The notes under the pieces were generated by a model. That model searched no databases. It was not told where the DNA came from and saw nothing but the letters and a program-made list of their open reading frames with translations. Source: Methylosinus sp. C49 (lineage in GTDB: Bacteria; Pseudomonadota; Alphaproteobacteria; Rhizobiales; Beijerinckiaceae). Taken from it: a DNA stretch of 64,000 nt. The stretch's first letter is position 1. Each line of letters starts with the position of its first letter. Of this stretch, positions 1-64,000 are shown piece after piece. Location: NCBI RefSeq assembly GCF_009936375.1, contig NZ_AP022332.1, positions 310,001 to 374,000 on the forward strand. The letters are read 5' to 3'. The translations under genes and the position numbers were made by a program.

Positions 1-184
1 TCGTGAGGAAATGCCCGGCGTAGATGAGCTTGGTCAGCTCTTTCTTGTCGAGCGACAGCGGCGTCGGCGCCTCGCCGCCGCCATAGATGACTCCTGGTAT
101 ACGGCCCTCACGGCGAACGCTGCGGGCGGCCCCCTTGCCTGTCCCGCTGCGCACCGTGGCCGCGAGCTTCTTGATCTCGGCCAT
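1..184 (-). CDS. rplY: 50S ribosomal protein L25/Ctc, 3' part outside window
   Basis: Only the first 61 codons are in the window; the gene runs off the left edge. The visible N-terminus ([20 protein letters not shown], then a segment with [14 protein letters not shown]) is the typical start of alphaproteobacterial bL25 of the Ctc type. This protein binds 5S rRNA in the large ribosomal subunit and in this group usually carries an extra C-terminal domain, not visible here. An AAGGAC motif lies a few bases upstream of the ATG at 184, which supports the start. The gene reads away from the DUF2200 gene. Confidence 0.9.
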
Positions 185-353
185 TTCGGTGTCCTTTTTT
201 CAAAGAGAAAGCGCGCCTTTCGCCTCCAGGGGTGTCGGATGCCGGCGCGCTGCTGCGGCTTATAGGCGAGCGCAAATTCAGAGGCAAGGCTCGGGGCGGG
301 CGGCGAATGGCCGTCGCGTCGCGCGCCGTCGATGATTTTCGGAGACCAAACCC

Positions 354-707
354 ATGACGAAACGCCGAATTTATACGACGAGCTTTGCGAGCGTCTATCC
401 TCTCTATGTCGCAAAAGCCGAGAAGAAGGGGCGCACCAAGGAGGAGGTCGATCAGATCATCTCTTGGGTGACAGGCTATGATCGAGCGGGGCTTCAGGAT
501 CGACTGAACGCGCAGGCCGACTTCGAGACATTTTTTGCGCTCGCTCCAAAGCTCAATCCTTTGCGCGCCTCCGTCAAAGGCGTCGTCTGCGGCGTTCGAG
601 TGGAGGAAATCGCGGAGCCGATCATGCGGGAAATAAGATATTTGGATAAATTGATCGACGAGCTGGCGCGCGGGAAGGCGCTCGACAAGATTCTTCGCAA
701 GAGCTGA
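354..707 (+). CDS. DUF2200 domain-containing protein
   Basis: A 117-residue protein that begins [19 protein letters not shown] and continues with [20 protein letters not shown]. This is the hallmark N-terminus of the DUF2200 family, small single-domain proteins found across proteobacteria and of unknown function. The length fits the family. There is no signal peptide or membrane segment, so it is probably cytoplasmic. The charged C-terminus ends in a short basic helix. It stands alone between rplY (divergent) and the ArsR cluster, so context gives no functional hint. Confidence 0.85.
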
Positions 708-800
708 GCGGGGGCGATCGATCGAGCGTATGCGCGGCATGCGCGGCGCCCGCCGCCATGGAAATCCCGAACCTTGCCGCCCTTTTCGAGATCGGGGAGC

Positions 801-833
801 TTGACAGCCTTTTTCTGAGTCAGTTATATAACT
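801..833 (+). promoter_or_regulatory. Sigma-70-like promoter with palindromic operator for the ArsR cluster
   Basis: A perfect TTGACA (-35) at 801-806 is followed after 17 bp by TTATAT (-10) at 824-829. The -10 lies inside a perfect 12-bp palindrome, AGTTATATAACT (822-833). The AT-rich stretch continues to the ArsR start codon at 862. A palindrome over the -10 just upstream of an ArsR-type repressor suggests autoregulation; that last step is inference. Confidence 0.7.
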
Positions 834-861
834 ACTAAGTTAAATATCTAACAGGTAATAG

Positions 862-1206
862 ATGCAGGATCCCCTCAGCGCTACCTTCGCCGCTCTCGCG
901 GACCCGACGCGCCGCGCGATCCTCGCCCGGCTCGCGCAGGGCGAAGCCTCGGTCGGCGAGCTCGCCGCGCCTTTTTCCATCAGCCAGCCGGCAGTCTCGA
1001 AGCATTTGAAGGTGCTCGAGCAGGCTGGCCTCATCACTCGCGGCCGCGCCGCGCAATCGCGTCCCTGCAAGCTGGACGCGGCGCGGCTGCGCGAAGTTTC
1101 CGATTGGCTCGAGACCTATCGGCGTTTTTGGGAGGAGAGCTTCGATCGGCTCGACGCCTATCTCGCGCAATTGCAAAAGGGCGACCCCGATGCTCCGAAG
1201 AATTGA
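862..1206 (+). CDS. ArsR-family winged-helix transcriptional regulator
   Basis: A 114-residue protein with the classic ArsR/SmtB start (LADPTRRAILARLAQGE, about residues 12-28) and recognition helix ISQPAVSKHLKVLE (about residues 40-53). No CxC-type or other obvious metal-binding cysteine motif is present, so it belongs with the non-metal ArsR regulators commonly encoded next to SRPBCC (AHSA1) genes. The gene overlaps the following START-like gene by 17 bp, which implies co-transcription and translational coupling. A TTGACA/TTATAT promoter with a palindrome lies just upstream, so it probably represses its own operon. The ligand is unknown. Confidence 0.9.
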   Translation: MQDPLSATFAALADPTRRAILARLAQGEASVGELAAPFSISQPAVSKHLKVLEQAGLITRGRAAQSRPCKLDAARLREVSDWLETYRRFWEESFDRLDAYLAQLQKGDPDAPKN

Positions 1207-2092
1207 CGACGCCATCCCGCCGCTCACGATCACGCGGCGCTTCGCCGCGCCGCCGGCGCTGCTCTTCGACGCCTGGCTCGATCCGAAGGCGGTCGGCGGC
1301 TGGCTGTTCCGTACGCCGAATGGCCAATCCGCGCATGTCGAGATCGACGCGCGCATCGGCGGCGGCTTCGCCATCCACGAGCAGCGCGGCGATATCCTCG
1401 CGACGCATTTCGGCGAATATCTCGAGATCGAACGCCCGAGCCGTCTCGTCTTCACTTTCGGCGGGCAGCGCGAAGGGCCGTTCACGCGCGTCGAGATCGA
1501 CATTCGTCCCGACGGCGCCGGAAGCCTCTTGACGCTGACGCAATTTCTCACCCCGGAATGGGCGACGAAATCCCTCGCTTTCCGTTCCGGCTGGACCGGA
1601 ATTCTCGAGGGCCTCGCGCGTGAGACCGGCGAAGCGGATGCGCCGCATCGGCTCATTCTGCTGCGCACATTCGAGGCGCCCCGCGCGCTCGTCTTCAAAT
1701 GCTGGACCGAGCCGCAGCATATGATGCGTTGGCTCTGCCCCGCGATATTCAATGTGCTGTTTGTCGAGAATGATCTGCGAATCGGCGGCAAATGGCGCGC
1801 CGGAATGCGCTCGCCGGAGGGCGAGGAGTTCATCCATCATGGCGAATATCTCGAGATCGACGCGCCTTCGCGTCTCGTGCTGACGCATCAATGGGAGCGC
1901 AATCATCTCGAGCCGAAAGCGCTGACGACGATCGAGGTGGAGCTCACCGAGCAGGGCGGCAAGACCGAGATGATCTTCGTGCAGAGCGGCCTCGCCACCG
2001 CGGAGTCCGCTGCCTCGCACCAGCATGGCTGGACCGGCGCATTCGACTATCTCGCCGAGCTCGCGCGCGAGCTGGCGACAAGCGATCAGTGA
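1190..2092 (+). CDS. Tandem AHSA1/SRPBCC domain protein
   Basis: A 300-residue protein with two START-like AHSA1 domains in tandem. Domain 1 (about residues 8-145) begins ITRRFAAPPALLFDAWLDP. Domain 2 (about 150-300) begins LLRTFEAPRALVFKCWTEP, and both carry the family's W-rich segment and a C-terminal GWTGxF-like helix. Such domains bind hydrophobic ligands or assist protein partners; the ligand cannot be read from sequence. The start codon lies inside the 3' end of arsR, and the next gene has the same two-domain build. The set therefore looks like serial domain duplication. No signal peptide, so probably cytoplasmic. Confidence 0.85.
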   Translation: MLRRIDDAIPPLTITRRFAAPPALLFDAWLDPKAVGGWLFRTPNGQSAHVEIDARIGGGFAIHEQRGDILATHFGEYLEIERPSRLVFTFGGQREGPFTRVEIDIRPDGAGSLLTLTQFLTPEWATKSLAFRSGWTGILEGLARETGEADAPHRLILLRTFEAPRALVFKCWTEPQHMMRWLCPAIFNVLFVENDLRIGGKWRAGMRSPEGEEFIHHGEYLEIDAPSRLVLTHQWERNHLEPKALTTIEVELTEQGGKTEMIFVQSGLATAESAASHQHGWTGAFDYLAELARELATSDQ

Positions 2093-2101
2093 GGAGGCGT
2101 C

Positions 2102-3070
2102 ATGTCCGACGATGCTCGCATTTCAGTCCCTTCGGACGCGCCCGAGATTTCCGGGACGCGTCTCTTCGATGCGCCGCGCGCGCTTGTTTTCGACGCTTTC
2201 GCCGCGCCCGATCGACTGGCGCGATGGTTCGGGCCGAAGGGTTTTTCGCTCACGACGCAAGCTTTCGAATTCGCGCCGGGCGGCGTCTGGCGCTTCGTCA
2301 TGCACGGCCCGGACGGGCGCGATTATGAGAATAAGATCGTCTTTCGCGAAATCCTGCGGCCAGAGCGTATCGCCTATTTTCATCCAGGCGATGACGAGAC
2401 TGTCGAGCCGGTGCGAATGGAGACGGTCATCGCCCTCTCGCAGGAAGGCGAGAAGACGCGCATCGAATGGCGAATGCGCTTTCCCTCGCTCTCCGAGCGC
2501 GATCGTGTCGAGCGCGACTATGGCGCCGCCATCGGCCTTGCCGAAAATCTCGGACGGCTCGGCGATTTCGTCGAGGAATCGGCGGGTCCCGTCTTCGTCG
2601 CGTCACGCCGCTTCGCCGCCTCGCGCGAGCTCTTGTGGAAGGCGTTCGCGGAGCCGGAGCGCATGGCGCAATGGTTCGGACCGAAAGGGATTCCCGTCGT
2701 CGCGTCGCAAATGGATTTTCGTCCCGGCGGCTCCTATCACTATGGGCTGCGGACGCCGGACGGCGGCGCCATATGGGGGCTCTTCGAATATCGCGAGATC
2801 GAGGCGCCCGCGCGCTTCACGCTCATCGCCTCCTTCTCCGACGCGAATCGCGGGCTGGCGCGGCATCCGCTGAGCGCGACTTGGCCGCTGAAGGTCGAGA
2901 CGACCTATCGATTCACGGACAGCGACGGCGCCAGCGAGCTGACGCTGCGCGCGCGGCCCTTCGAGGCGAGCGCCGAGGAGATCGCGACTTTCGCCGGCGC
3001 GCTCGACGCCATGAGCGATGGGTGGGCAGGGACATTCGAGCAGCTCGAGAACTATCTCGTCCAGGGCTGA
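2102..3070 (+). CDS. Tandem AHSA1/SRPBCC domain protein, second copy
   Basis: A 322-residue protein with two AHSA1 domains: domain 1 around residues 17-160 (RLFDAPRALVFDAFAAP, RWFGPKGF) and domain 2 around 165-320 (RRFAASRELLWKAFAEP, QWFGPKGI). A strong GAGGAGG ribosome-binding site lies 6 bp before the ATG, 9 bp after the upstream stop codon, so it is in the same operon. With the preceding gene the operon encodes four AHSA1 domains. The function is unknown beyond ligand-binding fold membership. The overlap-free, tightly spaced layout suggests matched expression of both proteins. Confidence 0.85.
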   Translation: MSDDARISVPSDAPEISGTRLFDAPRALVFDAFAAPDRLARWFGPKGFSLTTQAFEFAPGGVWRFVMHGPDGRDYENKIVFREILRPERIAYFHPGDDETVEPVRMETVIALSQEGEKTRIEWRMRFPSLSERDRVERDYGAAIGLAENLGRLGDFVEESAGPVFVASRRFAASRELLWKAFAEPERMAQWFGPKGIPVVASQMDFRPGGSYHYGLRTPDGGAIWGLFEYREIEAPARFTLIASFSDANRGLARHPLSATWPLKVETTYRFTDSDGASELTLRARPFEASAEEIATFAGALDAMSDGWAGTFEQLENYLVQG

Positions 3071-3108
3071 GCCAGTTTCCAAAATCATTCGAAGCAAAGG
3101 AGCATTCG

Positions 3109-3522
3109 ATGACGATGAAGCCTTATCTGTTCTTTTCCGGCCGCGCCGATGAAGCCATCGCTTTCTACCAGAAAGCGCTCGGCGCCGAGGTTCAATTCTT
3201 GTTGCGCTTCGACGAGAGCCCCGAGCCGCCGCCGCCCGGCGCGCTCGCGCCCGATTGGGGACGGAAGATCATGCATTCCTGCCTGCGGATCGGCGATTCG
3301 GAAATTTTCCTTTCGGACGGCTGCGGAACCGACTCCGCTCGCTTCGAGGGCTTCGGCGTCTCGCTCGAGGCGCAGAGCGCGGCGCAGGCGGAGGGCTTCT
3401 ATGCCGCGCTCCTCGACGGGGGCGAAGCGCGCATGCCCTTGGGCGAGACCTTTTTCGCGACGAGCTTCGGCATGGCGGTCGATCGCTTCGGCGTGCTGTG
3501 GATGATCATCGTTCCCAAATAG
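3109..3522 (+). CDS. PhnB-like VOC (glyoxalase-fold) protein
   Basis: A 137-residue protein starting MTMKPYLFFSGRADEAIAFY, the signature of PhnB/YjdN-type vicinal oxygen chelate proteins (KALGAEVQFLLRF, then FATSFGMAVDRFGVLWMI near the end). The ATG at 3109 is preceded by AAAGGAG. The same frame is open upstream into the AHSA1 gene, but the family start and the ribosome-binding site fix the true start. It lies 38 bp after the AHSA1 gene and probably belongs to the ArsR-led operon. ArsR-AHSA1-VOC clusters are common in proteobacteria, but their substrate is not established. Confidence 0.85.
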   Translation: MTMKPYLFFSGRADEAIAFYQKALGAEVQFLLRFDESPEPPPPGALAPDWGRKIMHSCLRIGDSEIFLSDGCGTDSARFEGFGVSLEAQSAAQAEGFYAALLDGGEARMPLGETFFATSFGMAVDRFGVLWMIIVPK

Positions 3523-3617
3523 CGGTCGATGACGACGGTTGACGAAGCGCCCCGCGCGGACATGATCTCCCCTCACGAAACGAGCGCACTTCCGCGGCGC
3601 TCGCGGGGAGACATGTG

Positions 3618-4031
3618 ATGACAATTCAACCCTATCTCATCTTCGACGGCCGCGCCGAGGAAGCCGCCGCCTTCTATGAGAAAGCGCTCGGGGCGCAGGT
3701 TCAGATGCTGATGCGCTACAAGGATTCGCCTCTGGCGCCGCCGGCGGACATGATGCCGCCGGGCTGGAACGCCAAGGTGATGCATATGGCGCTGAAGATC
3801 GGCGACGCCGTTGTCTTCGGCTCGGATGGCGACGGCGCCGAGAGCGGCGGCTTCAAAGGCTTCTCGCTCTCCTACAGCGCCAAGACGCTCGAGGAGGCCG
3901 AACGCGTCTTCACGGCGCTCGCCGATGGCGGCGAGACGCAGATGCGCTTGACCAAGACCTTCTTCTCACCCGCTTTCGGCATACTCACCGATCGCTTCGG
4001 CGTTCCCTGGATGGTGGTCGTGCCGCAATGA
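3618..4031 (+). CDS. PhnB-like VOC (glyoxalase-fold) protein, paralogue
   Basis: A 137-residue paralogue of the preceding VOC gene (MTIQPYLIFDGRAEEAAAFY, KALGAQVQMLMRY, and GILTDRFGVPWMVVVPQ at the end). GTG at 3615 is directly followed by ATG at 3618; GGGGAG at 3604-3609 is better spaced for the ATG, which is chosen here. PhnB-like proteins are dimeric and metal-binding in some members, but here the enzymatic role is unknown. It is followed by a strong hairpin. Confidence 0.85.
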   Translation: MTIQPYLIFDGRAEEAAAFYEKALGAQVQMLMRYKDSPLAPPADMMPPGWNAKVMHMALKIGDAVVFGSDGDGAESGGFKGFSLSYSAKTLEEAERVFTALADGGETQMRLTKTFFSPAFGILTDRFGVPWMVVVPQ

Positions 4032-4037
4032 CGGCGC

Positions 4038-4065
4038 GCGGCGCCTGCGGGAAAGCAGGCGCCGC
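4038..4065 (+). terminator. GC-rich hairpin after the VOC pair
   Basis: An 11-bp perfect stem (GCGGCGCCTGC with GCAGGCGCCGC) surrounds a 6-nt GGGAAA loop. No T-run follows, so it is not a canonical intrinsic terminator. It may attenuate read-through into the downstream SRPBCC gene or protect the upstream mRNA. Confidence 0.4.
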
Positions 4066-4088
4066 TCCGCCCCTTCACGAGGTTGGAC

Positions 4089-4634
4089 ATGTTGGAAATC
4101 ATCGGCGCCGGCGTCGCCCTCATCATCGCCATTATTCTCGTGCTGGCGGCGCGCCAGCCGGACATTTGCCATATCGCGCGCTCCATATTCGTCGCCGCGC
4201 CGCCGGAGCGCGTTTTCCCGCTCGTCGACGATCCGCGCGCCACCAATGAATGGAGTCCTTTCGTGAAGGACGAGAGCGTGAAGCTCTCCTATGCCGGCCC
4301 GGAGCGCGGCGTCGGCGCGGCTTGCGATTTCGAAGGCGATGCAAAAGTCGGCGCCGGACGAGTCGAGATCGTCGAATCCGTCGCGCCGTCGAAAGTGGTC
4401 GTCGCCTTGCGGTTGGATCGGCCGATGAGATGCGAGAATCGCGTCGAATTCACCATTGCGCCGCAGGATGGCGGCTCGCTCGTCACCTGGGACATGAAGG
4501 GTCGCCAGCCCTTCGTCGGCAAACTGTTCAGCCTCGTCATGAAGCCGGAGAAGATGGTCGGCGGGGCCTTCGAGCAGGGCCTCTCCGATTTGAAGCGCCT
4601 CGTCGAGACAGCGCGCGAGGAGGCGGCGGGCTGA
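4089..4634 (+). CDS. Membrane-anchored SRPBCC family protein
   Basis: A 181-residue protein with one N-terminal hydrophobic segment (IIGAGVALIIAIILVLAA, about residues 4-21) followed by a START-like/polyketide-cyclase-type domain (SIFVAAPPERVFPLVDDPR onward). A GAGG motif 6 bp upstream supports the ATG at 4089 rather than the in-frame TTG at 4083. The N-terminal segment probably anchors the domain to the inner membrane; it looks too hydrophobic and lacks a clear cleavage site to be a simple signal peptide. The gene is co-oriented with the ArsR-AHSA1-VOC cluster and is convergent with smc, 16 bp away. Confidence 0.8.
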   Translation: MLEIIGAGVALIIAIILVLAARQPDICHIARSIFVAAPPERVFPLVDDPRATNEWSPFVKDESVKLSYAGPERGVGAACDFEGDAKVGAGRVEIVESVAPSKVVVALRLDRPMRCENRVEFTIAPQDGGSLVTWDMKGRQPFVGKLFSLVMKPEKMVGGAFEQGLSDLKRLVETAREEAAG

Positions 4635-4650
4635 CGCGACCTCGAGCGGC

Positions 4651-7600
4651 TCAGCTCGCCTGCGCGTATCTCTCGGCCTGCTCGAGATCGACGGAGACGA
4701 GCTGCGAAATACCGCGCTCCGCCTGCGTCACGCCGAACAGGCGATCCATGCGCGCCATTGTGATGGGGTTGTGCGTGATGGCGACGAAGCGCGTGTCGGT
4801 CTTCTTGCGCATATCCTCGAGCAGGGCGCAGAAGCGCTCGACATTGTAATCGTCGAGCGGCGCGTCCACCTCGTCGAGCACGCAGATCGGCGACGGATTG
4901 GTGAGGAAGACCGCGAAGATCAGCGACATTGCGGTCAGCGCCTGCTCGCCGCCGGAGAGCAGCGTCATCGTCTGCGGCTTCTTGCCCGGCGGGCGCGCGA
5001 GAATGTCGAGCCCGGCCTCCAGCGGATCGTCGCTCTCGATGAGCTGCAATTCCGCCGTGCCGCCGCCGAACAGCAGGCTGAACAGCTCCTTGAAATGCGC
5101 GTTCACCTGCTCGAAGGCGACGAGCAGGCGCTCGCGGCCCTCCTTGTTGAGGCTGGCGATGGCGCCGCGCAATTTCTTGATCGCCTCGGCGAGGTCTTCG
5201 CGCTCGGCCATCATCTTGTCGCGCTGCGTCTCGATCTCGCCGAGTTCCTCCTCGGCGCGCAGATTCACCGCGCCCAATCTTTCGCGATCCGCCTTCAGCC
5301 CTTCGAGCTTGCGCTCGATATCGGGGATGGAGGGGAGCTGCGTCTCCTCGCCGGTGACGCCGGCGAGCTCTGCGAGCGAATGCTCCTCGCTCTCCAATTC
5401 CATGGCGATGGCGTGCTCCACATCGGCGGCGCGGCGGCGCGCGGCCTCGAGCTGCGCCTCGCTGCGGGCTTTCTCCTCGCGCGCGGCGCTCATCGCCTCC
5501 AGCGCCATGCGGGCGGCGCGATCGGATTCCGCCTGCGCCGTCTCGCCGGTCGTGCGCGCATCGGCGGCGGCGCGGCGGGCGGCCTCGGCCTCCTCGATCG
5601 CCGAGAGAAGATTGCGGCGCTGGAGCAGAAAAGTCTCCGGCGAATCGATCAGCCGCTCCTGCTCGTCACGCGAATCCTCGAGGCGGCGCTCCAATTCGGC
5701 GATGCGGTCCTGGGCGCGGTCGCGCCGCTCCATCCAGGAAGCGTTCTCGCGCAGGATCGCCGCTTTGCGGGCGGCGCGCGTCTCGGCCTGATGGCGCAGC
5801 GAGGTGAGCGCGGCGCGCGCGTCTCCGGCCTGGGCGCGCTCGGCGGCGGCGCGGGAGCGCACATGCTCCATCGCGCCGGCGAGCGAGGCGGGCTCGTCCA
5901 AATCGTCCAGCGCGCGCGCGGCGCTCTCGCGCTTCATCGCCGCCTCGTCGCGATTGGCGAGGATTTGCGCCTTGGCCTCCTCGAGCGCCGAGAGGCGCTG
6001 GGCGATCTGGCCGAGGCGGCGCTCCGCCACGACATGGCGCTCGCGGGCTTCTTCCAGCGCGGCGCGGGCGCGGCGCTGCCCCTCGCGCGCGGCGCTCTCG
6101 GCGAGGGCGGCGGCGCGGGCCTGCTCCTGCGCCGTCTGCGCCTCGTCGGCCAGCGCGTCGGCGGCCTCGCGGGCGGCGGCGGCCTCGAGACGAAGATCGG
6201 CGAGGCGGTTCTTCTCGGCGAGGCGGCGCGCCGCGGGCGTCGGCGCCTCGGCCGCCTGGGTGAATCCGTCCCAGCGCCAGAGGTCGCCCTCCTTGGAGAC
6301 GAGGCGCTGGCCGGGCTTCAGCATGGAGCGCAATGCTGCGCCCTCGCTGCGCAGCACGACGCCGATCTGCGCGAGGCGCCGGGCCAGCGCCGGCGGGGCC
6401 TGCACCATCTCGGCGAGCGTGCGCACGGCCGGCGGCAGCGAGGGATCGCCGGCGCCGGAGGTGAGCGCCCAATGGGCCGGGGCGGAGGTCTCGATGGAGG
6501 CGTCGAGATCGTCGCCGAGCGCGGCGCCGAGCGCCGTCTCATAGCCTTTCTCGACCGTGACGCTCTCGACGATCGGCGCCCAGAGATCGCCGCCGCCCGA
6601 TTCCAGCAGTTTCTCCAGCGTGCGCGTCTCGGTCTCGAGCCGGCCGGCGCGCTTCTCCGCCTCCGCCAGCGGCTGGCGCGACAAGCTCTCGGCCTCGCGC
6701 GCCTCGATCGCCGCTTCCTCGGCCATCAGCGCCGTCTCATCGGCCTCGCGGGCGGCTTCATTGGCCATTTCCAGCGATTCGGCGAGGCGCTCCACCTCCT
6801 CCGCCGCGCCGCCCTGGCCGGCGATCAGCGCGAATTCGGTCTCGACGCGGGTCAGCTCGGCCTCGAAACGGGAGACGCGCTGCGTCTCCTCGCGCAGCGC
6901 CGCCTCCAGCGCGCCGCGCTGGGCGTTGACGCCGGCCAGCGATTGCTGCGCCTCGGAGAGCTCGGCCTCGGTGCGGGCCAGCGCTTCCTCTATCTCGGCG
7001 AGACGCTCGCGCGCCGCCGCCTCGCGCTCGGCGCCGATGGCGTCCTGCTCGGCCAGCTCGCCGCGCTCGTCCTCGAGCCGCTGCGTCACCTCGGCTGCGT
7101 CGTCGATCAGCGCGCGCTCGCGCTCGACGTCGCGGGCGAATTGCTCGGCGTGGCGGGTCAGCTCGGCGATGCGCTCCTTGGCGCGCTTCTCCTCGCCGTC
7201 CAGCGCCTCGCGGGCCATGATCAGCCGATGCAGCGCCGCGCCGGCCTCGGCCTCCTTGTCGCGGAGCCTGGGCAGCTCGAAGGCGGCGATGGCCTGTAGC
7301 CGCGCGGCCTCGGCCTGCTGCAACGTGCGCTCCTCGACGAGCTTTGTATCTTCTTCCAGCTTGCGCTCGGCGGCGGTCAGCTGCTCGCTCGCCTGGCGAT
7401 GCGCGATATAGGCGGCGAGCGCCTCATTCTTGCGGATTTCCGCCGCCACGGCGCGATAGCGCTGCGCCTGCCGCGCTTGGCGGCGCAGGCTCTCGGTCTG
7501 GCCGTCGACCTGCTTCAGCACATCCTCGAGGCGGGTGAGATTTTCGGCGGCCGCGGTCAGCCGCAGCTCGGCCTCGTGACGGCGGGAATGCAGGCCGGCG

Positions 7601-8109
7601 ACGCCGGCGGCGTCCTCCAAAATGCGGCGGCGCGCCTGCGGCTTGGCCGAGATGATCTCGCCGATCTGCCCCTGGCGCACCAAGGCCGGCGAGCGCGCGC
7701 CGGTGGCGGCGTCGGCGAAGAGCAGCTGCACATCCTTGGCGCGCACCTCGCGGCCATTGATCCTATAGGTAGAGCCGGCCTCGCGCTCGATGCGGCGGGT
7801 GACTTCCAAAGTCTCGGCGTCGTTGAAGGCCGCTGGGGCGGTGCGGGAGCTATTGTCCAGCACGAGGCCGACTTCCGCGACATTGCGGGCCGGGCGCGAG
7901 CCGCCGCCGGAGAAGATGACGTCATCCATCCCCGAGCCGCGCATGTTCTTATAGGAGTTCTCGCCCATGACCCAGCGCAGGGCCTCGACGAGATTGGACT
8001 TGCCGCAGCCATTCGGCCCGACGACGCCGGTCAGGCCGGGCTCGATCAGAAAATCTGTGGCCTCGCAGAAGCTCTTGAAGCCGAGAAGTCGGAGCCGCTG
8101 GAATTTCAT
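4651..8109 (-). CDS. smc: Chromosome segregation protein SMC
   Basis: A 1152-residue SMC ATPase that, with ScpA/ScpB, forms the bacterial condensin that organises and helps segregate the chromosome. It has the full architecture. The N-terminal head carries Walker [10 protein letters not shown] at residues 31-39. Two long antiparallel coiled coils flank a globular hinge at about 510-640. The C-terminal head carries the ABC signature [14 protein letters not shown] and Walker [14 protein letters not shown]. The start chosen is the ATG giving [14 protein letters not shown], the family's usual N-terminus; the frame extends 12 codons further upstream. It is convergent with the SRPBCC gene. Confidence 0.97.
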
Positions 8110-8275
8110 GGCGGCAAGAGCGCCACAAAATAGCGGGGAAGGCAAGAACAGGACCGCGATATGTTGTGGAGGCGGAACCTCGCCACGAGCGACGGGCGGA
8201 GCTTCATCCTGATGGGTGGACGCGGGGCCGCATCTCGAAGGGCGAGGGAAGCTTCATGCCCCCGCCTTCTGAAGC

Positions 8276-10033
8276 TCACGCCCCCGCGGCGATGAATTGC
8301 GCCTTGGCGAGCTCGGCGAACAGCCCGCCTTTGGCCACCAGTCCGTCGAAGGTCCCGCTCTCGACGATCGCGCCGCGATCCAGAACCAATATGCGATCCG
8401 CATGGCGCACCGTCGCCAGGCGATGGGCGATGATGAAAGTGGTGCGGCCCGCCGTCGCCGCCTCCAGCGCCTTTTGCAACTGACGCTCTGTGGTCGCGTC
8501 CAGCGCGCTGGTCGCCTCGTCGAAGATCATGATCGGCGGGTCCTTCAGCAGCGCGCGGGCGATGGAGAGCCGCTGACGCTCGCCGCCCGACAATGTGCGG
8601 CCGCGCTCGCCAACCAGCGTCGAAAGCCCCTCGCTCTGGCGCGCCACCAGATCGCGCGCCTGCGCCAGCTCCACCGCGCGGGCGATCTCTTCTTCGTTCG
8701 CATCCGGCTTGCCGACGCGCAGATTCTCCTCGATCGAGCGGGCGAACAGCATGGGCTCCTGAAACACGACGCCAATGTTGCGGCGGAGCGAGGTCAGCGT
8801 CATGTCGCGAATGTCGATTCCGTCGATCGTCACCCGGCCCTGCGCGGGATCGAAGACGCGATGCAAGAGGCCGAGCGTCGTCGATTTGCCCGAGCCTGTC
8901 GCGCCGACCAGCGCAATGGTCTCGCCCGGCCGCGCCGAGAAGGAGACGTCGCGCAGCGCGAGACGCTCGCCGCCATAAGAAAAGCTCACATTCTCGAAAG
9001 CGACGGCGCCTTCGAGCCGGCCCATGTCGCGCGCATCCTCGCGATCGGCGACCGTCGGGCGCGTGTCGAGAATGGAGAAGAATTCGGCGATCTTGGGCGC
9101 GAGCAGAAACAGCACGTTGAGGAAGCCGACCATTTGCTCGAGGCGGCCGATGAGCATGGTCGCGAAGCTCATGAAGGCGACGATCTCGCCGATGGAGGCG
9201 AGGCCCTGCAAATGCAGCCAGGCGCCGAGCAGAAAGATGACGAGCAGAGTGAGCGTCGCCGAGGCGCGGCTCGCCACTGCGGCCAGCGCCCACCAGGAGA
9301 GCACCGGAATTTGCGCGGCGAGCAATTCGTCGATGATCCGCCGCAGCGCATTGGTCTCGCTCTGCACGCGCGTGAAGCTCTGCACCACGGCGACATTGCC
9401 GAGCGCGTCGGACGCGTGCTCGGCGAGCGAGGAATGATGACGCTCCACCTTGCTCTGCAATTGCTCGGTGCGGCGCAGGACGAAAGAGGTGAGCGCGCCG
9501 AAGACGATGACGAGCACGATGAGCGGCAGAGCGAGCCGCCAATTGACGAAGAGCGTCGCCGGCAGCAGCACGAAGAGCGCGACGAAGGAGGCGCAATTCT
9601 CGCGGAAGAAGGAGAGCCACAGCCCCGCCATTCCCGAGGCGCCCTCCAGCATCACCTTCAGCAGCCGGCCGGAATGTGCGCCGGCGTGAAAGCTCGACGG
9701 CAGATCGAGCACATGCTCGAAATAAGCGGCCATGACCGCGAGCCGGCTTCTATGCGCGAGCCGATCGGCATGCAGCGCGACCAGCACAGACGCGGCGATG
9801 GAGAAGAGGCCGAAGCCGGCCCAGGCCACGAGCAACGGCAAAAGATCGCCCCAGGCGAGCTTGACGCCCGCCGCCTGCGCGCGCGTCAGCACGTCGATGA
9901 CGCGGCCGAACAGCATTGGCTCGGCGAATTGCGCGATGGCCACGGTGAGATTGGCCGCGACGAGGATCGCCGCGAGACGTTTCTGCGGCTTCAGCTGCGC
10001 GAGGACGCGGAGATAGACGGCGAGCACGGACAT
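8276..10033 (-). CDS. ndvA: Cyclic beta-1,2-glucan ABC exporter, ChvA/NdvA type
   Basis: A 585-residue half-transporter with an N-terminal six-helix membrane domain (to about residue 310) and a C-terminal nucleotide-binding domain. The latter shows Walker [10 protein letters not shown], signature [16 protein letters not shown], and Walker [14 protein letters not shown]. The membrane domain has stretches characteristic of ChvA/NdvA, for example [17 protein letters not shown] and [19 protein letters not shown]. This family exports cyclic beta-1,2-glucan to the periplasm for osmoadaptation and host interaction in Rhizobiales. The glucan synthase gene (ndvB/chvB) is not in the window. A related glucan or lipid substrate cannot be excluded. 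Confidence 0.85.
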
Positions 10034-10311
10034 GAGACAACTAAATGGGAGAGGCGATGGCGCGGTCTATAGCGGGCGGGCCGGGGAGCGCAAGCTCGCG
10101 CGAGGCGAGAGCTTCGCGAATTCTCGCCGGCCACGCTTGTATTATGCGCCCGAATGCCCCACATACGTTCTATCGAGTTTTCGGCCGGTCGACTCCTGCT
10201 TCGCGCCCAACGGCGCCCCAGGCACTATGACTTCCTCTCCAGAACATCGATCAAGCGAGGCGTCGCATGTCGCGAGCGCCGCAATCCCCCTGTTCTTCGA
10301 AAGGACAAGTC

Positions 10312-10521
10312 ATGCAGACCGGAATCGTGAAATGGTTCAATGCGCAAAAGGGCTTCGGCTTCATTCAGCCGGAGGCCGGCGGCGCCGACGTCTTCGTTCA
10401 TATCAGCGCTGTCGAGCGCGCGGGCCTTCACGGCCTCGCCGAGGGCCAGAAGCTCTCCTATGAGATCGTCGTCGACCGGCGCAGCGGCAAATCATCGGCG
10501 GATCAGCTGAAGGTCGACTGA
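10312..10521 (+). CDS. Cold-shock domain protein (CspA family)
   Basis: A 69-residue single cold-shock domain: [18 protein letters not shown] holds RNP1 (KGFGFI), and DVFVHISAV holds RNP2. These are single-stranded nucleic-acid chaperones that melt mRNA secondary structure; many are constitutive. The ATG at 10312 has AAAGGAC 7 bp upstream. The same frame is open upstream to about 10,267, but the family start is clear. About 280 bp of 5' region separates it from the divergent exporter, enough for a long leader as is typical of csp genes; no leader structure was resolved. Confidence 0.93.
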
Positions 10522-10653
10522 CCTCTCGAGCGATCAGGCCCTGCGCGCCGACCGCGGATGTACCGGCGGCGAGCGTGGGGCCTTCTCCCCGGTGGAGGCG
10601 CGTCGTTCCTTCGCGGATCGGCGCGTCGCGCTGCATCCGAAAGGGCCGACATT

Positions 10654-10893
10654 ATGAGCGCGCATTCGAATGAGCTCTCCCGCCATCAGCGGCGTCGCAA
10701 GGAAGCGCCGACGCATAAGTTTCGTCTCGGCGCGCAAATCTATCATCGCCTCGGCGCGCGAACGGAAAAAGAGACATTCCGAATCATGCGCCTGCTGCCC
10801 GACAGCGGCGCCGGATTCCAATATGTCATCAAAGGAGACCGGGACGGTCTCGAACGCGTCGTGACGGAAGCGGGAATGGAATTCGCCTGGTAA
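10654..10893 (+). CDS. Small conserved hypothetical protein
   Basis: A 79-residue basic protein starting MSAHSNELSRHQRRRKEAPT. It continues with a segment resembling short alphaproteobacterial proteins of unknown function (FRLGAQIYHR, then FRIMRLLPDSGAGFQYVIK and a C-terminal ERVV segment). It may be a small beta-rich fold; nothing catalytic is visible. The ATG at 10654 follows a weak AAGGG motif. The frame is open upstream, but the upstream part has shadow-like composition. It lies between csp and another small orphan gene; there is no evidence of an operon. Confidence 0.6.
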   Translation: MSAHSNELSRHQRRRKEAPTHKFRLGAQIYHRLGARTEKETFRIMRLLPDSGAGFQYVIKGDRDGLERVVTEAGMEFAW

Positions 10894-11011
10894 TTTCTGA
10901 GCTTCGGAGGATTGTGCGCGTCGCTCGCGTCGTCTCGTCCACACAGGCCGCGCGGCCGCGTCGTGATCGATTTTCGCGCTAAAAAAGGCGCGGACGACAA
11001 GGAGAAGAGCG

Positions 11012-11284
11012 ATGAGCGCATTCGATTACGGCATGGAAGCCGGCCTTTTCTCGTCCAAGACGCTCGCCAAGCGGTCGCGGCCTTATCAGAACTCCGTCGA
11101 ATTCCGGCGTTTCGCCCAGGCCGCGGAGGCGATTCGCTACGCCGTCGAGGATATGCCCGCCGCTTTGCTCGGAACCTGCTCGCTCGAGGTGGCCGAGGCG
11201 ACCTATACGGGCGCGGCGATCCGCAGTCTGTATGAAAGCGCGGAATTTCCTCTGCCGCGACGGATCGATACGGCAAAAAAATAG
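11012..11284 (+). CDS. Small conserved hypothetical protein
   Basis: A 90-residue acidic/helical protein (MSAFDYGMEAGLFSSKTLAK, then FRRFAQAAEAIRYAVEDMPA and an LLGTCSLEVAEATYTG segment). Codon use matches the flanking core genes, and GGAGAAG precedes the ATG by about 8 bp. I do not recognise a named family. The composition (two or three amphipathic helices, no membrane segment) suggests a soluble small protein. The gene ends 67 bp before lipB and points the same way, but no shared transcript can be shown. Confidence 0.6.
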   Translation: MSAFDYGMEAGLFSSKTLAKRSRPYQNSVEFRRFAQAAEAIRYAVEDMPAALLGTCSLEVAEATYTGAAIRSLYESAEFPLPRRIDTAKK

Positions 11285-11351
11285 AATCGTTCAGATAGCG
11301 TGACGCGCGCGCCGCTGGAGCGCCACGGCGCAACGCGATACATTCCCTCTC

Positions 11352-12095
11352 ATGACCGCTCCATTGCTACGCGACGATTGCGCCCTTTCGCTGCTCCCCC
11401 GGCCCGGCTCGCCGCCGGTGGAATGGGTCGTGGCTCCCGGCCTCGTGGCTTACGAGGCCGCCGTCGCCGAGATGGAATCGCTGGTCGAGCGCATCGCCGA
11501 CGGCGCCGCTCCCGAGCGTGTCCTTCTGCTCGAGCATCCGCCCGTCTACACGGCCGGGACCTCGGCCAAGGAGGCCGATCTGCTCGATGCGCGCTTTCCC
11601 GTGCATCGCACGGGGCGGGGCGGGCAGTTCACCTATCACGGGCCGGGACAGCGCGTCGCCTATGTGATGCTGGACCTCACGCGGCGAAAGCGCGATCTGC
11701 GCGCCTATGTGGCCGGGCTCGAGGCCTGGCTCATCGAGACGCTCGCTTCGCTCGGCGTCGCCGGCGAGCGGCGGGAGGATCGCGTCGGCGTATGGACGCG
11801 CCGGCCGGACAAGCCCGCGGGCCTTTTCGGCGAGCCGGCGGAGGACAAGATCGCCGCGATCGGCGTGCGCGTGCGGCGCTGGACCACCTTCCATGGATTG
11901 GCGCTGAACGTCGCGCCTGACCTCACGCATTTTTCCGGCATAGCGCCTTGCGGCGTGCGCCAATCGCATCTCGGCGTGACCAGCCTCGCCGATCTCGGCA
12001 AGGTCTCCGACATGGCCGCGGTGGACACGGCGTTGCGCTGCGCCTTCGAGCCGATATTCGGCCCGACGACGGCGCCTCAGTCTCCCGAGAGATGA
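11352..12095 (+). CDS. lipB: Octanoyl-[ACP]:protein N-octanoyltransferase LipB
   Basis: A 247-residue LipB, which moves octanoyl groups from acyl carrier protein to lipoyl domains in lipoate biosynthesis. Family motifs are present: [17 protein letters not shown] (residues 86-102), HGLALNV (181-187) and [13 protein letters not shown] (200-212). C200 is the expected acyl-enzyme cysteine and K166 ([13 protein letters not shown]) the paired lysine. It is cytoplasmic. Its 3' end overlaps the convergent rppH by 19 bp. Confidence 0.95.
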
Positions 12096-12580
12096 GCGAA
12101 ATCGCGCACCACGCGCTCATAGACGTCGCGCTTGAAGGGCACGATCAGTCCCGGCAATAGCGCCGCGCGCTCCCAGCGCCAGGCGTCGAATTCGGGCTCG
12201 TGCTGGCCGCCGCCGGGACGCTCTATGTCGATCTCCGCTTCCTCGCCCTCGAAGCGGAAAGCGAACCATTTCTGCGTCTGGCCGCGATATTTGCCTTTCC
12301 AGCGCTTGGCGGCCTCCGGCGGCAGATCGTAGCTGTACCAATCCTGCGCCTCGGCGAGCACGGAGACGCTGGTCACATTGGTCTCCTCGTGCAATTCGCG
12401 CAGCGCGGCGGCGAGCGGCTCCTCGCCCTCGTCTATGCCGCCTTGCGGCATTTGCCATTCATGCTCGATCACCTGCGGATCGGCGCGCTTGGAGAGGCGC
12501 CGGCCGAGAAAGACGAGGCCTTTGGCGTTGATCAGCATCACGCCGACGCAGGGTCTGTAGGGCAGCTCGCTCATTTCCAC
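12077..12580 (-). CDS. rppH: RNA pyrophosphohydrolase (Nudix)
   Basis: A 167-residue Nudix hydrolase with the RppH/IalA layout: [11 protein letters not shown] at the N-terminus, [10 protein letters not shown] leading into the Nudix box at residues 47-69 (G47, E53, R61-E62, E65-E66). The final glycine of the box is replaced by N68, as often seen in RppH. RppH removes pyrophosphate from the 5' end of mRNA and so triggers decay. The C-terminal [17 protein letters not shown] matches the family. The start overlaps the upstream polysaccharide-deacetylase gene by 10 bp, so the two are probably cotranscribed. Confidence 0.92.
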
Positions 12581-13779
12581 TTTCCGGCTCTCGCCTCTTT
12601 GTCCTCGACGCGCGACATCAGCGCGCTCAGCGGAACGAGCGCAATTCCCTTGCGCTCGAGCTCACGCGCGAAACGTGTGAGGCGCGTCATCGTCTGCGGC
12701 AGCGCGCCGGCGGCGACGATCGCCTGACCATTGCGGCGCGCGAGCGCCTCGATCTGCGTCAGCGCCTTCTCCAGCGCTTCGCCCGAGGCGCCGGCGTCGA
12801 TCGCCACATCCGCCCGCGCCGCCGTCAAGGCGAGACGCGGCGCGAGAGAGGAGACGAGCGAGCGCGGCGAGGTGCCGTCGTCGAGAAAGAGCAGCCCGCG
12901 CCCGGCTATGTCGGTGAGCGTCGGCGTCAGCGCGGTCTCGTCGGCGGTGAATTGCGCGCCGAGATAATTCACCACGCCGATATAGCCGGAAAAGCGGCTC
13001 ATCAGCCAGTGCAGATCCTCGAGCTCGGCGCCGCGCGTCGTCAGCAGCGTATGCGGCCCGGGATTTTCGCGCGGATAATCATAGGGCTCCATCGGCGCCT
13101 GCAGCAAGATCTCATGGCCGCGGTCGCGCGCCTTGGCGGCGACGCTCTCGGGATCGGCGCCATAGGGCGCGAGCGCCAGCGTGACGGCGCCGGGCAATTC
13201 GTCGATGGCGCTGGCCGTGAGCTGCGCATTGAGCCCGACGCCGCCGACGACGAGCGCGACGCGCGGCGCGCCGGCGGGCAGACGCGCGCTGATCGTCGCA
13301 GGGCGCGCGTAGACTTCCATCGGCTTCGCGCCATCGGCGCCGATCTTGGGCAGCGGGCCGCCGCGGCCTTTCTCCACCAGGCGCTTGTCCGGCGCCGGCG
13401 CGAGCGCCGTGTGCTGCTCGTCGAGCCTTATGATGAGCGCGCCGGGCGCCTCTGCGCCGCCGATGCGCGTGACCTTGACGCCGGAGCGCTTCTCTATGTC
13501 GGCGATCTCATCGGCGCGGTTGTCCGCATCCGTGACCGATGCGCGCTCCATTGGAGCGTTCGCCGGCGTGGGCGGCGGCGGCTCGACCATTTCGATGCGC
13601 GCGACGGCGACGGGCTGACCGGCCTGCGGATCGCGCAGCGAAAGCAGCAGCGCGGCGCCGCCGGCTCCGCAGAGCAGCAATGCGGCGACGACGCTTTTCA
13701 TCAGCCGGCCGCGCGGGCGCGCCGGACGAGGCTCCAGCGGCTCGTTCAAGCCCAAAGGCTCGTTCAATTCGTCGGTCAT
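12571..13779 (-). CDS. Divergent polysaccharide deacetylase family protein (YibQ-like)
   Basis: A 402-residue protein with a cytoplasmic, proline-rich N-terminus, one transmembrane segment ([20 protein letters not shown]) and a large periplasmic domain of the divergent polysaccharide deacetylase family (PF04748 type). Landmarks are [46 protein letters not shown] and [13 protein letters not shown]. In alphaproteobacteria this gene commonly sits next to rppH and a ctpA-type protease; rppH is adjacent here. Whether it keeps deacetylase activity is unknown. The ATG at 13779 ([10 protein letters not shown]) is chosen; an upstream ATG at 13833 is possible but has no ribosome-binding site. Confidence 0.88.
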
Positions 13780-13840
13780 GGCCCGCGGACGGCTCCCTTT
13801 TGCGGCGCCGCGAATCGCGGCGCTCGCCATCATTGTGAAA

Positions 13841-16800
13841 TCACGAGACCGCCAGCGCCAGCGCCGCCTGCTGCTGCGTCGTCATGCCGGCGATCTGCGT
13901 CGTGGTGAAGGCGGCGATCTGATTGCCGTTGAGCGCCAGCAGCTCCGTCGTCGTCAACGCCGCTATGGCGGATGTGGTCAGCGCGGCCACCTGCGTCGTG
14001 GTGAGGCCGGTGAGCTGGAGCGCGTTGAAGGAGGCGATGACCGCGCCGTCGAGATTGGCGAGCTGCTGCGTGGTGAGCGCGCCGATCTGCGTCGAGGTCA
14101 GCGCATTGAATTGCGTGGACGAGAGCGCGCCGATCTCGGTGGTGGTGAGATTGACGACCTGCGTCGTCGCCAGCGCGGAAATCTGCGATGTGGTGAGCGC
14201 GCCGACCTGCGTCGTCGTCAGCGCGCGCAATTGCGGGCGCAGCAGGCCGCCGAGCTGGGCGTTGGTCAGCGCCGCGATCTCCGTCGTCGTCACCGCCTGC
14301 ATCTGCGCCGTCGTCAGCGCCGCGAATTGCGTGGATTGGAAGCCGGAGAATTGCGTCGTCGTCAGATCGGCGATCTGCGTCGCCGAGAGGCCGGAGATTC
14401 CGTCCGAGGAGACGGCGCCGATCTGCGTTTCGCTCAATGCGGAGAGCTGCGTCGTGGTGAGCGAGGCCGCCTGCGTCGCGGTGAGGCCGCCGAGCTCGGT
14501 CGGAGAGAGCCGAGCGATCAGCGTCGAGGTGAGGCTCGCGAATTGCGCCGGCGTCAGCGCCCCGATCGCCGAGGCCGAGAGGCTGGCGAATTGCGTGGAG
14601 GTCAGCGAGGCGATTTCCGTGGTGCTGAGCCCGGCGACGGCGGTGGGCGAGAGAGCGCCGATCTGATCCGCCGAGAGCGCGGCCGATTGCGTGTCGGCGA
14701 GGGCGGCGATCTGCGTCTCGCTGAGGCCGGCGACGCCGGTCGTCGAGAGATAGGAGATTTGCGCCGCGCTCAAAGCCGTGAGCCGTTCCGTGCCGAGCGC
14801 GGCGACCTGCGCCGAGGTCAATCCGTAGATTTCCTGCGCGGTGAGAGTCTTCAGCTGCGACGTGGTGAGCGTGGCGAGTTGCGTCGTCGAGAGCGCGCCG
14901 ATCTCGGTGGAGGTGAAGCTCTGCAATTGCGTCGTGGTGAGCGCGCCGAGCTCGGTCGTCGTCAGCCCGCCGACGGCGCTCGTCGACAGAGCGGCGATCT
15001 GCGCGGCGGTCAGCGCGGAGAATTGCGTCGCGGTGAGCGCGCCGACCTGCGTCTGCGTCAATCCGCCGGCGCCCGTCGTCGCCAGCGCGGCGATCTGTGA
15101 AGCGGCCAGCAGGCCGAGCTGCGTCGCGGTGAGCGCCGCCACTTGCGTCGCGGCGAGGCCGCCGATCTGCGTGCTGGTCAACAGGCCGATCTGCGCCGTG
15201 GTGAGCGCCTGCACCTGCGTCGTTGTCAGCGCCGCCACGCCCGTGGAGGAGAAGCTGCGGAACTGCGTCGTCGTCAGCGCGCCGATCTCGTCGCTGCTGA
15301 GTCCGGCGATGGCGGTGCTGGACAGAGCGGCGATCTGCGTCGAGGCGACGCTGGCGAGCTGCGCGGTCGTCAGCAGGCCGATCTGTGTGGCGGTGAGGCC
15401 GCCGATCGCCGTGGTGGTCAGATATTTGATCGCCGTGGTCGAGAGCGCGCCGATCCGCGTCGCGTCGAGCTGCGAGACTTCGGTGGAGGTCAGCCCGCGC
15501 GCCTGCGTCGCGGTGAGCGCGCCCACTTGCGTCGTCGTCAGCGCTCCGAGCTGCGCGCTGCTCAGCGCGGAAATTTGCGTCGCCGCCAGCGCGCCGAATT
15601 GCGTCGCGTTCAGCGCCTGCACCTGCGTCGTCGTCAGCCCGCTGATCGCCGAAGTGGAGAGCGCCGCGATCTGGGTGGCGGCGAGCGCGTCGAATTGCGT
15701 CGCGGCGAGCGCCGCGCCTTGCGTCTGCGTCAGGCCTTGCAGCTCTTGCGTCGTCAGAGCGGCGATCTGCGTCGTCGCCAGCGCGGCGATCTCGCTGGTC
15801 GTCAGCGCGCCGATCAGCGCCGCGGTGAGGCCGCGCAGCTGCGTCGTCGTCAGCGCCTGCAGCTCGGCGAGCGTCAGGCCGGCGATCGTCGCGGTCGACA
15901 GGCCGGAGAGCTGCGTCGAGGTCAGCCGTGCAAGCTGATCGAGGCCGAAGGCGGCGATCTGCGTCGCGGAGAGCGCGCCGGCCTGCGTCGATGTGAGGGC
16001 GCCGATCTGCGTCGTGCTGAGCGCGGCGACCTCGGTGGTGGTCAGCGCGGCGACGGCGGTGGTGGTGAGCGCGGCGATCTGCGTGCCGGCGAACGCGCCG
16101 AGCTGCGTCGTCGTCAGCGCCGCCGCCTGAATGTCGGTGAGGCCGGCGAGCTCGGTCGTCGTCATGGCGGCGAGCTGCGTCGTGGTGAGCGCGTTCAGCT
16201 GGCCGAGCGTCAACGCGCCGAGCTGACGCGCGGTGAAGCCGCGCAGCTGCGTGGTGGCGAGCGCGGAGACGACGCTGGAGGACAGGCTGGCGACAGCGTC
16301 CGCCGAAAGGCCGGCGATCTGCGTCGCGGCCAGCGCGGCGATCTGCGTCGCGGTGAGAGCCGCGAGCTGCGTGTCGACGAGCGCGCTCATCTGCGCCGTG
16401 GTCAGCGCGCCGAGCTGCGTGGTGGTGAGAGCGGAAATGTCGCTGGTCGACAATCCGCCGACGCCGGTCGTCGATAGCGCGGCGAGCTGCGCCTTCTGCA
16501 ATGCGGCGAGCTGCGTGATGGAGAAAGCGGAAATCTGCGCATCCGACATGGCGCGCATCTGCGTCGAGGTGAGCGCTGCGACCTGCGTCGTCGTCAGCAT
16601 GGCGACATCGGCCGTCGACAGCGAGGCCACGGCGGTCGTCGCCAACGCGGCGATCTGCGTCGTGGCGAGCGTCGTGAGCTGCGTCGTCGTCATGGCGGCG
16701 ATCTGCGCCGCGCCGAGGCCGGACACGGCCGCGGCCGAGAGAGCGGCGATCTGCGTCGCGCTCAGCGCCGCGATCTGCGCATCCGACAGCGCAGCCGTCA

Positions 16801-19453
16801 GCAGCGCGCCGATCGCGCCGATCTGCGTCGTGGTGAGAGCGGCGACGGCGGTGGAGGTGAGCGCGCCGAAACCGCTCGTCGAGAGAGCGGCGACTTGCGT
16901 CGAGGTGAGCGCGCCGAGCTGCTCGGCGGAGAGCGCGCCGACCTGAGTGTCGGCGAGCGCCTTGACCTGCGTCGAGGTGAGCGCCGAAACCTGCGTCGTC
17001 GACAGCTCGGCGATCTGGCTCTGCCAGAATCCGCCGATCGACACGGCCGAAAGCGCCCCCACCTGCGTCGTCGTCAGCGTGTCGATCTGCGTCAGGGAGA
17101 GCGCGGCGAGCTGCGTCGAGGTGAGAGCTGCGGCCTCTGTCGTCGTCAAGGCGCCGAACTGCGTCGTGCTCAGCGCCGCGATCTGCCAATCGGCGAGAGC
17201 GCGCGTCTGCGCGGCCGTCAGCGCGGAAATTTGCGTCGTGGCGAGCGAAGCGATCTGCGCGCTGGTCAGCCCCGCGGCGGCGGTCGAGGTGAGCGCGGCG
17301 ATCTGCGTCGTGGCGAAAGCGGCGAGCTGCGTCGTCGTCAACGCCGCGACCTGCGTGTCGGCGAGGCCGGCGAAGGCGCGCGTCGGCATTGCGGCGATCT
17401 GCGTCGCGTTCAGCGCGGCGAGCTGCGTCGTCTCGAGCGAATTCACCTCGGTCGCGGTGAGGCCGGCGAGCTGCGTCGTGGTGAAGCCGGCGATCTGATC
17501 CGCGCTGAAGGCGTCGAGCTGCGTCGTCGTCAGCGCGGCGATCTGCGCCGAAGTGAGATTGGAGAGCTGACTCGTGGAGAGATTGCCGAAGGCGGCGGAG
17601 CCGAGGCCGGCGATCTGCGCCGCGGACAGCTGCGATATGGTCAGCGATTGAATTTGCGCCGTCGTCATATCGCCGAGCTGCGTCGTCGTCAGCCCGCGCG
17701 CCTGCGTCGAGGTGAGCGCGGCGAGCTGCGTCATCGTCAGCCTGTCGATGGCGTCGGCCGAAAGTCCGCCGATCTGCGCCGAGGTGAGCGCCGCGGCTTG
17801 CGTCGTGGTGAGGCTCTGCAGCGCCGTCGTGGTCAGCTGATTGAGGAATGTCGTCGAGAGCGCCGACATTTGCGTCGCGGCGAGCGCGCCGATCTGCGTG
17901 ACGCTCAATCCGCCATCGCTGCTGGAAACGAGAGCGCCGATCTGCGCGGCGGTGAGATTGGCGATGGGGAGCGCCTCGACGGCGGTCGTCGTCAAAGAGA
18001 GGAGCTGCGTCGTCGTCAAGCTGCGCGCCTGCGTCGTCACCAGCGCCGACAGCTGCGTCGTCGTCAGATTGCCGAGCTGCGTCGTGGTGAGGCCGGCGAT
18101 CTGCGCGGCGCCGAGCCAATCGACCTGCGTCGTCGTCAGGCTCGCGAGGAGAGTCGTCGAGAGAGCGTTGAGCAGGGTCGTGGCGAGCGCGCGAATCTGT
18201 GTCGACGAGAGGCCGGAGAATTGCGCCTCCGAGAGACCGCCGAAAGTCGTCGCGCTCATTGCAGAAAATTGCGCGGCCGAGAGCTCGTCGACGTCGAGCG
18301 ATTGTAGCGCGGTCGTCGAGAGATGGGCGAGCTGAGTCGCAGTCAGCCCGCGCGTCTGCGTCGTGGTGAGATCGGCGAGCCGGGTCGTCGTCAGCTCGGC
18401 GAGCGTCGTGTCGGAGAGGCCGGCGATCTGCGCGGCGGAGAGGCCGGAAAATTGCGTCGTGGCGAGCGCGCCGAGACGCGTCGCCGTGAGGCCGTTGAGC
18501 GTCGTCGTGGAAAGCGCGGCGATCTGCGTCGGAGCCAGCGCCGAAAATTGGGTGTCGGAGAGATTCTCGAAAGCGGCGGCGCCGAGGCCGGCGAGCTGCG
18601 CATTGGAGAAATTCGCGATCGACAGCGCCTGAATCTCGGTCGATGTCATGGCCGAGAGCAGCGTCGTCGTGAAGGCGCGCGTCTGCGTCGTGGTCAGCGC
18701 GGCGAGCTGAGTCGTGGTGAATTCGGAAAGATCGGTGGTTGTCAGCGCCGCGATCTGCGTCGCCGCGAGACCGGCGAGCTGCGTCGTCGTCAGCGTCTCT
18801 ATCGCTGTCTGCGAGAGGCTGTCGAAGACCGTCGTCGTCAGCGAGCCGACCTGCGTCGAGGAGAGAGAGGAGAGCTGCGTCGTGGAGAGATTATCGACAT
18901 CCGTCGCATTCAGCGAGCGCACCTGCGCGGCGGTCAGACTCGTCACCTGCAGCGCGACGATCTGATCGAGGCTCAGCGCGTCGAGCTGCGTCGCGGTGAG
19001 GCTACGCACTTGCGTCGAGCTGAGGCTCGAAATCTGCGTCGTCGAGAGATTGGCGAGCTCCGTCGTCGAGAGGCTGGCGATCTGCGCGGCGGTCAGCGCC
19101 TGCAGCCGCGTCGTGTCGAGACTGTCGATCTCCGTCGCATCGAGCGCATTCAGCTCCGTCTTGGTGAGCGCGGAGAGCTGCGTGGTCGCGAAGGAGTCGA
19201 AGTCGCTCTCGGCGAGGGCCTGGAATTGCGACAGATCGAGCCCGGCGATCGCCATGCGCGACAGCGAGGCGACCTGCGTCGTCACCAGCGCCTGCAGAGT
19301 GCTCGTCTGCAGAGAATTGAGCTGCGTCGAGGTCAGCACGGCGATCTGCGTCGTGGCGAACCCCTCTATGTCGGAGGTTCCGAGCTCGCTCATGATGGTC
19401 GTCGTGAGACGCGCGATCTGCACGGTCGTGAGCGACGAGTAGATCGACGTCAT
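13841..19453 (-). CDS. Giant octapeptide-repeat protein
   Basis: A 1870-residue protein made almost entirely of 8-residue repeats, consensus [STA]-[TSA]-[TA]-[QE]-[IVL]-[AGS]-[AGS]-[LF]. Dividing the chain by hand accounts for every residue: 21 octads (1-168), four blocks of one pentapeptide plus 13 octads (169-604), a fifth pentapeptide (605-609), 157 unbroken octads (610-1865) and a 5-residue tail. There is no signal peptide, membrane segment or cysteine cluster. Each unit has a helix-capping look, with S/T as N-cap, Q/E three later and flanking hydrophobics. This suggests a tight helical solenoid, though a beta-solenoid is also possible. The family is not recognised and no function is offered. 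The TCG/TCGTC-rich codons make other frames open too. Confidence 0.85.
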   Translation of the reverse strand: MTSIYSSLTTVQIARLTTTIMSELGTSDIEGFATTQIAVLTSTQLNSLQTSTLQALVTTQVASLSRMAIAGLDLSQFQALAESDFDSFATTQLSALTKTELNALDATEIDSLDTTRLQALTAAQIASLSTTELANLSTTQISSLSSTQVRSLTATQLDALSLDQIVALQVTSLTAAQVRSLNATDVDNLSTTQLSSLSSTQVGSLTTTVFDSLSQTAIETLTTTQLAGLAATQIAALTTTDLSEFTTTQLAALTTTQTRAFTTTLLSAMTSTEIQALSIANFSNAQLAGLGAAAFENLSDTQFSALAPTQIAALSTTTLNGLTATRLGALATTQFSGLSAAQIAGLSDTTLAELTTTRLADLTTTQTRGLTATQLAHLSTTALQSLDVDELSAAQFSAMSATTFGGLSEAQFSGLSSTQIRALATTLLNALSTTLLASLTTTQVDWLGAAQIAGLTTTQLGNLTTTQLSALVTTQARSLTTTQLLSLTTTAVEALPIANLTAAQIGALVSSSDGGLSVTQIGALAATQMSALSTTFLNQLTTTALQSLTTTQAAALTSAQIGGLSADAIDRLTMTQLAALTSTQARGLTTTQLGDMTTAQIQSLTISQLSAAQIAGLGSAAFGNLSTSQLSNLTSAQIAALTTTQLDAFSADQIAGFTTTQLAGLTATEVNSLETTQLAALNATQIAAMPTRAFAGLADTQVAALTTTQLAAFATTQIAALTSTAAAGLTSAQIASLATTQISALTAAQTRALADWQIAALSTTQFGALTTTEAAALTSTQLAALSLTQIDTLTTTQVGALSAVSIGGFWQSQIAELSTTQVSALTSTQVKALADTQVGALSAEQLGALTSTQVAALSTSGFGALTSTAVAALTTTQIGAIGALLTAALSDAQIAALSATQIAALSAAAVSGLGAAQIAAMTTTQLTTLATTQIAALATTAVASLSTADVAMLTTTQVAALTSTQMRAMSDAQISAFSITQLAALQKAQLAALSTTGVGGLSTSDISALTTTQLGALTTAQMSALVDTQLAALTATQIAALAATQIAGLSADAVASLSSSVVSALATTQLRGFTARQLGALTLGQLNALTTTQLAAMTTTELAGLTDIQAAALTTTQLGAFAGTQIAALTTTAVAALTTTEVAALSTTQIGALTSTQAGALSATQIAAFGLDQLARLTSTQLSGLSTATIAGLTLAELQALTTTQLRGLTAALIGALTTSEIAALATTQIAALTTQELQGLTQTQGAALAATQFDALAATQIAALSTSAISGLTTTQVQALNATQFGALAATQISALSSAQLGALTTTQVGALTATQARGLTSTEVSQLDATRIGALSTTAIKYLTTTAIGGLTATQIGLLTTAQLASVASTQIAALSSTAIAGLSSDEIGALTTTQFRSFSSTGVAALTTTQVQALTTAQIGLLTSTQIGGLAATQVAALTATQLGLLAASQIAALATTGAGGLTQTQVGALTATQFSALTAAQIAALSTSAVGGLTTTELGALTTTQLQSFTSTEIGALSTTQLATLTTSQLKTLTAQEIYGLTSAQVAALGTERLTALSAAQISYLSTTGVAGLSETQIAALADTQSAALSADQIGALSPTAVAGLSTTEIASLTSTQFASLSASAIGALTPAQFASLTSTLIARLSPTELGGLTATQAASLTTTQLSALSETQIGAVSSDGISGLSATQIADLTTTQFSGFQSTQFAALTTAQMQAVTTTEIAALTNAQLGGLLRPQLRALTTTQVGALTTSQISALATTQVVNLTTTEIGALSSTQFNALTSTQIGALTTQQLANLDGAVIASFNALQLTGLTTTQVAALTTSAIAALTTTELLALNGNQIAAFTTTQIAGMTTQQQAALALAVS
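17642..18949 (-). repeat. Four tandem 109-residue (327-bp) super-repeats inside the octad protein
   Basis: Residues 169-604 consist of four units, each one pentapeptide followed by 13 octads, exactly 109 residues long. The pentapeptides opening the units are QVTSL (169), SIANF (278), DVDEL (387) and PIANL (496); a fifth, TISQL (605), opens the long regular tract. The octads after each break also correspond, for example [SAG]-x-x-Q-x-x-x-[LM] then a Q-less octad such as GAAAFENL or GSAAFGNL. The units therefore arose by duplication of whole 327-bp blocks. Confidence 0.85.
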
Positions 19454-19573
19454 GACAGGCCCTGCTCCGCGCGCGCTTTTCGAAAACCAACGGACGCGCG
19501 GCGGCGCGGCGGCGGCCGGCGCGACGATCCTTGCCCGCTGAGCCTTGCGTGAAACTGGGGCGCCAGCGCTCGC

Positions 19574-19918
19574 TCAGCCGGCGTCGTCGTCCCGCGCCGT
19601 GGCGCGCGCCGCCCAGTCGAGATAGGCGGGATCGCCGGCGGCGATATCGAGGCGGATGATCTCCGGGATATCGTAAGGATGCCCGGCGCGAATGGCGGCG
19701 GCGAGCGCGTCATAATCCTGCGCGCGGGCTTTTGACTGCACCAGAAATTCGGCGTCGGCGCGCGTCTCGCCCTCCCACACGTAAAAGCTGCGGATGGGGA
19801 AAATCTGAACGCAGGCGGCGAGCTTGGCGGCGAGCAGGGCGCGGGCGAGGCGCTCGGCCCCCGCTTCTGTGTCGATCGTCGTCTGGACGACGCAGAATTT
19901 CGGCTCGTTTCCGCTCAC
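19574..19918 (-). CDS. cutA: Divalent-cation tolerance protein CutA
   Basis: A 114-residue CutA1-family protein (FCVVQTTID near the start, LLAAKLAACVQIFPIRSFYVWEGE, then ADAEFLVQSKARAQDYDAL, and HPYDIPEIIRLDI near the end). CutA forms a very stable trimer of PII-like fold linked to copper and other divalent cation tolerance. No ATG fits the family length; the GTG at 19918 gives MSGNEPKFCVVQ and the usual size, so it is chosen. It is divergent from the Rieske ferredoxin gene, with about 125 bp between start codons. Confidence 0.92.
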   Translation of the reverse strand: MSGNEPKFCVVQTTIDTEAGAERLARALLAAKLAACVQIFPIRSFYVWEGETRADAEFLVQSKARAQDYDALAAAIRAGHPYDIPEIIRLDIAAGDPAYLDWAARATARDDDAG

Positions 19919-20042
19919 GGGCGGGACTATGGGGGCGCCTTCGGGCGAAATCAACGCGCCGCCGCGCGGCTCGGCGCTTTTCTTGCTGGGCCTCGCGCAG
20001 GCGGCCGCGGCGCCGCGGCGGGCATTCGGAGAAGCTAAGGAC

Positions 20043-20375
20043 ATGTTCACCAGGGTCTGCAAGGAGGACACTGTTTTCGAAGGGGAAATGCGTCTCGTCA
20101 TCGCAGATTCCCATTTCATCATCCTGGCCTTCGCCTTCGGCGGAGAGATCAAGGCCTTCCAAGGCGTGTGCCCACACACCAATGCGCCGCTGGACACGGC
20201 CGATTTCGACGGCGAGGTGCTGACCTGCCCGCTCCATAATTGGACGTGGGACATGCGCACCGGCGATCCGATCCATCCCCAGGAAAGCCGGCTCGCCGAA
20301 TATCCGGTCAAGATCGAGGACGGCGTCGTCTATATAGATACGGAGGGCGTCAGCCCCCTCTTCGCCGAGCGCTGA
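20043..20375 (+). CDS. Rieske [2Fe-2S] ferredoxin of toluene/alkene monooxygenase type
   Basis: A 110-residue soluble Rieske protein. The cluster ligands are in CPHTNAPL (Cys and His of box 1) and CPLHNWTWD (Cys and His of box 2), 17 residues apart. Length and C-terminal pattern (LAEYPVKIEDGVVYIDTEG) closely resemble TmoC-type ferredoxins that pass electrons to diiron monooxygenase hydroxylases. No hydroxylase, reductase or effector gene is in the window, so it is an orphan here. AAGGAC directly precedes the ATG at 20043; longer in-frame starts would run into the divergent cutA. A generic ferredoxin role is the alternative. Confidence 0.85.
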   Translation: MFTRVCKEDTVFEGEMRLVIADSHFIILAFAFGGEIKAFQGVCPHTNAPLDTADFDGEVLTCPLHNWTWDMRTGDPIHPQESRLAEYPVKIEDGVVYIDTEGVSPLFAER

Positions 20376-20452
20376 GCGCGCGGCGGCAGGACCTCGATCG
20401 GCCTCGTATGCGGGAGCGAGCGAGGTGAGTTTCACAAGCGGTTGATCTCATT

Positions 20453-20556
20453 GCGCCGAACCCTAGGTGCGGTTCGGCGCGGACAGATCGACGAGATCGG
20501 CCGTGAGCGGGCGCAGACGCGGGAAAGCAGATTCGGCTTTTGCCGAATCGGCAAAA
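20453..20556. other. Two hairpins between the ferredoxin and coiled-coil genes
   Basis: Hairpin 1 pairs GCGCCGAACC (20453-20462) with GGTTCGGCGC (20471-20480). Hairpin 2 pairs TTTTGCCG (20538-20545) with CGGCAAAA (20549-20556) around a 3-nt loop. The first may act as a factor-aided terminator for the ferredoxin gene. The second resembles a short terminator or operator upstream of the coiled-coil gene. Function is not shown by sequence. Confidence 0.4.
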
Positions 20557-20608
20557 TTCTCTATGTTTCGCGCCGGATGCGTCTCTAGGCCACGAAGAGA
20601 GGTAGGAG

Positions 20609-21280
20609 ATGAACCTGTCCGAACAGCCCCCCGTCGCCGAGGAGGCGTCGAACGGCGTCGAAGCCGTGAGCCTGGATGCGCAGCTCGAGGCGGTGACAGC
20701 CGAGCGCGATCGTCACGCCAGGGACAAGATCGAGCTCATCACCAAGGCGAGCGCCTTGGCGAAGGAGCTGGAGGCCGCCCGCGCCGAGCTCTCCGCGGCG
20801 GTGGAAGAGAAGGCGAAGGCCGTCGCCGCCGCCATCGCCGAGCATGAGGGCGTCATCGCGCATCGCGATCGGCTGAGCGCCGAGCTGGACGCTTTGCGCG
20901 CCGAGCTCTCCGCCGCCCATGGAGCCAAGGAGAAAGCCGCCGTGCTCGCCGCGCAGGCGGGCGCGGAGATCGCCCATTTGAAGGACCGGCTCACCGCCGC
21001 TGGCTCGCCCGATCCGCTCGTCGTGCTCGCCGATTATGCGCAGGAGAAGCTGAAGCTCGCCGTCGCCTGGACGCGCTCCAAAATCCCGGAGGGCCATGCG
21101 GCGCTGCCCTGGTTCGACCGTATCGTCGAGGGCGTGGCCACGGCCGGCCGGCTGACCGCCGATTTCCTGCGCTGGCTCGCGCCGCGCCTGGTCGAGGCCT
21201 ATCAATGGGCCAAGCCCCGCGCGCTGGAACTCTACGCCAAGGCGAAGAGCGAGATCGAGACGCGCTTGAAGCAGAGCTGA
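20609..21280 (+). CDS. Coiled-coil protein of unknown function
   Basis: A 223-residue protein. Residues about 18-135 form a continuous heptad-rich coiled coil (ELITKASALAKELEAARAEL, KEKAAVLAAQAGAEIAHLKD). It is followed by a C-terminal region of about 85 residues that is helical and aromatic (WTRSKIPEGHAALPWFDRIV, LRWLAPRLVEAYQWAKPRAL). No signal peptide or clear membrane segment is seen. AGGTAGGAG precedes the ATG well. I do not recognise a named family; a structural or scaffolding role is plausible. A strong intrinsic terminator follows, so it is probably monocistronic. Confidence 0.75.
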   Translation: MNLSEQPPVAEEASNGVEAVSLDAQLEAVTAERDRHARDKIELITKASALAKELEAARAELSAAVEEKAKAVAAAIAEHEGVIAHRDRLSAELDALRAELSAAHGAKEKAAVLAAQAGAEIAHLKDRLTAAGSPDPLVVLADYAQEKLKLAVAWTRSKIPEGHAALPWFDRIVEGVATAGRLTADFLRWLAPRLVEAYQWAKPRALELYAKAKSEIETRLKQS

Positions 21281-21303
21281 GCGCTCGGACGAAAGATATC
21301 CTC

Positions 21304-21337
21304 AAAAGGCGCGCGCCCTCGTGGCGCGCGCCTTTTT
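21304..21337 (+). terminator. Intrinsic terminator
   Basis: A 14-bp stem (AAAAGGCGCGCGCC with GGCGCGCGCCTTTT), 5-nt loop and a T-run ending at 21337. It lies 24 bp after the coiled-coil gene and about 100 bp before lepA, and it separates their transcripts. Confidence 0.85.
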
Positions 21338-21439
21338 GCGTCGGGCCGCTCCTGCGGTTTCCGGCGCGGCGGAGCAGAGCGCGGCCGCTCCTGTCAAATC
21401 CGCTTCCCTTCGCCCCCCGGCGCTGCTATCCCCGCCGCC

Positions 21440-23245
21440 ATGACGACGCGCAAAATCGACAATATCCGCAATTTCTCCATCGTCGCGCATATCGACCACG
21501 GCAAGTCGACGCTCGCCGACCGGCTGATCCAGGCGACGGGGACCGTCGCCGCGCGCGATATGGTCGAGCAGGTGCTCGATTCCATGGATATCGAGCGCGA
21601 GCGCGGCATCACCATCAAGGCGCAGACCGTGCGCCTCGACTATAAGGCCAAGGACGGCAAGGATTACGTCCTGAACCTCATGGACACGCCCGGCCATGTC
21701 GATTTCGCCTATGAGGTCTCGCGCTCGCTGAAGGCCTGCGAAGGCTCGCTGCTCGTCGTCGACGCCAGCCAGGGCGTCGAGGCGCAGACGCTCGCCAATG
21801 TCTATCAGGCGCTCGACGCCGGTCACGAGATCGTGCCCGTTCTGAACAAGATCGATCTGCCGGCGGCCGAGCCCGACCGCATCAAAGAGCAGATCGAGGA
21901 CGTCATCGGCCTCGACGCTTCCGACGCCGTACTGATTTCCGCCAAGACCGGCATCGGCATTCCCGATGTGCTGGAGGCGATCGTCACCCGCCTGCCGCCG
22001 CCGCAGGGCGATGATGAGGCGCCGCTCAAGGCGATGCTGGTCGATTCTTGGTACGACGCCTATCTCGGCGTGGTCGTGCTGGTGCGCGTCATCGACGGGC
22101 GCATGCGCAAGGGTCAGAAGATTCTGATGATGGGCACAAACGCCCACTATGAGATCGACAAGATCGGCGTGTTCAAGCCGAAGATGCTGGACGTCGCCTC
22201 GCTCGGCCCGGGCGAGGTCGGCTTCATCACCGCGCAGATCAAGCAGGTCGCCGACACGCGCGTCGGCGACACCATCACCGAAGACAAAAAGCAATGCGCT
22301 GAGCCGCTGCCGGGCTTCAAGCCGGCGCAGCCGGTGGTGTTCTGCGGCCTCTTTCCGGTGGACGCCGCCGATTTCGAGGATTTGCGCGCCGCCATCGGCA
22401 AGCTGCGCCTCAATGATGCGAGCTTTTCTTACGAGATGGAGACCTCCGCGGCGCTCGGCTTCGGCTTCCGGTGCGGCTTCTTGGGGCTGCTGCATCTCGA
22501 GATCATTCAGGAGCGTCTGCGCCGCGAGTTCGATCTCGATCTCATCGCGACGGCGCCTTCGGTCGTCTATAAGATCAAGCTGACCAATGGCGAGGAGATC
22601 GAGCTGCACAATCCGGCCGACATGCCGGATGTGGTGAAGATCGACGAGATTCTCGAGCCCTGGATCCGCGCCACCATCATGACGCCGGACGATTATCTCG
22701 GCGCTGTGCTGAAGCTCTGCCAGGATCGGCGCGGCGTGCAGGTCGATCTCAATTACGTCGGCAAGCGCGCCATGGCGGTCTACGACCTGCCGCTCAACGA
22801 AGTGGTGTTCGACTTCTACGATCGCTTGAAGTCGATCTCCAAGGGCTACGCCAGCTTCGACTATCACATCACCGATTATCGCGTCGGCGATCTCGTGAAG
22901 ATGAGCATATTGGTGAACGCCGAGCCGGTGGACGCGCTCTCCATGCTGGTGCATCGCACGCGCGCCGATTCGCGCGGGCGGCAAATGTGCGAGAAGCTCA
23001 AGGAGCTGATCCCGCCGCATATGTTCCAAGTGCCGATTCAGGCGGCGATCGGCGGCAAGATCATCGCCCGCGAGACGGTGCGCGCCTTCCGCAAGGATGT
23101 GACCGCGAAGTGCTATGGCGGCGACGCCACGCGCAAGCGCAAGCTCCTCGAGAAGCAGAAGGAAGGCAAAAAGAAGATGCGCCAGTTCGGCCGCGTGGAG
23201 ATTCCGCAGGAGGCGTTCATCGCCGCGCTGAAGATGGAGGATTGA
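21440..23245 (+). CDS. lepA: Elongation factor 4 (LepA)
   Basis: A 601-residue translational GTPase. The G domain shows G1 [11 protein letters not shown]2/switch region [12 protein letters not shown]3 DTPGHVDF and G4 NKIDLPAA. Domains II, III and V follow, with the LepA-specific C-terminal domain ending in [18 protein letters not shown] and [13 protein letters not shown]. LepA acts on ribosomes, back-translocating tRNA or aiding initiation and 30S maturation depending on the study. Length and motifs are complete. The start [19 protein letters not shown] is the standard one. Confidence 0.97.
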
Positions 23246-23277
23246 TCTCCGCGAGGCGGGGGCCAGAAGGCGGCGCC

Positions 23278-23329
23278 GAGCCGTCCCCTCTCCCCGCTCG
23301 CGGGGAGAGGCCGGGTGAGGGGCTCGGCG
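23278..23329. repeat. Extragenic palindrome, left copy flanking DUF559
   Basis: Contains CCTCTCCCCG (23287-23296) paired with CGGGGAGAGG (23301-23310), plus flanking CCGGGTGAGGGGCTCGGCG. It is a REP-like element. A near-identical copy in inverted orientation lies just after the DUF559 gene (23711-23760). Confidence 0.75.
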
Positions 23330-23346
23330 ATTAGCGGAGGCATTCC

Positions 23347-23709
23347 GTGCGTGGACTGCGGCTGATCGAGACTCGTCGCGCGCGCCGGCTTCGGCGGGAG
23401 GCGACCTCCGCGGAAAAGATCGTTTGGAGCCGTCTGCGAAACAGGAGCCTCGGGGGCTTCAAATTCATTCGGCAGGAGCCCATCGGCCCTTTCATCGCGG
23501 ATTTCATTTGTCGTGAGCGAAGGCTGATCGTCGAGATCGACGGCGAAACGCATTCGAGCGCGGAAGAGATCGCCGACGATGCGCGACGCACCGCCTTCCT
23601 GAGCGCACAAGGCTATCGCATCATCCGCTTCACGAACCAGGCCGTCTATGAGAATGCGGAAGCGGTCGCGGATGCAATTCTCCGCGCGCTCGACGAAGCG
23701 CCTGCCTGA
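23347..23709 (+). CDS. DUF559 (Vsr-like) endonuclease-domain protein
   Basis: A 120-residue DUF559 protein with the full family pattern: ARRLRREATSAEKIVWSRLR, then FKFIRQEPIGPFIADFICRE, LIVEIDGETHS and FLSAQGYRIIRFTN. DUF559 is related to Vsr and PD-(D/E)XK nucleases; the acidic residues in ADFICRERRLIVEIDG are the likely metal ligands, although activity is untested for most members. The start is GTG at 23347. Inverted copies of a CCTCTCCCC palindrome flank the gene on both sides, an arrangement suggesting that the gene and the palindromes moved or are maintained together. Confidence 0.85.
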   Translation: MRGLRLIETRRARRLRREATSAEKIVWSRLRNRSLGGFKFIRQEPIGPFIADFICRERRLIVEIDGETHSSAEEIADDARRTAFLSAQGYRIIRFTNQAVYENAEAVADAILRALDEAPA

Positions 23710-23710
23710 T

Positions 23711-23760
23711 CGCCCGAGCCCCTCACCCAGCCTCTCCCCGCAGGCGGGGAGAGGGGCTGG
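23711..23760. repeat. Extragenic palindrome, right copy flanking DUF559
   Basis: Reads as the reverse complement of 23278-23329 with few changes (GAGCCCCTCACCCAGCCTCT, then CCCCGCAGGCGGGGAGAGG). About 245 bp from here to the ccr start contain no gene that I can support; this stretch presumably holds the ccr promoter. Confidence 0.75.
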
Positions 23761-24007
23761 CCGCGCCCGATGTTCGGCCGGGCGGGAATCCAGGTCGGAG
23801 CCTCCGCGCGGCTAGCGCTCCAGGCGCATCACGCTCGAGCATAGGTTCGTCTATCGCGTCGAGGGCGAGAGCTTGTCGATCGCCCAGTGTCGGCGTCATT
23901 ACTAATCCCGGCCGAATATCCCTCTGTTCAGGCGAAAGCCGGCCGTATATCAATGGCGCCCTCGGCCCCGCCGCCGGCCCGATAAGAGTTCCCCGAGGAG
24001 CCAGACG

Positions 24008-25264
24008 TTGACCGAACTGAAAGACCTCTACGACATCGGCGAGATTCCGCCGCTCGGCCATGTTCCCGCCAAGATGCACGCCTGGGTCGTCCGCAAGGAG
24101 CGGCACGGACCGCCCGAGGAGTCGATGCAGCTCGAGGTGGTTCCCACCTGGGAGCTCGACAGCCATGACGTGCTCGTTCTGGTGATGGCGGCGGGCGTCA
24201 ATTACAATGGCGTCTGGGCCGCGCTCGGCCAGCCGATCTCCGTGCTCGACGTCCATAAGCTCCCCTATCACATCGCTGGCTCCGACGCCGCTGGCATCGT
24301 CTGGGCAGTCGGCTCCAAGGTGAAGCGCTGGAAGGTCGGCGACGAGGTGGTCGTCCACTGCAACCAGGACGATGGCGACGACGAGGAGTGCAACGGCGGC
24401 GACCCGATGTTCTCCGCCTCGCAGCGCATTTGGGGCTATGAGACGCCGGACGGCTCCTTCGCGCAGTTCTGCCGCGTGCAGGACCGCCAGCTCATGGAGC
24501 GCCCCAAGCACCTCACTTGGGAAGAGTCCGCCTCCTACACGCTGACGCTGGCCACCGCCTATCGCATGCTGTTCGGCCATGAGCCGCACCGGCTGAAGCC
24601 CAGCGACAATGTCCTCATCTGGGGCGCCTCGGGCGGTCTCGGCGTGTTCGGCGTGCAGCTCTGCGCGGCGGCCGGCGCCAACGCCATCGGCGTGATCTCG
24701 GACGAGAGCAAGCGCGACTATGTGCTCTCGCTCGGCGCCAAGGGCGTCATCAACCGCAAGGACTTCAAGGGCTGCTGGGGCCAGCTGCCGACGGTCAACA
24801 CGCCGGAGTTCAACGACTGGTCCAAGGCCGCCCGCAATTTCGGCAAGGCGATCTGGGACATCACCGGCAAGAAGGACGTCGACATCGTCTTCGAGCATCC
24901 GGGCGAGCAGACCTTCCCACTCTCCTGCATGGTGGTGAAGCGCGGCGGCATGGTGGTGTTCTGCGCCGGCACGACCGGCTTCAACCTCACCTTCGACGCC
25001 CGCTATGTGTGGATGCGCCAGAAGCGCATTCAGGGTTCGCATTTCGCGCATCTGAAGCAGGCGGCCGCGGCCAATCGCTTCGTCGTGGACCGTCGCGTCG
25101 ATCCCTGCCTGTCGGAAGTCTTCCCCTGGGCGAAGATCCCGCATGCGCACACGAAGATGTGGAAGAACGAGCACGCCCCCGGCAATATGGCCGTGCTGGT
25201 CAACGCCCCGACCACCGGCCTGCGCTCGCTCGAGGATGTGGTCGCGGCGTCCGGCAAGAAGTGA
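24008..25264 (+). CDS. ccr: Crotonyl-CoA carboxylase/reductase
   Basis: A 418-residue zinc-free MDR-superfamily enzyme that converts crotonyl-CoA, CO2 and NADPH to ethylmalonyl-CoA. This is the key step of the ethylmalonyl-CoA pathway used for C2 and C1 assimilation and in PHB-linked metabolism. Family features include the N-terminal EIPPLGHVPAKMHAWVVRKE, HYIAGSD-like DAAGIVWAVGSKVKRWKVGD, the NADPH-binding LIWGASGGLGVFGVQLC, and VVFCAGTTGFNLTFDARYVW. The start is TTG at 24008 with GAGGAG about 9 bp upstream. Length matches characterised Ccr. Paired stem-loops follow the gene. Confidence 0.96.
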   Translation: MTELKDLYDIGEIPPLGHVPAKMHAWVVRKERHGPPEESMQLEVVPTWELDSHDVLVLVMAAGVNYNGVWAALGQPISVLDVHKLPYHIAGSDAAGIVWAVGSKVKRWKVGDEVVVHCNQDDGDDEECNGGDPMFSASQRIWGYETPDGSFAQFCRVQDRQLMERPKHLTWEESASYTLTLATAYRMLFGHEPHRLKPSDNVLIWGASGGLGVFGVQLCAAAGANAIGVISDESKRDYVLSLGAKGVINRKDFKGCWGQLPTVNTPEFNDWSKAARNFGKAIWDITGKKDVDIVFEHPGEQTFPLSCMVVKRGGMVVFCAGTTGFNLTFDARYVWMRQKRIQGSHFAHLKQAAAANRFVVDRRVDPCLSEVFPWAKIPHAHTKMWKNEHAPGNMAVLVNAPTTGLRSLEDVVAASGKK

Positions 25265-25282
25265 CGCGCAGGCGATTAACAA

Positions 25283-25381
25283 AGAGAATCGCTCCGGTCC
25301 GATCTGAACCGCGGCGATTCTCTCGTCGAATAGGCGCTATCGGCTCTCGTTCCGCTGCGTTTGCCTCAGCGAGAGCCGATA
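25283..25381. terminator. Two stem-loops between convergent ccr and ABC-F genes
   Basis: Stem 1 pairs AGAGAATCGC (25283-25292) with GCGATTCTCT (25314-25323). Stem 2 pairs TATCGGCTCTCG (25338-25349) with CGAGAGCCGATA (25370-25381). They sit between two convergent genes and probably end transcription from both sides, though strong T-runs are lacking. Confidence 0.55.
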
Positions 25382-25415
25382 GGGGCGGGCTCCGATAGCG
25401 CGTCGCCGAGCCGCC

Positions 25416-27230
25416 TCACCCGCCGATCTCCTCCCGCTTGATCTCCAGCTCCAGCCAGCTCTCCTCAGCGGCGGCGAGCTCTTCCTCAACTTTCGCGAGG
25501 AGCCTGCCGGCTTCGGCGAATTTCGCCGGATCGCGCGCATAGAGGCCGGGATCGTCGAGGAACTTCTGCAGCTTCTCTCTCTTGCCGCGCAATTCCTCCA
25601 TTTTCGCCGGCAGCGTCGTCAGCGCATGCTGCTCGGCGAAGGAGAGGCGCGGCTTGGCGGCGGATTTCGGCCTCGGCGCGCTCGCCGCTTTCGCCTTCTC
25701 CTCGCGCGGGGCGGCGGCGGCGCTGCGCGCCTGCACGCCCTCGCCGCGCTGCGTCACCATGTCGGAATAGCCGCCGGCATATTCGATCCACCGGCCATTC
25801 CCCTCCGACATCAGCACGGAAGTGGCGACGCGATCGAGAAAATCGCGATCATGGCTGACGACGATCAGCGTGCCGGGATAATCGGCGAGCATCTCCTCCA
25901 GGAGATCGAGCGTCTCGAGATCGAGGTCGTTGGTGGGCTCGTCCAGCACCAGAAGATTTGAGGGCAGCGCCAGCGCGCGGGCCAGCAGCAGGCGCCCGCG
26001 CTCGCCACCGGAGAGCCGGCCGATCGGCGTGCGCGCCTGCTCGGTTCCGAACAGGAAGTCCTTCATATAGCCGATGACATGCTTGCGCTGGCCGTTGATC
26101 TCGACGAAGTCCGAGCCGCCGCCGGTCAGCGCGTCCTTCAATGTCGTCTGCGGATCGAGGCTGGCGCGGCTCTGATCCAGCGTCGCCATCTCGACGGAAG
26201 CGCCGAGCCGTACATGGCCGCCGTCGGGCGCCAACGTCCCCGTCAGCATTTTGATGAGCGTCGTCTTGCCCGCGCCATTGGCGCCGACAATGCCCAGCCG
26301 ATCGCCGCGCATCACCCGCGTCGAAAAATTATCGACGATGGTCCTCTCGCCGAAGGCCTTGGAAATTCCCCGCGCCTCGACCACCAGCGCGCCGGAGGTC
26401 TGCGCCTCGGCGACCTCGAGCTTTATGTCGCCCGTCGGCCCGACATGCCGGCGCCGCCGCGCGCGCATCTCGTGAAGATCGGAGAGGCGCTTCTGATTGC
26501 GCTTGCGGCGACCGGTGACGCCATGCTGCAGCCAATGCTCTTCTGCGACGATCTTGCGGTCGATCTTGTGCTGCTGCTTTTCCTCTTCCTCGAACTCGCG
26601 GTCGCGCCAGGCCTCGAAATCCTTGAAGCCGCGCGACAAATATCGCGTCCGCCCGCGATCGAGCCAGACCGTCGAGCGCGTCAAATCCTGCAGGAAGCGG
26701 CGATCATGGCTGATGATCACCATCGCCGAGCGCAGGCCGGCGAGCCGCTCCTCGAGCCAGAGAATCGCCGGCAGATCGAGATGGTTGGTGGGCTCGTCCA
26801 GCAGCAGCACGTCCGGCTCCGGCGCGAGGATGCGGGCGAGCGCGGCGCGGCGGCCCTCGCCGCCGGAGAGGCTGCGCGTATTCTCCTCGCCCGTGAGGCC
26901 GAGCTCGAGCAGCAGCGCCTTGGCGATATAGGGATCGTCGGTCGGGCCGAGGCCGTCGACCACATAATCCAGCGTCGTCGCGAATTTGGAGAGATCGGGC
27001 TCCTGCGGCAGATAGCGCAGGCTCGCGCCCGGCTGCAGGAAGCGCGTTCCCGAATCGGCCTCCACCTCGCCGGCGGCGATTCGCAGCAGGGTCGATTTGC
27101 CCGAGCCATTGCGGCCGACGAGGCACAGCCGCTCGCCGGGCGAGACGGAAAGATCGGCCGATTCGAAAAGCGGCTTGCCGCCGAGCGTCAGCCCGACATT
27201 CTGGAGCGTCAATAGAGGTGGCGGGGCCAT
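25416..27230 (-). CDS. uup: ABC-F family ATPase, Uup type
   Basis: A 604-residue soluble protein with two ABC ATPase domains and no membrane segments. Domain 1 has Walker A GRNGSGKST, signature LSGGEGRRAALARIL and LLLDEPTNHLD. Domain 2 has GANGAGKTT, LSGGERGRLLLARAL and LVLDEPTNDLD. A basic linker lies between the domains, and a C-terminal coiled coil (about residues 535-604) is typical of Uup. ABC-F proteins act on the ribosome or, for Uup, have been linked to replication/transposon precise excision. The Uup-like assignment rests on the C-terminal coiled coil. Confidence 0.85.
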   Translation of the reverse strand: MAPPPLLTLQNVGLTLGGKPLFESADLSVSPGERLCLVGRNGSGKSTLLRIAAGEVEADSGTRFLQPGASLRYLPQEPDLSKFATTLDYVVDGLGPTDDPYIAKALLLELGLTGEENTRSLSGGEGRRAALARILAPEPDVLLLDEPTNHLDLPAILWLEERLAGLRSAMVIISHDRRFLQDLTRSTVWLDRGRTRYLSRGFKDFEAWRDREFEEEEKQQHKIDRKIVAEEHWLQHGVTGRRKRNQKRLSDLHEMRARRRRHVGPTGDIKLEVAEAQTSGALVVEARGISKAFGERTIVDNFSTRVMRGDRLGIVGANGAGKTTLIKMLTGTLAPDGGHVRLGASVEMATLDQSRASLDPQTTLKDALTGGGSDFVEINGQRKHVIGYMKDFLFGTEQARTPIGRLSGGERGRLLLARALALPSNLLVLDEPTNDLDLETLDLLEEMLADYPGTLIVVSHDRDFLDRVATSVLMSEGNGRWIEYAGGYSDMVTQRGEGVQARSAAAAPREEKAKAASAPRPKSAAKPRLSFAEQHALTTLPAKMEELRGKREKLQKFLDDPGLYARDPAKFAEAGRLLAKVEEELAAAEESWLELEIKREEIGG

Positions 27231-27310
27231 GGGGTCCGATATGTCCGCGCCGGCGGGACGAGGCCGGCCCCGCGTCTTTTATCGCACTCGCCCCATAACG
27301 CCAGCCCGGC

Positions 27311-28720
27311 TCAATGGCTCTCCGCCAATGTCGAGGCCGCGCGCAGGAAGCGCGAGGGGTCGACCGGCTCGCCGTCCACCCGCACCTCATAGTGCAGATG
27401 CGGCCCGGTGGAGCGGCCCGTGGAGCCGAGCCGCCCGACCGTCTCGCCCGGAGCCACCTCCTGGCCGACGGAAACGGAAATGGCCGAGAGATGCGCATAG
27501 CGCGTGGCGAGGCCGGAGCCATGGTCGATCTCGACCATCTGCCCATAGCCGCCGCTCGGCCCGGCGTTGACGACGACGCCGCCCGCCGTGGCGCGCACGG
27601 GCGAGCCGTAATCATCGCGCAGATCGACGCCTGTATGCAGCGCAGCGCGTCCGAAGAAAGGATCGGTGCGATAGCCGAAGCCGGAAGTGGTCTCGGGCGC
27701 TCCGGCGAGCGGCTTGCGCAGCGGCACGCTGGGCAGCGCGCTGCGCAGCCCCTCGAGCGTGGCGGCGGCGGTCTCGGCGGCGCCGAGCTCGCGCTCGAAG
27801 AGATCGCTGCGCTCGGCCGGCACGAAAGGCCCGCCGGCGAAGCTCTCGGCCTGCGCCTTGGACGCGCGGCCCCTGTGAAGAAAGCGCTCGATCGGCAGGC
27901 CGGCGACATCGAAAGCGCGCCGCAGCTTGGCGGTCGCCGCCCGAATCGGCTCGACCAGCCGGCCGAGCCGCTGGGTCTGCTCGCGCTCGGCCTGATCGAG
28001 CGAGGCCTCCAAATGCTCGAGGCGCGACTGCATCGGCAGGCCGGCGTCGGCGGCGAGGCGTGGTGATTCGCTCTGCGGCGCGAGCTCCGCCGAGGCGCCG
28101 CGACGCTCGGCCGTAGATTTGGCGGGCGCGTCCTCCTCGCGTCGCAGCCGCAGCTCGAGACCCTCCGGCTGCGGCTTGTCGAAGCCGGCAAAAGGCTCCG
28201 GCCGCTCCTCTGGCGCCGGCGCATAAGCGCTGACGCCGGAAGGCAATCCTGCTGCGGGCGCGGCGACCGAAGGCGCGCGCCTCTGCGCGGTCATGCCCGC
28301 GGGAGCCGCATCCTTGGAGGCGACGCCTTCGACGAGCCGCGCCACCAGCGCCGCCCGCGTCTCCAGCTTGGCCTGGCGGGCGACCAGCGTCTGCACCTTG
28401 CTCTCGACATCGCCCTGAGCGAGGAACTGCCGGCTCGTCGCCTGATCGAGCCGCAGCCGCATGGCGGCCAGCCGATCCTCATAGGCGTAGCGCATCTGCG
28501 TCTGGCGATCGACCAGCTCCGCGAGCATGTCGTCGCGAAAAGCGAGATAGGCGGCCGCGCAAGGCGCGAGCAGCCCTGCTCCGATGAGCGCGAGGCCCGC
28601 CACGACGAGCGTCGGAGGAGAAACCTCCAGCCGCCGACGGCGCGCGGCGAGCGTGAATTCGACGACGAAGGGAAGCCGCTTTTGTCGCGGTCTGTGATCG
28701 TTGGCTTTCGGCATGCGCAT
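27311..28720 (-). CDS. M23 family metallopeptidase, membrane anchored
   Basis: A 469-residue protein with a short basic cytoplasmic N-terminus and one transmembrane segment (TLVVAGLALIGAGLLAPCAA). A periplasmic coiled coil of about 70 residues and a low-complexity linker follow. The C-terminal M23 LytM domain shows zinc ligands in LHTGVDLRDDYG (H, D) and HLHYE (H), with YAHLSAISVSVG between. All catalytic positions are present, so peptidoglycan endopeptidase activity is likely. The open frame continues upstream through the tRNA-Ser on the other strand, so the ATG at 28720 (or 28714) is chosen. No clear ribosome-binding site decides between them. Confidence 0.85.
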   Translation of the reverse strand: MRMPKANDHRPRQKRLPFVVEFTLAARRRRLEVSPPTLVVAGLALIGAGLLAPCAAAYLAFRDDMLAELVDRQTQMRYAYEDRLAAMRLRLDQATSRQFLAQGDVESKVQTLVARQAKLETRAALVARLVEGVASKDAAPAGMTAQRRAPSVAAPAAGLPSGVSAYAPAPEERPEPFAGFDKPQPEGLELRLRREEDAPAKSTAERRGASAELAPQSESPRLAADAGLPMQSRLEHLEASLDQAEREQTQRLGRLVEPIRAATAKLRRAFDVAGLPIERFLHRGRASKAQAESFAGGPFVPAERSDLFERELGAAETAAATLEGLRSALPSVPLRKPLAGAPETTSGFGYRTDPFFGRAALHTGVDLRDDYGSPVRATAGGVVVNAGPSGGYGQMVEIDHGSGLATRYAHLSAISVSVGQEVAPGETVGRLGSTGRSTGPHLHYEVRVDGEPVDPSRFLRAASTLAESH

Positions 28721-28935
28721 GTTCCAGAGGGCCGCCCCTGCGCGCGAGCCGCGAGCGCGCGAAAGGGAGGCCGGCGGCCTGTTACACCTCATTAAGGTTA
28801 ACGATCGGCAAATCTGCCGCGGGAGCCTCGAGCGAGGCTGGGCGAAAGGATCGCGTTTCGAGCCTTGATCGCCGAGGCGAACGCGTGCTATTGGGCGCTT
28901 CGCCGCGAGCGGGGCAAGTCCCCGCTTTCGCCCCT

Positions 28936-29025
28936 GGAGAGGTGGCTGAGTGGTTGAAAGCACCGCACTCGAAATGCGGCATACGGGCAACCGTATCGGG
29001 GGTTCAAATCCCTCCCTCTCCGCCA
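28936..29025 (+). tRNA. tRNA-Ser (anticodon CGA)
   Basis: A 90-nt class II tRNA including an encoded CCA. The acceptor arms GGAGAGG and CCTCTCC pair perfectly. The D-loop region is GGCTGAGTGGTTGAAAGC. The anticodon loop CTCGAAA sits in stem CCGCA/TGCGG. The long variable arm (ACGGGCAACCGT region) is typical of serine tRNAs, and the T-loop is GGTTCAAATCC. Its 3' end is the attachment site of the island that follows. Confidence 0.97.
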
Positions 29026-29026
29026 A
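29009..29026 (+). other. attL: 18-bp tRNA 3' end direct repeat
   Basis: TCCCTCCCTCTCCGCCAA at the 3' end of tRNA-Ser is repeated exactly at 57562-57579. It is the left boundary of the island, and the tRNA stays intact on this side. Confidence 0.85.
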
Positions 29027-29093
29027 TCTCTGGCTTTAACTGCACTTTAACAGAGAGTTGCTTAGAATTCAGGGCATTGCCACCGTCCGCTTC

Positions 29094-29112
29094 TATACAG
29101 CGGTACTATATA
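29094..29112 (+). repeat. Left copy of a 19-bp terminal repeat of the island
   Basis: TATACAGCGGTACTATATA lies just inside attL and ends at the integrase start codon. A 17/19 match is found just inside attR at 57482-57500. It is a candidate integrase arm or excisionase/repressor site over the integrase promoter region. Confidence 0.5.
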
Positions 29113-30846
29113 ATGGCGCCCAGAATGACCTCTCTTTGGCAAACCGAGTCGGGAACATTCTATTTCCGCAAGCGCGTGCCGAATCGGCTCCGCCCCTTCG
29201 TCAAATGCACCATCCTCTATCGCAGCCTTCGAACGAAGGATCCGACCGAGGCCAAGCGGCTCTTCGTCGCCAAGGCTGCGGAGATCGCCGAGGAGTGGGA
29301 CGTCTATGAGCGTTACGTCGAGCGCAAGGCCGCGGTCGACGCCCAGCGAGTGGAGCTGACGCAGAAGCAGATCCAAGGATTGGCGGGCGAATTCTATCGC
29401 TGGTACGTCGCGCAGCACGATGGCGATCCCGGGACGCCCGACAAATGGGAACGGAAGATCAAACGCGACGAGTTCCTGAAAATTCCCAAAAGGCGTCCAG
29501 GTGCGCTGCTGGCGGACTATCTCAATGAGGTCCGCCGCTTCCTGGAAGCCCGCGACATCGTCATTCCCGACACCGGTCTGATCCCGCTCGCGCGAGCCGC
29601 GATCCGGGCGGGCGGGTTCGCCAACGAGATTCTTCTCGCCAACGCCAACAAGAAATACCCGCGCAAGCGCATCCTCGAGATCGAGGACGAATTCCCGAAA
29701 TGGGAGGAGGTCGAGCCGACCCTGCCGCTCGCCAAGGAGCCGCTCACCGTCGAAAACGACTTCGACGCCTGCGCCGCGGCTTCCGGCTGGGGCGCCGGCA
29801 CCGTTCCCAGCTATCGTCGCATGCTCGTCAAGCTCGGCGAGCACATGGGGGCGGCCGACCTTTCGGGCGTGACGGAGGCCGACCTCCAGTCGTGGAAGAA
29901 GGCCTTGCTCGCCGAGGGAATCGGCGCCGGCACGATCAAGAACGGCTATCTGGCCGCCGTTCGGAGCTTCTACGGTTGGGCGGTCACCGAGGGCAAGCTG
30001 AAGAAAAACCCGGCGGAAGCGATCACGATCAGGGTTCCGAAGAAGAGCAAGACGCGCTCGCCGGCGTTCAGCGACGACGAGGCCGCGCTGATCCTCAGCG
30101 AGACGCTGCGCGAGCCCGATCCCCGCGTCGGGCGGGAGTTCGCGGATGCCCTGCGCTGGGTTCCGTGGCTCATGGCCTACAGCGGCGCCCGCGTGAACGA
30201 GATCACCCAGCTCCACCGGGAGGATTTCTACTGGCGGACGATCGGGGATGAGCGCGTGTTCGTCATGCGCCTGACGCCGAAAGGAGGGCGGCGGATCAAG
30301 ACCGGCGAGGCCCGCGACGTCCCCGTCCATCCTCACCTCGTCGAGCAGGGCTTCCACCGCTTCGTCGAAGGCAAGCGAGCGGGGCCGCTGTTCGTCGATC
30401 CGACGAAGCGCCGCAAGGGCGACGAGGCCCGCCCGCAAAACCACAAGGTCGCGGACAAAATAGCCGAGTGGGTTCGCGTGATCGGCGTCGAGGACGAGGA
30501 CATCCAGCCGAACCACGCCTGGCGGCACAGGTTCAACCGGGTCGCCCGGATTGTCGGCATGAATCCCGAGGTCCGCGACGCCATCGAGGGTCACGCGCCG
30601 CGCACTGAGGGCGAGAAATACGGCGGCGACATGCCGCTCGACCCGATGTGGGCGGCCATCAAGATGCTGCCGCGTTTCGCGGTCGCTCCGCCCGTCGGAC
30701 CGAGACCCGTGACCGAGGCGGCCAAGCGCGCCAGCCAGAAGCGAATGGAAACCGCGAAGCGCGCGAAGACGAAGAAGGCTCTCACCCGCCTCGCGCCGCG
30801 GCGGGCCGAGCGCGCGCCGGCGGAGGCGCAGACGGAAGATTCGTGA
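29113..30846 (+). CDS. Tyrosine recombinase (island integrase) with DUF6538-like N-terminus
   Basis: A 577-residue integrase. The N-terminal segment (SLWQTESGTFYFRKRVPNRL, then LRTKDPTEAKRLF) matches the DUF6538 arm-type domain common in tRNA-targeting integrases. A SAM-like core-binding domain lies at about 210-310. The catalytic domain has Arg in YSGARVNEITQL, H-x-x-R in HAWRHRFNR and the nucleophile Tyr in GEKYGGD. It begins 87 bp after the tRNA and reads away from it, the standard layout for an integrase acting at tRNA-Ser. ATG at 29113 is chosen (29125 is an alternative). Its stop overlaps the phosphoesterase start. Confidence 0.93.
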   Translation: MAPRMTSLWQTESGTFYFRKRVPNRLRPFVKCTILYRSLRTKDPTEAKRLFVAKAAEIAEEWDVYERYVERKAAVDAQRVELTQKQIQGLAGEFYRWYVAQHDGDPGTPDKWERKIKRDEFLKIPKRRPGALLADYLNEVRRFLEARDIVIPDTGLIPLARAAIRAGGFANEILLANANKKYPRKRILEIEDEFPKWEEVEPTLPLAKEPLTVENDFDACAAASGWGAGTVPSYRRMLVKLGEHMGAADLSGVTEADLQSWKKALLAEGIGAGTIKNGYLAAVRSFYGWAVTEGKLKKNPAEAITIRVPKKSKTRSPAFSDDEAALILSETLREPDPRVGREFADALRWVPWLMAYSGARVNEITQLHREDFYWRTIGDERVFVMRLTPKGGRRIKTGEARDVPVHPHLVEQGFHRFVEGKRAGPLFVDPTKRRKGDEARPQNHKVADKIAEWVRVIGVEDEDIQPNHAWRHRFNRVARIVGMNPEVRDAIEGHAPRTEGEKYGGDMPLDPMWAAIKMLPRFAVAPPVGPRPVTEAAKRASQKRMETAKRAKTKKALTRLAPRRAERAPAEAQTEDS

Positions 30847-31622
30847 CCTCGATCCTGGTCCTCTCGGACCTGCACCTCGAGAACCGGCCCTATTGGCGGT
30901 TGCCCGACGAGCTGCCGCCTTTCGACGTCGCGGTGTTCGCCGGCGACATCGCCGAGACGCCGCGCGTCGCCGTCGAGATCCTCGCGGCGGCGCCGGCCCT
31001 TTCCGGGCGGCCCGTCGTCTACGTGCCCGGCAACCATGAACTCTTCAGCGGCGACATCGACGCCGCGATCACGGACGGGCGCGCCGCCGCCGAGGGCACG
31101 AATGTGCGGCTGCTCGATCGCGAGATCTCCGTCGTGGCCGGCGCAAGATTCGTTGGCGCGATCCTTTGGACCGACTATGCCCTCGGCGGCGACCCGAAGC
31201 GCGCCATGCAGGTCGCCGCCGACGGCATGTACGACCACCGGCTGATCCGCTCGGGCGACGGGGTCTTCTCTCCGGGCGACGCCCTCGCACGCCACCAGGG
31301 CGACCTCGCCTTCATCGAGGCGTCGCTCGCGGCGCCCTTCGCGGGGCCGACCGTCGTCGTGACGCACCACGCCCCGCACCCGCGCTCCGTCCATGCGAAA
31401 TACGCCGGCAGCGTCCTGAGCGCGGCGTTCGCCTCGGACCTCTCGGAAACGATCGAGCGGGGACGTCCGAGCCTATGGATCCACGGCCATTGCCATGCGT
31501 CGTCGGACTATCGCGTCGGCGCGACCCGCGTGGTCTGCAACCCCAAGGGCAACGGGCCGAGAACGCGGGGCGGCGCGGTCGACAATGGCGACTTTCGAGA
31601 GGGATTTGTCGTCGAGGTGTGA
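30843..31622 (+). CDS. Metallophosphoesterase
   Basis: A 259-residue calcineurin-like phosphoesterase with all metal-binding blocks: SDLHLE (residues about 7-12), FAGDIAE, PGNHE, VTHHAPHP and HGHCH. The GTG start at 30843 overlaps the integrase stop (GTGA), so it is translated from the integrase transcript. The substrate is unknown; the family includes phosphodiesterases and nucleotidases. A 196-bp copy of its 3' end is repeated at 34515-34710 with sequence drift, so two related genes once existed here. Confidence 0.9.
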   Translation: MTSILVLSDLHLENRPYWRLPDELPPFDVAVFAGDIAETPRVAVEILAAAPALSGRPVVYVPGNHELFSGDIDAAITDGRAAAEGTNVRLLDREISVVAGARFVGAILWTDYALGGDPKRAMQVAADGMYDHRLIRSGDGVFSPGDALARHQGDLAFIEASLAAPFAGPTVVVTHHAPHPRSVHAKYAGSVLSAAFASDLSETIERGRPSLWIHGHCHASSDYRVGATRVVCNPKGNGPRTRGGAVDNGDFREGFVVEV

Positions 31623-31855
31623 AACGTGGCCTAAGAAAATGCGACGTGAGTCGCAAGCTGGACAGGCCGCTGCGCCGTTTCTTGAACTCCTAGACGACGC
31701 CATCGGGATCGCGCCAGCGGACAAGGAGATCTGGGCCGAAACCGTCCCAAGCGGGGCGGGCCGTCGCCAAGCACCCGCCCCGCCCCGAACGCGCCGCCGA
31801 GCGATGAGGCGGCGCGTCGGAAAGCCGGCGCCGGTACCGAATCCGATCCGTTAGA

Positions 31856-32317
31856 CTAATCGCCGTCCGGCTTGCCTTCGAACAGCGGCTTCCAACGGGC
31901 TTGAAGAAATGCTTCCAATAGCGAAAGAAAAGCCAACCCGAAGCTCGCTGGTATTAGAAGGTCGATGCGATCTGTGTGGTTCCTGATCCAGTCCGCTGCG
32001 GTCTCTGCGTCGATGCCTACTGCGCCGACCTTTTCCCGATTAGCCAGTATGGACCTGTGTAAAGTGCTTTGGGCGGCCCCCGTATAATGCTGATAGGTGA
32101 ACCGAGGCCCGCTGTTCGGGCCAACTTTTCCAACCTTCAGCGCACGCCCCTCGAGGAAAAATGCGTAGATGGCCATATTCCCCACAGGGAGCGTCCTCGC
32201 CTTATGTGGCTTGGGCAATATCTGTGGGTTGATTTGTCCGAGTGATGCGTCGACTTGCGCCAAGCGCGCCACCTCTCGGAAATCGGCAAGCGCATTGGAA
32301 ACCAGATCTTCCAACAT
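31856..32317 (-). CDS. GIY-YIG-like nuclease family protein
   Basis: A 153-residue protein. The core is AIYAFFLEGRALKVGKVGPN (about residues 49-68), which resembles the two strands of a GIY-YIG domain with the motifs altered to A-I-Y and K-V-G. It is followed by an R in SGPRFTYQHY and a Glu in LLEAFLQARWKPLFEG, the usual positions of the catalytic Arg and Glu. Similar proteins occur in mobile and defence regions. It reads divergently from the DUF3010-kinase pair across a 331-bp gap. Activity is not proven because the first motif is degenerate. Confidence 0.6.
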   Translation of the reverse strand: MLEDLVSNALADFREVARLAQVDASLGQINPQILPKPHKARTLPVGNMAIYAFFLEGRALKVGKVGPNSGPRFTYQHYTGAAQSTLHRSILANREKVGAVGIDAETAADWIRNHTDRIDLLIPASFGLAFLSLLEAFLQARWKPLFEGKPDGD

Positions 32318-32648
32318 GTCCAGAGTCTACCACAAGGCCGAAAAACTCCAAACCGCAGCGCCTTCACGTCGAGCTAATTCGACAACCTGCTATCCCGCGA
32401 TCTCCCCGAGGCCAATGGAGTTGCACGCGGTACGAGAAGACCTCCGATCTCGACCTGCGCGACTTGGTCATCCCGGTTTCTCGGCGCTGGTCGTTGTGTT
32501 TGATGGCCGATCTAACCCTTGGTCAATGGCTTCGTGAAGGATATCCGTTTAACCTGACTTGCCCGCTCACTTGGCAGATTGCGGGTCCAAGAATTACAAT
32601 GCGATTCGTCATAGCGTTGTTTGACCTAACCCATTATGCGAGGCAAAT
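32318..32648. other. Divergent intergenic region, no gene supported
   Basis: Open frames exist here but lack start sites, codon bias and recognisable content. The region presumably holds divergent promoters for the GIY-YIG-like gene and the DUF3010-kinase pair. GC falls towards the right end. Confidence 0.5.
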
Positions 32649-33071
32649 GTGAGCGTGTGCGGAGCCGACATTCAAAGCCGTGATCTGGTTCTGGTAAGCG
32701 TCGATAAGAACGAGGATGGAACTTTCTCCATTGTCGAGAATGCCTGCACCAAAATCCAATTAGCGGGTGACGACCAAGAAACTGTGAGAGGTTTTCGACG
32801 GGCGCTGGCCGGTTTTATTCGGAGCCACGACGTGCGGCGTATTTCCCTGAAAGGCCGGAACACAAACGGAAAATTTGCCGGCGGCGCCGTCGGCTTCAAG
32901 ATTGAAGCGCTGGTCCAGTCGCTCGAAGAATGCGACGTCATGATCATGATGCCGACCACAATAGCATCGCAAGTTCGCAGGCACACACTGACAGCGCCCG
33001 AGAGTTTGTATAAATATCAACACGGTGCATATTTGACAGCGTCCGCGACGTTGGTGAAGTCCGACAAATGA
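32649..33071 (+). CDS. DUF3010 family protein
   Basis: A 140-residue protein starting MSVCGADIQSRDLVLVSVDK. The signature KGRNTNGKFAGGAVGFKIEA (about residues 75-94) is the DUF3010 hallmark; the family has a predicted RNase H-like fold and no assigned function. The start is GTG at 32649. Its last codons overlap the kinase start by 4 bp (ATGA), so the two proteins are translationally coupled. GC content is clearly lower than in the chromosome on either side. Confidence 0.8.
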   Translation: MSVCGADIQSRDLVLVSVDKNEDGTFSIVENACTKIQLAGDDQETVRGFRRALAGFIRSHDVRRISLKGRNTNGKFAGGAVGFKIEALVQSLEECDVMIMMPTTIASQVRRHTLTAPESLYKYQHGAYLTASATLVKSDK

Positions 33072-34159
33072 CCTTTGAGATTGATGCAGGATTGCCCGAG
33101 CCCATCACAAAAACGCTCTCCAGCTTGAGCGACCGTTACAATTTTACCTCCCAGAACACCGAAGGGGGAAATGGCTACGTATTCATCTGTAAAAATACAC
33201 TTCTCGGCACCGAATGCGTCGTGAAATTTTATAATTGGGAAGGAGAGGAGCGCTACCACCTCGAGCCTCAAGCTCTAACTAACTTCAACTCACAAAACTT
33301 GCTCAAGGTACTCGACGCCGGGGTCGCTGACGAGTCCTGGGCATTCTTTGTCACGCCCTACTGTTCCGAAGGGAGCCTCGATTCACATCTGAAATCCAAA
33401 TCCACCGGAAATTTAGAGGCATATAGGATATGCGCTGACATCCTTGACGCACTAACCTATCTGCACTCACAGAGGTATGTCCATCGTGACATCAAGCCCG
33501 GCAATGTGTACCTGCATGAAGGCCACGCGATAGTGGGGGACTTTGGATCTCTCGTCCCGTTACCCGAAGGACACTCTCATGTGAAGGCTTCACGGCATGC
33601 AGTTCTTTACCGCCCCCCTGAATCAATCGTGTCCGACACCTATGGGTTTGCGGGTGACATTTACCAAGCCGGTCTGGTTTTATATCAACTGCTCGGAGGA
33701 AAGCTACCCGTATTAGAAACAGATTTTCTCAGCCCACGGCAGCGCAAAGAATATGATAAACTCAGTTTTCCAGATAATACCATCTATGCTGATAACAACA
33801 TAAAGCAAATAATAGCGAAGGGGAAATTGATCGACATTTCATCGGTCAATTGCTGGGCATCTCCAGCGCTTATCAAAGCTGTACGAAAAGCCACCAGCCC
33901 CGATCCCGCCCGCCGATTCTTATCCGCCGCTGACTTTCTTGGCTTTCTCGCTCAGAATCGTCCGAACATTACGGACTGGTCAATGACTGACGCCGGGCAA
34001 CTTGTTCTGAAGGCGTCACCCACTGAGTATCGAATTTCCGTCAACACGCTCGAAGTGGGTAAGCGCAGGGGAAGCGCATCTTGGCGGACGGACAACACAT
34101 TATCGGGAACTGATTTGCCTTCCATCGTGAAGGAGATCGAAGCAAAGGCATGTGGATAA
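33068..34159 (+). CDS. Serine/threonine protein kinase
   Basis: A 363-residue protein with a complete Hanks-type kinase domain (residues about 20-310). It has a glycine-rich loop TEGGNGYVF, catalytic Lys53 (VVKF), Glu66 in the C-helix, HRDIKPGN at 139-146 (Asp141 catalytic), GDFGS at 157-161 and RPPES in the activation segment. There is no transmembrane or sensor domain; the C-terminal 50 residues form a small extra domain. It overlaps DUF3010 by 4 bp. Soluble kinases in islands are known in abortive-infection systems, but this pairing is not one I recognise. Confidence 0.9.
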   Translation: MTFEIDAGLPEPITKTLSSLSDRYNFTSQNTEGGNGYVFICKNTLLGTECVVKFYNWEGEERYHLEPQALTNFNSQNLLKVLDAGVADESWAFFVTPYCSEGSLDSHLKSKSTGNLEAYRICADILDALTYLHSQRYVHRDIKPGNVYLHEGHAIVGDFGSLVPLPEGHSHVKASRHAVLYRPPESIVSDTYGFAGDIYQAGLVLYQLLGGKLPVLETDFLSPRQRKEYDKLSFPDNTIYADNNIKQIIAKGKLIDISSVNCWASPALIKAVRKATSPDPARRFLSAADFLGFLAQNRPNITDWSMTDAGQLVLKASPTEYRISVNTLEVGKRRGSASWRTDNTLSGTDLPSIVKEIEAKACG

Positions 34160-34514
34160 AAATCTCGAGAGTCCTAACTGAAGATACCTTGGAGGCCGAT
34201 AGTTTTTCGGCGAGGGCTTCCAGATTGTCGTGCAGATGGTGGTAGAGGCGCAGCGATAAGTCCACCATTTCCTGCGATTTCGACACGACCTTGGTCCGCC
34301 GACGAGAGCGGGCGCATCACATGGCGGTCGGTCACATGGGGGTTCGGCATCGCGCTCGGATCGTTGGTTGACCGAGCCGCGATACCACCCTCGATGCCCG
34401 ATGGCTGAAGCCCTCCAGAAGAAGGCGCGGCATACGCCGCCGTCGGCGAGCGCCGCTCTAACCGGCCAGTCTAATTGTCGGAGAACCGGCCAACTTAATT
34501 GTCGCTGCGCAGAG
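34160..34514. other. Gene-free scar region left of the phosphoesterase remnant
   Basis: No intact gene. The minus strand around 34190-34286 has a short plausible protein segment (SQEMVDLSLRLYHHLHDNLE) that may be a gene remnant. The right end holds two 21-nt direct repeats (34460-34504). The whole looks like a recombination scar. Confidence 0.4.
34460..34504. repeat. Two 21-nt direct repeats, 24-bp period; possible transposon end
   Basis: AACCGGCCA-N3-TAATTGTCG occurs at 34460-34480 and again at 34484-34504, 18 of 21 positions identical. Multiple spaced copies of such motifs are typical of the ends of multi-site transposons. They stop 10 bp before the truncated phosphoesterase copy, consistent with insertion-driven truncation. 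No transposase gene remains. Confidence 0.45.
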
Positions 34515-34710
34515 GTTCGCCTCGGACCTGTCGGAAACGATCGAGCGGGGACACCCCGACCTCTGGGTCCACGGGCATTGCCATGCGTCGTCGGACTATC
34601 CAATCGGCGCCACCCGCGTGGTCTGCAACCCCAAGGGCAACGGCCCGAGGACGAGGGGCGGCGCGGTCGATAATGGGGATTTCAGGGAGGGGTTCGTCGT
34701 CGAGGTGTGA
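34515..34710 (+). pseudogene. 3' fragment of a second metallophosphoesterase
   Basis: 196 bp aligned without gaps to 31427-31622, the 3' end of the intact phosphoesterase, including the stop codon. It encodes the C-terminal motif HGHCH and the family tail. The rest of the gene is missing, replaced on the left by the repeat-bearing scar. Differences are spread through the fragment, so this is an old paralogue and not a recent duplication. Confidence 0.85.
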
Positions 34711-35040
34711 GGCCGGTCGCAAGATCTAAGCAGTCGTCAAATATCCGCCCCGTCCGCGAATCCGCCGCAAAGCCCGAGGAGAGCCACCGCGCCAGAAAGC
34801 CATTGGTGGAATCAGATTCGATCGGCCAAGGCGGAGTGGTCAGCAGCCGCTGCCGCTTCGGCTCGGCGACGACTGAGGGCGCCGCTGGCCAGCGTCGGCT
34901 CGACGAAAGTGCTCTGCTTCCGCGTGCTCGCCCGGAAGGTTCCGACGCAATCGAATTCCTCGCCCCGAGCGACCTTGCCGCCGGCCTTCCCCGCCCCATC
35001 TGCGCGCGATCGCCAACGCAAAGTTCGCGGGGACGCGATC
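34711..35040. other. 330-bp stretch without a supported gene
   Basis: Between the phosphoesterase remnant and the GNAT gene. Frames are open but have no family content; I see nothing else here. Confidence 0.4.
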
Positions 35041-35640
35041 ATGATCACAGGCGAACTCGCGCCCGGATCGAAGGGGTGCGCGGACTGGAAGGCCGTCGAC
35101 GAATTGCGGCGCCTCTGCTGGCGCGACCGGCTGGCCGACCTGTCGACGCTCGACGACGGCCATGACGGGCACGCGATGCATTTCCTCGTCAGGGACGGCG
35201 GCAGCCTAGTCGCGGCGGCGCGGCTGTGCATCCATCGCGTCTTGGCCGACACGCCCGATCGGCATCTCTTTCCGTCCGCCCTCATGGCCGCGCATGGGCC
35301 CTACGGCTGCATGTTTCGTCTCGTTGTTCATCCCTCCCACCGCAATCGGCACATTTCCTTGCTGCTGGACAATGCCCGGATCGAAGTGGCGAAACGCCTC
35401 GGATGCCGAACGATGCTCATCGCGTGGAACCCCGCCTCTGGAGTCCAGCGTCGACGCCGACTGGAGGAGCTGGGCTTCCGCAGCATCAGCGGCGGCGCGA
35501 TGCTTCCCGATGGCGAGTTCGGCAGATCGATCCCCTTCGCGATGCCCCTGCAAGCCGGCGAAATCTCGGATATCTCGGATCTACCCGCCGCATCGATCCA
35601 ATGGGAGATTCCAGCAGAAGCTCGCGCCGCGCGCCTGTAG
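35041..35640 (+). CDS. GNAT-fold acetyltransferase-like protein
   Basis: A 199-residue protein with GNAT features: a central AAARLCIHRVLADT strand region, then CMFRLVVHPSHRNRHISLLL (the V-x-P-x-x-R-x-R-x-I/G acetyl-CoA motif; here R-N-R-H), followed by AKRLGCRTMLIAWNPA and LEELGFRSISGG. The pyrophosphate-binding loop is imperfect, so cofactor binding is likely but not certain. ATG at 35041 is chosen because upstream in-frame sequence has no family content. High GC like the phosphoesterase, unlike the kinase module. Confidence 0.7.
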   Translation: MITGELAPGSKGCADWKAVDELRRLCWRDRLADLSTLDDGHDGHAMHFLVRDGGSLVAAARLCIHRVLADTPDRHLFPSALMAAHGPYGCMFRLVVHPSHRNRHISLLLDNARIEVAKRLGCRTMLIAWNPASGVQRRRRLEELGFRSISGGAMLPDGEFGRSIPFAMPLQAGEISDISDLPAASIQWEIPAEARAARL

Positions 35641-35766
35641 CGGCCCGCGTAGGCCGAGGCGCGCCGATCCTAGATCGATGGTGAACAGGAGCCGTGCCAG
35701 TAGCAGCATTGACAGAAAGCAACCACAGCGGCGATCGTCCAGAATTCCGAATCGGTGGAATTCCCG

Positions 35767-38700
35767 ATGACGCGTGTAGTTCGACAGATTCCCTACGACA
35801 AGTCCGAGGAAAACGAGCCTCGAGTTTTTTCGGAGTTCGTCGATTGCCCGAACATCGTATTGCTTGGCGATCCCGGTGCCGGGAAGACGCATCTTTTCCG
35901 TGAGGCGGCGGCGCGCGAAGACGCGCAATACACCACGGTTCGCAACTTTTTGAACATCCCGGCCTCCCGATTTCGAGGACGGGTGCTGTTCATCGACGCG
36001 CTGGACGAGCGCCGAGCCGGCAGCAAGGACGGTCGAGACATTGTCGACGATGTGGTCAAAAAGCTGTTTGAGATGGCCCCGTCGAAGGTAAGGATCTCCT
36101 GTCGCGCTGTCGATTGGCTCGGCGAAAGCGATCTAGAAGCAATGAAGCCTTTTTTCGATCAGCATGGCGGCGCACGCGTGCTTCACCTCGAATGCTTGAA
36201 CGAGCACGAACAGGTCGAGGTGCTGACCACCAAGAATAGAATAGACGATAGCACGGCGAGGCATTTCACTTTCAATGCAAAGGAACGTGGTCTCGACGAA
36301 TTTCTCCAGAATCCACAAAATCTCATTATGCTCTGGGACGCCACGCAAGGCGGATCATGGCCCGCCACACGCCTGCAACTGCTCGATCTCGCGACGAAAG
36401 AAATGCTCGGCGAGTTCAACTCTGAGCACACCCGATCTAGTGGAGGAGAATTTTCGGCCGCAGAATTGCGCGACGTGGCTGGTGCGATTTGCGCGGCACG
36501 GCTGATCAGCGACGTGGAGGCCGTCAGCTTGGCGAATCTCGAAGGGACGTTGGATATTCCAAGCTATCGCTCCTTCATTTTGTTTTCTCTCGACAAGGTC
36601 CAAGCCGCGCTCCGACGCCGTATTTTCGTTGCTGGCCACGCTCACCAAACGGTCGATTACTCGCATCGCACGACCGCCGAATTTCTCGCTGCCGAGTTCA
36701 TTGCGTCCCGCGTGCGCGACGGATTGCCGTTGGGGCGGGTTTTGGCTTTGCTCGGAATCGACAGGAAGCCTGCGTCCGAATTGAGAGGCCTTCACGCATG
36801 GCTCGCTGTGCATCTGCCCGAGGAATATGCGAAGGAGCTAATCGCAGCCGACCCATACGGGATCCTGACCTATGGCGATGCGGCCTCGTTATCGAGATCA
36901 TCCTGCAAGGCTCTAATCCTCGCTCTCGACAAGCTTTCGAAAGCCGATCCATGGTTCCGATCTGGAAATTGGCCGTCGCCGTCGATAGGCGCACTGGCGC
37001 GTCGGGACATGATCGATGAACTGCGTGGCATTCTGAACGATCCAAACGCGGGATATCATCTGCGGTCCATCGTGATCGAAGCGCTCATGCGCGGGGCGCC
37101 ATTGCCGGAAATGCTGCCCGATCTCGGGGCGGTTCTCGCAAGCCGAGAGTCGTCGTTGCCCGAGCGGCGCAATGCCCTTTTGGCGCTCATGCGCTTCGGC
37201 GATACGGGAAAAGCGGCCATTCGCAGCGTCTACGCCGTGCAGACTTCGGACACTGCGGACGAGCTATGGATCCGGGCGGCGATAATCCAGTCGTTCTACG
37301 GGGAGCCCTACGGCGTTGACGACGTGATCGCTCTGATCAATGCCTCCTATCACGTCCGAAACTCCCTCGGCACGTCGATTCTTTGGGATCTCGCCGACGT
37401 CATTCACGAACGGGATCTTTCAGCCATACTCGACGGAATAGAATCGCTAGAGAACAAGAGGCTTGAACCCGGTACTGGAGTTGGCCCGTTCTACGCGCGC
37501 CTTCTGGTGCGCGCGTGGCCGAATTCGACTTCATTGGAACCCGCTCGCGTCACGCGATGGCTGCATAAGCGCGTGGCGCTCAGGGGCGGACTCGATAAAG
37601 GCCGCGCGCGTGACCTTCGCGCGGCGATGCATGCCACGCCCGAACGACTGCGCGAACTCGCCGAAGATTTCCTGTGCAGCGTTCCGCTGGAGAGTTTTGG
37701 AATTCGTTTCCATAAATTTCAAGAGGCCACTCTTTCGGCATTGAACCAAGAGACTCTGATCGAAATCGCAGAGCGCGTCATTGACGACGCCGAAATAGAA
37801 GGCAGTCGCCGGCTGCGCCTTTACGAGTTCGCCATTTCACTGTCATTCTACATTGAGACACCCGCCACTTTCGAGCGGATTTATCGACGCGCCGACAATG
37901 AAGAGCCGCTTCGCATTGCGCGCGACTCTCTTGTCTTCACGAACCTTCCCGATCGCCATTTTGAGCATCTCTTGGGAAGGCTGAATCAGGACTACGAAGA
38001 TGTAGTCAAATGTCGTCAAGACTTTGATGCAAATATCCAGCTAATCCGCGAGGGGAAGCACTTTGGATGGCTTGGATTGATAGGCGAGGTCTACTTTACA
38101 GGCTACGATGACGTCGATCGAAACGCTTCTCCTCGGGAACGGATTTGTAACTTTCTTGGTGAGGAGCGCGTAGACCTCGCGATCGACGTGCTTTCCGCAA
38201 CGCTATCGCGAGACGATCTCCCCATGTTTCGTGAAGTGATGAGCTATATTGGGGATCACCGTTACCAGCCGTGGTGGTATGCGATCGTCGCTGGGCTCGG
38301 TGAACGTTGGGCCGCAGGACAGGAACTCGGGAACTTCAAGGACGACTTTCTCAAAGCCATGCTCGCTTTCGATATCGCAAATTCGGTTTCAAAAGGGGAA
38401 GAAGAGAGCGAATCCCATCAAGCTATCGGTTCTTGGCGTCGGTCGTTGATCGAAAGTCGTCCCGAACTGGTTAAGGATGCCTATTTCGCCATCGTGCAAC
38501 TTCGCTTCTCACGGGGTGAATCAGTGGTGGATGGATTGCGCGATCTGCTGCACGAACCGGCCTTCGAACCGTTTCGCCCGCAGATCGTTCTCGATCTGCT
38601 TCGAGAATTCCCCGACGCTGACCCCTCCAATCTCGACAATCTTCTGGACGGCGTCATTTCCCTGCCTGCGTCGGCCATTTCTGAGTTTATGGAACTCGCC

Positions 38701-39768
38701 GAACCCATCATCGCCGGCGTCAAAGCTGTCGGTGAACGGCAGAGTGACCTCTGGCTGGCGACAGCCTGTGTGATCGAACCGTGTCGGTTCGCGAACGAAA
38801 TTAGGCAACGAGTGATCGAGCGGAAAAAGATCATATTCGATCTGCGCGACAAAATGGGTGCTGCCCGTCGGAGTCATGGAGCTCAAATCCCGTTGTCGAC
38901 GATCGAGTTCATGGCCAAGCTGACTGGAATGACGTTCGAATATACGCGATGCCCAACCGGAGTTACATTGAGCGGAAATGCGAGTCCATGGGACGCGTCC
39001 GAGCATTTCGTAACGCTGATCGAAATGATCTCGGCTTCGCCGGGTCCATCGGCAACCGAAGCCCTTCAGCGGCTCAGCCGCGATGAGCAGCTCGCGTCCT
39101 ACAAGGACCATATCCTTCATGCGCTGGAAAATCAGCAGCGACGCCGGCTAGACAATGAATACGACCGGCCAGATTGGTCTCGAACCGTGGCGGCGTTGGA
39201 TAATCGTGCGCCTGCCACTGTCTCGGATCTCCATGCCCTGCTCGTTGATCAACTCCACGATCTTTCTGACGTCATCGCTCACGAAAACACGGATCCCTTC
39301 AAGAAGTTTTGGAACGTCAATTCTCATTCAAAGCCGACTGAGCCTCGTCCCGAGGAGGATTGTCGGGATTCGCTAATCGATCTTTTAAGGCCGCGCTTGT
39401 CGCCGGTTGGCATCACCGTCGAACCCGAAGGCCACATGGCGCATGACAAGCGCGCAGACATTTCCGTGGCGATGCCAAGGCGCAAGATCCTCTGCGAGCT
39501 GAAGCGCGATTATCATGCCGAGGTTTGGACGGCGGCGACGGAACAGCTCGACCGATTTTATGCCCATGACCCCGAAGCGAAGGGATACGGCATCTATGTC
39601 GTGTTCTGGTTCGGAGAGAAACGCCCGCGCGATATCCCGTGTCCGCCAAACTGCGCGCCGAGGCCGGAAACAGCCGAGGAAATGGAGCGTATGCTACGCG
39701 ACGCTCTGCCAGGCGAGATGAGCCGTCGATTGGAAGTGATCGTCATCGATGTGTCAGGGAAGGTGTAG
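35767..39768 (+). CDS. Large P-loop NTPase (STAND/NACHT-like) with C-terminal PD-(D/E)XK-like nuclease motif
   Basis: A 1333-residue protein in three parts. The N-terminal NTPase has Walker A GDPGAGKT (residues 34-41) and Walker B VLFIDALDE (73-81), then SHRTTAEFLAAEFIA, typical of NACHT-like winged-helix regions. About 900 residues of helical-repeat-like sequence follow. The C-terminus carries RADISVAMPRRKILCELKRD, a D1231-x12-E1244-x-K1246 arrangement of PD-(D/E)XK nucleases, and the strand YGIYVVFWFG. This sensor-NTPase-plus-nuclease plan resembles Avs-type antiphage proteins, but with the nuclease at the other end. ATG 35767 has GGTGGAA upstream; GTG 35755 is an alternative. It is monocistronic. 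Confidence 0.8.
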   Translation: MTRVVRQIPYDKSEENEPRVFSEFVDCPNIVLLGDPGAGKTHLFREAAAREDAQYTTVRNFLNIPASRFRGRVLFIDALDERRAGSKDGRDIVDDVVKKLFEMAPSKVRISCRAVDWLGESDLEAMKPFFDQHGGARVLHLECLNEHEQVEVLTTKNRIDDSTARHFTFNAKERGLDEFLQNPQNLIMLWDATQGGSWPATRLQLLDLATKEMLGEFNSEHTRSSGGEFSAAELRDVAGAICAARLISDVEAVSLANLEGTLDIPSYRSFILFSLDKVQAALRRRIFVAGHAHQTVDYSHRTTAEFLAAEFIASRVRDGLPLGRVLALLGIDRKPASELRGLHAWLAVHLPEEYAKELIAADPYGILTYGDAASLSRSSCKALILALDKLSKADPWFRSGNWPSPSIGALARRDMIDELRGILNDPNAGYHLRSIVIEALMRGAPLPEMLPDLGAVLASRESSLPERRNALLALMRFGDTGKAAIRSVYAVQTSDTADELWIRAAIIQSFYGEPYGVDDVIALINASYHVRNSLGTSILWDLADVIHERDLSAILDGIESLENKRLEPGTGVGPFYARLLVRAWPNSTSLEPARVTRWLHKRVALRGGLDKGRARDLRAAMHATPERLRELAEDFLCSVPLESFGIRFHKFQEATLSALNQETLIEIAERVIDDAEIEGSRRLRLYEFAISLSFYIETPATFERIYRRADNEEPLRIARDSLVFTNLPDRHFEHLLGRLNQDYEDVVKCRQDFDANIQLIREGKHFGWLGLIGEVYFTGYDDVDRNASPRERICNFLGEERVDLAIDVLSATLSRDDLPMFREVMSYIGDHRYQPWWYAIVAGLGERWAAGQELGNFKDDFLKAMLAFDIANSVSKGEEESESHQAIGSWRRSLIESRPELVKDAYFAIVQLRFSRGESVVDGLRDLLHEPAFEPFRPQIVLDLLREFPDADPSNLDNLLDGVISLPASAISEFMELAEPIIAGVKAVGERQSDLWLATACVIEPCRFANEIRQRVIERKKIIFDLRDKMGAARRSHGAQIPLSTIEFMAKLTGMTFEYTRCPTGVTLSGNASPWDASEHFVTLIEMISASPGPSATEALQRLSRDEQLASYKDHILHALENQQRRRLDNEYDRPDWSRTVAALDNRAPATVSDLHALLVDQLHDLSDVIAHENTDPFKKFWNVNSHSKPTEPRPEEDCRDSLIDLLRPRLSPVGITVEPEGHMAHDKRADISVAMPRRKILCELKRDYHAEVWTAATEQLDRFYAHDPEAKGYGIYVVFWFGEKRPRDIPCPPNCAPRPETAEEMERMLRDALPGEMSRRLEVIVIDVSGKV

Positions 39769-39877
39769 TCAGCTATTTTCGCGCAACGATGAAGGGCGCC
39801 GGCAAACGCTGGTTCTGGTCGGAGACGCAGGCGGTCGTCGCAGAATGGTGGATGGCCGCGCGCTAAATCGAGGGATC

Positions 39878-40717
39878 ATGTACGGACTCGCCTACGTAAT
39901 AATCCCTATCGAATTCGCCTCCCTGCAAGGCGCGCTCGATGAGACGCTCGCGCCGTTCAAGCGCGGCGGCGCCGACGTCTTCCCGCAGGAAAAGCTCGAA
40001 TTCGACGATGTGACCGGCGCGCTGCGCCTCCTTCACACGACGCCGCTGGAATTCGAAGCCGGAAACGGACTGAGCATTCGCGGCGGCGACCTCGAGCATG
40101 TGCACGATCTCGACTCCGAAGCCGTTCTGAGATTTCTGGACGCCGCAGGAACGCGCACCTGGTCGGGACGCCTCGCAGACGTCGAACCCGACTTCGACGC
40201 CTTCGCTTGGCGTTTCACCCGTTGGAAGGAGCGCGACGCGCGCGCCGGCGGCTATGGAAGATGGCTCAACCCGCTCGGTCGCTGGGATTGGTGGGATCTC
40301 GGCGGTCGCTTCGACGGCGTCATCACCGGCGCCCGACGGGCGGGGACTGGCAACGCCTCGATGATCTCTTCTGGCCCGGACAGGAGCCGCGATCTCCTCG
40401 GCGGAATCGCGCGGGCCTTGGGCGGCAAGCCGTCCGAGATCGAGGCGGAGATCGAAGCCAATATCGAGATTGTCTCCGCATTGCTCGACGCCGCCCGACA
40501 CGGCGAGGAGCGCGCCTTCCCGACAGCCGTCGTCCTTCCTCTCGGCGCCTGCACCGATGAATTTCGATGGCTCGACGATCTCGGCTGGCGACCGATTCCT
40601 CCCGAGACCAAGGCCTTCCTTTCGGTCGCGGACGACGCCGGCTTCAAGGAGGCCGCCATCGCCGCCTACGAACGCTTCCACACGATGGCAGCAGCGGCTG
40701 TGGCCTATCACTTCTGA
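39878..40717 (+). CDS. Hypothetical protein with WDWWDLGGRFDG motif
   Basis: A 279-residue acidic protein starting MYGLAYVIIPIEFASLQGAL. It carries a conspicuous aromatic motif, NPLGRWDWWDLGGRFDGVIT (about residues 130-149), that recurs in phage and mobile-element hypothetical proteins. The C-terminal third is helical with RWLDDLGWRPIPPETKAF. AGGGATC precedes the ATG at 39878 and the gene follows the NTPase by 109 bp. I do not recognise a named family. High GC and regular codon use support a real gene. Confidence 0.65.
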   Translation: MYGLAYVIIPIEFASLQGALDETLAPFKRGGADVFPQEKLEFDDVTGALRLLHTTPLEFEAGNGLSIRGGDLEHVHDLDSEAVLRFLDAAGTRTWSGRLADVEPDFDAFAWRFTRWKERDARAGGYGRWLNPLGRWDWWDLGGRFDGVITGARRAGTGNASMISSGPDRSRDLLGGIARALGGKPSEIEAEIEANIEIVSALLDAARHGEERAFPTAVVLPLGACTDEFRWLDDLGWRPIPPETKAFLSVADDAGFKEAAIAAYERFHTMAAAAVAYHF

Positions 40718-40879
40718 CCTCCCGCCCCAGTGTTCGATATCGCATGTCGTAGAGGCTGACTCTTTTCCGCGAGTTGATATAGTTTGGTCGGCACAGGCCG
40801 TTTGACAGATCAGGAAAGCCAGTGACGTCGTCGTCAATTTGAGTTATATGTAGGTTATGCTGTTTAAGAGAGAGCTTGT

Positions 40880-41869
40880 ATGTCAAATATAGATGACAAG
40901 GATTTGCTGATTTCCGTGGCGAAGCGCGTGTTAACTCGTCTCGCCTCACTTCCTGCGATCTCGAAATATATCGATCGGCAAATATCCCCGTTTGAAGTCG
41001 AAACCGATGGCTGGGGTATCCAAGTTGCGAAAATCAAGCGACTCTATTTTTGTGTCTACTTTGATCTTTCTTGGCAGGCTCCTCGGCGAACGCTCTGGGC
41101 AGGGGTCGAGGCGGCGAGAGCGGACGCCTTCGCGCCGATCCTCGAGGCAGCCGGACATCAAACGGCCCCCCAATATTCGATAGGCGACACAAGATGGCTT
41201 TCGGAAGGCCTAATGGGATTCAAGGAGACCGTCGAGCGTCCCAGTGACTTGGCGCCGGTATTAGAAGCCTACGGCGATGAAAATTATTTCGGTTTTTATT
41301 GCTTCCACGCGACGCCTGAACGTTTCATCGAGGAAGCAGCGTCTTTTCTGACGTTGTCCATCGCCGATCTCTTGAAGACCATGGACCCGGAAGACAGCAG
41401 GGGTCTCACGAAAACCGAAAGAAGTGCCGTCACAAGTGCCCGCATCGGGCAGGGACTCTATAAGAACAATCTCTATCTGGTGGAAAACGCATGCAGGATA
41501 ACCGGCGTCACAGACCCCGCTCTGCTGCGTGCAAGTCACATAAAGGCCTGGAGTCTCTGCGAAAACGCGAAGGAGCGGCTGGACGGGAACAACGGGCTGC
41601 TTCTGACGCCGACCTATGACGTGATGTTCGATCGATACTATCTGACATTTGATCCAGATGGTCGTCCCGTCGTGTCGCCGCGAATTTCAAAGGCCGTGAT
41701 TGAATCGCTGGGCATGCCGGATCCGGCTGCGATGCCGGTTCGTCCATTCTCGGCCAAACAAGAGAAATATATGGCGTTTCATCGGGACCTCTTTGAGCGC
41801 CAAGCACATTGTTCTCCGCGCCATTCCCGCGCAAGCCCCCTACGGCAACCTCGCGCCCATCGACCGTGA
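40880..41869 (+). CDS. HNH endonuclease (HNH_2 type)
   Basis: A 329-residue protein. The N-terminal 180 residues are a variable domain. The C-terminal domain has the HNH_2 signature: ARIGQGLYKNNLYLVENACR, ITGVTDPALLRASHIKAW (first His), then RLDGNNGLLLTPTYDVMFDR (Asn and the D-x-x-F motif). Such nucleases are common in restriction and defence loci. The last 20 residues (after LFERQA) look unlike the family and may reflect recombination at the 3' end. A methyltransferase-like gene starts 26 bp downstream. The 5' half is AT-richer than the 3' neighbours. Confidence 0.8.
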   Translation: MSNIDDKDLLISVAKRVLTRLASLPAISKYIDRQISPFEVETDGWGIQVAKIKRLYFCVYFDLSWQAPRRTLWAGVEAARADAFAPILEAAGHQTAPQYSIGDTRWLSEGLMGFKETVERPSDLAPVLEAYGDENYFGFYCFHATPERFIEEAASFLTLSIADLLKTMDPEDSRGLTKTERSAVTSARIGQGLYKNNLYLVENACRITGVTDPALLRASHIKAWSLCENAKERLDGNNGLLLTPTYDVMFDRYYLTFDPDGRPVVSPRISKAVIESLGMPDPAAMPVRPFSAKQEKYMAFHRDLFERQAHCSPRHSRASPLRQPRAHRP

Positions 41870-41894
41870 CATTTCCTCACGGAATGGGCCTCAT

Positions 41895-42737
41895 ATGGAC
41901 GCCATCGCCGAGAGAGACCGTGATCCCTGCATCACGGTCCAAAAATCCGATCCCTTCGTCCGCGCCGGCCTCGTCCTGTTCGGGGCGCGCTGGAAGGCGC
42001 CGATGGCGCGCTCCCTCGGGGTGACCAGGGAGACGGTGTCGCGGTGGGTCTCCGCCGACGATGTCCCGCCTTGGGCGACGAAGATCGCCCGGCTGATGAT
42101 CGCCGACCGAGGCGCGGTCCTCTCGCTCTGCGACCGCACCGGCAACATGGCGCGCCCTTGGGCCGACGCAGGCTTCGAATGCTTCTGCGTCGACCTCCAG
42201 CATCCCGATGGCGGGCACGCGCGCGACGGCCTCACATGGATCGGCGCCGATGTCCGGGCGTGGCTGCCGCCGCCGCGCCGCTACGCGATCGTGTTCGCCG
42301 CGCCGCCCTGCACGCATCTCGCGGTCAGCGGGGCGCGATGGTTCAAGGAGAAGGGAATGGGCGGCCTGACCGAAGCGATCGAGATCGTCGAGGCCTGCCG
42401 GCGCATCTGCGAATGGAGCGGCGCGCCGTGGATGATCGAGAACCCCGTCAGCACCCTCGGCAGCTATTGGCGGCGCCCGGACTTCTCGTTCCATCCGAAC
42501 GAATTCGGCGGCTACGACGGCGGCGAGGCCGACGATTATCCGAAAAGGACGTGCATATGGACGGGCGGCGGCTTCCGCTTCCCGCAAAAGAGGCCGATCC
42601 CCGTCGGACGTCCGAAGTTCATCAACCACATGCCCGAGACCCCAGACCGGGGAAATCTTCGCAGCGTCACGCCGCCCGGATTCGCACGGGCGGTTTTCGA
42701 GGCGAATGTGGGGAAGCTGCATCTGTGCCGGCGGTGA
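41895..42737 (+). CDS. Phage-type DNA cytosine methyltransferase-like protein with N-terminal HTH
   Basis: A 280-residue protein. Residues about 35-60 form an HTH (MARSLGVTRETVSRWVSADD). The rest matches phage-encoded C5-methyltransferase-like proteins: FAAPPCTHLAVSGARWF (PC motif with catalytic Cys), MIENPVSTLGSYW (ENP in place of ENV) and PKRTCIWTGGGFRFP. The usual target-recognition region is absent, so substrate and activity are uncertain. It could act with the adjacent HNH nuclease as a modification/restriction pair, but such short proteins are also frequent phage orphans. ATG at 41895 is chosen; the frame is open upstream into the HNH gene. Confidence 0.7.
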   Translation: MDAIAERDRDPCITVQKSDPFVRAGLVLFGARWKAPMARSLGVTRETVSRWVSADDVPPWATKIARLMIADRGAVLSLCDRTGNMARPWADAGFECFCVDLQHPDGGHARDGLTWIGADVRAWLPPPRRYAIVFAAPPCTHLAVSGARWFKEKGMGGLTEAIEIVEACRRICEWSGAPWMIENPVSTLGSYWRRPDFSFHPNEFGGYDGGEADDYPKRTCIWTGGGFRFPQKRPIPVGRPKFINHMPETPDRGNLRSVTPPGFARAVFEANVGKLHLCRR

Positions 42738-42889
42738 CGCTATAGCCGGATTTGCATTGTTTCACGGTCGATTATGCCCAGATCATTCCGATGCGCACAT
42801 TGACGTCGTTCAGGACGGTATCCGCATGAACGTCGGTTGCTTTGGGGCCGGTCCTGCCGCAGTGCCCCCTTCTTGCTTTAGGCTAACGG

Positions 42890-42910
42890 ATGTTGCATAG
42901 TATGCAACAT
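42890..42910. promoter_or_regulatory. Palindromic operator overlapping the HTH start codon
   Basis: Two perfect 10-bp arms, ATGTTGCATA and TATGCAACAT, around a central G. The right arm includes the first two bases of the start codon at 42909. A weak -35 (TTGCTT, 42873) lies upstream with the -10 region inside the palindrome. The half-site TATGCAAC recurs twice at 43190-43206. Probable autoregulatory site of the HTH gene. Confidence 0.7.
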
Positions 42911-43268
42911 GAGCCAACCGTTGCAAACATTATCGCAGGCCAAACTGATGTCGGATCTCCGAAGCCATATGAAGGATTCGAGCATTTCCCTTCGAGCGGC
43001 GGCCAAGGATTTGGGCTGGAATGCCTCAACGCTAAATAGACAATTGAGTGGGAGAATAGGTCTCAGGCCCGCGAAAGAGGAAAGAATCCGTGCTTACGTC
43101 TACGGAGCCTCGTCGAGACGAAGGCGGGATGAGGTCGTGGCGGCGGTCAAGAAAATGAGCGATCAGAAGCTTGAGTTAGTGATGCAGTTTATGCAACTTA
43201 TGCAACGTGTGGATGGGTCGGATGTTGACAAGATGGTCAATACCGACAACGGTCCCGGTAAGAGCTAA
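42909..43268 (+). CDS. Small HTH transcriptional regulator
   Basis: A 119-residue protein. Residues about 25-60 form an HTH (SLRAAAKDLGWNASTLNRQL), followed by a basic linker (SSRRRRDEVV) and a helical C-terminus. The start codon lies in a 21-bp perfect palindrome with no Shine-Dalgarno sequence, so the mRNA may be leaderless and the protein autoregulated. It is followed after 10 bp by the AAA ATPase and then the subtilase, all in one direction, so it is the likely control gene of that set. Low GC compared with the core. Confidence 0.75.
   Translation: MSQPLQTLSQAKLMSDLRSHMKDSSISLRAAAKDLGWNASTLNRQLSGRIGLRPAKEERIRAYVYGASSRRRRDEVVAAVKKMSDQKLELVMQFMQLMQRVDGSDVDKMVNTDNGPGKS
43190..43206 (+). repeat. 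Two direct TATGCAAC half-sites inside the HTH gene
   Basis: TATGCAAC at 43190-43197 and 43199-43206 (9-bp period) repeat the half-site of the operator at 42890-42910. They lie about 75 bp before the AAA ATPase start and may form a second regulator-binding site. Coding constraint (codons for MQLMQ) could also explain them. Confidence 0.4.
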
Positions 43269-43278
43269 GGACAAGCCG

Positions 43279-44259
43279 ATGGCAACGGTTCAGCAGATCA
43301 TCGCACTGGTTCGTAGCTACGCCCGTGGAGACGATGAACGGTTCATGGACTTGGCGGATAAAGCTGCCGACGAGGCGGTGCGGCGCGGACAAGCGAAGGC
43401 CGCATCTGAGTTGAAAGCTCTGCTTGTGGAGGCGCGCGGACGACAAGGAGTAATTCAGAAATCCAGAGATCCGATACCCCTGCATCGCCCGCGAGGAGAT
43501 CTTATCGGGATCATGTCCTTGGCGATGCCGGATACGCGTCTGTCTCGCATGGTTCTCAGTGAGGTTCTGCTCAATCGATTGACGAAAGTCGTGAAGGAGC
43601 AGCGCCAGAGAGGCAAATTGATCGAGCGATCGCTAGAGCCGCGTCGAAAATTCCTACTGACGGGTCCGCCCGGAACAGGCAAGACCATGAGCGCAGCAGC
43701 GATCGCGGGTGAGCTCGGGCTGCCTCTTTTCACGGTGTTGCTGGACGGTTTAATCACCAAGTTCATGGGAGAGACTGCGGCAAAGCTGAGATTGGTGTTC
43801 GAGGCCATGACCGAACGCCGAGGCGTTTATTTCTTCGACGAGGTTGACGCTTTGGCTACCAGTCGAGGCGCCGACAACGACGTCGGTGAAGCGCGAAGAA
43901 TATTGAACTCATTCCTTCAGTTTCTGGACGAGGACAAGAGCACGAGTTTGATCTTCGCTGCGACCAACCATCCAGAGCTTCTGGACAAGGCCTTTTTTAG
44001 GAGATTTCAGGCAACGATCGAATATGCCCTCCCAGAAGACGAGCTTGTTCGTCCCATCATCGAGAACGCGATCTACGCGTTCGATCTCGTCGAGATCGAC
44101 TGGGAATTGGTTTTGGAACACTCCCGAGGTCTGAGTCATGCCGACCTTGTCGCCGCGAGCAACGATGCCGCCAGAGATGCTGTGCTCGACCACGACGGCA
44201 AGATCAATACGCAGATATTGATCGGCTCGCTCAAGGAAAATCGTCGACACCCCCGTTGA
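43279..44259 (+). CDS. AAA+ ATPase paired with the subtilase
   Basis: A 326-residue protein with an N-terminal helical region (1-120) and one AAA+ domain: Walker A GPPGTGKT (129-136), Walker B VYFFDEVD (183-190), sensor-1 ATN in FAATNHPELLD, and Arg finger in AFFRRF. It resembles the classic AAA of FtsH/katanin-type ATPases but lacks a protease or membrane domain. TAAGGAC precedes the ATG. The gene sits 10 bp after the HTH gene and 30 bp before the subtilase, so it probably works with that protease, for example as a regulator or substrate remodeler. Confidence 0.9.
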   Translation: MATVQQIIALVRSYARGDDERFMDLADKAADEAVRRGQAKAASELKALLVEARGRQGVIQKSRDPIPLHRPRGDLIGIMSLAMPDTRLSRMVLSEVLLNRLTKVVKEQRQRGKLIERSLEPRRKFLLTGPPGTGKTMSAAAIAGELGLPLFTVLLDGLITKFMGETAAKLRLVFEAMTERRGVYFFDEVDALATSRGADNDVGEARRILNSFLQFLDEDKSTSLIFAATNHPELLDKAFFRRFQATIEYALPEDELVRPIIENAIYAFDLVEIDWELVLEHSRGLSHADLVAASNDAARDAVLDHDGKINTQILIGSLKENRRHPR

Positions 44260-44289
44260 CAAAAATCGGCGATATGCGAATTCAGATTC

Positions 44290-46806
44290 ATGGCAAAGAC
44301 GATCTATCCTCACCTTCTTCTTGATCTCAAGGCTTACAGCATCCCCTTCACGCCAATTGGTGGAGGACCAAAGCCACCCAAGCCGCCAACAGTGCCCATG
44401 CGCGCCCGTCATGCGGCACGTCTGCGTGACTCGATCGAACGAGCCCTCGATGCCAAAGGTGAAAATCTGAAGAATCTCGGGGTGAAATCCCCTGAACGTC
44501 ATGGGCTTCAGTTGACGGCAAAGTCGCGCAGTAAGATTGGATTGAGAATCGATCCAATCCAGAAATCTGGCGGCCCCATCGAGCTTTTGTCGCTGCGAGA
44601 CGAAGGGCAACGCCAGCGTGGTATTGTTTATTTGCCAGAAGAAAAGCTGGACACCGTTTTTAAAAGACTCGAACGTTACGGCTCTTATGCGAAGGGCAAG
44701 CCCAACAATGGTAGTCGGCCACCCGATGGATTCTGGTTCTTTGAAAGTGCGGCCGATCTGACGGCTACGTCTGTCGAGGATCTTTGGTTCGGGGATCCCG
44801 AGACGCGCCCTCGAGCGGGCGAGGAAGCCGAATGGGAAATCTGGATCCGCCCAGATTCCACACAGATCATAAGGAGCTTCGCACGAAATCTTCAGTTACG
44901 ATGTAGTTTCGGTCAGATCGATTTTCCCGGCGTGTCGATCATGAGAATTCATTCGACTTCAGACAGCATTGAAAGGCTGGCGCTCGTTACGGGCGCTATT
45001 TTGGAGCTTCGACCTTGTTCAAGCCTCGTCTTGGAAGTGCTGAATCTTAATAATTCCACCGCATTCAAGCTTTCGAATAAGGTAAAAGAAGGAATCGAAC
45101 CTCCAGCCGACGATGCACCGCGCATCTGCATTCTCGATTCTGGAGTTCACGACGCCCATCCCTTGTTGGCTCCAGCTCTGCCTCCCGAACGATGCCGCAC
45201 TCTGAACGACGCTTGGGGCGCCGATGGATGGTGTAGTCACGGCACAAACGTCGCGGGAATAGCTCTCTATCCGAACTTGAAGGCAGTGTTGGCTGGAGGA
45301 ACTGTCGGACGGTTGCCTGTCGCCTTGGAGTCGGTGACAGTCTTGAGACCGAGGAGCGGGCCCAAGTATTCAACCGAGGCCGCTGGAGTGGTCGCGTCCG
45401 CCGTGGCGATGGTGGAGGCCGCTGAGGAAGCGAAGAGAAGGGTGTTCTGTTTAGCGGCTGCCGATTACGATTGCAGCGCCGACGGCGCCCCAACGAGTTT
45501 TTCAGCATCCGTTGACCAACTCGCTTGGGGACAGAATGCAAGTCCACGCCTGTTTTGCGTGGCCGCAGGGAACGTGCTGGACGACCCGCTCAAGGCCTCT
45601 GGGTACCCAACGCGTAACGAACAATCAGGAATTCCGTCTCCAGGACAAGCTCTGAACGCGCTTACGATAGGAGGTTGCACTTTCGTTTCGGAGCATCCCC
45701 ACGGTGGCGGATTGCTTGTCAAGCACGGTGACCTTGCTCCCACCGCGCGCACTAGTCTCTCCTGGTCCCAAAAGCGTTCTTCCATCAAGCCAGATGTCGT
45801 CTACGAAGCAGGAAACTGTGGAATCACTCCGGGTAGCGATGATGTTGAGTCGCTGCCAGAGCTTGGTGTCCTGACGACACATAAGGGGAGTGGTCTTTTT
45901 GGAACTCTCATGGAGACTAGCGCGGCAACGGCCGCCGTTTCGGGAATGGCAGGGCGCTTGATGGCGGCCAATCCGAACCTTTGGCCCGAGACGATACGCG
46001 GACTCATAGTCCATTCCACGGATTGGACGGATTCCATGCTTGCGCGAGTCGCGCATCTGGAAAACCAAGAACGGATCGAAACCCTATTAGCGATGTTCGG
46101 ATGGGGTGTTCCCGACGAAAAGAACGCCAATCGGAGTGCTTCCGATCATCTGACAATGATCATACAAGACGAAATGGCGCCCCTTACGGTGCGCAGCGGA
46201 GAAATTCGTACAAATAATCTTTCATACTATGAGCTTCCTTGGCCTGTCGCCGCCTTGGCTGATCTCGGGAAAGTCGACGTAGAGCTGAGGGTAACTCTTT
46301 CATATTTCATCGAACCTGACGTGAGGGCTGGATCGATGCAAAACCTTCGAAAATATCCATCGCATCGGTTCGGCTTCGATCTGAAAGGTCCAGATGATAC
46401 CCATATCGACGCGGTAAGGCGGTCAAATCGTGCTTTTTCGTCCGCCGGCCAGCCGCCCGTCCCGACCCGGACCGAGCGCGGCTGGCAGCTAGGATCGAAG
46501 CTTCGACAGCGCGGCTCAATACATCATGACCGATGGTGCGGGCAGGCTCGAGAACTCGCAAGACAGGGTGGAATTCGCGTATTTCCTAAAGGGGGCTGGT
46601 GGGCAGACCAGCAAAACTTAAATTACGCAGATGTGTCGGCGCGCTTCAGTCTCATTATTAGTATTCAGACGCCGGAAAACACGGTTGACATCTATAGTCA
46701 AACTCGCTCCGCCGCCATAAAGTTGGCGCGAACCCGCAATGAATCCTTGACGGCGTTGGAGAGGATCGAGACGACCTCGCCGGTGGTCAGCAAATCGCGG
46801 CGCTAA
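44290..46806 (+). CDS. Large intracellular S8 (subtilisin-like) peptidase
   Basis: An 838-residue subtilase without a signal peptide. The N-terminal 275 residues have no recognised domain. The S8 domain carries Asp283 (ICILDSGVHDAHPLL), His317 (WCSHGTNVAGIAL), oxyanion Asn428 (VAAGN) and Ser544 (METSAATAAVSG; the usual GTSMA is changed to ETSAA). The C-terminal 250 residues form an extra domain with WELP-like and beta-rich segments. With no export signal and an AAA ATPase 30 bp upstream, it probably acts in the cytoplasm under ATPase control. Such protease-ATPase pairs fit a toxic effector that must be restrained. Confidence 0.9.
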   Translation: MAKTIYPHLLLDLKAYSIPFTPIGGGPKPPKPPTVPMRARHAARLRDSIERALDAKGENLKNLGVKSPERHGLQLTAKSRSKIGLRIDPIQKSGGPIELLSLRDEGQRQRGIVYLPEEKLDTVFKRLERYGSYAKGKPNNGSRPPDGFWFFESAADLTATSVEDLWFGDPETRPRAGEEAEWEIWIRPDSTQIIRSFARNLQLRCSFGQIDFPGVSIMRIHSTSDSIERLALVTGAILELRPCSSLVLEVLNLNNSTAFKLSNKVKEGIEPPADDAPRICILDSGVHDAHPLLAPALPPERCRTLNDAWGADGWCSHGTNVAGIALYPNLKAVLAGGTVGRLPVALESVTVLRPRSGPKYSTEAAGVVASAVAMVEAAEEAKRRVFCLAAADYDCSADGAPTSFSASVDQLAWGQNASPRLFCVAAGNVLDDPLKASGYPTRNEQSGIPSPGQALNALTIGGCTFVSEHPHGGGLLVKHGDLAPTARTSLSWSQKRSSIKPDVVYEAGNCGITPGSDDVESLPELGVLTTHKGSGLFGTLMETSAATAAVSGMAGRLMAANPNLWPETIRGLIVHSTDWTDSMLARVAHLENQERIETLLAMFGWGVPDEKNANRSASDHLTMIIQDEMAPLTVRSGEIRTNNLSYYELPWPVAALADLGKVDVELRVTLSYFIEPDVRAGSMQNLRKYPSHRFGFDLKGPDDTHIDAVRRSNRAFSSAGQPPVPTRTERGWQLGSKLRQRGSIHHDRWCGQARELARQGGIRVFPKGGWWADQQNLNYADVSARFSLIISIQTPENTVDIYSQTRSAAIKLARTRNESLTALERIETTSPVVSKSRR

Positions 46807-46828
46807 ACCATTTTCAGCCGTCGCCTCA

Positions 46829-47986
46829 TCACTCAAGCGGAGCAGTTACGAGACCTTGACCAAAATCGTTCACGTCAAATGCGCTCCCGAACATATCTCG
46901 ACGAACATTACTCAGAAGGTGAGATCGAACGACATCGGCTGTAGGATTCAAACCTTGTTTACGCAGTTTCTCCCACCATAGGGCAGCAACTCCAGCAACG
47001 TGGGGACAAGCCATGCTCGTTCCGCTGTGGGTCTCGTATCCACCGCCGGAAAGTGCCGATGTAATTCGTACTCCAGGTGCGCATAGCGTTGCGTCAGAGT
47101 TCGAGAAATCCGCGACAGAGTAGGAGGATCCGTCCTGCCCAATTGCCGCAACCGAAACGACACCGTCTGCCGCCGCCGGCAGACTCGCGCCGACTTTGTA
47201 TTCTGCATTTATGGCGCGCCGACTCTCGTTTCCTGCCGCAGCCACTATTAAAGGAGAAGTCCCGAATGCACCCCTCGATCGAAACATGTTCAAGATCGAA
47301 TCGAACATCCGAAGGTTGTTGCGATATATGTTGAGGACTTTCGAAACCGCAATGTCGTCGGGCCATCCGTCACTACGGTATCCATCAACCATCCCAGGAA
47401 AATCGAAACCCAGCGACATGGAGATGATATGAGCTTTTGATTCCATAGCCCATGTAAGCGCATTGAATAGCTGCTCGGAACTGTCGCCACCGTTGTTTCC
47501 GATTACCTTTCCGACAAAAGCTTTGCTGACGCCTCGCGCGACTCCGATCCTATCGGGGCAATCGCGTCCGAAAATTACACCGGCACAATGAGTTCCGTGA
47601 CCATCATTGTCACCGTTCCCCTCGCCGGTGAAGTCTCTCTCGTTGATGTCGACGCCCGCGAAGGCTTTATGCTTCGAGTCGATGCCCGTATCTAGCACCG
47701 CCATGATGACGCCATCGCCTGTGAACGGACTTGTATCTGCCTTGACTGCGGCGACCCCCCAATTCCCCTGTCCGTTCTTCTCGCCCTGGGTAGAAGTGGG
47801 CCCAATAAGACGAATAGGCATGCTACGCGCCATAGCCATGGTCTTCTGGTCTCTTGAGACCTCCACCGCAGATTTATCGTCCAAATCCAAAACACGCGTT
47901 TCAATCGTTTCGTTGTCAGCCGACGCAGGGCGAAGCGAATTCCGATTCGTTTCCTTTTTCCGCTCCAAGATAAAATACTTTGCCAT
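46829..47986 (-). CDS. Intracellular S8 (subtilisin-like) peptidase
   Basis: A 385-residue subtilase with canonical motifs: Asp99 (AVLDTGIDSKHKAF), His130 (NDGHGTHCAGVIF), oxyanion Asn253 (VAAAGN) and Ser324 (SGTSMACPHVAG). The first 75 residues look like a short pro-region or inhibitor-like domain (YFILERKKETNRN). There is no signal peptide. It is convergent with the larger subtilase, 22 bp apart, and could be a separate module or the second protease of the same locus. Low GC, like its neighbours. Confidence 0.9.
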   Translation of the reverse strand: MAKYFILERKKETNRNSLRPASADNETIETRVLDLDDKSAVEVSRDQKTMAMARSMPIRLIGPTSTQGEKNGQGNWGVAAVKADTSPFTGDGVIMAVLDTGIDSKHKAFAGVDINERDFTGEGNGDNDGHGTHCAGVIFGRDCPDRIGVARGVSKAFVGKVIGNNGGDSSEQLFNALTWAMESKAHIISMSLGFDFPGMVDGYRSDGWPDDIAVSKVLNIYRNNLRMFDSILNMFRSRGAFGTSPLIVAAAGNESRRAINAEYKVGASLPAAADGVVSVAAIGQDGSSYSVADFSNSDATLCAPGVRITSALSGGGYETHSGTSMACPHVAGVAALWWEKLRKQGLNPTADVVRSHLLSNVRRDMFGSAFDVNDFGQGLVTAPLE

Positions 47987-48606
47987 GCGAACGGCCCTTT
48001 TCGATAGAGAATTTCGTGCGCCAACTTTGAACTTCCTGCCGAATCAGGAAGCCTAATGTGAGTGGAATCGGCTTATAAAACCTCATGCTGCACACTGCAC
48101 TAAGCCATCACTTTTACCGTCGCAGGAGCGTTCTGTTTTCGCAAGCGGATTCCATACGAGTTCTGCGGGGCCCGAGTTTCCTTACACGACGCCTCGGAAC
48201 CTGATCGTCGTCCACATTTCGCAACACCTCAAAAATTTTCCTAAACCCGACTCGACTCCGTTCACGGACTGTTCTAGTTTCCCCGCCATGAGCACGAACC
48301 CCACGATACGCGTCGAACGCGAAGCCGAAGAACGGCTGCCGAAAGGCGGCCGCTCGGCTCCGTTCGTCCTCCGCGGAGCCCGCCGACATTAGGCGCGCTG
48401 GAGGACGCCCCGCGTGTGAGTGTCTTCCCATGAGTTCGTTCTTCCCCCTCTCCGTCCTGATCGCCGGCGCCTGTCGCGCCGCATTCGAACGCCGGCCCGG
48501 CGCGACGCGCGCCTGAGCGCGCTCCCCGTCCGCCGGGCCTTCCCCCCTTCGAACAGCGATTCACCGCGCCGGCGCCCCGCCCGCGCGAACGACGGAGCTT
48601 TTTCCA
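47987..48606. other. 620-bp intergenic region with two short ORFs
   Basis: No supported full-length gene. Two short plus-strand ORFs precede the DUF6634 gene: 48288-48392 (34 aa, MSTNPTIRVEREAEERLPKG) and 48430-48516 (28 aa, MSSFFPLSVLIAGACRAAFE). They may be leader or small proteins of the downstream operon, but neither is supported beyond being open. The left part is AT-rich and probably holds the promoter of the minus-strand subtilase. Confidence 0.35.
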
Positions 48607-48945
48607 ATGTCCAAGACCTCCACCATCTTCTTCGACGCCGACATCGACGTGCTGGCCGCGCGGACGCGCACGCTGGCCGACGATCTCGCGCGCCTTCACG
48701 CCGACGGCTGCCCTACCGACGCCGATCTCGCCGACGCGCCGCTGCTCGACAATTGGGTCGTCGCGGCGCGCATGCTCCCCGCGCTGGCCGGCTCGGTTTT
48801 CGGCCATCCCGTGATGGGCGACCGCCCGCGGATCATCACCTCGGACCTGTTCGCGCTCGACGCCGCCGCCGGCTGGGCGCGCACGGCGGGCCGCTTCTAT
48901 CGCCTCGGTCGTCCCGGCGGCGCGGCGCGCGGGAGGGACCAATGA
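48607..48945 (+). CDS. DUF6634-like protein
   Basis: A 112-residue acidic protein (ARTRTLADDLARLHADG, then PLLDNWVVAARMLPALAGSV and SDLFALDAAAGWARTAGRFY). The ending with WARTxxRxYRLG matches DUF6634, a family frequent on alphaproteobacterial mobile elements and of unknown function. The stop overlaps the AAA-M41 start by 4 bp (ATGA), so it is the first gene of a coupled set. Strongly GC-rich, unlike the subtilase genes next door, so it belongs to a different cargo module. Confidence 0.65.
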   Translation: MSKTSTIFFDADIDVLAARTRTLADDLARLHADGCPTDADLADAPLLDNWVVAARMLPALAGSVFGHPVMGDRPRIITSDLFALDAAAGWARTAGRFYRLGRPGGAARGRDQ

Positions 48946-50945
48946 GCAAGCTCTCGGACCTCCAAGGAAACGACGACGACGACCTCTTCGACCGTCCCGA
49001 CGACGATACGCCCGCGCCCGGCAGCGTCGCCGACGCGCTCGCGGGGGCGTGCCTCGGGGCGGCCCTGCCGGCGGATCTGCGCCGGCGCATCCGTCGCGGC
49101 GCCACGGTGGCCATCATCGTCCAAGCGCCTGGCGCCGACTGGTGCGGCCCGCTGGCGCGCGCCGTCCGCAAGGATCCGCAGAAGATCGTCTGCGTGTCGC
49201 GGGACGGCTCTGCCCGCCGCGACCACGATCCCGCGCACGGCAACGACGGCGTCGCGGCGGATCTCGCGGGCGGGCGTTCCGTCATCGGCGTCTCGCAGGA
49301 TCCGCCGCAGTTCCTGCCGTCGACGCTGGTCGCCGTCGCCGACGCGCATGTCCACGTCCGCGCGCCCGGCGCCAAGATCCTGCGGTCGCTGCTGCGGAAG
49401 TATGCGAGCGGACGCGTTCCCGACGCGCTTCCCGACGTCTCGACGCTCGGCTTCCATGAGATCGTGGCCTGCTTCCGCCCGGGCGCGGCGGCGCGCGACG
49501 TCGTCGCCAATCTGGTGCGGATCGCCGACGCCGGGAAGACGGCGACCGTCGCCGGCGCCGACGACGCGCCGCCGATCGACTGCCTGCCCGCCGATCTGCG
49601 CCGGTTGGCGCAGGACATCGCGTCGGGCGTCGCCGACTATCGCGCCGGTCGAATCCGCTGGCGCGACGTGCGGACGCCGGGCGTGCTGCTCGCCGGCCCG
49701 CCCGGCGCGGGAAAGACGACCTTCGCCGCCGCTCTCGCGAAGGCGCTCGACGTCCCGCTGATCGTCGATTCCTGCGGACGCATGTTCGCCCGCAGCGGCG
49801 ACGCCGGCCATCTCGGCACGATCGCCAGAGCGATGCAGGACGTCTGCGACGCGGCGCGGGCCGCCGCCACCAAAGGCGCCAGCATCCTTTGCCTCGACGA
49901 GTTCGAGGCGGCCTGTCCCGACCGGGCGTCGATGGACCGGCGCGGCCGCGACTTCTGGACGCCGATCGTCACCCTGGTGCTGACCCTGCTCGAGGATCAC
50001 GCCGGCGTGATCGTGGTCGCCGCCTCGAATTTCGCCGACGCGGTCGACGCCGCCGCCGTCAGGCCGGGCCGGCTGACGCGCATCGACGTCGCTCCGCCCG
50101 GAGCGGACACGCTCGCGCGGATCCTGCGCTGGCGGCTCGGCGACGCGCTTTCGGGCGTCTCGGACGCCGATCTCGTCGCGACGATCCGCCTCGCCGGGCC
50201 CAGCGCGACGCCGGCCCATGCGGCGCATTGGGCGCGCGACGTCCTCCACGCCGCCCGCGACGCGCGCCGCGACGCCGGGCTCGACGACCTGCTGCGCGTC
50301 GTGGCGCCGCCCGATCATCGCTCGCCCGCCGACCGGCGCGTCGCCGCCGTCCATGAGGCCGGGCATTGCGTCGCCTATCGCGACGCCGGGCTGACCATCG
50401 CCTCGACGTCGATCGTCGCGCGCGGCGACTCCGGCGGGGAGACCCGCGCCGCCGGGCGTCCCTCGATGTTCCCGACGCGCGCCGATCTCGACGCCGGCGT
50501 CGTGATCCTGCTCGCGGGACGTTCCGCCGAGGAGATCGTCCTCGGCGCCGCGTCCACGGGCGCCGTCATCGATCTCGCGATGGCGACGCGCGCGCTGGCC
50601 GACGGTCTCGGCGCCCACGGGCTGGGCGACACGCTGCTGCATCGCTCCGACCCGGCGGCGACGCTGACCTTCGACCACGGGCTGCGCGCCGCCGTGGAGG
50701 CCGATCTCGCCAGGCTCCACGCCCGCGCGCTCGACCTGATCCGCCGGCGCCGCGCCGACGTCGAGCGCATCGCCGACGCGCTGCTGACGAGACGGTTCCT
50801 GACCGGGGACGACGTCGCCGTCCTGCTGGCGCCGCCGCCGGTCCGCAGCGGCGGCCCGAAGAGCGGGGCGAAGGACGCCAAGCCCGGCCCGAAGGTTCGC
50901 GGCCCCAAGGTTCGCGGACCGAAGATTCGCGGGAGGAATTCATGA
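48942..50945 (+). CDS. AAA+ ATPase fused to M41 (FtsH-like) peptidase
   Basis: A 667-residue soluble protein. The AAA+ domain has Walker A GPPGAGKT (252-259), Walker B SILCLDEFEA (314-323) and the arginine pair in RPGRLTR. The C-terminal peptidase domain has the zinc motif HEAGH at 471-475 and the expected third ligand region (STGAVIDLAMAT). Unlike FtsH it has no N-terminal membrane segments and is preceded by a 250-residue unique domain. It ends in a basic tail with repeats of KVRGPK. GGGAGGG precedes the ATG. It probably degrades specific proteins in the cytoplasm; similar genes occur on alphaproteobacterial integrative elements. Confidence 0.9.
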   Translation: MSKLSDLQGNDDDDLFDRPDDDTPAPGSVADALAGACLGAALPADLRRRIRRGATVAIIVQAPGADWCGPLARAVRKDPQKIVCVSRDGSARRDHDPAHGNDGVAADLAGGRSVIGVSQDPPQFLPSTLVAVADAHVHVRAPGAKILRSLLRKYASGRVPDALPDVSTLGFHEIVACFRPGAAARDVVANLVRIADAGKTATVAGADDAPPIDCLPADLRRLAQDIASGVADYRAGRIRWRDVRTPGVLLAGPPGAGKTTFAAALAKALDVPLIVDSCGRMFARSGDAGHLGTIARAMQDVCDAARAAATKGASILCLDEFEAACPDRASMDRRGRDFWTPIVTLVLTLLEDHAGVIVVAASNFADAVDAAAVRPGRLTRIDVAPPGADTLARILRWRLGDALSGVSDADLVATIRLAGPSATPAHAAHWARDVLHAARDARRDAGLDDLLRVVAPPDHRSPADRRVAAVHEAGHCVAYRDAGLTIASTSIVARGDSGGETRAAGRPSMFPTRADLDAGVVILLAGRSAEEIVLGAASTGAVIDLAMATRALADGLGAHGLGDTLLHRSDPAATLTFDHGLRAAVEADLARLHARALDLIRRRRADVERIADALLTRRFLTGDDVAVLLAPPPVRSGGPKSGAKDAKPGPKVRGPKVRGPKIRGRNS

Positions 50946-51187
50946 GGGACGGCGATCTTCTCGACGACGTCGTCGCGCGTCTGTGGACGGTTCGCGAGCG
51001 TCTCGGATCACGGATCTACCGCGCCGCCGTGAAGGGCGCGCTCAACGGAATCGCCGCCGCCATCCTCGAGGAGGCGGAACGCAGGGCGGGGGTGTCCGCC
51101 AACGGCGATCGGAAGGATTCCCGCGTGATTCCTTTTCCGGTCGCGGGACGACGAAAGAAAACGAGCCGCGTCGACATCGACCGATAA
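50942..51187 (+). CDS. Small hypothetical protein of the AAA-M41 operon
   Basis: An 81-residue protein (MRDGDLLDDVVARLWTVRER, then IYRAAVKGALNGIAAAILEE and a basic C-terminus). The ATG overlaps the AAA-M41 stop (ATGA), and GGGAGGAATTC lies upstream, so it is translated with the protease. It is helical and amphipathic and could be an adaptor or regulator of the protease; that is inference from position only. The frame is open far upstream inside the protease gene, but the overlap defines the start. Confidence 0.65.
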   Translation: MRDGDLLDDVVARLWTVRERLGSRIYRAAVKGALNGIAAAILEEAERRAGVSANGDRKDSRVIPFPVAGRRKKTSRVDIDR

Positions 51188-51252
51188 GCGGCGAATCAGC
51201 GTCGCTCACAATGTGGCGGCTTTTGGACATGGTTAAAAACAGGAGTTTGCAG

Positions 51253-51600
51253 ATGATCGCCGACAGCACGACCTTCGTTGACACCAGCGCACCCGTCGAT
51301 CCGGCGAGGCAGGCGCTTGTTCGAAAGATGAAAGGAGAGATCGTGATCACGATGACCGAGGCCGCTCAGATGCTGCGTATGGGCGTCAAGACGCTCCGCC
51401 GCAAATGCAAACGCGGAGAGATCACGTTCGTGGTGAAAGGCGGGGAGACGAGGCCGCGCAGAATGTTCGCGGTCTCCGATCTGGAGGCCTTCCTCCAAAA
51501 ACGACAGGACGAGACGCGTTACACGCGCCTTTCCCGCCCGGATTGGATGGCGTCCGTGCGTGTGAGCCACGCGCCCAAGCGCAAGTCGACGAAGGGATGA
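51253..51600 (+). CDS. Excisionase-like HTH protein
   Basis: A 115-residue protein. Residues 33-80 form a MerR/Xis-like winged helix: TMTEAAQMLRMGVKTLRRKC, then KGGETRPRRMFAVSDLEAFL. It resembles recombination directionality factors. AGGAG is 9 bp before the ATG at 51253; in-frame ATGs at 51211 and 51229 are less well placed. The stop overlaps the start of the integrase gene (ATGA), which fits an excisionase-integrase pair. Confidence 0.8.
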   Translation: MIADSTTFVDTSAPVDPARQALVRKMKGEIVITMTEAAQMLRMGVKTLRRKCKRGEITFVVKGGETRPRRMFAVSDLEAFLQKRQDETRYTRLSRPDWMASVRVSHAPKRKSTKG

Positions 51601-52748
51601 CGAAAATGTCCAAGCGGAACAAATGCGGCCTTTACCGCCGTAAGAACTCGAAGGTCTACCATTTCGACTTTCGCCTCAATGGCATGCGCTTCTACGGCTC
51701 GACCGGCTGCACCGACAAGCGCGAGGCCGAGACGTTCGTCCAGCGTGTCGAAGTTGAGGCGTATCGCCGCCCTCCGCCGCAGTCGGACGCGACGGTCAAG
51801 GGCGATCGCACCTTGTCCCAGGCGATCTCGGACTACATCGATCAACACCTGAAACATCTGAGCGGCAGCCGGAAGCGTATAGGGGACTTGCAAAACATCG
51901 AGACCAAACTGGGCGGCGACATCATGCTGTCGCAGATCAACAGAACTGTCATGATCCAGCTTCGGGACAAGCGGCTGAATGATTTCCGATGGGACATGCC
52001 GACGCAAGGTGTCGTGTCTCGTGGGACGGTCAATGAGATGCTTCGTGCGCTCGACGGGATGCTGAATTATGCCTGCGAGACGTGGGACGTTCCGAAGCGG
52101 TATTCTAAACTGGGAAAGGTGCTCCTCAAGATCCCGAAACCGAAGACCCGCGTCTATACGCTCGAGGAGCAGGATCGCATCTGCAAGCATCTCTGCACCG
52201 AGGACCAAGCGATCGTTCACGCCTTGATCCGCACCGCGCTGCGGCGCCAGAACCTGGTCGAGCTGAAATGGGAGGACGTGAATCTCGAGACCGGAGTTCT
52301 TTACCTCCGCGTCAAAGGCGGCGACCCCGAGGTTATTCCGATGACCCCGGACATTCGCGCCATCATCGAGGAGAGACGGGGAAATCATCCGGTCTACGTT
52401 TTCACCTATCTGGTCCCCGAGAGGCGACACTTCGCTAAGCTCGGATGGATGGAGGCTGGGTCGAGATTCCCAGTAAAGGGAGACGTCTTCTATCGGCATT
52501 TCCGCAACGCCTGCCGGAAGGAGGGGATTTCAGGACGGGTTCACGACTGCCGGCACACGGGGGCCACCCGCACGCTGATCGCGACCCACGATCTGCGGGC
52601 CGTGCAAAAGCTCCTCAAGCACAAGAATATAAAGGATACCGAGCGCTATACCCACCTGGAAGCGAAAGACGAGCTCGCGGCCATGCTCGCGGTCGAGAAA
52701 ATGGAAAAGAAGATCCGCGCACGCCGTCAAGGCGCACGCGCCGGGTAG
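51597..52748 (+). CDS. Second tyrosine recombinase/integrase
   Basis: A 383-residue integrase with a basic N-terminal arm-binding strand region (CGLYRRKNSKVYHFDFRLNG), a core-binding domain and a catalytic domain. The catalytic domain has Arg in RTALRRQNLVELKW, H-x-x-R in HDCRHTGATR and Tyr in DTERYTHLEA. It is unrelated at the sequence level to the island integrase at 29113. It is coupled to the excisionase-like gene and followed by a strong terminator. The DUF6634-protease-Xis-Int run may thus be an element nested in, or captured by, the larger island. Confidence 0.92.
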   Translation: MTKMSKRNKCGLYRRKNSKVYHFDFRLNGMRFYGSTGCTDKREAETFVQRVEVEAYRRPPPQSDATVKGDRTLSQAISDYIDQHLKHLSGSRKRIGDLQNIETKLGGDIMLSQINRTVMIQLRDKRLNDFRWDMPTQGVVSRGTVNEMLRALDGMLNYACETWDVPKRYSKLGKVLLKIPKPKTRVYTLEEQDRICKHLCTEDQAIVHALIRTALRRQNLVELKWEDVNLETGVLYLRVKGGDPEVIPMTPDIRAIIEERRGNHPVYVFTYLVPERRHFAKLGWMEAGSRFPVKGDVFYRHFRNACRKEGISGRVHDCRHTGATRTLIATHDLRAVQKLLKHKNIKDTERYTHLEAKDELAAMLAVEKMEKKIRARRQGARAG

Positions 52749-52767
52749 GCCGTCCGACAGACGGCGT

Positions 52768-52814
52768 AAAAAGGGCGGGGAAGAAGGGCGAGGCTCTTCT
52801 TCCCCGCCCTTTTT
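52768..52814 (+). terminator. Strong intrinsic terminator after the second integrase
   Basis: A 19-bp perfect stem (AAAAAGGGCGGGGAAGAAG and its complement) with a 9-nt loop and a T-run. It is one of the strongest hairpins in the window. A smaller GCCGTC/GACGGC hairpin lies just upstream (52749-52766). Confidence 0.9.
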
Positions 52815-53013
52815 GTTTGGTCGCGGTCGCCGCCCTTCGTGATGTGCTCTCGTCTCGCTCATCTGATCTGAATGGTCGCGCAAACGCGCATGACGCTATC
52901 CCCCGCCGCATTCGAACCTCGACCGTCGATCTAACTCCGTGCCGAGCGGGGACCGCCGCTCGCTGCGACGATGGCTGGGTGGGAGTTGTGGGAGCGGCTT
53001 CCGAGGTTTTCGC

Positions 53014-53238
53014 GTCGGGAACCCGTCGGGAGCCTGTGCGCCAACATGGATCGAATGGGGTTCGCTGAGGCCAAATTGGGCCGAAACGAGTCCTTGAATT
53101 TATTGGTATTCTTCGATTGTCCAATGATTTACGAGTGCGATCACGAAAGAACCCCAAACGTTGGTTTGTAACGCCGAACGCCCCGGTTTCCTTGGGGTTC
53201 GCAAACAAAATGGGCGTGTGTCGGGAGCAGGGTCGGGA
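53014..53238 (+). repeat. Two pairs of GTCGGGA direct repeats; candidate arm sites
   Basis: GTCGGGA occurs at 53014-53020 and 53025-53031 (11-bp period) and again at 53220-53226 and 53232-53238 (12-bp period). Helically phased pairs 200 bp apart beside an integrase gene resemble arm-type integrase binding sites around an attP core. Confidence 0.45.
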
Positions 53239-53828
53239 GTTTTTGCGGCACCGCCCGCTCGGCGGGTTCGACCGGCATCAGGGGCGCTTCATGCGTCGCC
53301 CACAATGTTTTGGATCATACACGGGAAGCTCGACCAGCGATAGGGTCGCGAGGCGTTCTCCAAGCCGCCCGCCGCAACGGCGGCCAGCGCGCGCGGTGCC
53401 CGCTGGGCTGACCGGCGGCCAGCTACCCCAGCGCGTCTCTTGGACCCCGGTCCTGCCTTTTCGGCCTTTCGCGATTGGGTGGCACGTCCCGCTTCCCTGC
53501 GCGCCGGAAATGGGCCGGCGATCTTCGCCGACGAGACCGCGCTCCGGCGCGCCGATGGCCGTCGCGGAGGCACCCGAGCGCTCCGATTCGCCCTCCGAAT
53601 CATTCGCAGCCTCGGCCTGATTCGCGTCGCCGGCCGTCAAATTGAGCCTCCGTTCAGCGCGGCACGGGGTCAAAATCGACGATCATGGGGGTCATTTTTC
53701 GTCCCGATAGCTTAAGCGTGACAATTGGAATCCAAAAAAAGAAAATTTCTCCCGCCGTAATTCCGCCGTGTTTACCCCCGTTGGATTTCCGTGCTGTGCG
53801 CCTAATATACTGATTTCATGGTTAAAAT

Positions 53829-53846
53829 GTCCGCTATTTTGCGGAC
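53829..53846 (-). terminator. Probable terminator of the EIIA gene
   Basis: GTCCGC (53829-53834) pairs with GCGGAC (53841-53846). On the minus strand it is followed by ATTTTAA, so it could end transcription of the EIIA-fusion gene, whose stop lies 149 bp upstream of the stem on that strand. Confidence 0.45.
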
Positions 53847-53994
53847 GTGAACGAAGATATGTGATGGCGATTCTTCGATGCGGGCGTCGACGTCGGTAAC
53901 CGAAAATTTACAGCCGCGGGAGGCGTCCGCGATCGCGAGGCGGAATGGAATTGACGCCGCGAATCTTGGTGGAGCGGGCACGTTTGGCCAGCGA

Positions 53995-54894
53995 TTACGG
54001 CAACGTGTGCAACAATCGCCCGATGAGGCCGATAAGGCTGTCGAAGTCCGAGCCGAGCCGGCCCAATGCCGCCTCGGCGCCGACGAACGCTGCCCCGGCG
54101 GCGCCGGCGGCCTTCGCGGTGGAATCGATGAGGGCGTCGAGGAATTTGTCCGCCTTGCGCGCGAGCCATTTGACCAACGCCACGATCCCGTCCCTGACCC
54201 GCTTCAGCACGGAATAGCAAAGCTCGACGATTCTCCGTCGGGGCTTCTCGGCCTTCAGTTCCTCCTCGAGGATCTCCGTCGCAGCGACACCCTCGTTCAA
54301 CAATTCGGGGTCGATGACCGCGCGATCTGGAGGATTGTTGTGGCCCATGCCCGGAACGGCTGCCCCCCGCCCGGCAATCATATCCACCAGCGATTCGATC
54401 GTCAGAAGATCACGGCGCGATTTTTCCAGCAGATCGACAGCTTTTTCACGCAGATCATCCAATCGACTCGTCGCGTCATCCTTAGCCTTTTCCCCGGTCT
54501 CGGCCATGATTCTTGACGCCACATGGATGTACCGGCGCCCGGCCTCTTCCACCGCAGCGACGAAGTCAGGGAGTTCCATCCCGTCCCTGGCGGCGCAAGC
54601 CTTGATCAACATCGGCAGGTTGAAGCCGGCGACGACTTCAATTCCGGCTCTCGTCATCGCTAAGAGGGCCAAATTGGATGGAGTTCCGCCAAACATGTCG
54701 GTGAAAACGATCACGCCCGTGCCCGCGTCCACCTCGGCGATGCAGGCGTTAATTTCCCTTTGGCGGACTTCCATGTCGTCTTCTGGATTGATGCAGACTG
54801 TCGCGATGTTCTGCTGAGGACCGACGATAAATTCCAAGGCCGAGAGCATCGACGCCGCGATTGGCCCGTGGCTCACCAATACGATCCCGATCAC
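53995..54894 (-). CDS. Mannose-type PTS EIIA domain with novel C-terminal extension
   Basis: A 299-residue protein. The N-terminal 125 residues are a PTS EIIA-Man domain: GIVLVSHGPIAASML with the phosphorylatable His at residue 9, and VIVFTDMFGGTPSNLA. Chromosomal alphaproteobacterial copies are about 130-150 residues and belong to the regulatory PTS-Ntr chain. Here the chain continues with a coiled-coil (about 135-185), a GHNNPP motif typical of mobile-element proteins, and a helical, alanine-rich C-terminus (IVALVKWLARKADKFLDALI) that could bind or insert in membranes. GTG 54894 is chosen because homologues begin MIGIVLVSHG; GTG 54939 is also possible. Confidence 0.85.
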   Translation of the reverse strand: MIGIVLVSHGPIAASMLSALEFIVGPQQNIATVCINPEDDMEVRQREINACIAEVDAGTGVIVFTDMFGGTPSNLALLAMTRAGIEVVAGFNLPMLIKACAARDGMELPDFVAAVEEAGRRYIHVASRIMAETGEKAKDDATSRLDDLREKAVDLLEKSRRDLLTIESLVDMIAGRGAAVPGMGHNNPPDRAVIDPELLNEGVAATEILEEELKAEKPRRRIVELCYSVLKRVRDGIVALVKWLARKADKFLDALIDSTAKAAGAAGAAFVGAEAALGRLGSDFDSLIGLIGRLLHTLP

Positions 54895-55044
54895 GGAACG
54901 CCCCGCTATGCACCTCAGTCCCGCATTTGCAGGCGACACGGCGAGTTAAGCTTGGCGAATCCAACGCCGTCAAGGCGGGGTCGGAGACGAGGGGTTGATG
55001 CCTTCGTATCGCGTCGGATATTTGTTTATCTATACGTCTCGATC

Positions 55045-57000
55045 CTACGGTGCGAACCGCCAGTACCGGGCCACGCCCGTTTCCGGCATCGGACGCACCT
55101 GCGGCAAACGCGGAGCATGCCCGCCTCTAGTCAGGAGCAAGCCGATATCGTCAATCAGGGAACGCTTTTCCGCATAATCGTTATGATTCCATCCAAATAT
55201 CTCGTCGCCGAGCGCGGTCGCATCTAAGGTTTCGACTCCAGGAACAACAATCGGTCCTTCTCGTGGAACGAACCCTGCCCTCGGTATCCCTCCCGCTATT
55301 GCCATCGACGCAATCAAGGCTCGATCGACGGACGAAGCGTAGAGCGTGAGCCCCTTGAACATTCGTGCAACCTTAGGCACGACCTGTATGAATTGATCGC
55401 GATCAACATCCGCCGCCGCCATGATGAGCTGGCCCTTTGGGTTGGAATCTGTTTTCGTCCAGTTCGCAAGGGCCCCCAATACGAGAAAGTTGCCCATGCT
55501 GTGCGCGATCACGTGGACGGTCGAGATTCCGTGCCTCTGTTTCAGGTTGTCGAGCAAGTCCAAGAAAGCGCCGCCTGCAACAAGAGCACTGTTCCGGTCG
55601 TATTCGTAGCCGGCGACTTCTCCTCTCGACGCCCAAGAAAATAGCACGGGCAGCCCCTTGAATTGAGCATCAAACGATATCTGGGCGAAACGATACACGG
55701 CTTCATCGAAAGTTGTGCGGAAGCCATGAACGAAGACGAGGGCTTCATGTGGGCCAATCGCGTCGATCTGGGTATCCCACTGCTCTTGAGATAGCGATTG
55801 CACGCTGCGTAGGATGAAATGTTTATTCTGGTCGGGTTGTTCACTCGACAGTGTCAGTATCGAGAAACCTCCTGGCAACTCAAGACGCCCAAAGTGGTGG
55901 TGCTCGGGAACCCTGACGCGAGCACGTCCGAAATGCAGGGATTCATCTCGTTCACCTGAATAGCTATCACCAACGGCGCGCGTCTCATTTTCGTTTGGCT
56001 TGCGAACGGTGGCGTAAAATAGGTCTACGACGCGCGGATCATACGACTTTTCTATAATGGCTTGTGGCGCAAGTCCTGCGGGTTTCACTGGCACATAGGG
56101 ACTCCGCCGACGGCTCTCTTCGTGACGCTCAATTCTACGTGGTGGAAAATAGTGATGCTCACCTCTACGAGCTGGAGTATAGTAATGCCAAGCCGCAATC
56201 TGAACGAAGCGGCACTCGATACCATCGGGCACAATTCGAGCCATTACTTGACAGCCGTTTCGAACGCCAGCGAACTTGTGTGATGACCCGATTAGATCAA
56301 ATCTCCGTCCATATATCCAAGCGAATCCGTCGCGCAGCACTTTGAATTGAGCCAATGCCGTTTCCGTAATGGTCGATTCACGGGGCAACACCTCTCGCTT
56401 TGTCGTCATTCTGTCAACGACATCGTTCCCTTCGGAAATGCCCTGAGCCAATGCAACAAGCTTTGCCCGCACCCTCTCGTCCGCAACGTCGCCTTCCAAC
56501 GTGACCTGGCCCTCAGCTTTTTTCCGAGCGGCCCAATGAAAAGGCGCCCTATCTGGGGGTTCAATTTTCAGGCTGAGAGTCTGGCCGCGGTGGAGGACTT
56601 CCGTTTCGATTTTTTTCTTGAGACTTTCGATCTTGCTCGCATCGGCGATCCCTTCGACCTCGAGACGATCGCCACTCAGCTCCACCCTGCCGACTTTTAG
56701 ATCTGACAAAATTGTGGCCAAGAATCTTGTTGGCGGATCCGAATCTTCTTCGGATCCAAGTTCCGAGTTTAGCTTGTCCAGATCCACAGTCGTCGAGTCG
56801 CCCATGTCAATGTCGTTGCTGATATCCTCCTGATCGGGCCATGAACCACGTAAGACAATTATCGAGGGGAGACGCCAACCGACTATATGGAACACCTTCG
56901 GTTCGGCGGACCGATTTTCCGATATAGGAGCAGCAATTGCGCCGAAGGCAATGATGAGCATCGCCGCCAAGATAACTGGAAGCCGAGGTTTGTAGATCAT
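55045..57000 (-). CDS. DUF900-type alpha/beta hydrolase with N-terminal membrane anchor
   Basis: A 651-residue protein. The N-terminus MIYKPRLPVILAAMLIIAFG is a signal peptide or anchor. Residues about 105-215 contain BON-like segments (VELSGDRLEVEGIADASKIE; GQVTLEGDVADERVRAKLVA). The C-terminal half is a DUF900 hydrolase: LVFVHGFRTTFDEAVYRFAQ, LFSWASRGEVAGYEYDR and the nucleophile elbow AHSMGNFLVLGAL. The catalytic Ser is present; the Asp and His are expected in AAADVDRDQF and near the end. It is probably periplasmic. The frame extends 32 codons upstream to 57096, but 57000 gives the signal sequence. Substrate unknown. Confidence 0.8.
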   Translation of the reverse strand: MIYKPRLPVILAAMLIIAFGAIAAPISENRSAEPKVFHIVGWRLPSIIVLRGSWPDQEDISNDIDMGDSTTVDLDKLNSELGSEEDSDPPTRFLATILSDLKVGRVELSGDRLEVEGIADASKIESLKKKIETEVLHRGQTLSLKIEPPDRAPFHWAARKKAEGQVTLEGDVADERVRAKLVALAQGISEGNDVVDRMTTKREVLPRESTITETALAQFKVLRDGFAWIYGRRFDLIGSSHKFAGVRNGCQVMARIVPDGIECRFVQIAAWHYYTPARRGEHHYFPPRRIERHEESRRRSPYVPVKPAGLAPQAIIEKSYDPRVVDLFYATVRKPNENETRAVGDSYSGERDESLHFGRARVRVPEHHHFGRLELPGGFSILTLSSEQPDQNKHFILRSVQSLSQEQWDTQIDAIGPHEALVFVHGFRTTFDEAVYRFAQISFDAQFKGLPVLFSWASRGEVAGYEYDRNSALVAGGAFLDLLDNLKQRHGISTVHVIAHSMGNFLVLGALANWTKTDSNPKGQLIMAAADVDRDQFIQVVPKVARMFKGLTLYASSVDRALIASMAIAGGIPRAGFVPREGPIVVPGVETLDATALGDEIFGWNHNDYAEKRSLIDDIGLLLTRGGHAPRLPQVRPMPETGVARYWRFAP

Positions 57001-57561
57001 GCCCCATAACTCCAACGCCGAAGTCGCGAGGTCGGGATTGATCCGACGGAGGTAGGCAGGCTGAGCCGCTCGGCAAGTGCGGATAGTGGAGGTCATGCTG
57101 TAAATCGACAGCCGAGCATTCCTCTGGCGCGCGGCAGAGTGGACTTTGCGGCCAGCACTCGGCTCCCGTAGCGATGCTACATCTGCGATTGCGATCAGCG
57201 GGCGGCCAGTTCGGACGATGGTGGGCCGACGATGTTGGAAAGGTCGCCAAGTCTGCGACGCTTCAGGTCGAAGGGAACCGTGTCGTCGCCGAAGCCAAGC
57301 TAACCGCTACAGTGGCGGCAATGGCGGCGTTTGGCCAGCGTTGCCGTTGCCGGCAGGATTCGTGATGGCAATTCCACGACCCGTTTTCGACGCCGACAGC
57401 CGTGGATTCCGCTCCGCCGCGCCTTCCAAGAATCCCGTGAACAAATCATGGAAGGCGCTGGCCGCCGTGAGCCGGGGCAGTTATACAGGGGTACTATACA
57501 AGCCCCTAGGACGGCGGGCGTAAGTATCTGATATTCTTGGCATGGCGCGGAAAGTGTAAAC
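57001..57561. other. Right terminal region of the island, no gene supported
   Basis: About 560 bp between the hydrolase gene and attR. It contains the right copy of the island's 19-bp terminal repeat and probably the hydrolase promoter; open frames here are not supported. Confidence 0.5.
57482..57500 (+). repeat. Right copy of the 19-bp terminal repeat of the island
   Basis: TATACAGGGGTACTATACA matches 17 of 19 bases of 29094-29112 in the same orientation. It lies 62 bp inside attR; the left copy lies 68 bp inside attL. Confidence 0.5.
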
Positions 57562-57579
57562 TCCCTCCCTCTCCGCCAA
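57562..57579 (+). other. attR: second copy of the tRNA 3' end repeat
   Basis: TCCCTCCCTCTCCGCCAA, identical to 29009-29026, with no tRNA body attached. It is the right boundary of the island. Excision would join the tRNA directly to sequence from 57580. Confidence 0.85.
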
Positions 57580-57926
57580 GGCTCCGCAGAAAACACCCTT
57601 TGAAACAAAGCCAGCGACCGAATGAGCGACGATCGGTCTTTCTTTTGGCCTTTCTTTCAGAGCCGGCGAGGCGTTGCCGAGCGCCCGCGCCGCTTCGATC
57701 CATGCTGGCGAAAAATGCAGTCCTGGGGCGCGCGGGTCTATGAGCCGGTTCGAGAACCTTGCGAGCCGGGCGACGAGCGCGGGGAAGATCGGGGCGTCTT
57801 GAGGAACGAAGGTTTCGGGCGGCGCGATCGGCGCAGCAAATCGTCGGCGAGAGCGGCAAGGGGCCGGGCGTGAGGTCGAGGAAGGGCGTATAATGCTCGC
57901 TCAGCGAATCAGTCAGGTCGATCCAT
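57580..57926. other. 347-bp stretch between attR and rhuM
   Basis: No gene supported; several frames are open without family content. This is the original downstream flank of the tRNA before island insertion. Confidence 0.4.
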
Positions 57927-58967
57927 ATGCCGAACGACGACAAGAACCAGCCTGTCCATTTGATCGAAGACGAGAAGACGGGTGACCGGTTTCTCGTCTA
58001 CGGCACAGATAAGGGCTTGCGTCTCGACATTCGATACGCCGGCGACACGCTTTGGATGACACAGTCTCAAATCGGCGAACTTTTCGGACGAGATGTCTCA
58101 ACGATTTCAAGGCATATTGCAAATGTGGTGGAAGAAGGAGAGCTCGACGAATCGACTTCTTTGCAGAAAGTGCAAACAACTACCGGTAGGCCCGCTACGG
58201 TCTACAGCATCGATATGGTGATTTCCGTTGGCTATCGGGTATCCTCAGCCCAGGCCACGCTTTTCAGACGGTGGGCGACCGAAAAGCTAGTTCAATTCGC
58301 GACCAAAGGCTTTGTAGTCGATACCAATCGCCTCAAGCAGCCAGAACATGCCGACAGGGTAGCTGAACTACGCGAGATCATCCGAGATATCAGATCAGAC
58401 GAGGCGAACGTCTACCGTGAGCTGCGTAGTATTTGCGCGATGTGCCAGGATTATGATGGGTCATCCGAAACTTGGCAGGAGTTCTATCGGACAACCCAGG
58501 CAAAGCTTCTATACGCCGTCACGACTCATACGCCCGCCGAGATCATTGCCGCGCGAGCCAATGCGAAGGCCCCAAACATGGGCCTCACCAATTGGCCAAA
58601 CGATAACATCCGTAAGCAAGACGTGGCCGTGTCAAAAAGCTATCTTGCTGATGCGGAAATCAAGGAGCTGAACCGATTAACGACGATTCTATTGGATATC
58701 TTCGAGGACCAACTCGAGTTGGGCAGACTCATCATCATGGAAGACGCACGGCGATTGTTAGATCAACAGCTACGATCATTAAGTCGCACCCTGTTGACGC
58801 ATGGCGGTCGGATCAAGATGAGCGACGCCAAGAAGCACGCGGAAAAACAATACGAAATCTTTGACGCTGGACGCAAGATTGAGCGACAGAAAGCTGCCGA
58901 TCGTATAATCGCCGAATTGAGGCAGTCCGACAAATCACTACCGAAGTCTACGCGCCGCAAGCCGTAA
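57927..58967 (+). CDS. rhuM: RhuM family protein
   Basis: A 346-residue RhuM-type protein: TLWMTQSQIGELFGRDVSTI and SRHIANVVEEGELDE form the N-terminal DNA-binding-like domain. SIDMVISVGYRVSSAQATLF with RRWATEKL follows, and the C-terminal region includes LNRLTTILLDIFEDQLELGR. RhuM is named from a Salmonella pathogenicity-island gene; its molecular function is unknown, and related proteins occur with phage and defence genes. It is lower in GC than the core and lies just outside the island's right boundary, next to a decayed toxin-antitoxin module. Confidence 0.9.
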   Translation: MPNDDKNQPVHLIEDEKTGDRFLVYGTDKGLRLDIRYAGDTLWMTQSQIGELFGRDVSTISRHIANVVEEGELDESTSLQKVQTTTGRPATVYSIDMVISVGYRVSSAQATLFRRWATEKLVQFATKGFVVDTNRLKQPEHADRVAELREIIRDIRSDEANVYRELRSICAMCQDYDGSSETWQEFYRTTQAKLLYAVTTHTPAEIIAARANAKAPNMGLTNWPNDNIRKQDVAVSKSYLADAEIKELNRLTTILLDIFEDQLELGRLIIMEDARRLLDQQLRSLSRTLLTHGGRIKMSDAKKHAEKQYEIFDAGRKIERQKAADRIIAELRQSDKSLPKSTRRKP

Positions 58968-59057
58968 TCATCTTCGCCAGCGCGTCCAGTTCCACGCCTT
59001 TGTCGAGAGAGGTTCCGGTCACCGCGTCGAGGTCGGGGCCGAGGGCTTCGCCCTCTC
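58948..59057 (-). pseudogene. Possible remnant of a plasmid/phage-type gene
   Basis: One minus-strand frame encodes GEALGPDLDAVTGTSLDKGV then ELDALAKM before a stop. It reads like a fragment of proteins with an LDKGVELDALA motif found on plasmids and phages. It overlaps the 3' end of rhuM and has no start codon in context. It is probably a decayed gene end. Confidence 0.3.
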
Positions 59058-59124
59058 CATTTCAGCGCCGGGCATGCCACCGTTCTCCGCAGAGCCGGGC
59101 CGCCGAGCGCCAATGCCGCCAGAT

Positions 59125-59199
59125 TGCGGCGGCGACAAGGGCTCGCAGCGACGCGACATCGAGCGCGCGAAGGAATTGGCGCGGGAGCTGAAGGAGTGA
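59125..59199 (+). pseudogene. 3' remnant of a RelE/HigB-type addiction toxin
   Basis: The frame ending at the TGA at 59199 encodes CGGDKGSQRRDIERAKELAR then ELKE. This is the typical C-terminus of RelE-type addiction-module killer proteins that precede HigA-like antidotes. The expected 70 or more upstream residues cannot be recovered, so the toxin is truncated. It lies 4 bp before the intact antitoxin gene. Confidence 0.6.
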
Positions 59200-59203
59200 C
59201 GCA

Positions 59204-59503
59204 ATGACCAAGAATTTCGCCGCCTTCAACGTGTCCGATTATCTCGATAACGAGGAAACGATCGCCGAATATCTGACGGCAGCAGCAGAGGACGAAAACT
59301 CCGACGTTCTGCTCGCCGCGCTTTCGGAAGTGGCGAAGGCGCGCGGCATGGCGCAGGTCGCGGCCGCCGCCGGGCTCGGACGCGAAAGTCTCTATAAAGC
59401 CCTCGCCCCCGGCTCCCATCCGCGGTTCGAGACGATCAGCGCGGTATTGCGCGCGTTGAACGTCAAGATCGCGTTGATTCCGACCTCTTCGACGACACGA
59501 TGA
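59204..59503 (+). CDS. HigA-like addiction module antidote protein
   Basis: A 99-residue antitoxin of the probable addiction-module antidote family: FNVSDYLDNEETIAEYLTAA, then LSEVAKARGMAQVAAAAGLG and SLYKALAPGSHPRFETISAV (Cro/CI-like HTH). It would bind and neutralise a RelE-type toxin and repress the operon. AAGGAG precedes it. The cognate toxin gene upstream is degenerate, so this antitoxin is an orphan. It may have been kept as a repressor or as protection against related toxins. Confidence 0.88.
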   Translation: MTKNFAAFNVSDYLDNEETIAEYLTAAAEDENSDVLLAALSEVAKARGMAQVAAAAGLGRESLYKALAPGSHPRFETISAVLRALNVKIALIPTSSTTR

Positions 59504-59572
59504 CCAGCGTTGCGCTTTCATTTTTTTCATAAGACCGAGGCCGGCGCCCCGGCCTCTGAGATTGGAACGCCC

Positions 59573-60514
59573 ATGCTTCATTCGTCGCTCCGCGCGCTCG
59601 CTGTCGCTCTCCTCTTCTGCCTCTCTTGCGGCGTCGCCGCGGCGCGCGCGCCACTGGTGCTGTTCACGGATTTCGGAACGGCGGACGGCGCCGTCGCCGC
59701 GATGAAAGGCGTCGCCTATTCCATCTCGCAGGATCTCCTGGTCGCCGATCTCAGCCATGAGGATCCTGGAAGCATATTCGCCGGCGCCTATCGCCTCTAT
59801 CAGGCGGAGCCCTATTGGCCGAAAGGTTCTGTGTTCGTCGCCGTCGTCGATCCCGGCGTCGGAACGGGACGGCTGGCCATTGCGCTGGAGACGCTGAGCG
59901 GCCGCTTTTTCCTCGCGCCCAACAATGGGCTGCTGACATTGGTCGCCGAGCGCGAGGGCGTGAAGGAAGTGCGCGAGATCGACGAGAGCGCGAACCGCCG
60001 GCCCGGCTCCGAGCAATCCCACACTTTTCACGGCCGCGATATTTTCGCCTATGCCGGCGCGCGTCTGGCGGCGGGCGCGCAGAGCTTCGAGCAGATCGGC
60101 CGCAAGCTGCCGCCGGAAGCGCTGGTCACGATTCCCTATCGCGCGGCGGAGCGCAAAGGCGATGCGGTCAGCGGAATCATTCCCGTGCTCGACGCGCATT
60201 TCGGCAATGTGTGGTCGAATATTCCGAAAACCCTGTTCGACGAATTGAAGATCTCGCTGGGCGAGCCGGTGCGTCTGCGCATTCGCCATGGCGATCGGCT
60301 CGTCGCCGATCTCGACGCGCCCTATGAGCGCACATTCGGCGACGTTGCGCAGGGACGCCCGCTCGTCTACGTCAACAGCCTCTTCGACATGGCCGTCGCG
60401 CTCAATCTCGGCGATTTCGCCAAGAGCTATGGCGTCGACTCCGGCCTCGACTGGACGATCGAGCTTTCGCGCGCCGAGCTCGCGCATGCGCCCCCAGGCC
60501 TGGTCGAGAAATAA
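59573..60514 (+). CDS. Secreted SAM hydroxide adenosyltransferase family protein (DUF62)
   Basis: A 313-residue protein with a signal peptide (LRALAVALLFCLSCGVAAAR, cleavage likely after AAA). The DUF62 fold follows: PLVLFTDFGTADGAVAAMKG, DLSHEDPGSIFAGAYRLY and VFVAVVDPGVGTGR, then FLAPNNGLLTLV and a HTFHGRDIFA segment. These match the SAM-binding Asp/His-containing sites of SAM hydrolases. Family members split S-adenosylmethionine to adenosine and methionine using hydroxide. A periplasmic location, where SAM is not expected, is unusual and suggests another substrate. The upstream frame extension to 59510 is a shadow. Confidence 0.88.
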   Translation: MLHSSLRALAVALLFCLSCGVAAARAPLVLFTDFGTADGAVAAMKGVAYSISQDLLVADLSHEDPGSIFAGAYRLYQAEPYWPKGSVFVAVVDPGVGTGRLAIALETLSGRFFLAPNNGLLTLVAEREGVKEVREIDESANRRPGSEQSHTFHGRDIFAYAGARLAAGAQSFEQIGRKLPPEALVTIPYRAAERKGDAVSGIIPVLDAHFGNVWSNIPKTLFDELKISLGEPVRLRIRHGDRLVADLDAPYERTFGDVAQGRPLVYVNSLFDMAVALNLGDFAKSYGVDSGLDWTIELSRAELAHAPPGLVEK

Positions 60515-60531
60515 GCGCTCGGGCGGGGCTC

Positions 60532-62313
<1,782 letters not shown>

Positions 62314-62674
62314 GAATCCTGCGGGACGCGAGACGTCCCGATCCCTTTTTCGTGAATGGGCGCGAGGCGACGCGAGACGAGGCTGCGTCGCGGCTGTTTC
62401 CGGGAATGTCTTTCGTGAGAAGATCGTCAGCGCCGACAGAATCGGCGGAGCGACATGCGCGAGAGAGCAGCCCGGTATTTTCGAACCGGGCTCACTGCCT
62501 GAACTCTCTAGGCGCGGCCCGGGGAACGATGAGACATGACGAATTTCATCATGGCGACTCCCCGATAGAGATGACGAGCGTCGCTGATGCGACGCGCCAT
62601 ATTGCGGTGCAATATGGCGAGATTCATGCGCCCAAAGCGCTGCTCTGTCAACCGCGCCGGCGCCGCTCGGCGCA
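62314..62674. other. 361-bp intergenic region
   Basis: Between the ABC exporter start and the DUF6456 stop. No gene is supported; it probably holds the promoter of the exporter. Confidence 0.45.
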
Positions 62675-63523
62675 TCAGAGGGTAGGACGATAATCCTCGG
62701 CGCCCCAATGCAGCAAATGGCGCGCGCGCTCCGGCCCCCTCGCCTCGCTCGCCAGCCCATAATGCAGGGCGAGCCGCTCGAGCGCGATTTTCAGCACCAC
62801 TTTGGCGGAGCGCTGCGGCCAGCCGCGCTCGGTCTCGATGAGCTCGAGGCCTTTCAAATAGCCGCAGACATCGGTGAGCAATCCGCCGAGCTCCGGCCCA
62901 ACCGCATCGAAGGCGAGAGAGAGTCGCCGACGCGCGTCGATCGCCACATCGGCGACACTGGCGCCCGCGCCGCCGCCGCGCGCGGAGCCGATCGCCGCCT
63001 CCCAATCGGCGGTGACGCGCTGGAGAATGGCGGCCTGCGTCACATCGCGACGGAAGCGCTCGCCGGCCTCGATCTGCTCCGGCGCGAGAAAGGGACGGCC
63101 GTCGCGATCCTTGCGGCGCGCGAGCCAGGCGAGCGGACTCTCGCCCTCATTGACCAGCGTCGGGCGCGCGCCCTTCTCCACCACGCGCGGCGCGAGCGCG
63201 CTGTGCTGCGCGAGAAAGGGGCTCGCCTCTGCCGGCGCCGCGAGGCGCCTCAGATGAGCGCGCCCCTCATCTGTCAGTTGCAGGCGGCGCGCCTCGCCGG
63301 CGCTGTCCCAGCGCGCCAATCCGCGCGCCGCCGCTATATCCGCAATGCTTTGGGCGAGACGCGCGCGCGCGACCGTGACGCCCTTGCGCGGCGCGGCGAC
63401 GATGATCGACCGCGCGCCGAGCGGATCGGCCATCGCCTGCGCGCCGGGCTCGCTCATCGCCTCCAGCAGACGGCGCAGCGCGCGCGCCTCGGTCTCGTCA
63501 CTATGCCGCTGAATGGTGCTCAT
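62675..63523 (-). CDS. DUF6456 domain-containing protein
   Basis: A 282-residue protein with a winged-helix-like N-terminal part (residues about 5-95) and a C-terminal DUF6456 domain: RKDRDGRPFLAPEQIEAGER, FRRDVTQAAILQRVTADWEA, and FDAVGPELGGLLTDVCGYLK with WPQRSAKVVLKIALERLALH. This is an alphaproteobacterial family often found in chromosomal cores and likely DNA-binding. It overlaps the upstream DnaA-C-like gene by 4 bp (ATGA), so the two are translationally coupled and may work together. Confidence 0.88.
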   Translation of the reverse strand: MSTIQRHSDETEARALRRLLEAMSEPGAQAMADPLGARSIIVAAPRKGVTVARARLAQSIADIAAARGLARWDSAGEARRLQLTDEGRAHLRRLAAPAEASPFLAQHSALAPRVVEKGARPTLVNEGESPLAWLARRKDRDGRPFLAPEQIEAGERFRRDVTQAAILQRVTADWEAAIGSARGGGAGASVADVAIDARRRLSLAFDAVGPELGGLLTDVCGYLKGLELIETERGWPQRSAKVVLKIALERLALHYGLASEARGPERARHLLHWGAEDYRPTL

Positions 63524-63891
63524 GAATCGTCTCCGGTCGGATGGGAAGTGAAGGAAAGAGCGATCGTCTCGATGAGACGCCGCTGCGCGCGCAGCGCTTG
63601 TTCCAACGCGGCCACGGCGCGATCGAAATCCTCTTGGTCGCGGCGGTCCTCTATGCGCGCGCAGGCGTGGCGAACGCTGGCGCGATCACGCGCGAAAGCG
63701 CGTCCACAGGCCGAAAGGCTCGCGCCGAAAGCGACATGATCGAGATAGACCGCGAGATGGCGCGCATCGGCGACATTGGCGCGCCCGCGGCTCGCGCTGA
63801 GAAGAGCCTCTGGCGCGACGCCACAGGCCGCGGAAACGGCGGCGAGGCAGAGCGCCGATGAAGGAAGGGGTGCGTTTGGTCGGGGCGGCAT
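63520..63891 (-). CDS. Stand-alone DnaA domain IV-like (Bac_DnaA_C) protein
   Basis: A 123-residue protein similar to the C-terminal DNA-binding domain of DnaA: CGVAPEALLSASRGRANVAD, ARHLAVYLDHVAFGASLSAC and the signature-like FARDRASVRHACARIEDRRD. In DnaA this helix-turn-helix contacts DnaA boxes; the basic loop and the RDRASVRHA stretch correspond to its DNA-binding signature. There is no AAA+ domain. The stop overlaps the DUF6456 start. A role as an origin-binding or transcriptional regulator is inference. Confidence 0.85.
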   Translation of the reverse strand: MPPRPNAPLPSSALCLAAVSAACGVAPEALLSASRGRANVADARHLAVYLDHVAFGASLSACGRAFARDRASVRHACARIEDRRDQEDFDRAVAALEQALRAQRRLIETIALSFTSHPTGDDS

Positions 63892-64000
63892 TCTGTCTCG
63901 CCTTCACGGGCGTCGCCGCGCTGAGCCGGCGACCTCTCTGACGCTAGCATGAATTTAGTCCTATACAACGGATAAAAAACTTATCCCCATCCCCCGCTCC

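What the first reader, a model, noticed from the sequence alone, without database searches (positions are those of the whole stretch)
42890..46806. HTH-AAA ATPase-subtilase operon as a candidate undescribed defence system
A small HTH regulator with an overlapping operator, an AAA+ ATPase and an 838-residue cytoplasmic subtilase form a tight operon (10 and 30 bp gaps) on a defence-rich island. All protease catalytic residues (D283, H317, N428, S544) are present, and no export signal is seen. A protease gated by an ATPase fits an abortive-infection design. The catalytic serine motif is ETSAA instead of GTSMA.
Basis: partly seen in the sequence, partly recalled or inferred. Interest (0 to 1): 0.8.

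Follow-up and report, generated by a model that had tools for sequence, protein, structure and literature searches.

The report
Known IetAS defence pair, with regulator
These genes are a distant copy of the already described bacterial anti-phage and toxin-antitoxin pair IetAS, here with a small DNA-binding regulator in front and a second protease gene facing its tail, an arrangement that a branch of its relatives partly shares.

Summary
An HTH gene (42909-43268), an AAA+ ATPase (43279-44259) and an 838-aa subtilase (44290-46806) lie on one strand with gaps of 10 and 30 bp. A perfect 10+1+10 inverted repeat overlaps the HTH start codon. The claim "undescribed" does not hold: ATPase and protease are IetA and IetS (PADLOC 2.4e-70 and 5.4e-40), a pair described as toxin-antitoxin on pTiC58 and SGI1 and listed as anti-phage. 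ETSAA is not odd: 23 of 24 aligned IetS proteins lack the G of GTSMA and 19 of 24 have TSAA. What is new is modest. The window belongs to a supported IetAS clade in which 5 of 7 members carry a small HTH gene before ietA and 5 of 7 have a homologous CHAT (caspase-fold) gene tail-to-tail with ietS. The window has a different protease, an S8 subtilase, in that spot. Most likely mechanism, inferred: a cytoplasmic protease toxin held by its ATPase partner and released on infection, with an autoregulating HTH protein. Nothing beyond sequence and a predicted fold was tested.

The parts
42890..42910 (.). perfect inverted repeat (10+1+10), candidate operator overlapping the HTH start codon
   Evidence: the upstream regions of L005, L193, L194 and L234 hold no inverted repeat with arms above 7, so it is not conserved
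43180..43206 (+). two further partial copies of the repeat inside the 3' end of the HTH gene, about 75-100 bp before ietA
   Evidence: 78% and 72% to the reference copy; may simply be coding sequence
42909..43268 (+). small HTH protein, 119 aa (P0001), probable autoregulator
   Evidence: Pfam HTH_31 22.9 bits, below its cut-off of 27; similar HTH ORFs before ietA in L005, L193, L194, L234
43279..44259 (+). IetA, AAA+ ATPase, 326 aa (P0002); a GTG at 43207 in the same frame would give 350 aa, but relatives align from the ATG
   Evidence: PADLOC IetA 2.4e-70, NCBIfam NF042959 1.2e-58 below cut-off, Pfam AAA 8e-30
44290..46806 (+). IetS, S8 subtilase, 838 aa (P0003)
   Evidence: PADLOC IetS 5.4e-40, Pfam Peptidase_S8 1.2e-38, model pTM 0.72, the 50 PDB fold matches shown are subtilisin-type proteases
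46829..47986 (-). second S8 subtilase, 385 aa (P0004), tail-to-tail with ietS, 22 bp between stop codons; neighbour whose link to IetAS is unproven
   Evidence: Pfam Peptidase_S8 2.6e-38; PADLOC 'subtilase' 2.4e-21; lies where sister loci have a CHAT gene

Best explanation
This is an IetAS module: IetA (AAA+ ATPase) followed by IetS (cytoplasmic subtilase), of a clade that often carries a small HTH gene in front. Inferred mechanism: IetS is a protease that harms the cell when free. IetA binds it and keeps it in check, or remodels it, and loss of that control during phage infection (or loss of the element) lets IetS cut host or phage proteins and stop growth. The HTH protein probably represses its own promoter through the repeat at 42890-42910 and so sets the dose of the pair. 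Shown here: homology, gene order, intact active sites, clade membership. Inferred: toxicity, neutralisation, trigger, targets, and repression by the HTH protein.
For: Best PADLOC and NCBIfam matches of both proteins are IetA and IetS. An IetS-like ORF lies directly downstream on the same strand in 23 of 26 genome loci, in 46 of 64 loci of a larger set that includes those 26, and within 1 kb in 16 of 18 more, three of these short or in pieces (L193, L198, L201). Catalytic and Walker motifs are conserved. IetA is 54% identical over 288 aa to the ATP-binding protein next to an S8 peptidase on pTiC58, the plasmid where such a pair was first described (reference seen). In SGI1 the homologous pair acted as toxin (subtilisin-like) and antitoxin (AAA-ATPase) in E. 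coli (PMC5006074, section 4 read). The HTH gene is found in 5 of 7 clade members.
Against: Bit scores are far below the NCBIfam equivalog cut-offs (199 of 510 and 55 of 900), so this is a remote member whose function may differ. IetS is only 27-38% identical to the relatives compared and sits on a long branch. No sigma-70-like promoter was found in 42700-48700 (2.5 expected by chance), and the repeat is not conserved in the other HTH-bearing loci. 12 of 64 loci have IetA, at least 1.8 kb downstream and no IetS ORF (three of the 12, L121-L123, look like one sequence). SGI1's pair gave no post-segregational killing from its own promoter.
Confidence: 0.85

Rival explanations
1. The pair mainly stabilises the mobile island (toxin-antitoxin addiction) and phage defence is secondary or absent.
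For: The relatives of SGI1 and pTiC58 were described as maintenance or stability systems (title and reference in PMC5006074). 415 plasmid records carry an IetA relative at E 1e-40, 303 of them called conjugative. The window copy sits in a low-G+C region with an integrase.
Against: PADLOC and NCBIfam file the family as anti-phage. SGI1's pair gave no killing of plasmid-free cells from its own promoter. Addiction and defence are not exclusive.
Confidence: 0.3
2. The HTH gene is an unrelated neighbour, not part of the module.
For: P0001 found no relative in 149 family and 385 class genomes except in the window's own genome and none in the plasmid collection. BLASTP of P0001 against the L005 HTH gave no alignment. 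Two of 7 clade members lack it (L113, L197). The three-sequence model also gives weak HTH matches elsewhere in 34 of 149 family genomes at E 0.01 (own genome counted).
Against: P0001 and the L005 HTH align along most of their length with local score 51 against 27.9 +/- 5.0 in 1000 shuffles, 0.2% as high; the MerR-like L012 control reached only 2.4%. The model of three members finds further HTH ORFs 10 and 9 nt before ietA in L194 (1.5e-10) and L234 (3.5e-9).
Confidence: 0.15
3. An undescribed defence system.
For: Low identity of IetS; extra HTH gene; second protease tail-to-tail.
Against: The core proteins match IetA (residues 1-321 of 326) and IetS (188-817 of 838).
Confidence: 0.03
4. A housekeeping ATP-dependent protease, such as an FtsH- or proteasome-ATPase-like machine with its peptidase.
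For: The ATPase domain also matches FtsH and proteasome-activating nucleotidase models.
Against: Patchy distribution: 16 of 149 family genomes have a match at E 1e-30, eight of them between 1e-46 and 1e-31 and so perhaps other AAA+ proteins; 8 of 372 class genomes at E 1e-55; own genome counted in both. Mobile context.
Confidence: 0.02

Closest known systems
IetAS / Gao_ietAS (PADLOC IetA, IetS; NCBIfam NF042959 IteA, NF042956 IteS)
   Same: AAA+ ATPase followed by a large cytoplasmic S8 subtilase, matching most of both PADLOC profiles
   Different: scores below the NCBIfam equivalog cut-offs; upstream HTH; a second subtilase tail-to-tail
ietA-ietS of pTiC58 (cited in PMC5006074; the original paper is not held)
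   Same: ATPase 54% identical over 288 aa; ATPase then S8 peptidase, 3-bp gap
   Different: no HTH-like ORF seen by eye in the 0.6 kb before the ATPase; outside the window's clade. The record does not name the genes; the identification is mine
sgiAT of SGI1 (PMC5006074)
   Same: AAA-ATPase antitoxin plus subtilisin-like toxin, shown in E. coli (section 4 read)
   Different: not compared directly here
clusters of CHAT, caspase, TIR and trypsin-like genes (conflict systems with effector-associated domains; class name recalled, EAD1 and nSTAND1)
   Same: relatives of the second subtilase P0004 sit beside other peptidase genes in 6 of 7 places examined
   Different: in the window P0004 is beside IetAS, with no such partner recognised

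Membership tests
IetAS | AAA+ ATPase of the IetA family | tested here: met
   PADLOC PDLC02196 2.4e-70 over residues 1-321; motifs intact
IetAS | S8 subtilase of the IetS family with intact catalytic residues | tested here: met
   PADLOC PDLC02198 5.4e-40, residues 188-817; D283, H317, N428, S544
IetAS | ietA directly upstream of ietS on one strand | tested here: met
   30-bp gap; same order in 23 of 26 loci
IetAS (NCBIfam equivalog) | score above NCBI's curated cut-offs | tested here: not met
   199.1 of 510 and 55.3 of 900 bits: a relative, not an equivalog
IetAS | protection against phage | not testable with these tools
   needs a phage challenge
IetAS as toxin-antitoxin | IetS toxic alone, IetA neutralises | not testable with these tools
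   shown for the SGI1 relatives (PMC5006074)
HTH-bearing IetAS clade | supported common branch | tested here: met
   IetA tree 99/93, 7 rows; IetS tree SH-aLRT 100, 8 rows, quick method, window flagged as a long row of unsure place
HTH-bearing IetAS clade | upstream HTH gene of one family | tested here: met
   window, L005, L193, L194, L234 of 7; not found in L113 and L197
HTH-bearing IetAS clade | CHAT gene tail-to-tail with ietS | tested here: not met
   present in L005, L113, L194, L197, L234; the window has the S8 P0004 instead, and L193 a short IetS ORF and no CHAT

The most novel reading that the evidence does not exclude
In this clade IetAS is one arm of a two-protease system: the ATPase-gated subtilase works with a second protease encoded tail-to-tail (a CHAT caspase-fold protein in the sister loci, an S8 subtilase in the window), one activating or cutting the other, with the HTH protein setting the level. 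The second protease would be an exchangeable cartridge.
Probability: 0.13. Interest if true: 0.6.

Novelty: new variant of a known kind. Interest (0 to 1): 0.33.

Why it matters
The mechanism of IetAS was still called unknown in papers of 2023 and 2025 (PMC9958689 and PMC11878078, passages seen). A clade with its own regulator and often a second protease gene beside it gives a concrete handle on how the protease is controlled and what it cuts. For the finding itself, the main message is that it should be filed as IetAS, not as a new system.

Tried and rejected
Undescribed system: rejected. ETSAA as a special motif: rejected (TSAA in 19 of 24; the G is missing in 23 of 24). Unrelated regulators do occur: an XRE-like protein overlapping the start of ietA in L125 (recognised by eye) and a MerR-like one in L012 (just below the Pfam cut-off). 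Conserved operator: rejected. A P0004-like subtilase as a regular neighbour of IetAS: rejected; no P0004 match at E 1e-5 in the 64 loci. An inhibitor-type prodomain in IetS: only a lead. The model has the order strand-helix-strand-strand-helix-strand at residues 180-242, before the catalytic domain, as in subtilisin prodomains (recalled), and the best PDB match is a pro-form (3afg), but Pfam finds nothing in residues 1-277, the aligned range was not shown, and TM-scores by query length are low (0.37 or less). Other effectors behind IetS-less IetA genes: looked at by eye in 10 loci, nothing consistent seen. Papers on an HTH or CHAT partner of IetAS: none noticed in the listings; the library lacks most subscription journals, and the two original IetAS papers are not held.

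Limits of the counts. Rows dropped before counting: 54 of the 80 loci and 49 of the 80 (short or weak AAA+ matches). The sum is 62 of 82 loci with IetS; my later script counted 61 because it did not take L118. L234 was fetched through its CHAT gene, although its ATPase was already hit H5; without it the clade counts are 4 of 6 for both HTH and CHAT. P0001, L005 and L193 built the HTH model, so only L194 and L234 are independent finds; likewise L005, L113, L194 and L234 built the CHAT model. The loci are related, so the Fisher values (7.7e-7 for HTH, 3.8e-6 for CHAT) overstate the case. The CHAT model tests one CHAT family only.

Full report
What is there. Three genes lie on the + strand with gaps of 10 and 30 bp: a 119-aa HTH protein (42909-43268), a 326-aa AAA+ ATPase (43279-44259) and an 838-aa S8 subtilase (44290-46806). 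A perfect inverted repeat of 10+1+10 at 42890-42910 overlaps the HTH start codon. Directly behind, on the other strand, is a second subtilase of 385 aa (46829-47986), whose stop codon lies 22 bp from that of the first.

What it is. The PADLOC library calls the ATPase IetA (2.4e-70) and the large subtilase IetS (5.4e-40). The best NCBIfam match of each is the anti-phage model for the same pair, but far below the equivalog cut-offs, so this is a remote member. An IetS-like ORF follows the ATPase in 23 of 26 genome loci, in 46 of 64 when family genomes and IMG/VR loci are added to those 26, and in 16 of 18 further loci, three of them with a short or broken protease. Of the 18 misses, 6 have less than 800 bp downstream of the ATPase and 12 have at least 1.8 kb. 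The ATPase is 54% identical over 288 aa to the ATP-binding protein beside an S8 peptidase on pTiC58; the record does not name those genes ietA and ietS, so that identification is mine. In SGI1 the homologous pair acted as a toxin (subtilisin-like protease) and an antitoxin (AAA-ATPase) in E. coli, though without post-segregational killing from its own promoter (PMC5006074, section 4 read). Two other papers treat IetAS as an anti-phage system of unknown mechanism (PMC9958689, PMC11878078; passages seen).

The supposed odd motif. In 24 aligned IetS proteins the G of GTSMA is missing in 23, and 19 have TSAA. ETSAA is therefore the ordinary form of this family.

Structure. An AlphaFold2 model from 34 sequences has pLDDT 80.5 and pTM 0.72. 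The best PDB matches are subtilases, among them ProN-Tk-SP (3afg), KP-43 (1wmd) and SubHal (5fax). No solved relative of IetS was found by sequence at E 0.001. The order of strands and helices at 180-242 is that of a subtilisin prodomain (recalled), which would make IetS a self-inhibited enzyme; Pfam did not confirm it.

The regulator. P0001 alone finds no relative in 149 family or 385 class genomes beyond its own genome, nor in the plasmid collection, and BLASTP does not align it with the L005 HTH. Reading upstream ORFs of IetA loci by eye turned up similar HTH proteins in L005 (Bradyrhizobiaceae) and on the Methylorubrum extorquens AM1 megaplasmid (L193). The local alignment score of P0001 and the L005 protein was reached by 2 of 1000 shuffles. 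A model of the three found two more: in Rhizobium acidisoli (L194, E 1.5e-10, not in the record's gene table) and Agrobacterium sp. S7/73 (L234, E 3.5e-9). All five end 10 nt or less before ietA or overlap it. The same model gave weak HTH segments in 34 of 149 family genomes at E 0.01, own genome counted, which I take as generic HTH matches.

The clade. In a tree of 71 IetA proteins the window groups with L113, L193, L005, L194, L197 and L234 at 99/93 support, the window branching first; pTiC58 lies outside. An IetS tree by a quicker method gives the same group plus L233 at SH-aLRT 100, but flags the window as a long row of unsure place. The HTH gene is found in 5 of 7 clade members and 0 of 75 other loci. 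A CHAT protein of about 620 aa lies tail-to-tail with ietS in 5 of 7 (L005, L113, L194, L197, L234), of one family: 28-50% identical among four of them, and the L197 copy 47% identical to that of L194. It was found in 0 of 53 other loci with sequence downstream. A sixth copy (L233) faces a shorter IetS with no IetA recognised. The window lacks the CHAT gene and has the subtilase P0004 there. For P0004, 4 of 21 matching plasmid records and 3 of 4 matching family genomes other than its own were examined. In six of these seven places the neighbours include other peptidases (caspase, CHAT or trypsin-like, some with EAD1, TIR or nSTAND1 nearby; record annotations; Pfam). In the seventh, L239, none was seen by eye. 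I infer, weakly, that the CHAT gene and P0004 come from one pool of protease-based conflict modules and may cooperate with IetAS. Tail-to-tail placement may also reflect shared mobility alone.

How it most likely works. Shown: homology, order, intact active sites, clade and neighbours. Inferred: IetS is a toxic cytoplasmic protease; IetA restrains it; infection or loss of the element frees it; the HTH protein tunes expression. The main rival is island stabilisation without a real defence role.

Verdict. The sequence description is right, the claim of a new system is wrong. The remaining novelty is a regulator-bearing IetAS variant that often has a second protease gene beside it.

Noticed in passing
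35755-39768 (+): A 1337-aa ORF with a P-loop-like start (GDPGAGKT) and no Pfam or PADLOC match at 0.001; possibly a STAND-like NTPase.
   Followed up: no
48942-50945 (+): A 667-aa AAA+ protein with a Peptidase_M41 domain (FtsH-like) in a stretch of 65-76% G+C, preceded by a DUF6634 protein at 48607-48945.
   Followed up: partly
33068-34159 (+): A protein kinase whose domain matches PADLOC defence kinases (mad6 1.2e-35, PD-T4-6 2.1e-26); may be a general kinase match.
   Followed up: no
57927-58967 (+): A RhuM-family protein matching PADLOC candidate PDC-S05 at 2.6e-122.
   Followed up: no
L117, L119, L121-L123, L131, L140-L143 (IMG/VR) and L004, L016: IetA-like ATPases with at least 1.8 kb downstream but no IetS ORF; those in viral contigs could be antitoxin decoys.
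   Followed up: partly
L233 5902-9672: CHAT gene facing a 617-aa IetS-like protein with no IetA recognised, on a Bradyrhizobium plasmid.
   Followed up: partly
L005 13486-14856 and L113 11402-12529: The gene before the CHAT gene is an LCAT-like lipase in L005 and a metallo-beta-lactamase-fold protein in L113.
   Followed up: partly
L194 4658-4990 and L193 4640-4990: HTH genes before ietA that are not in the plasmid gene tables; those tables are incomplete by design, and that of L193's record lists one feature in all.
   Followed up: yes
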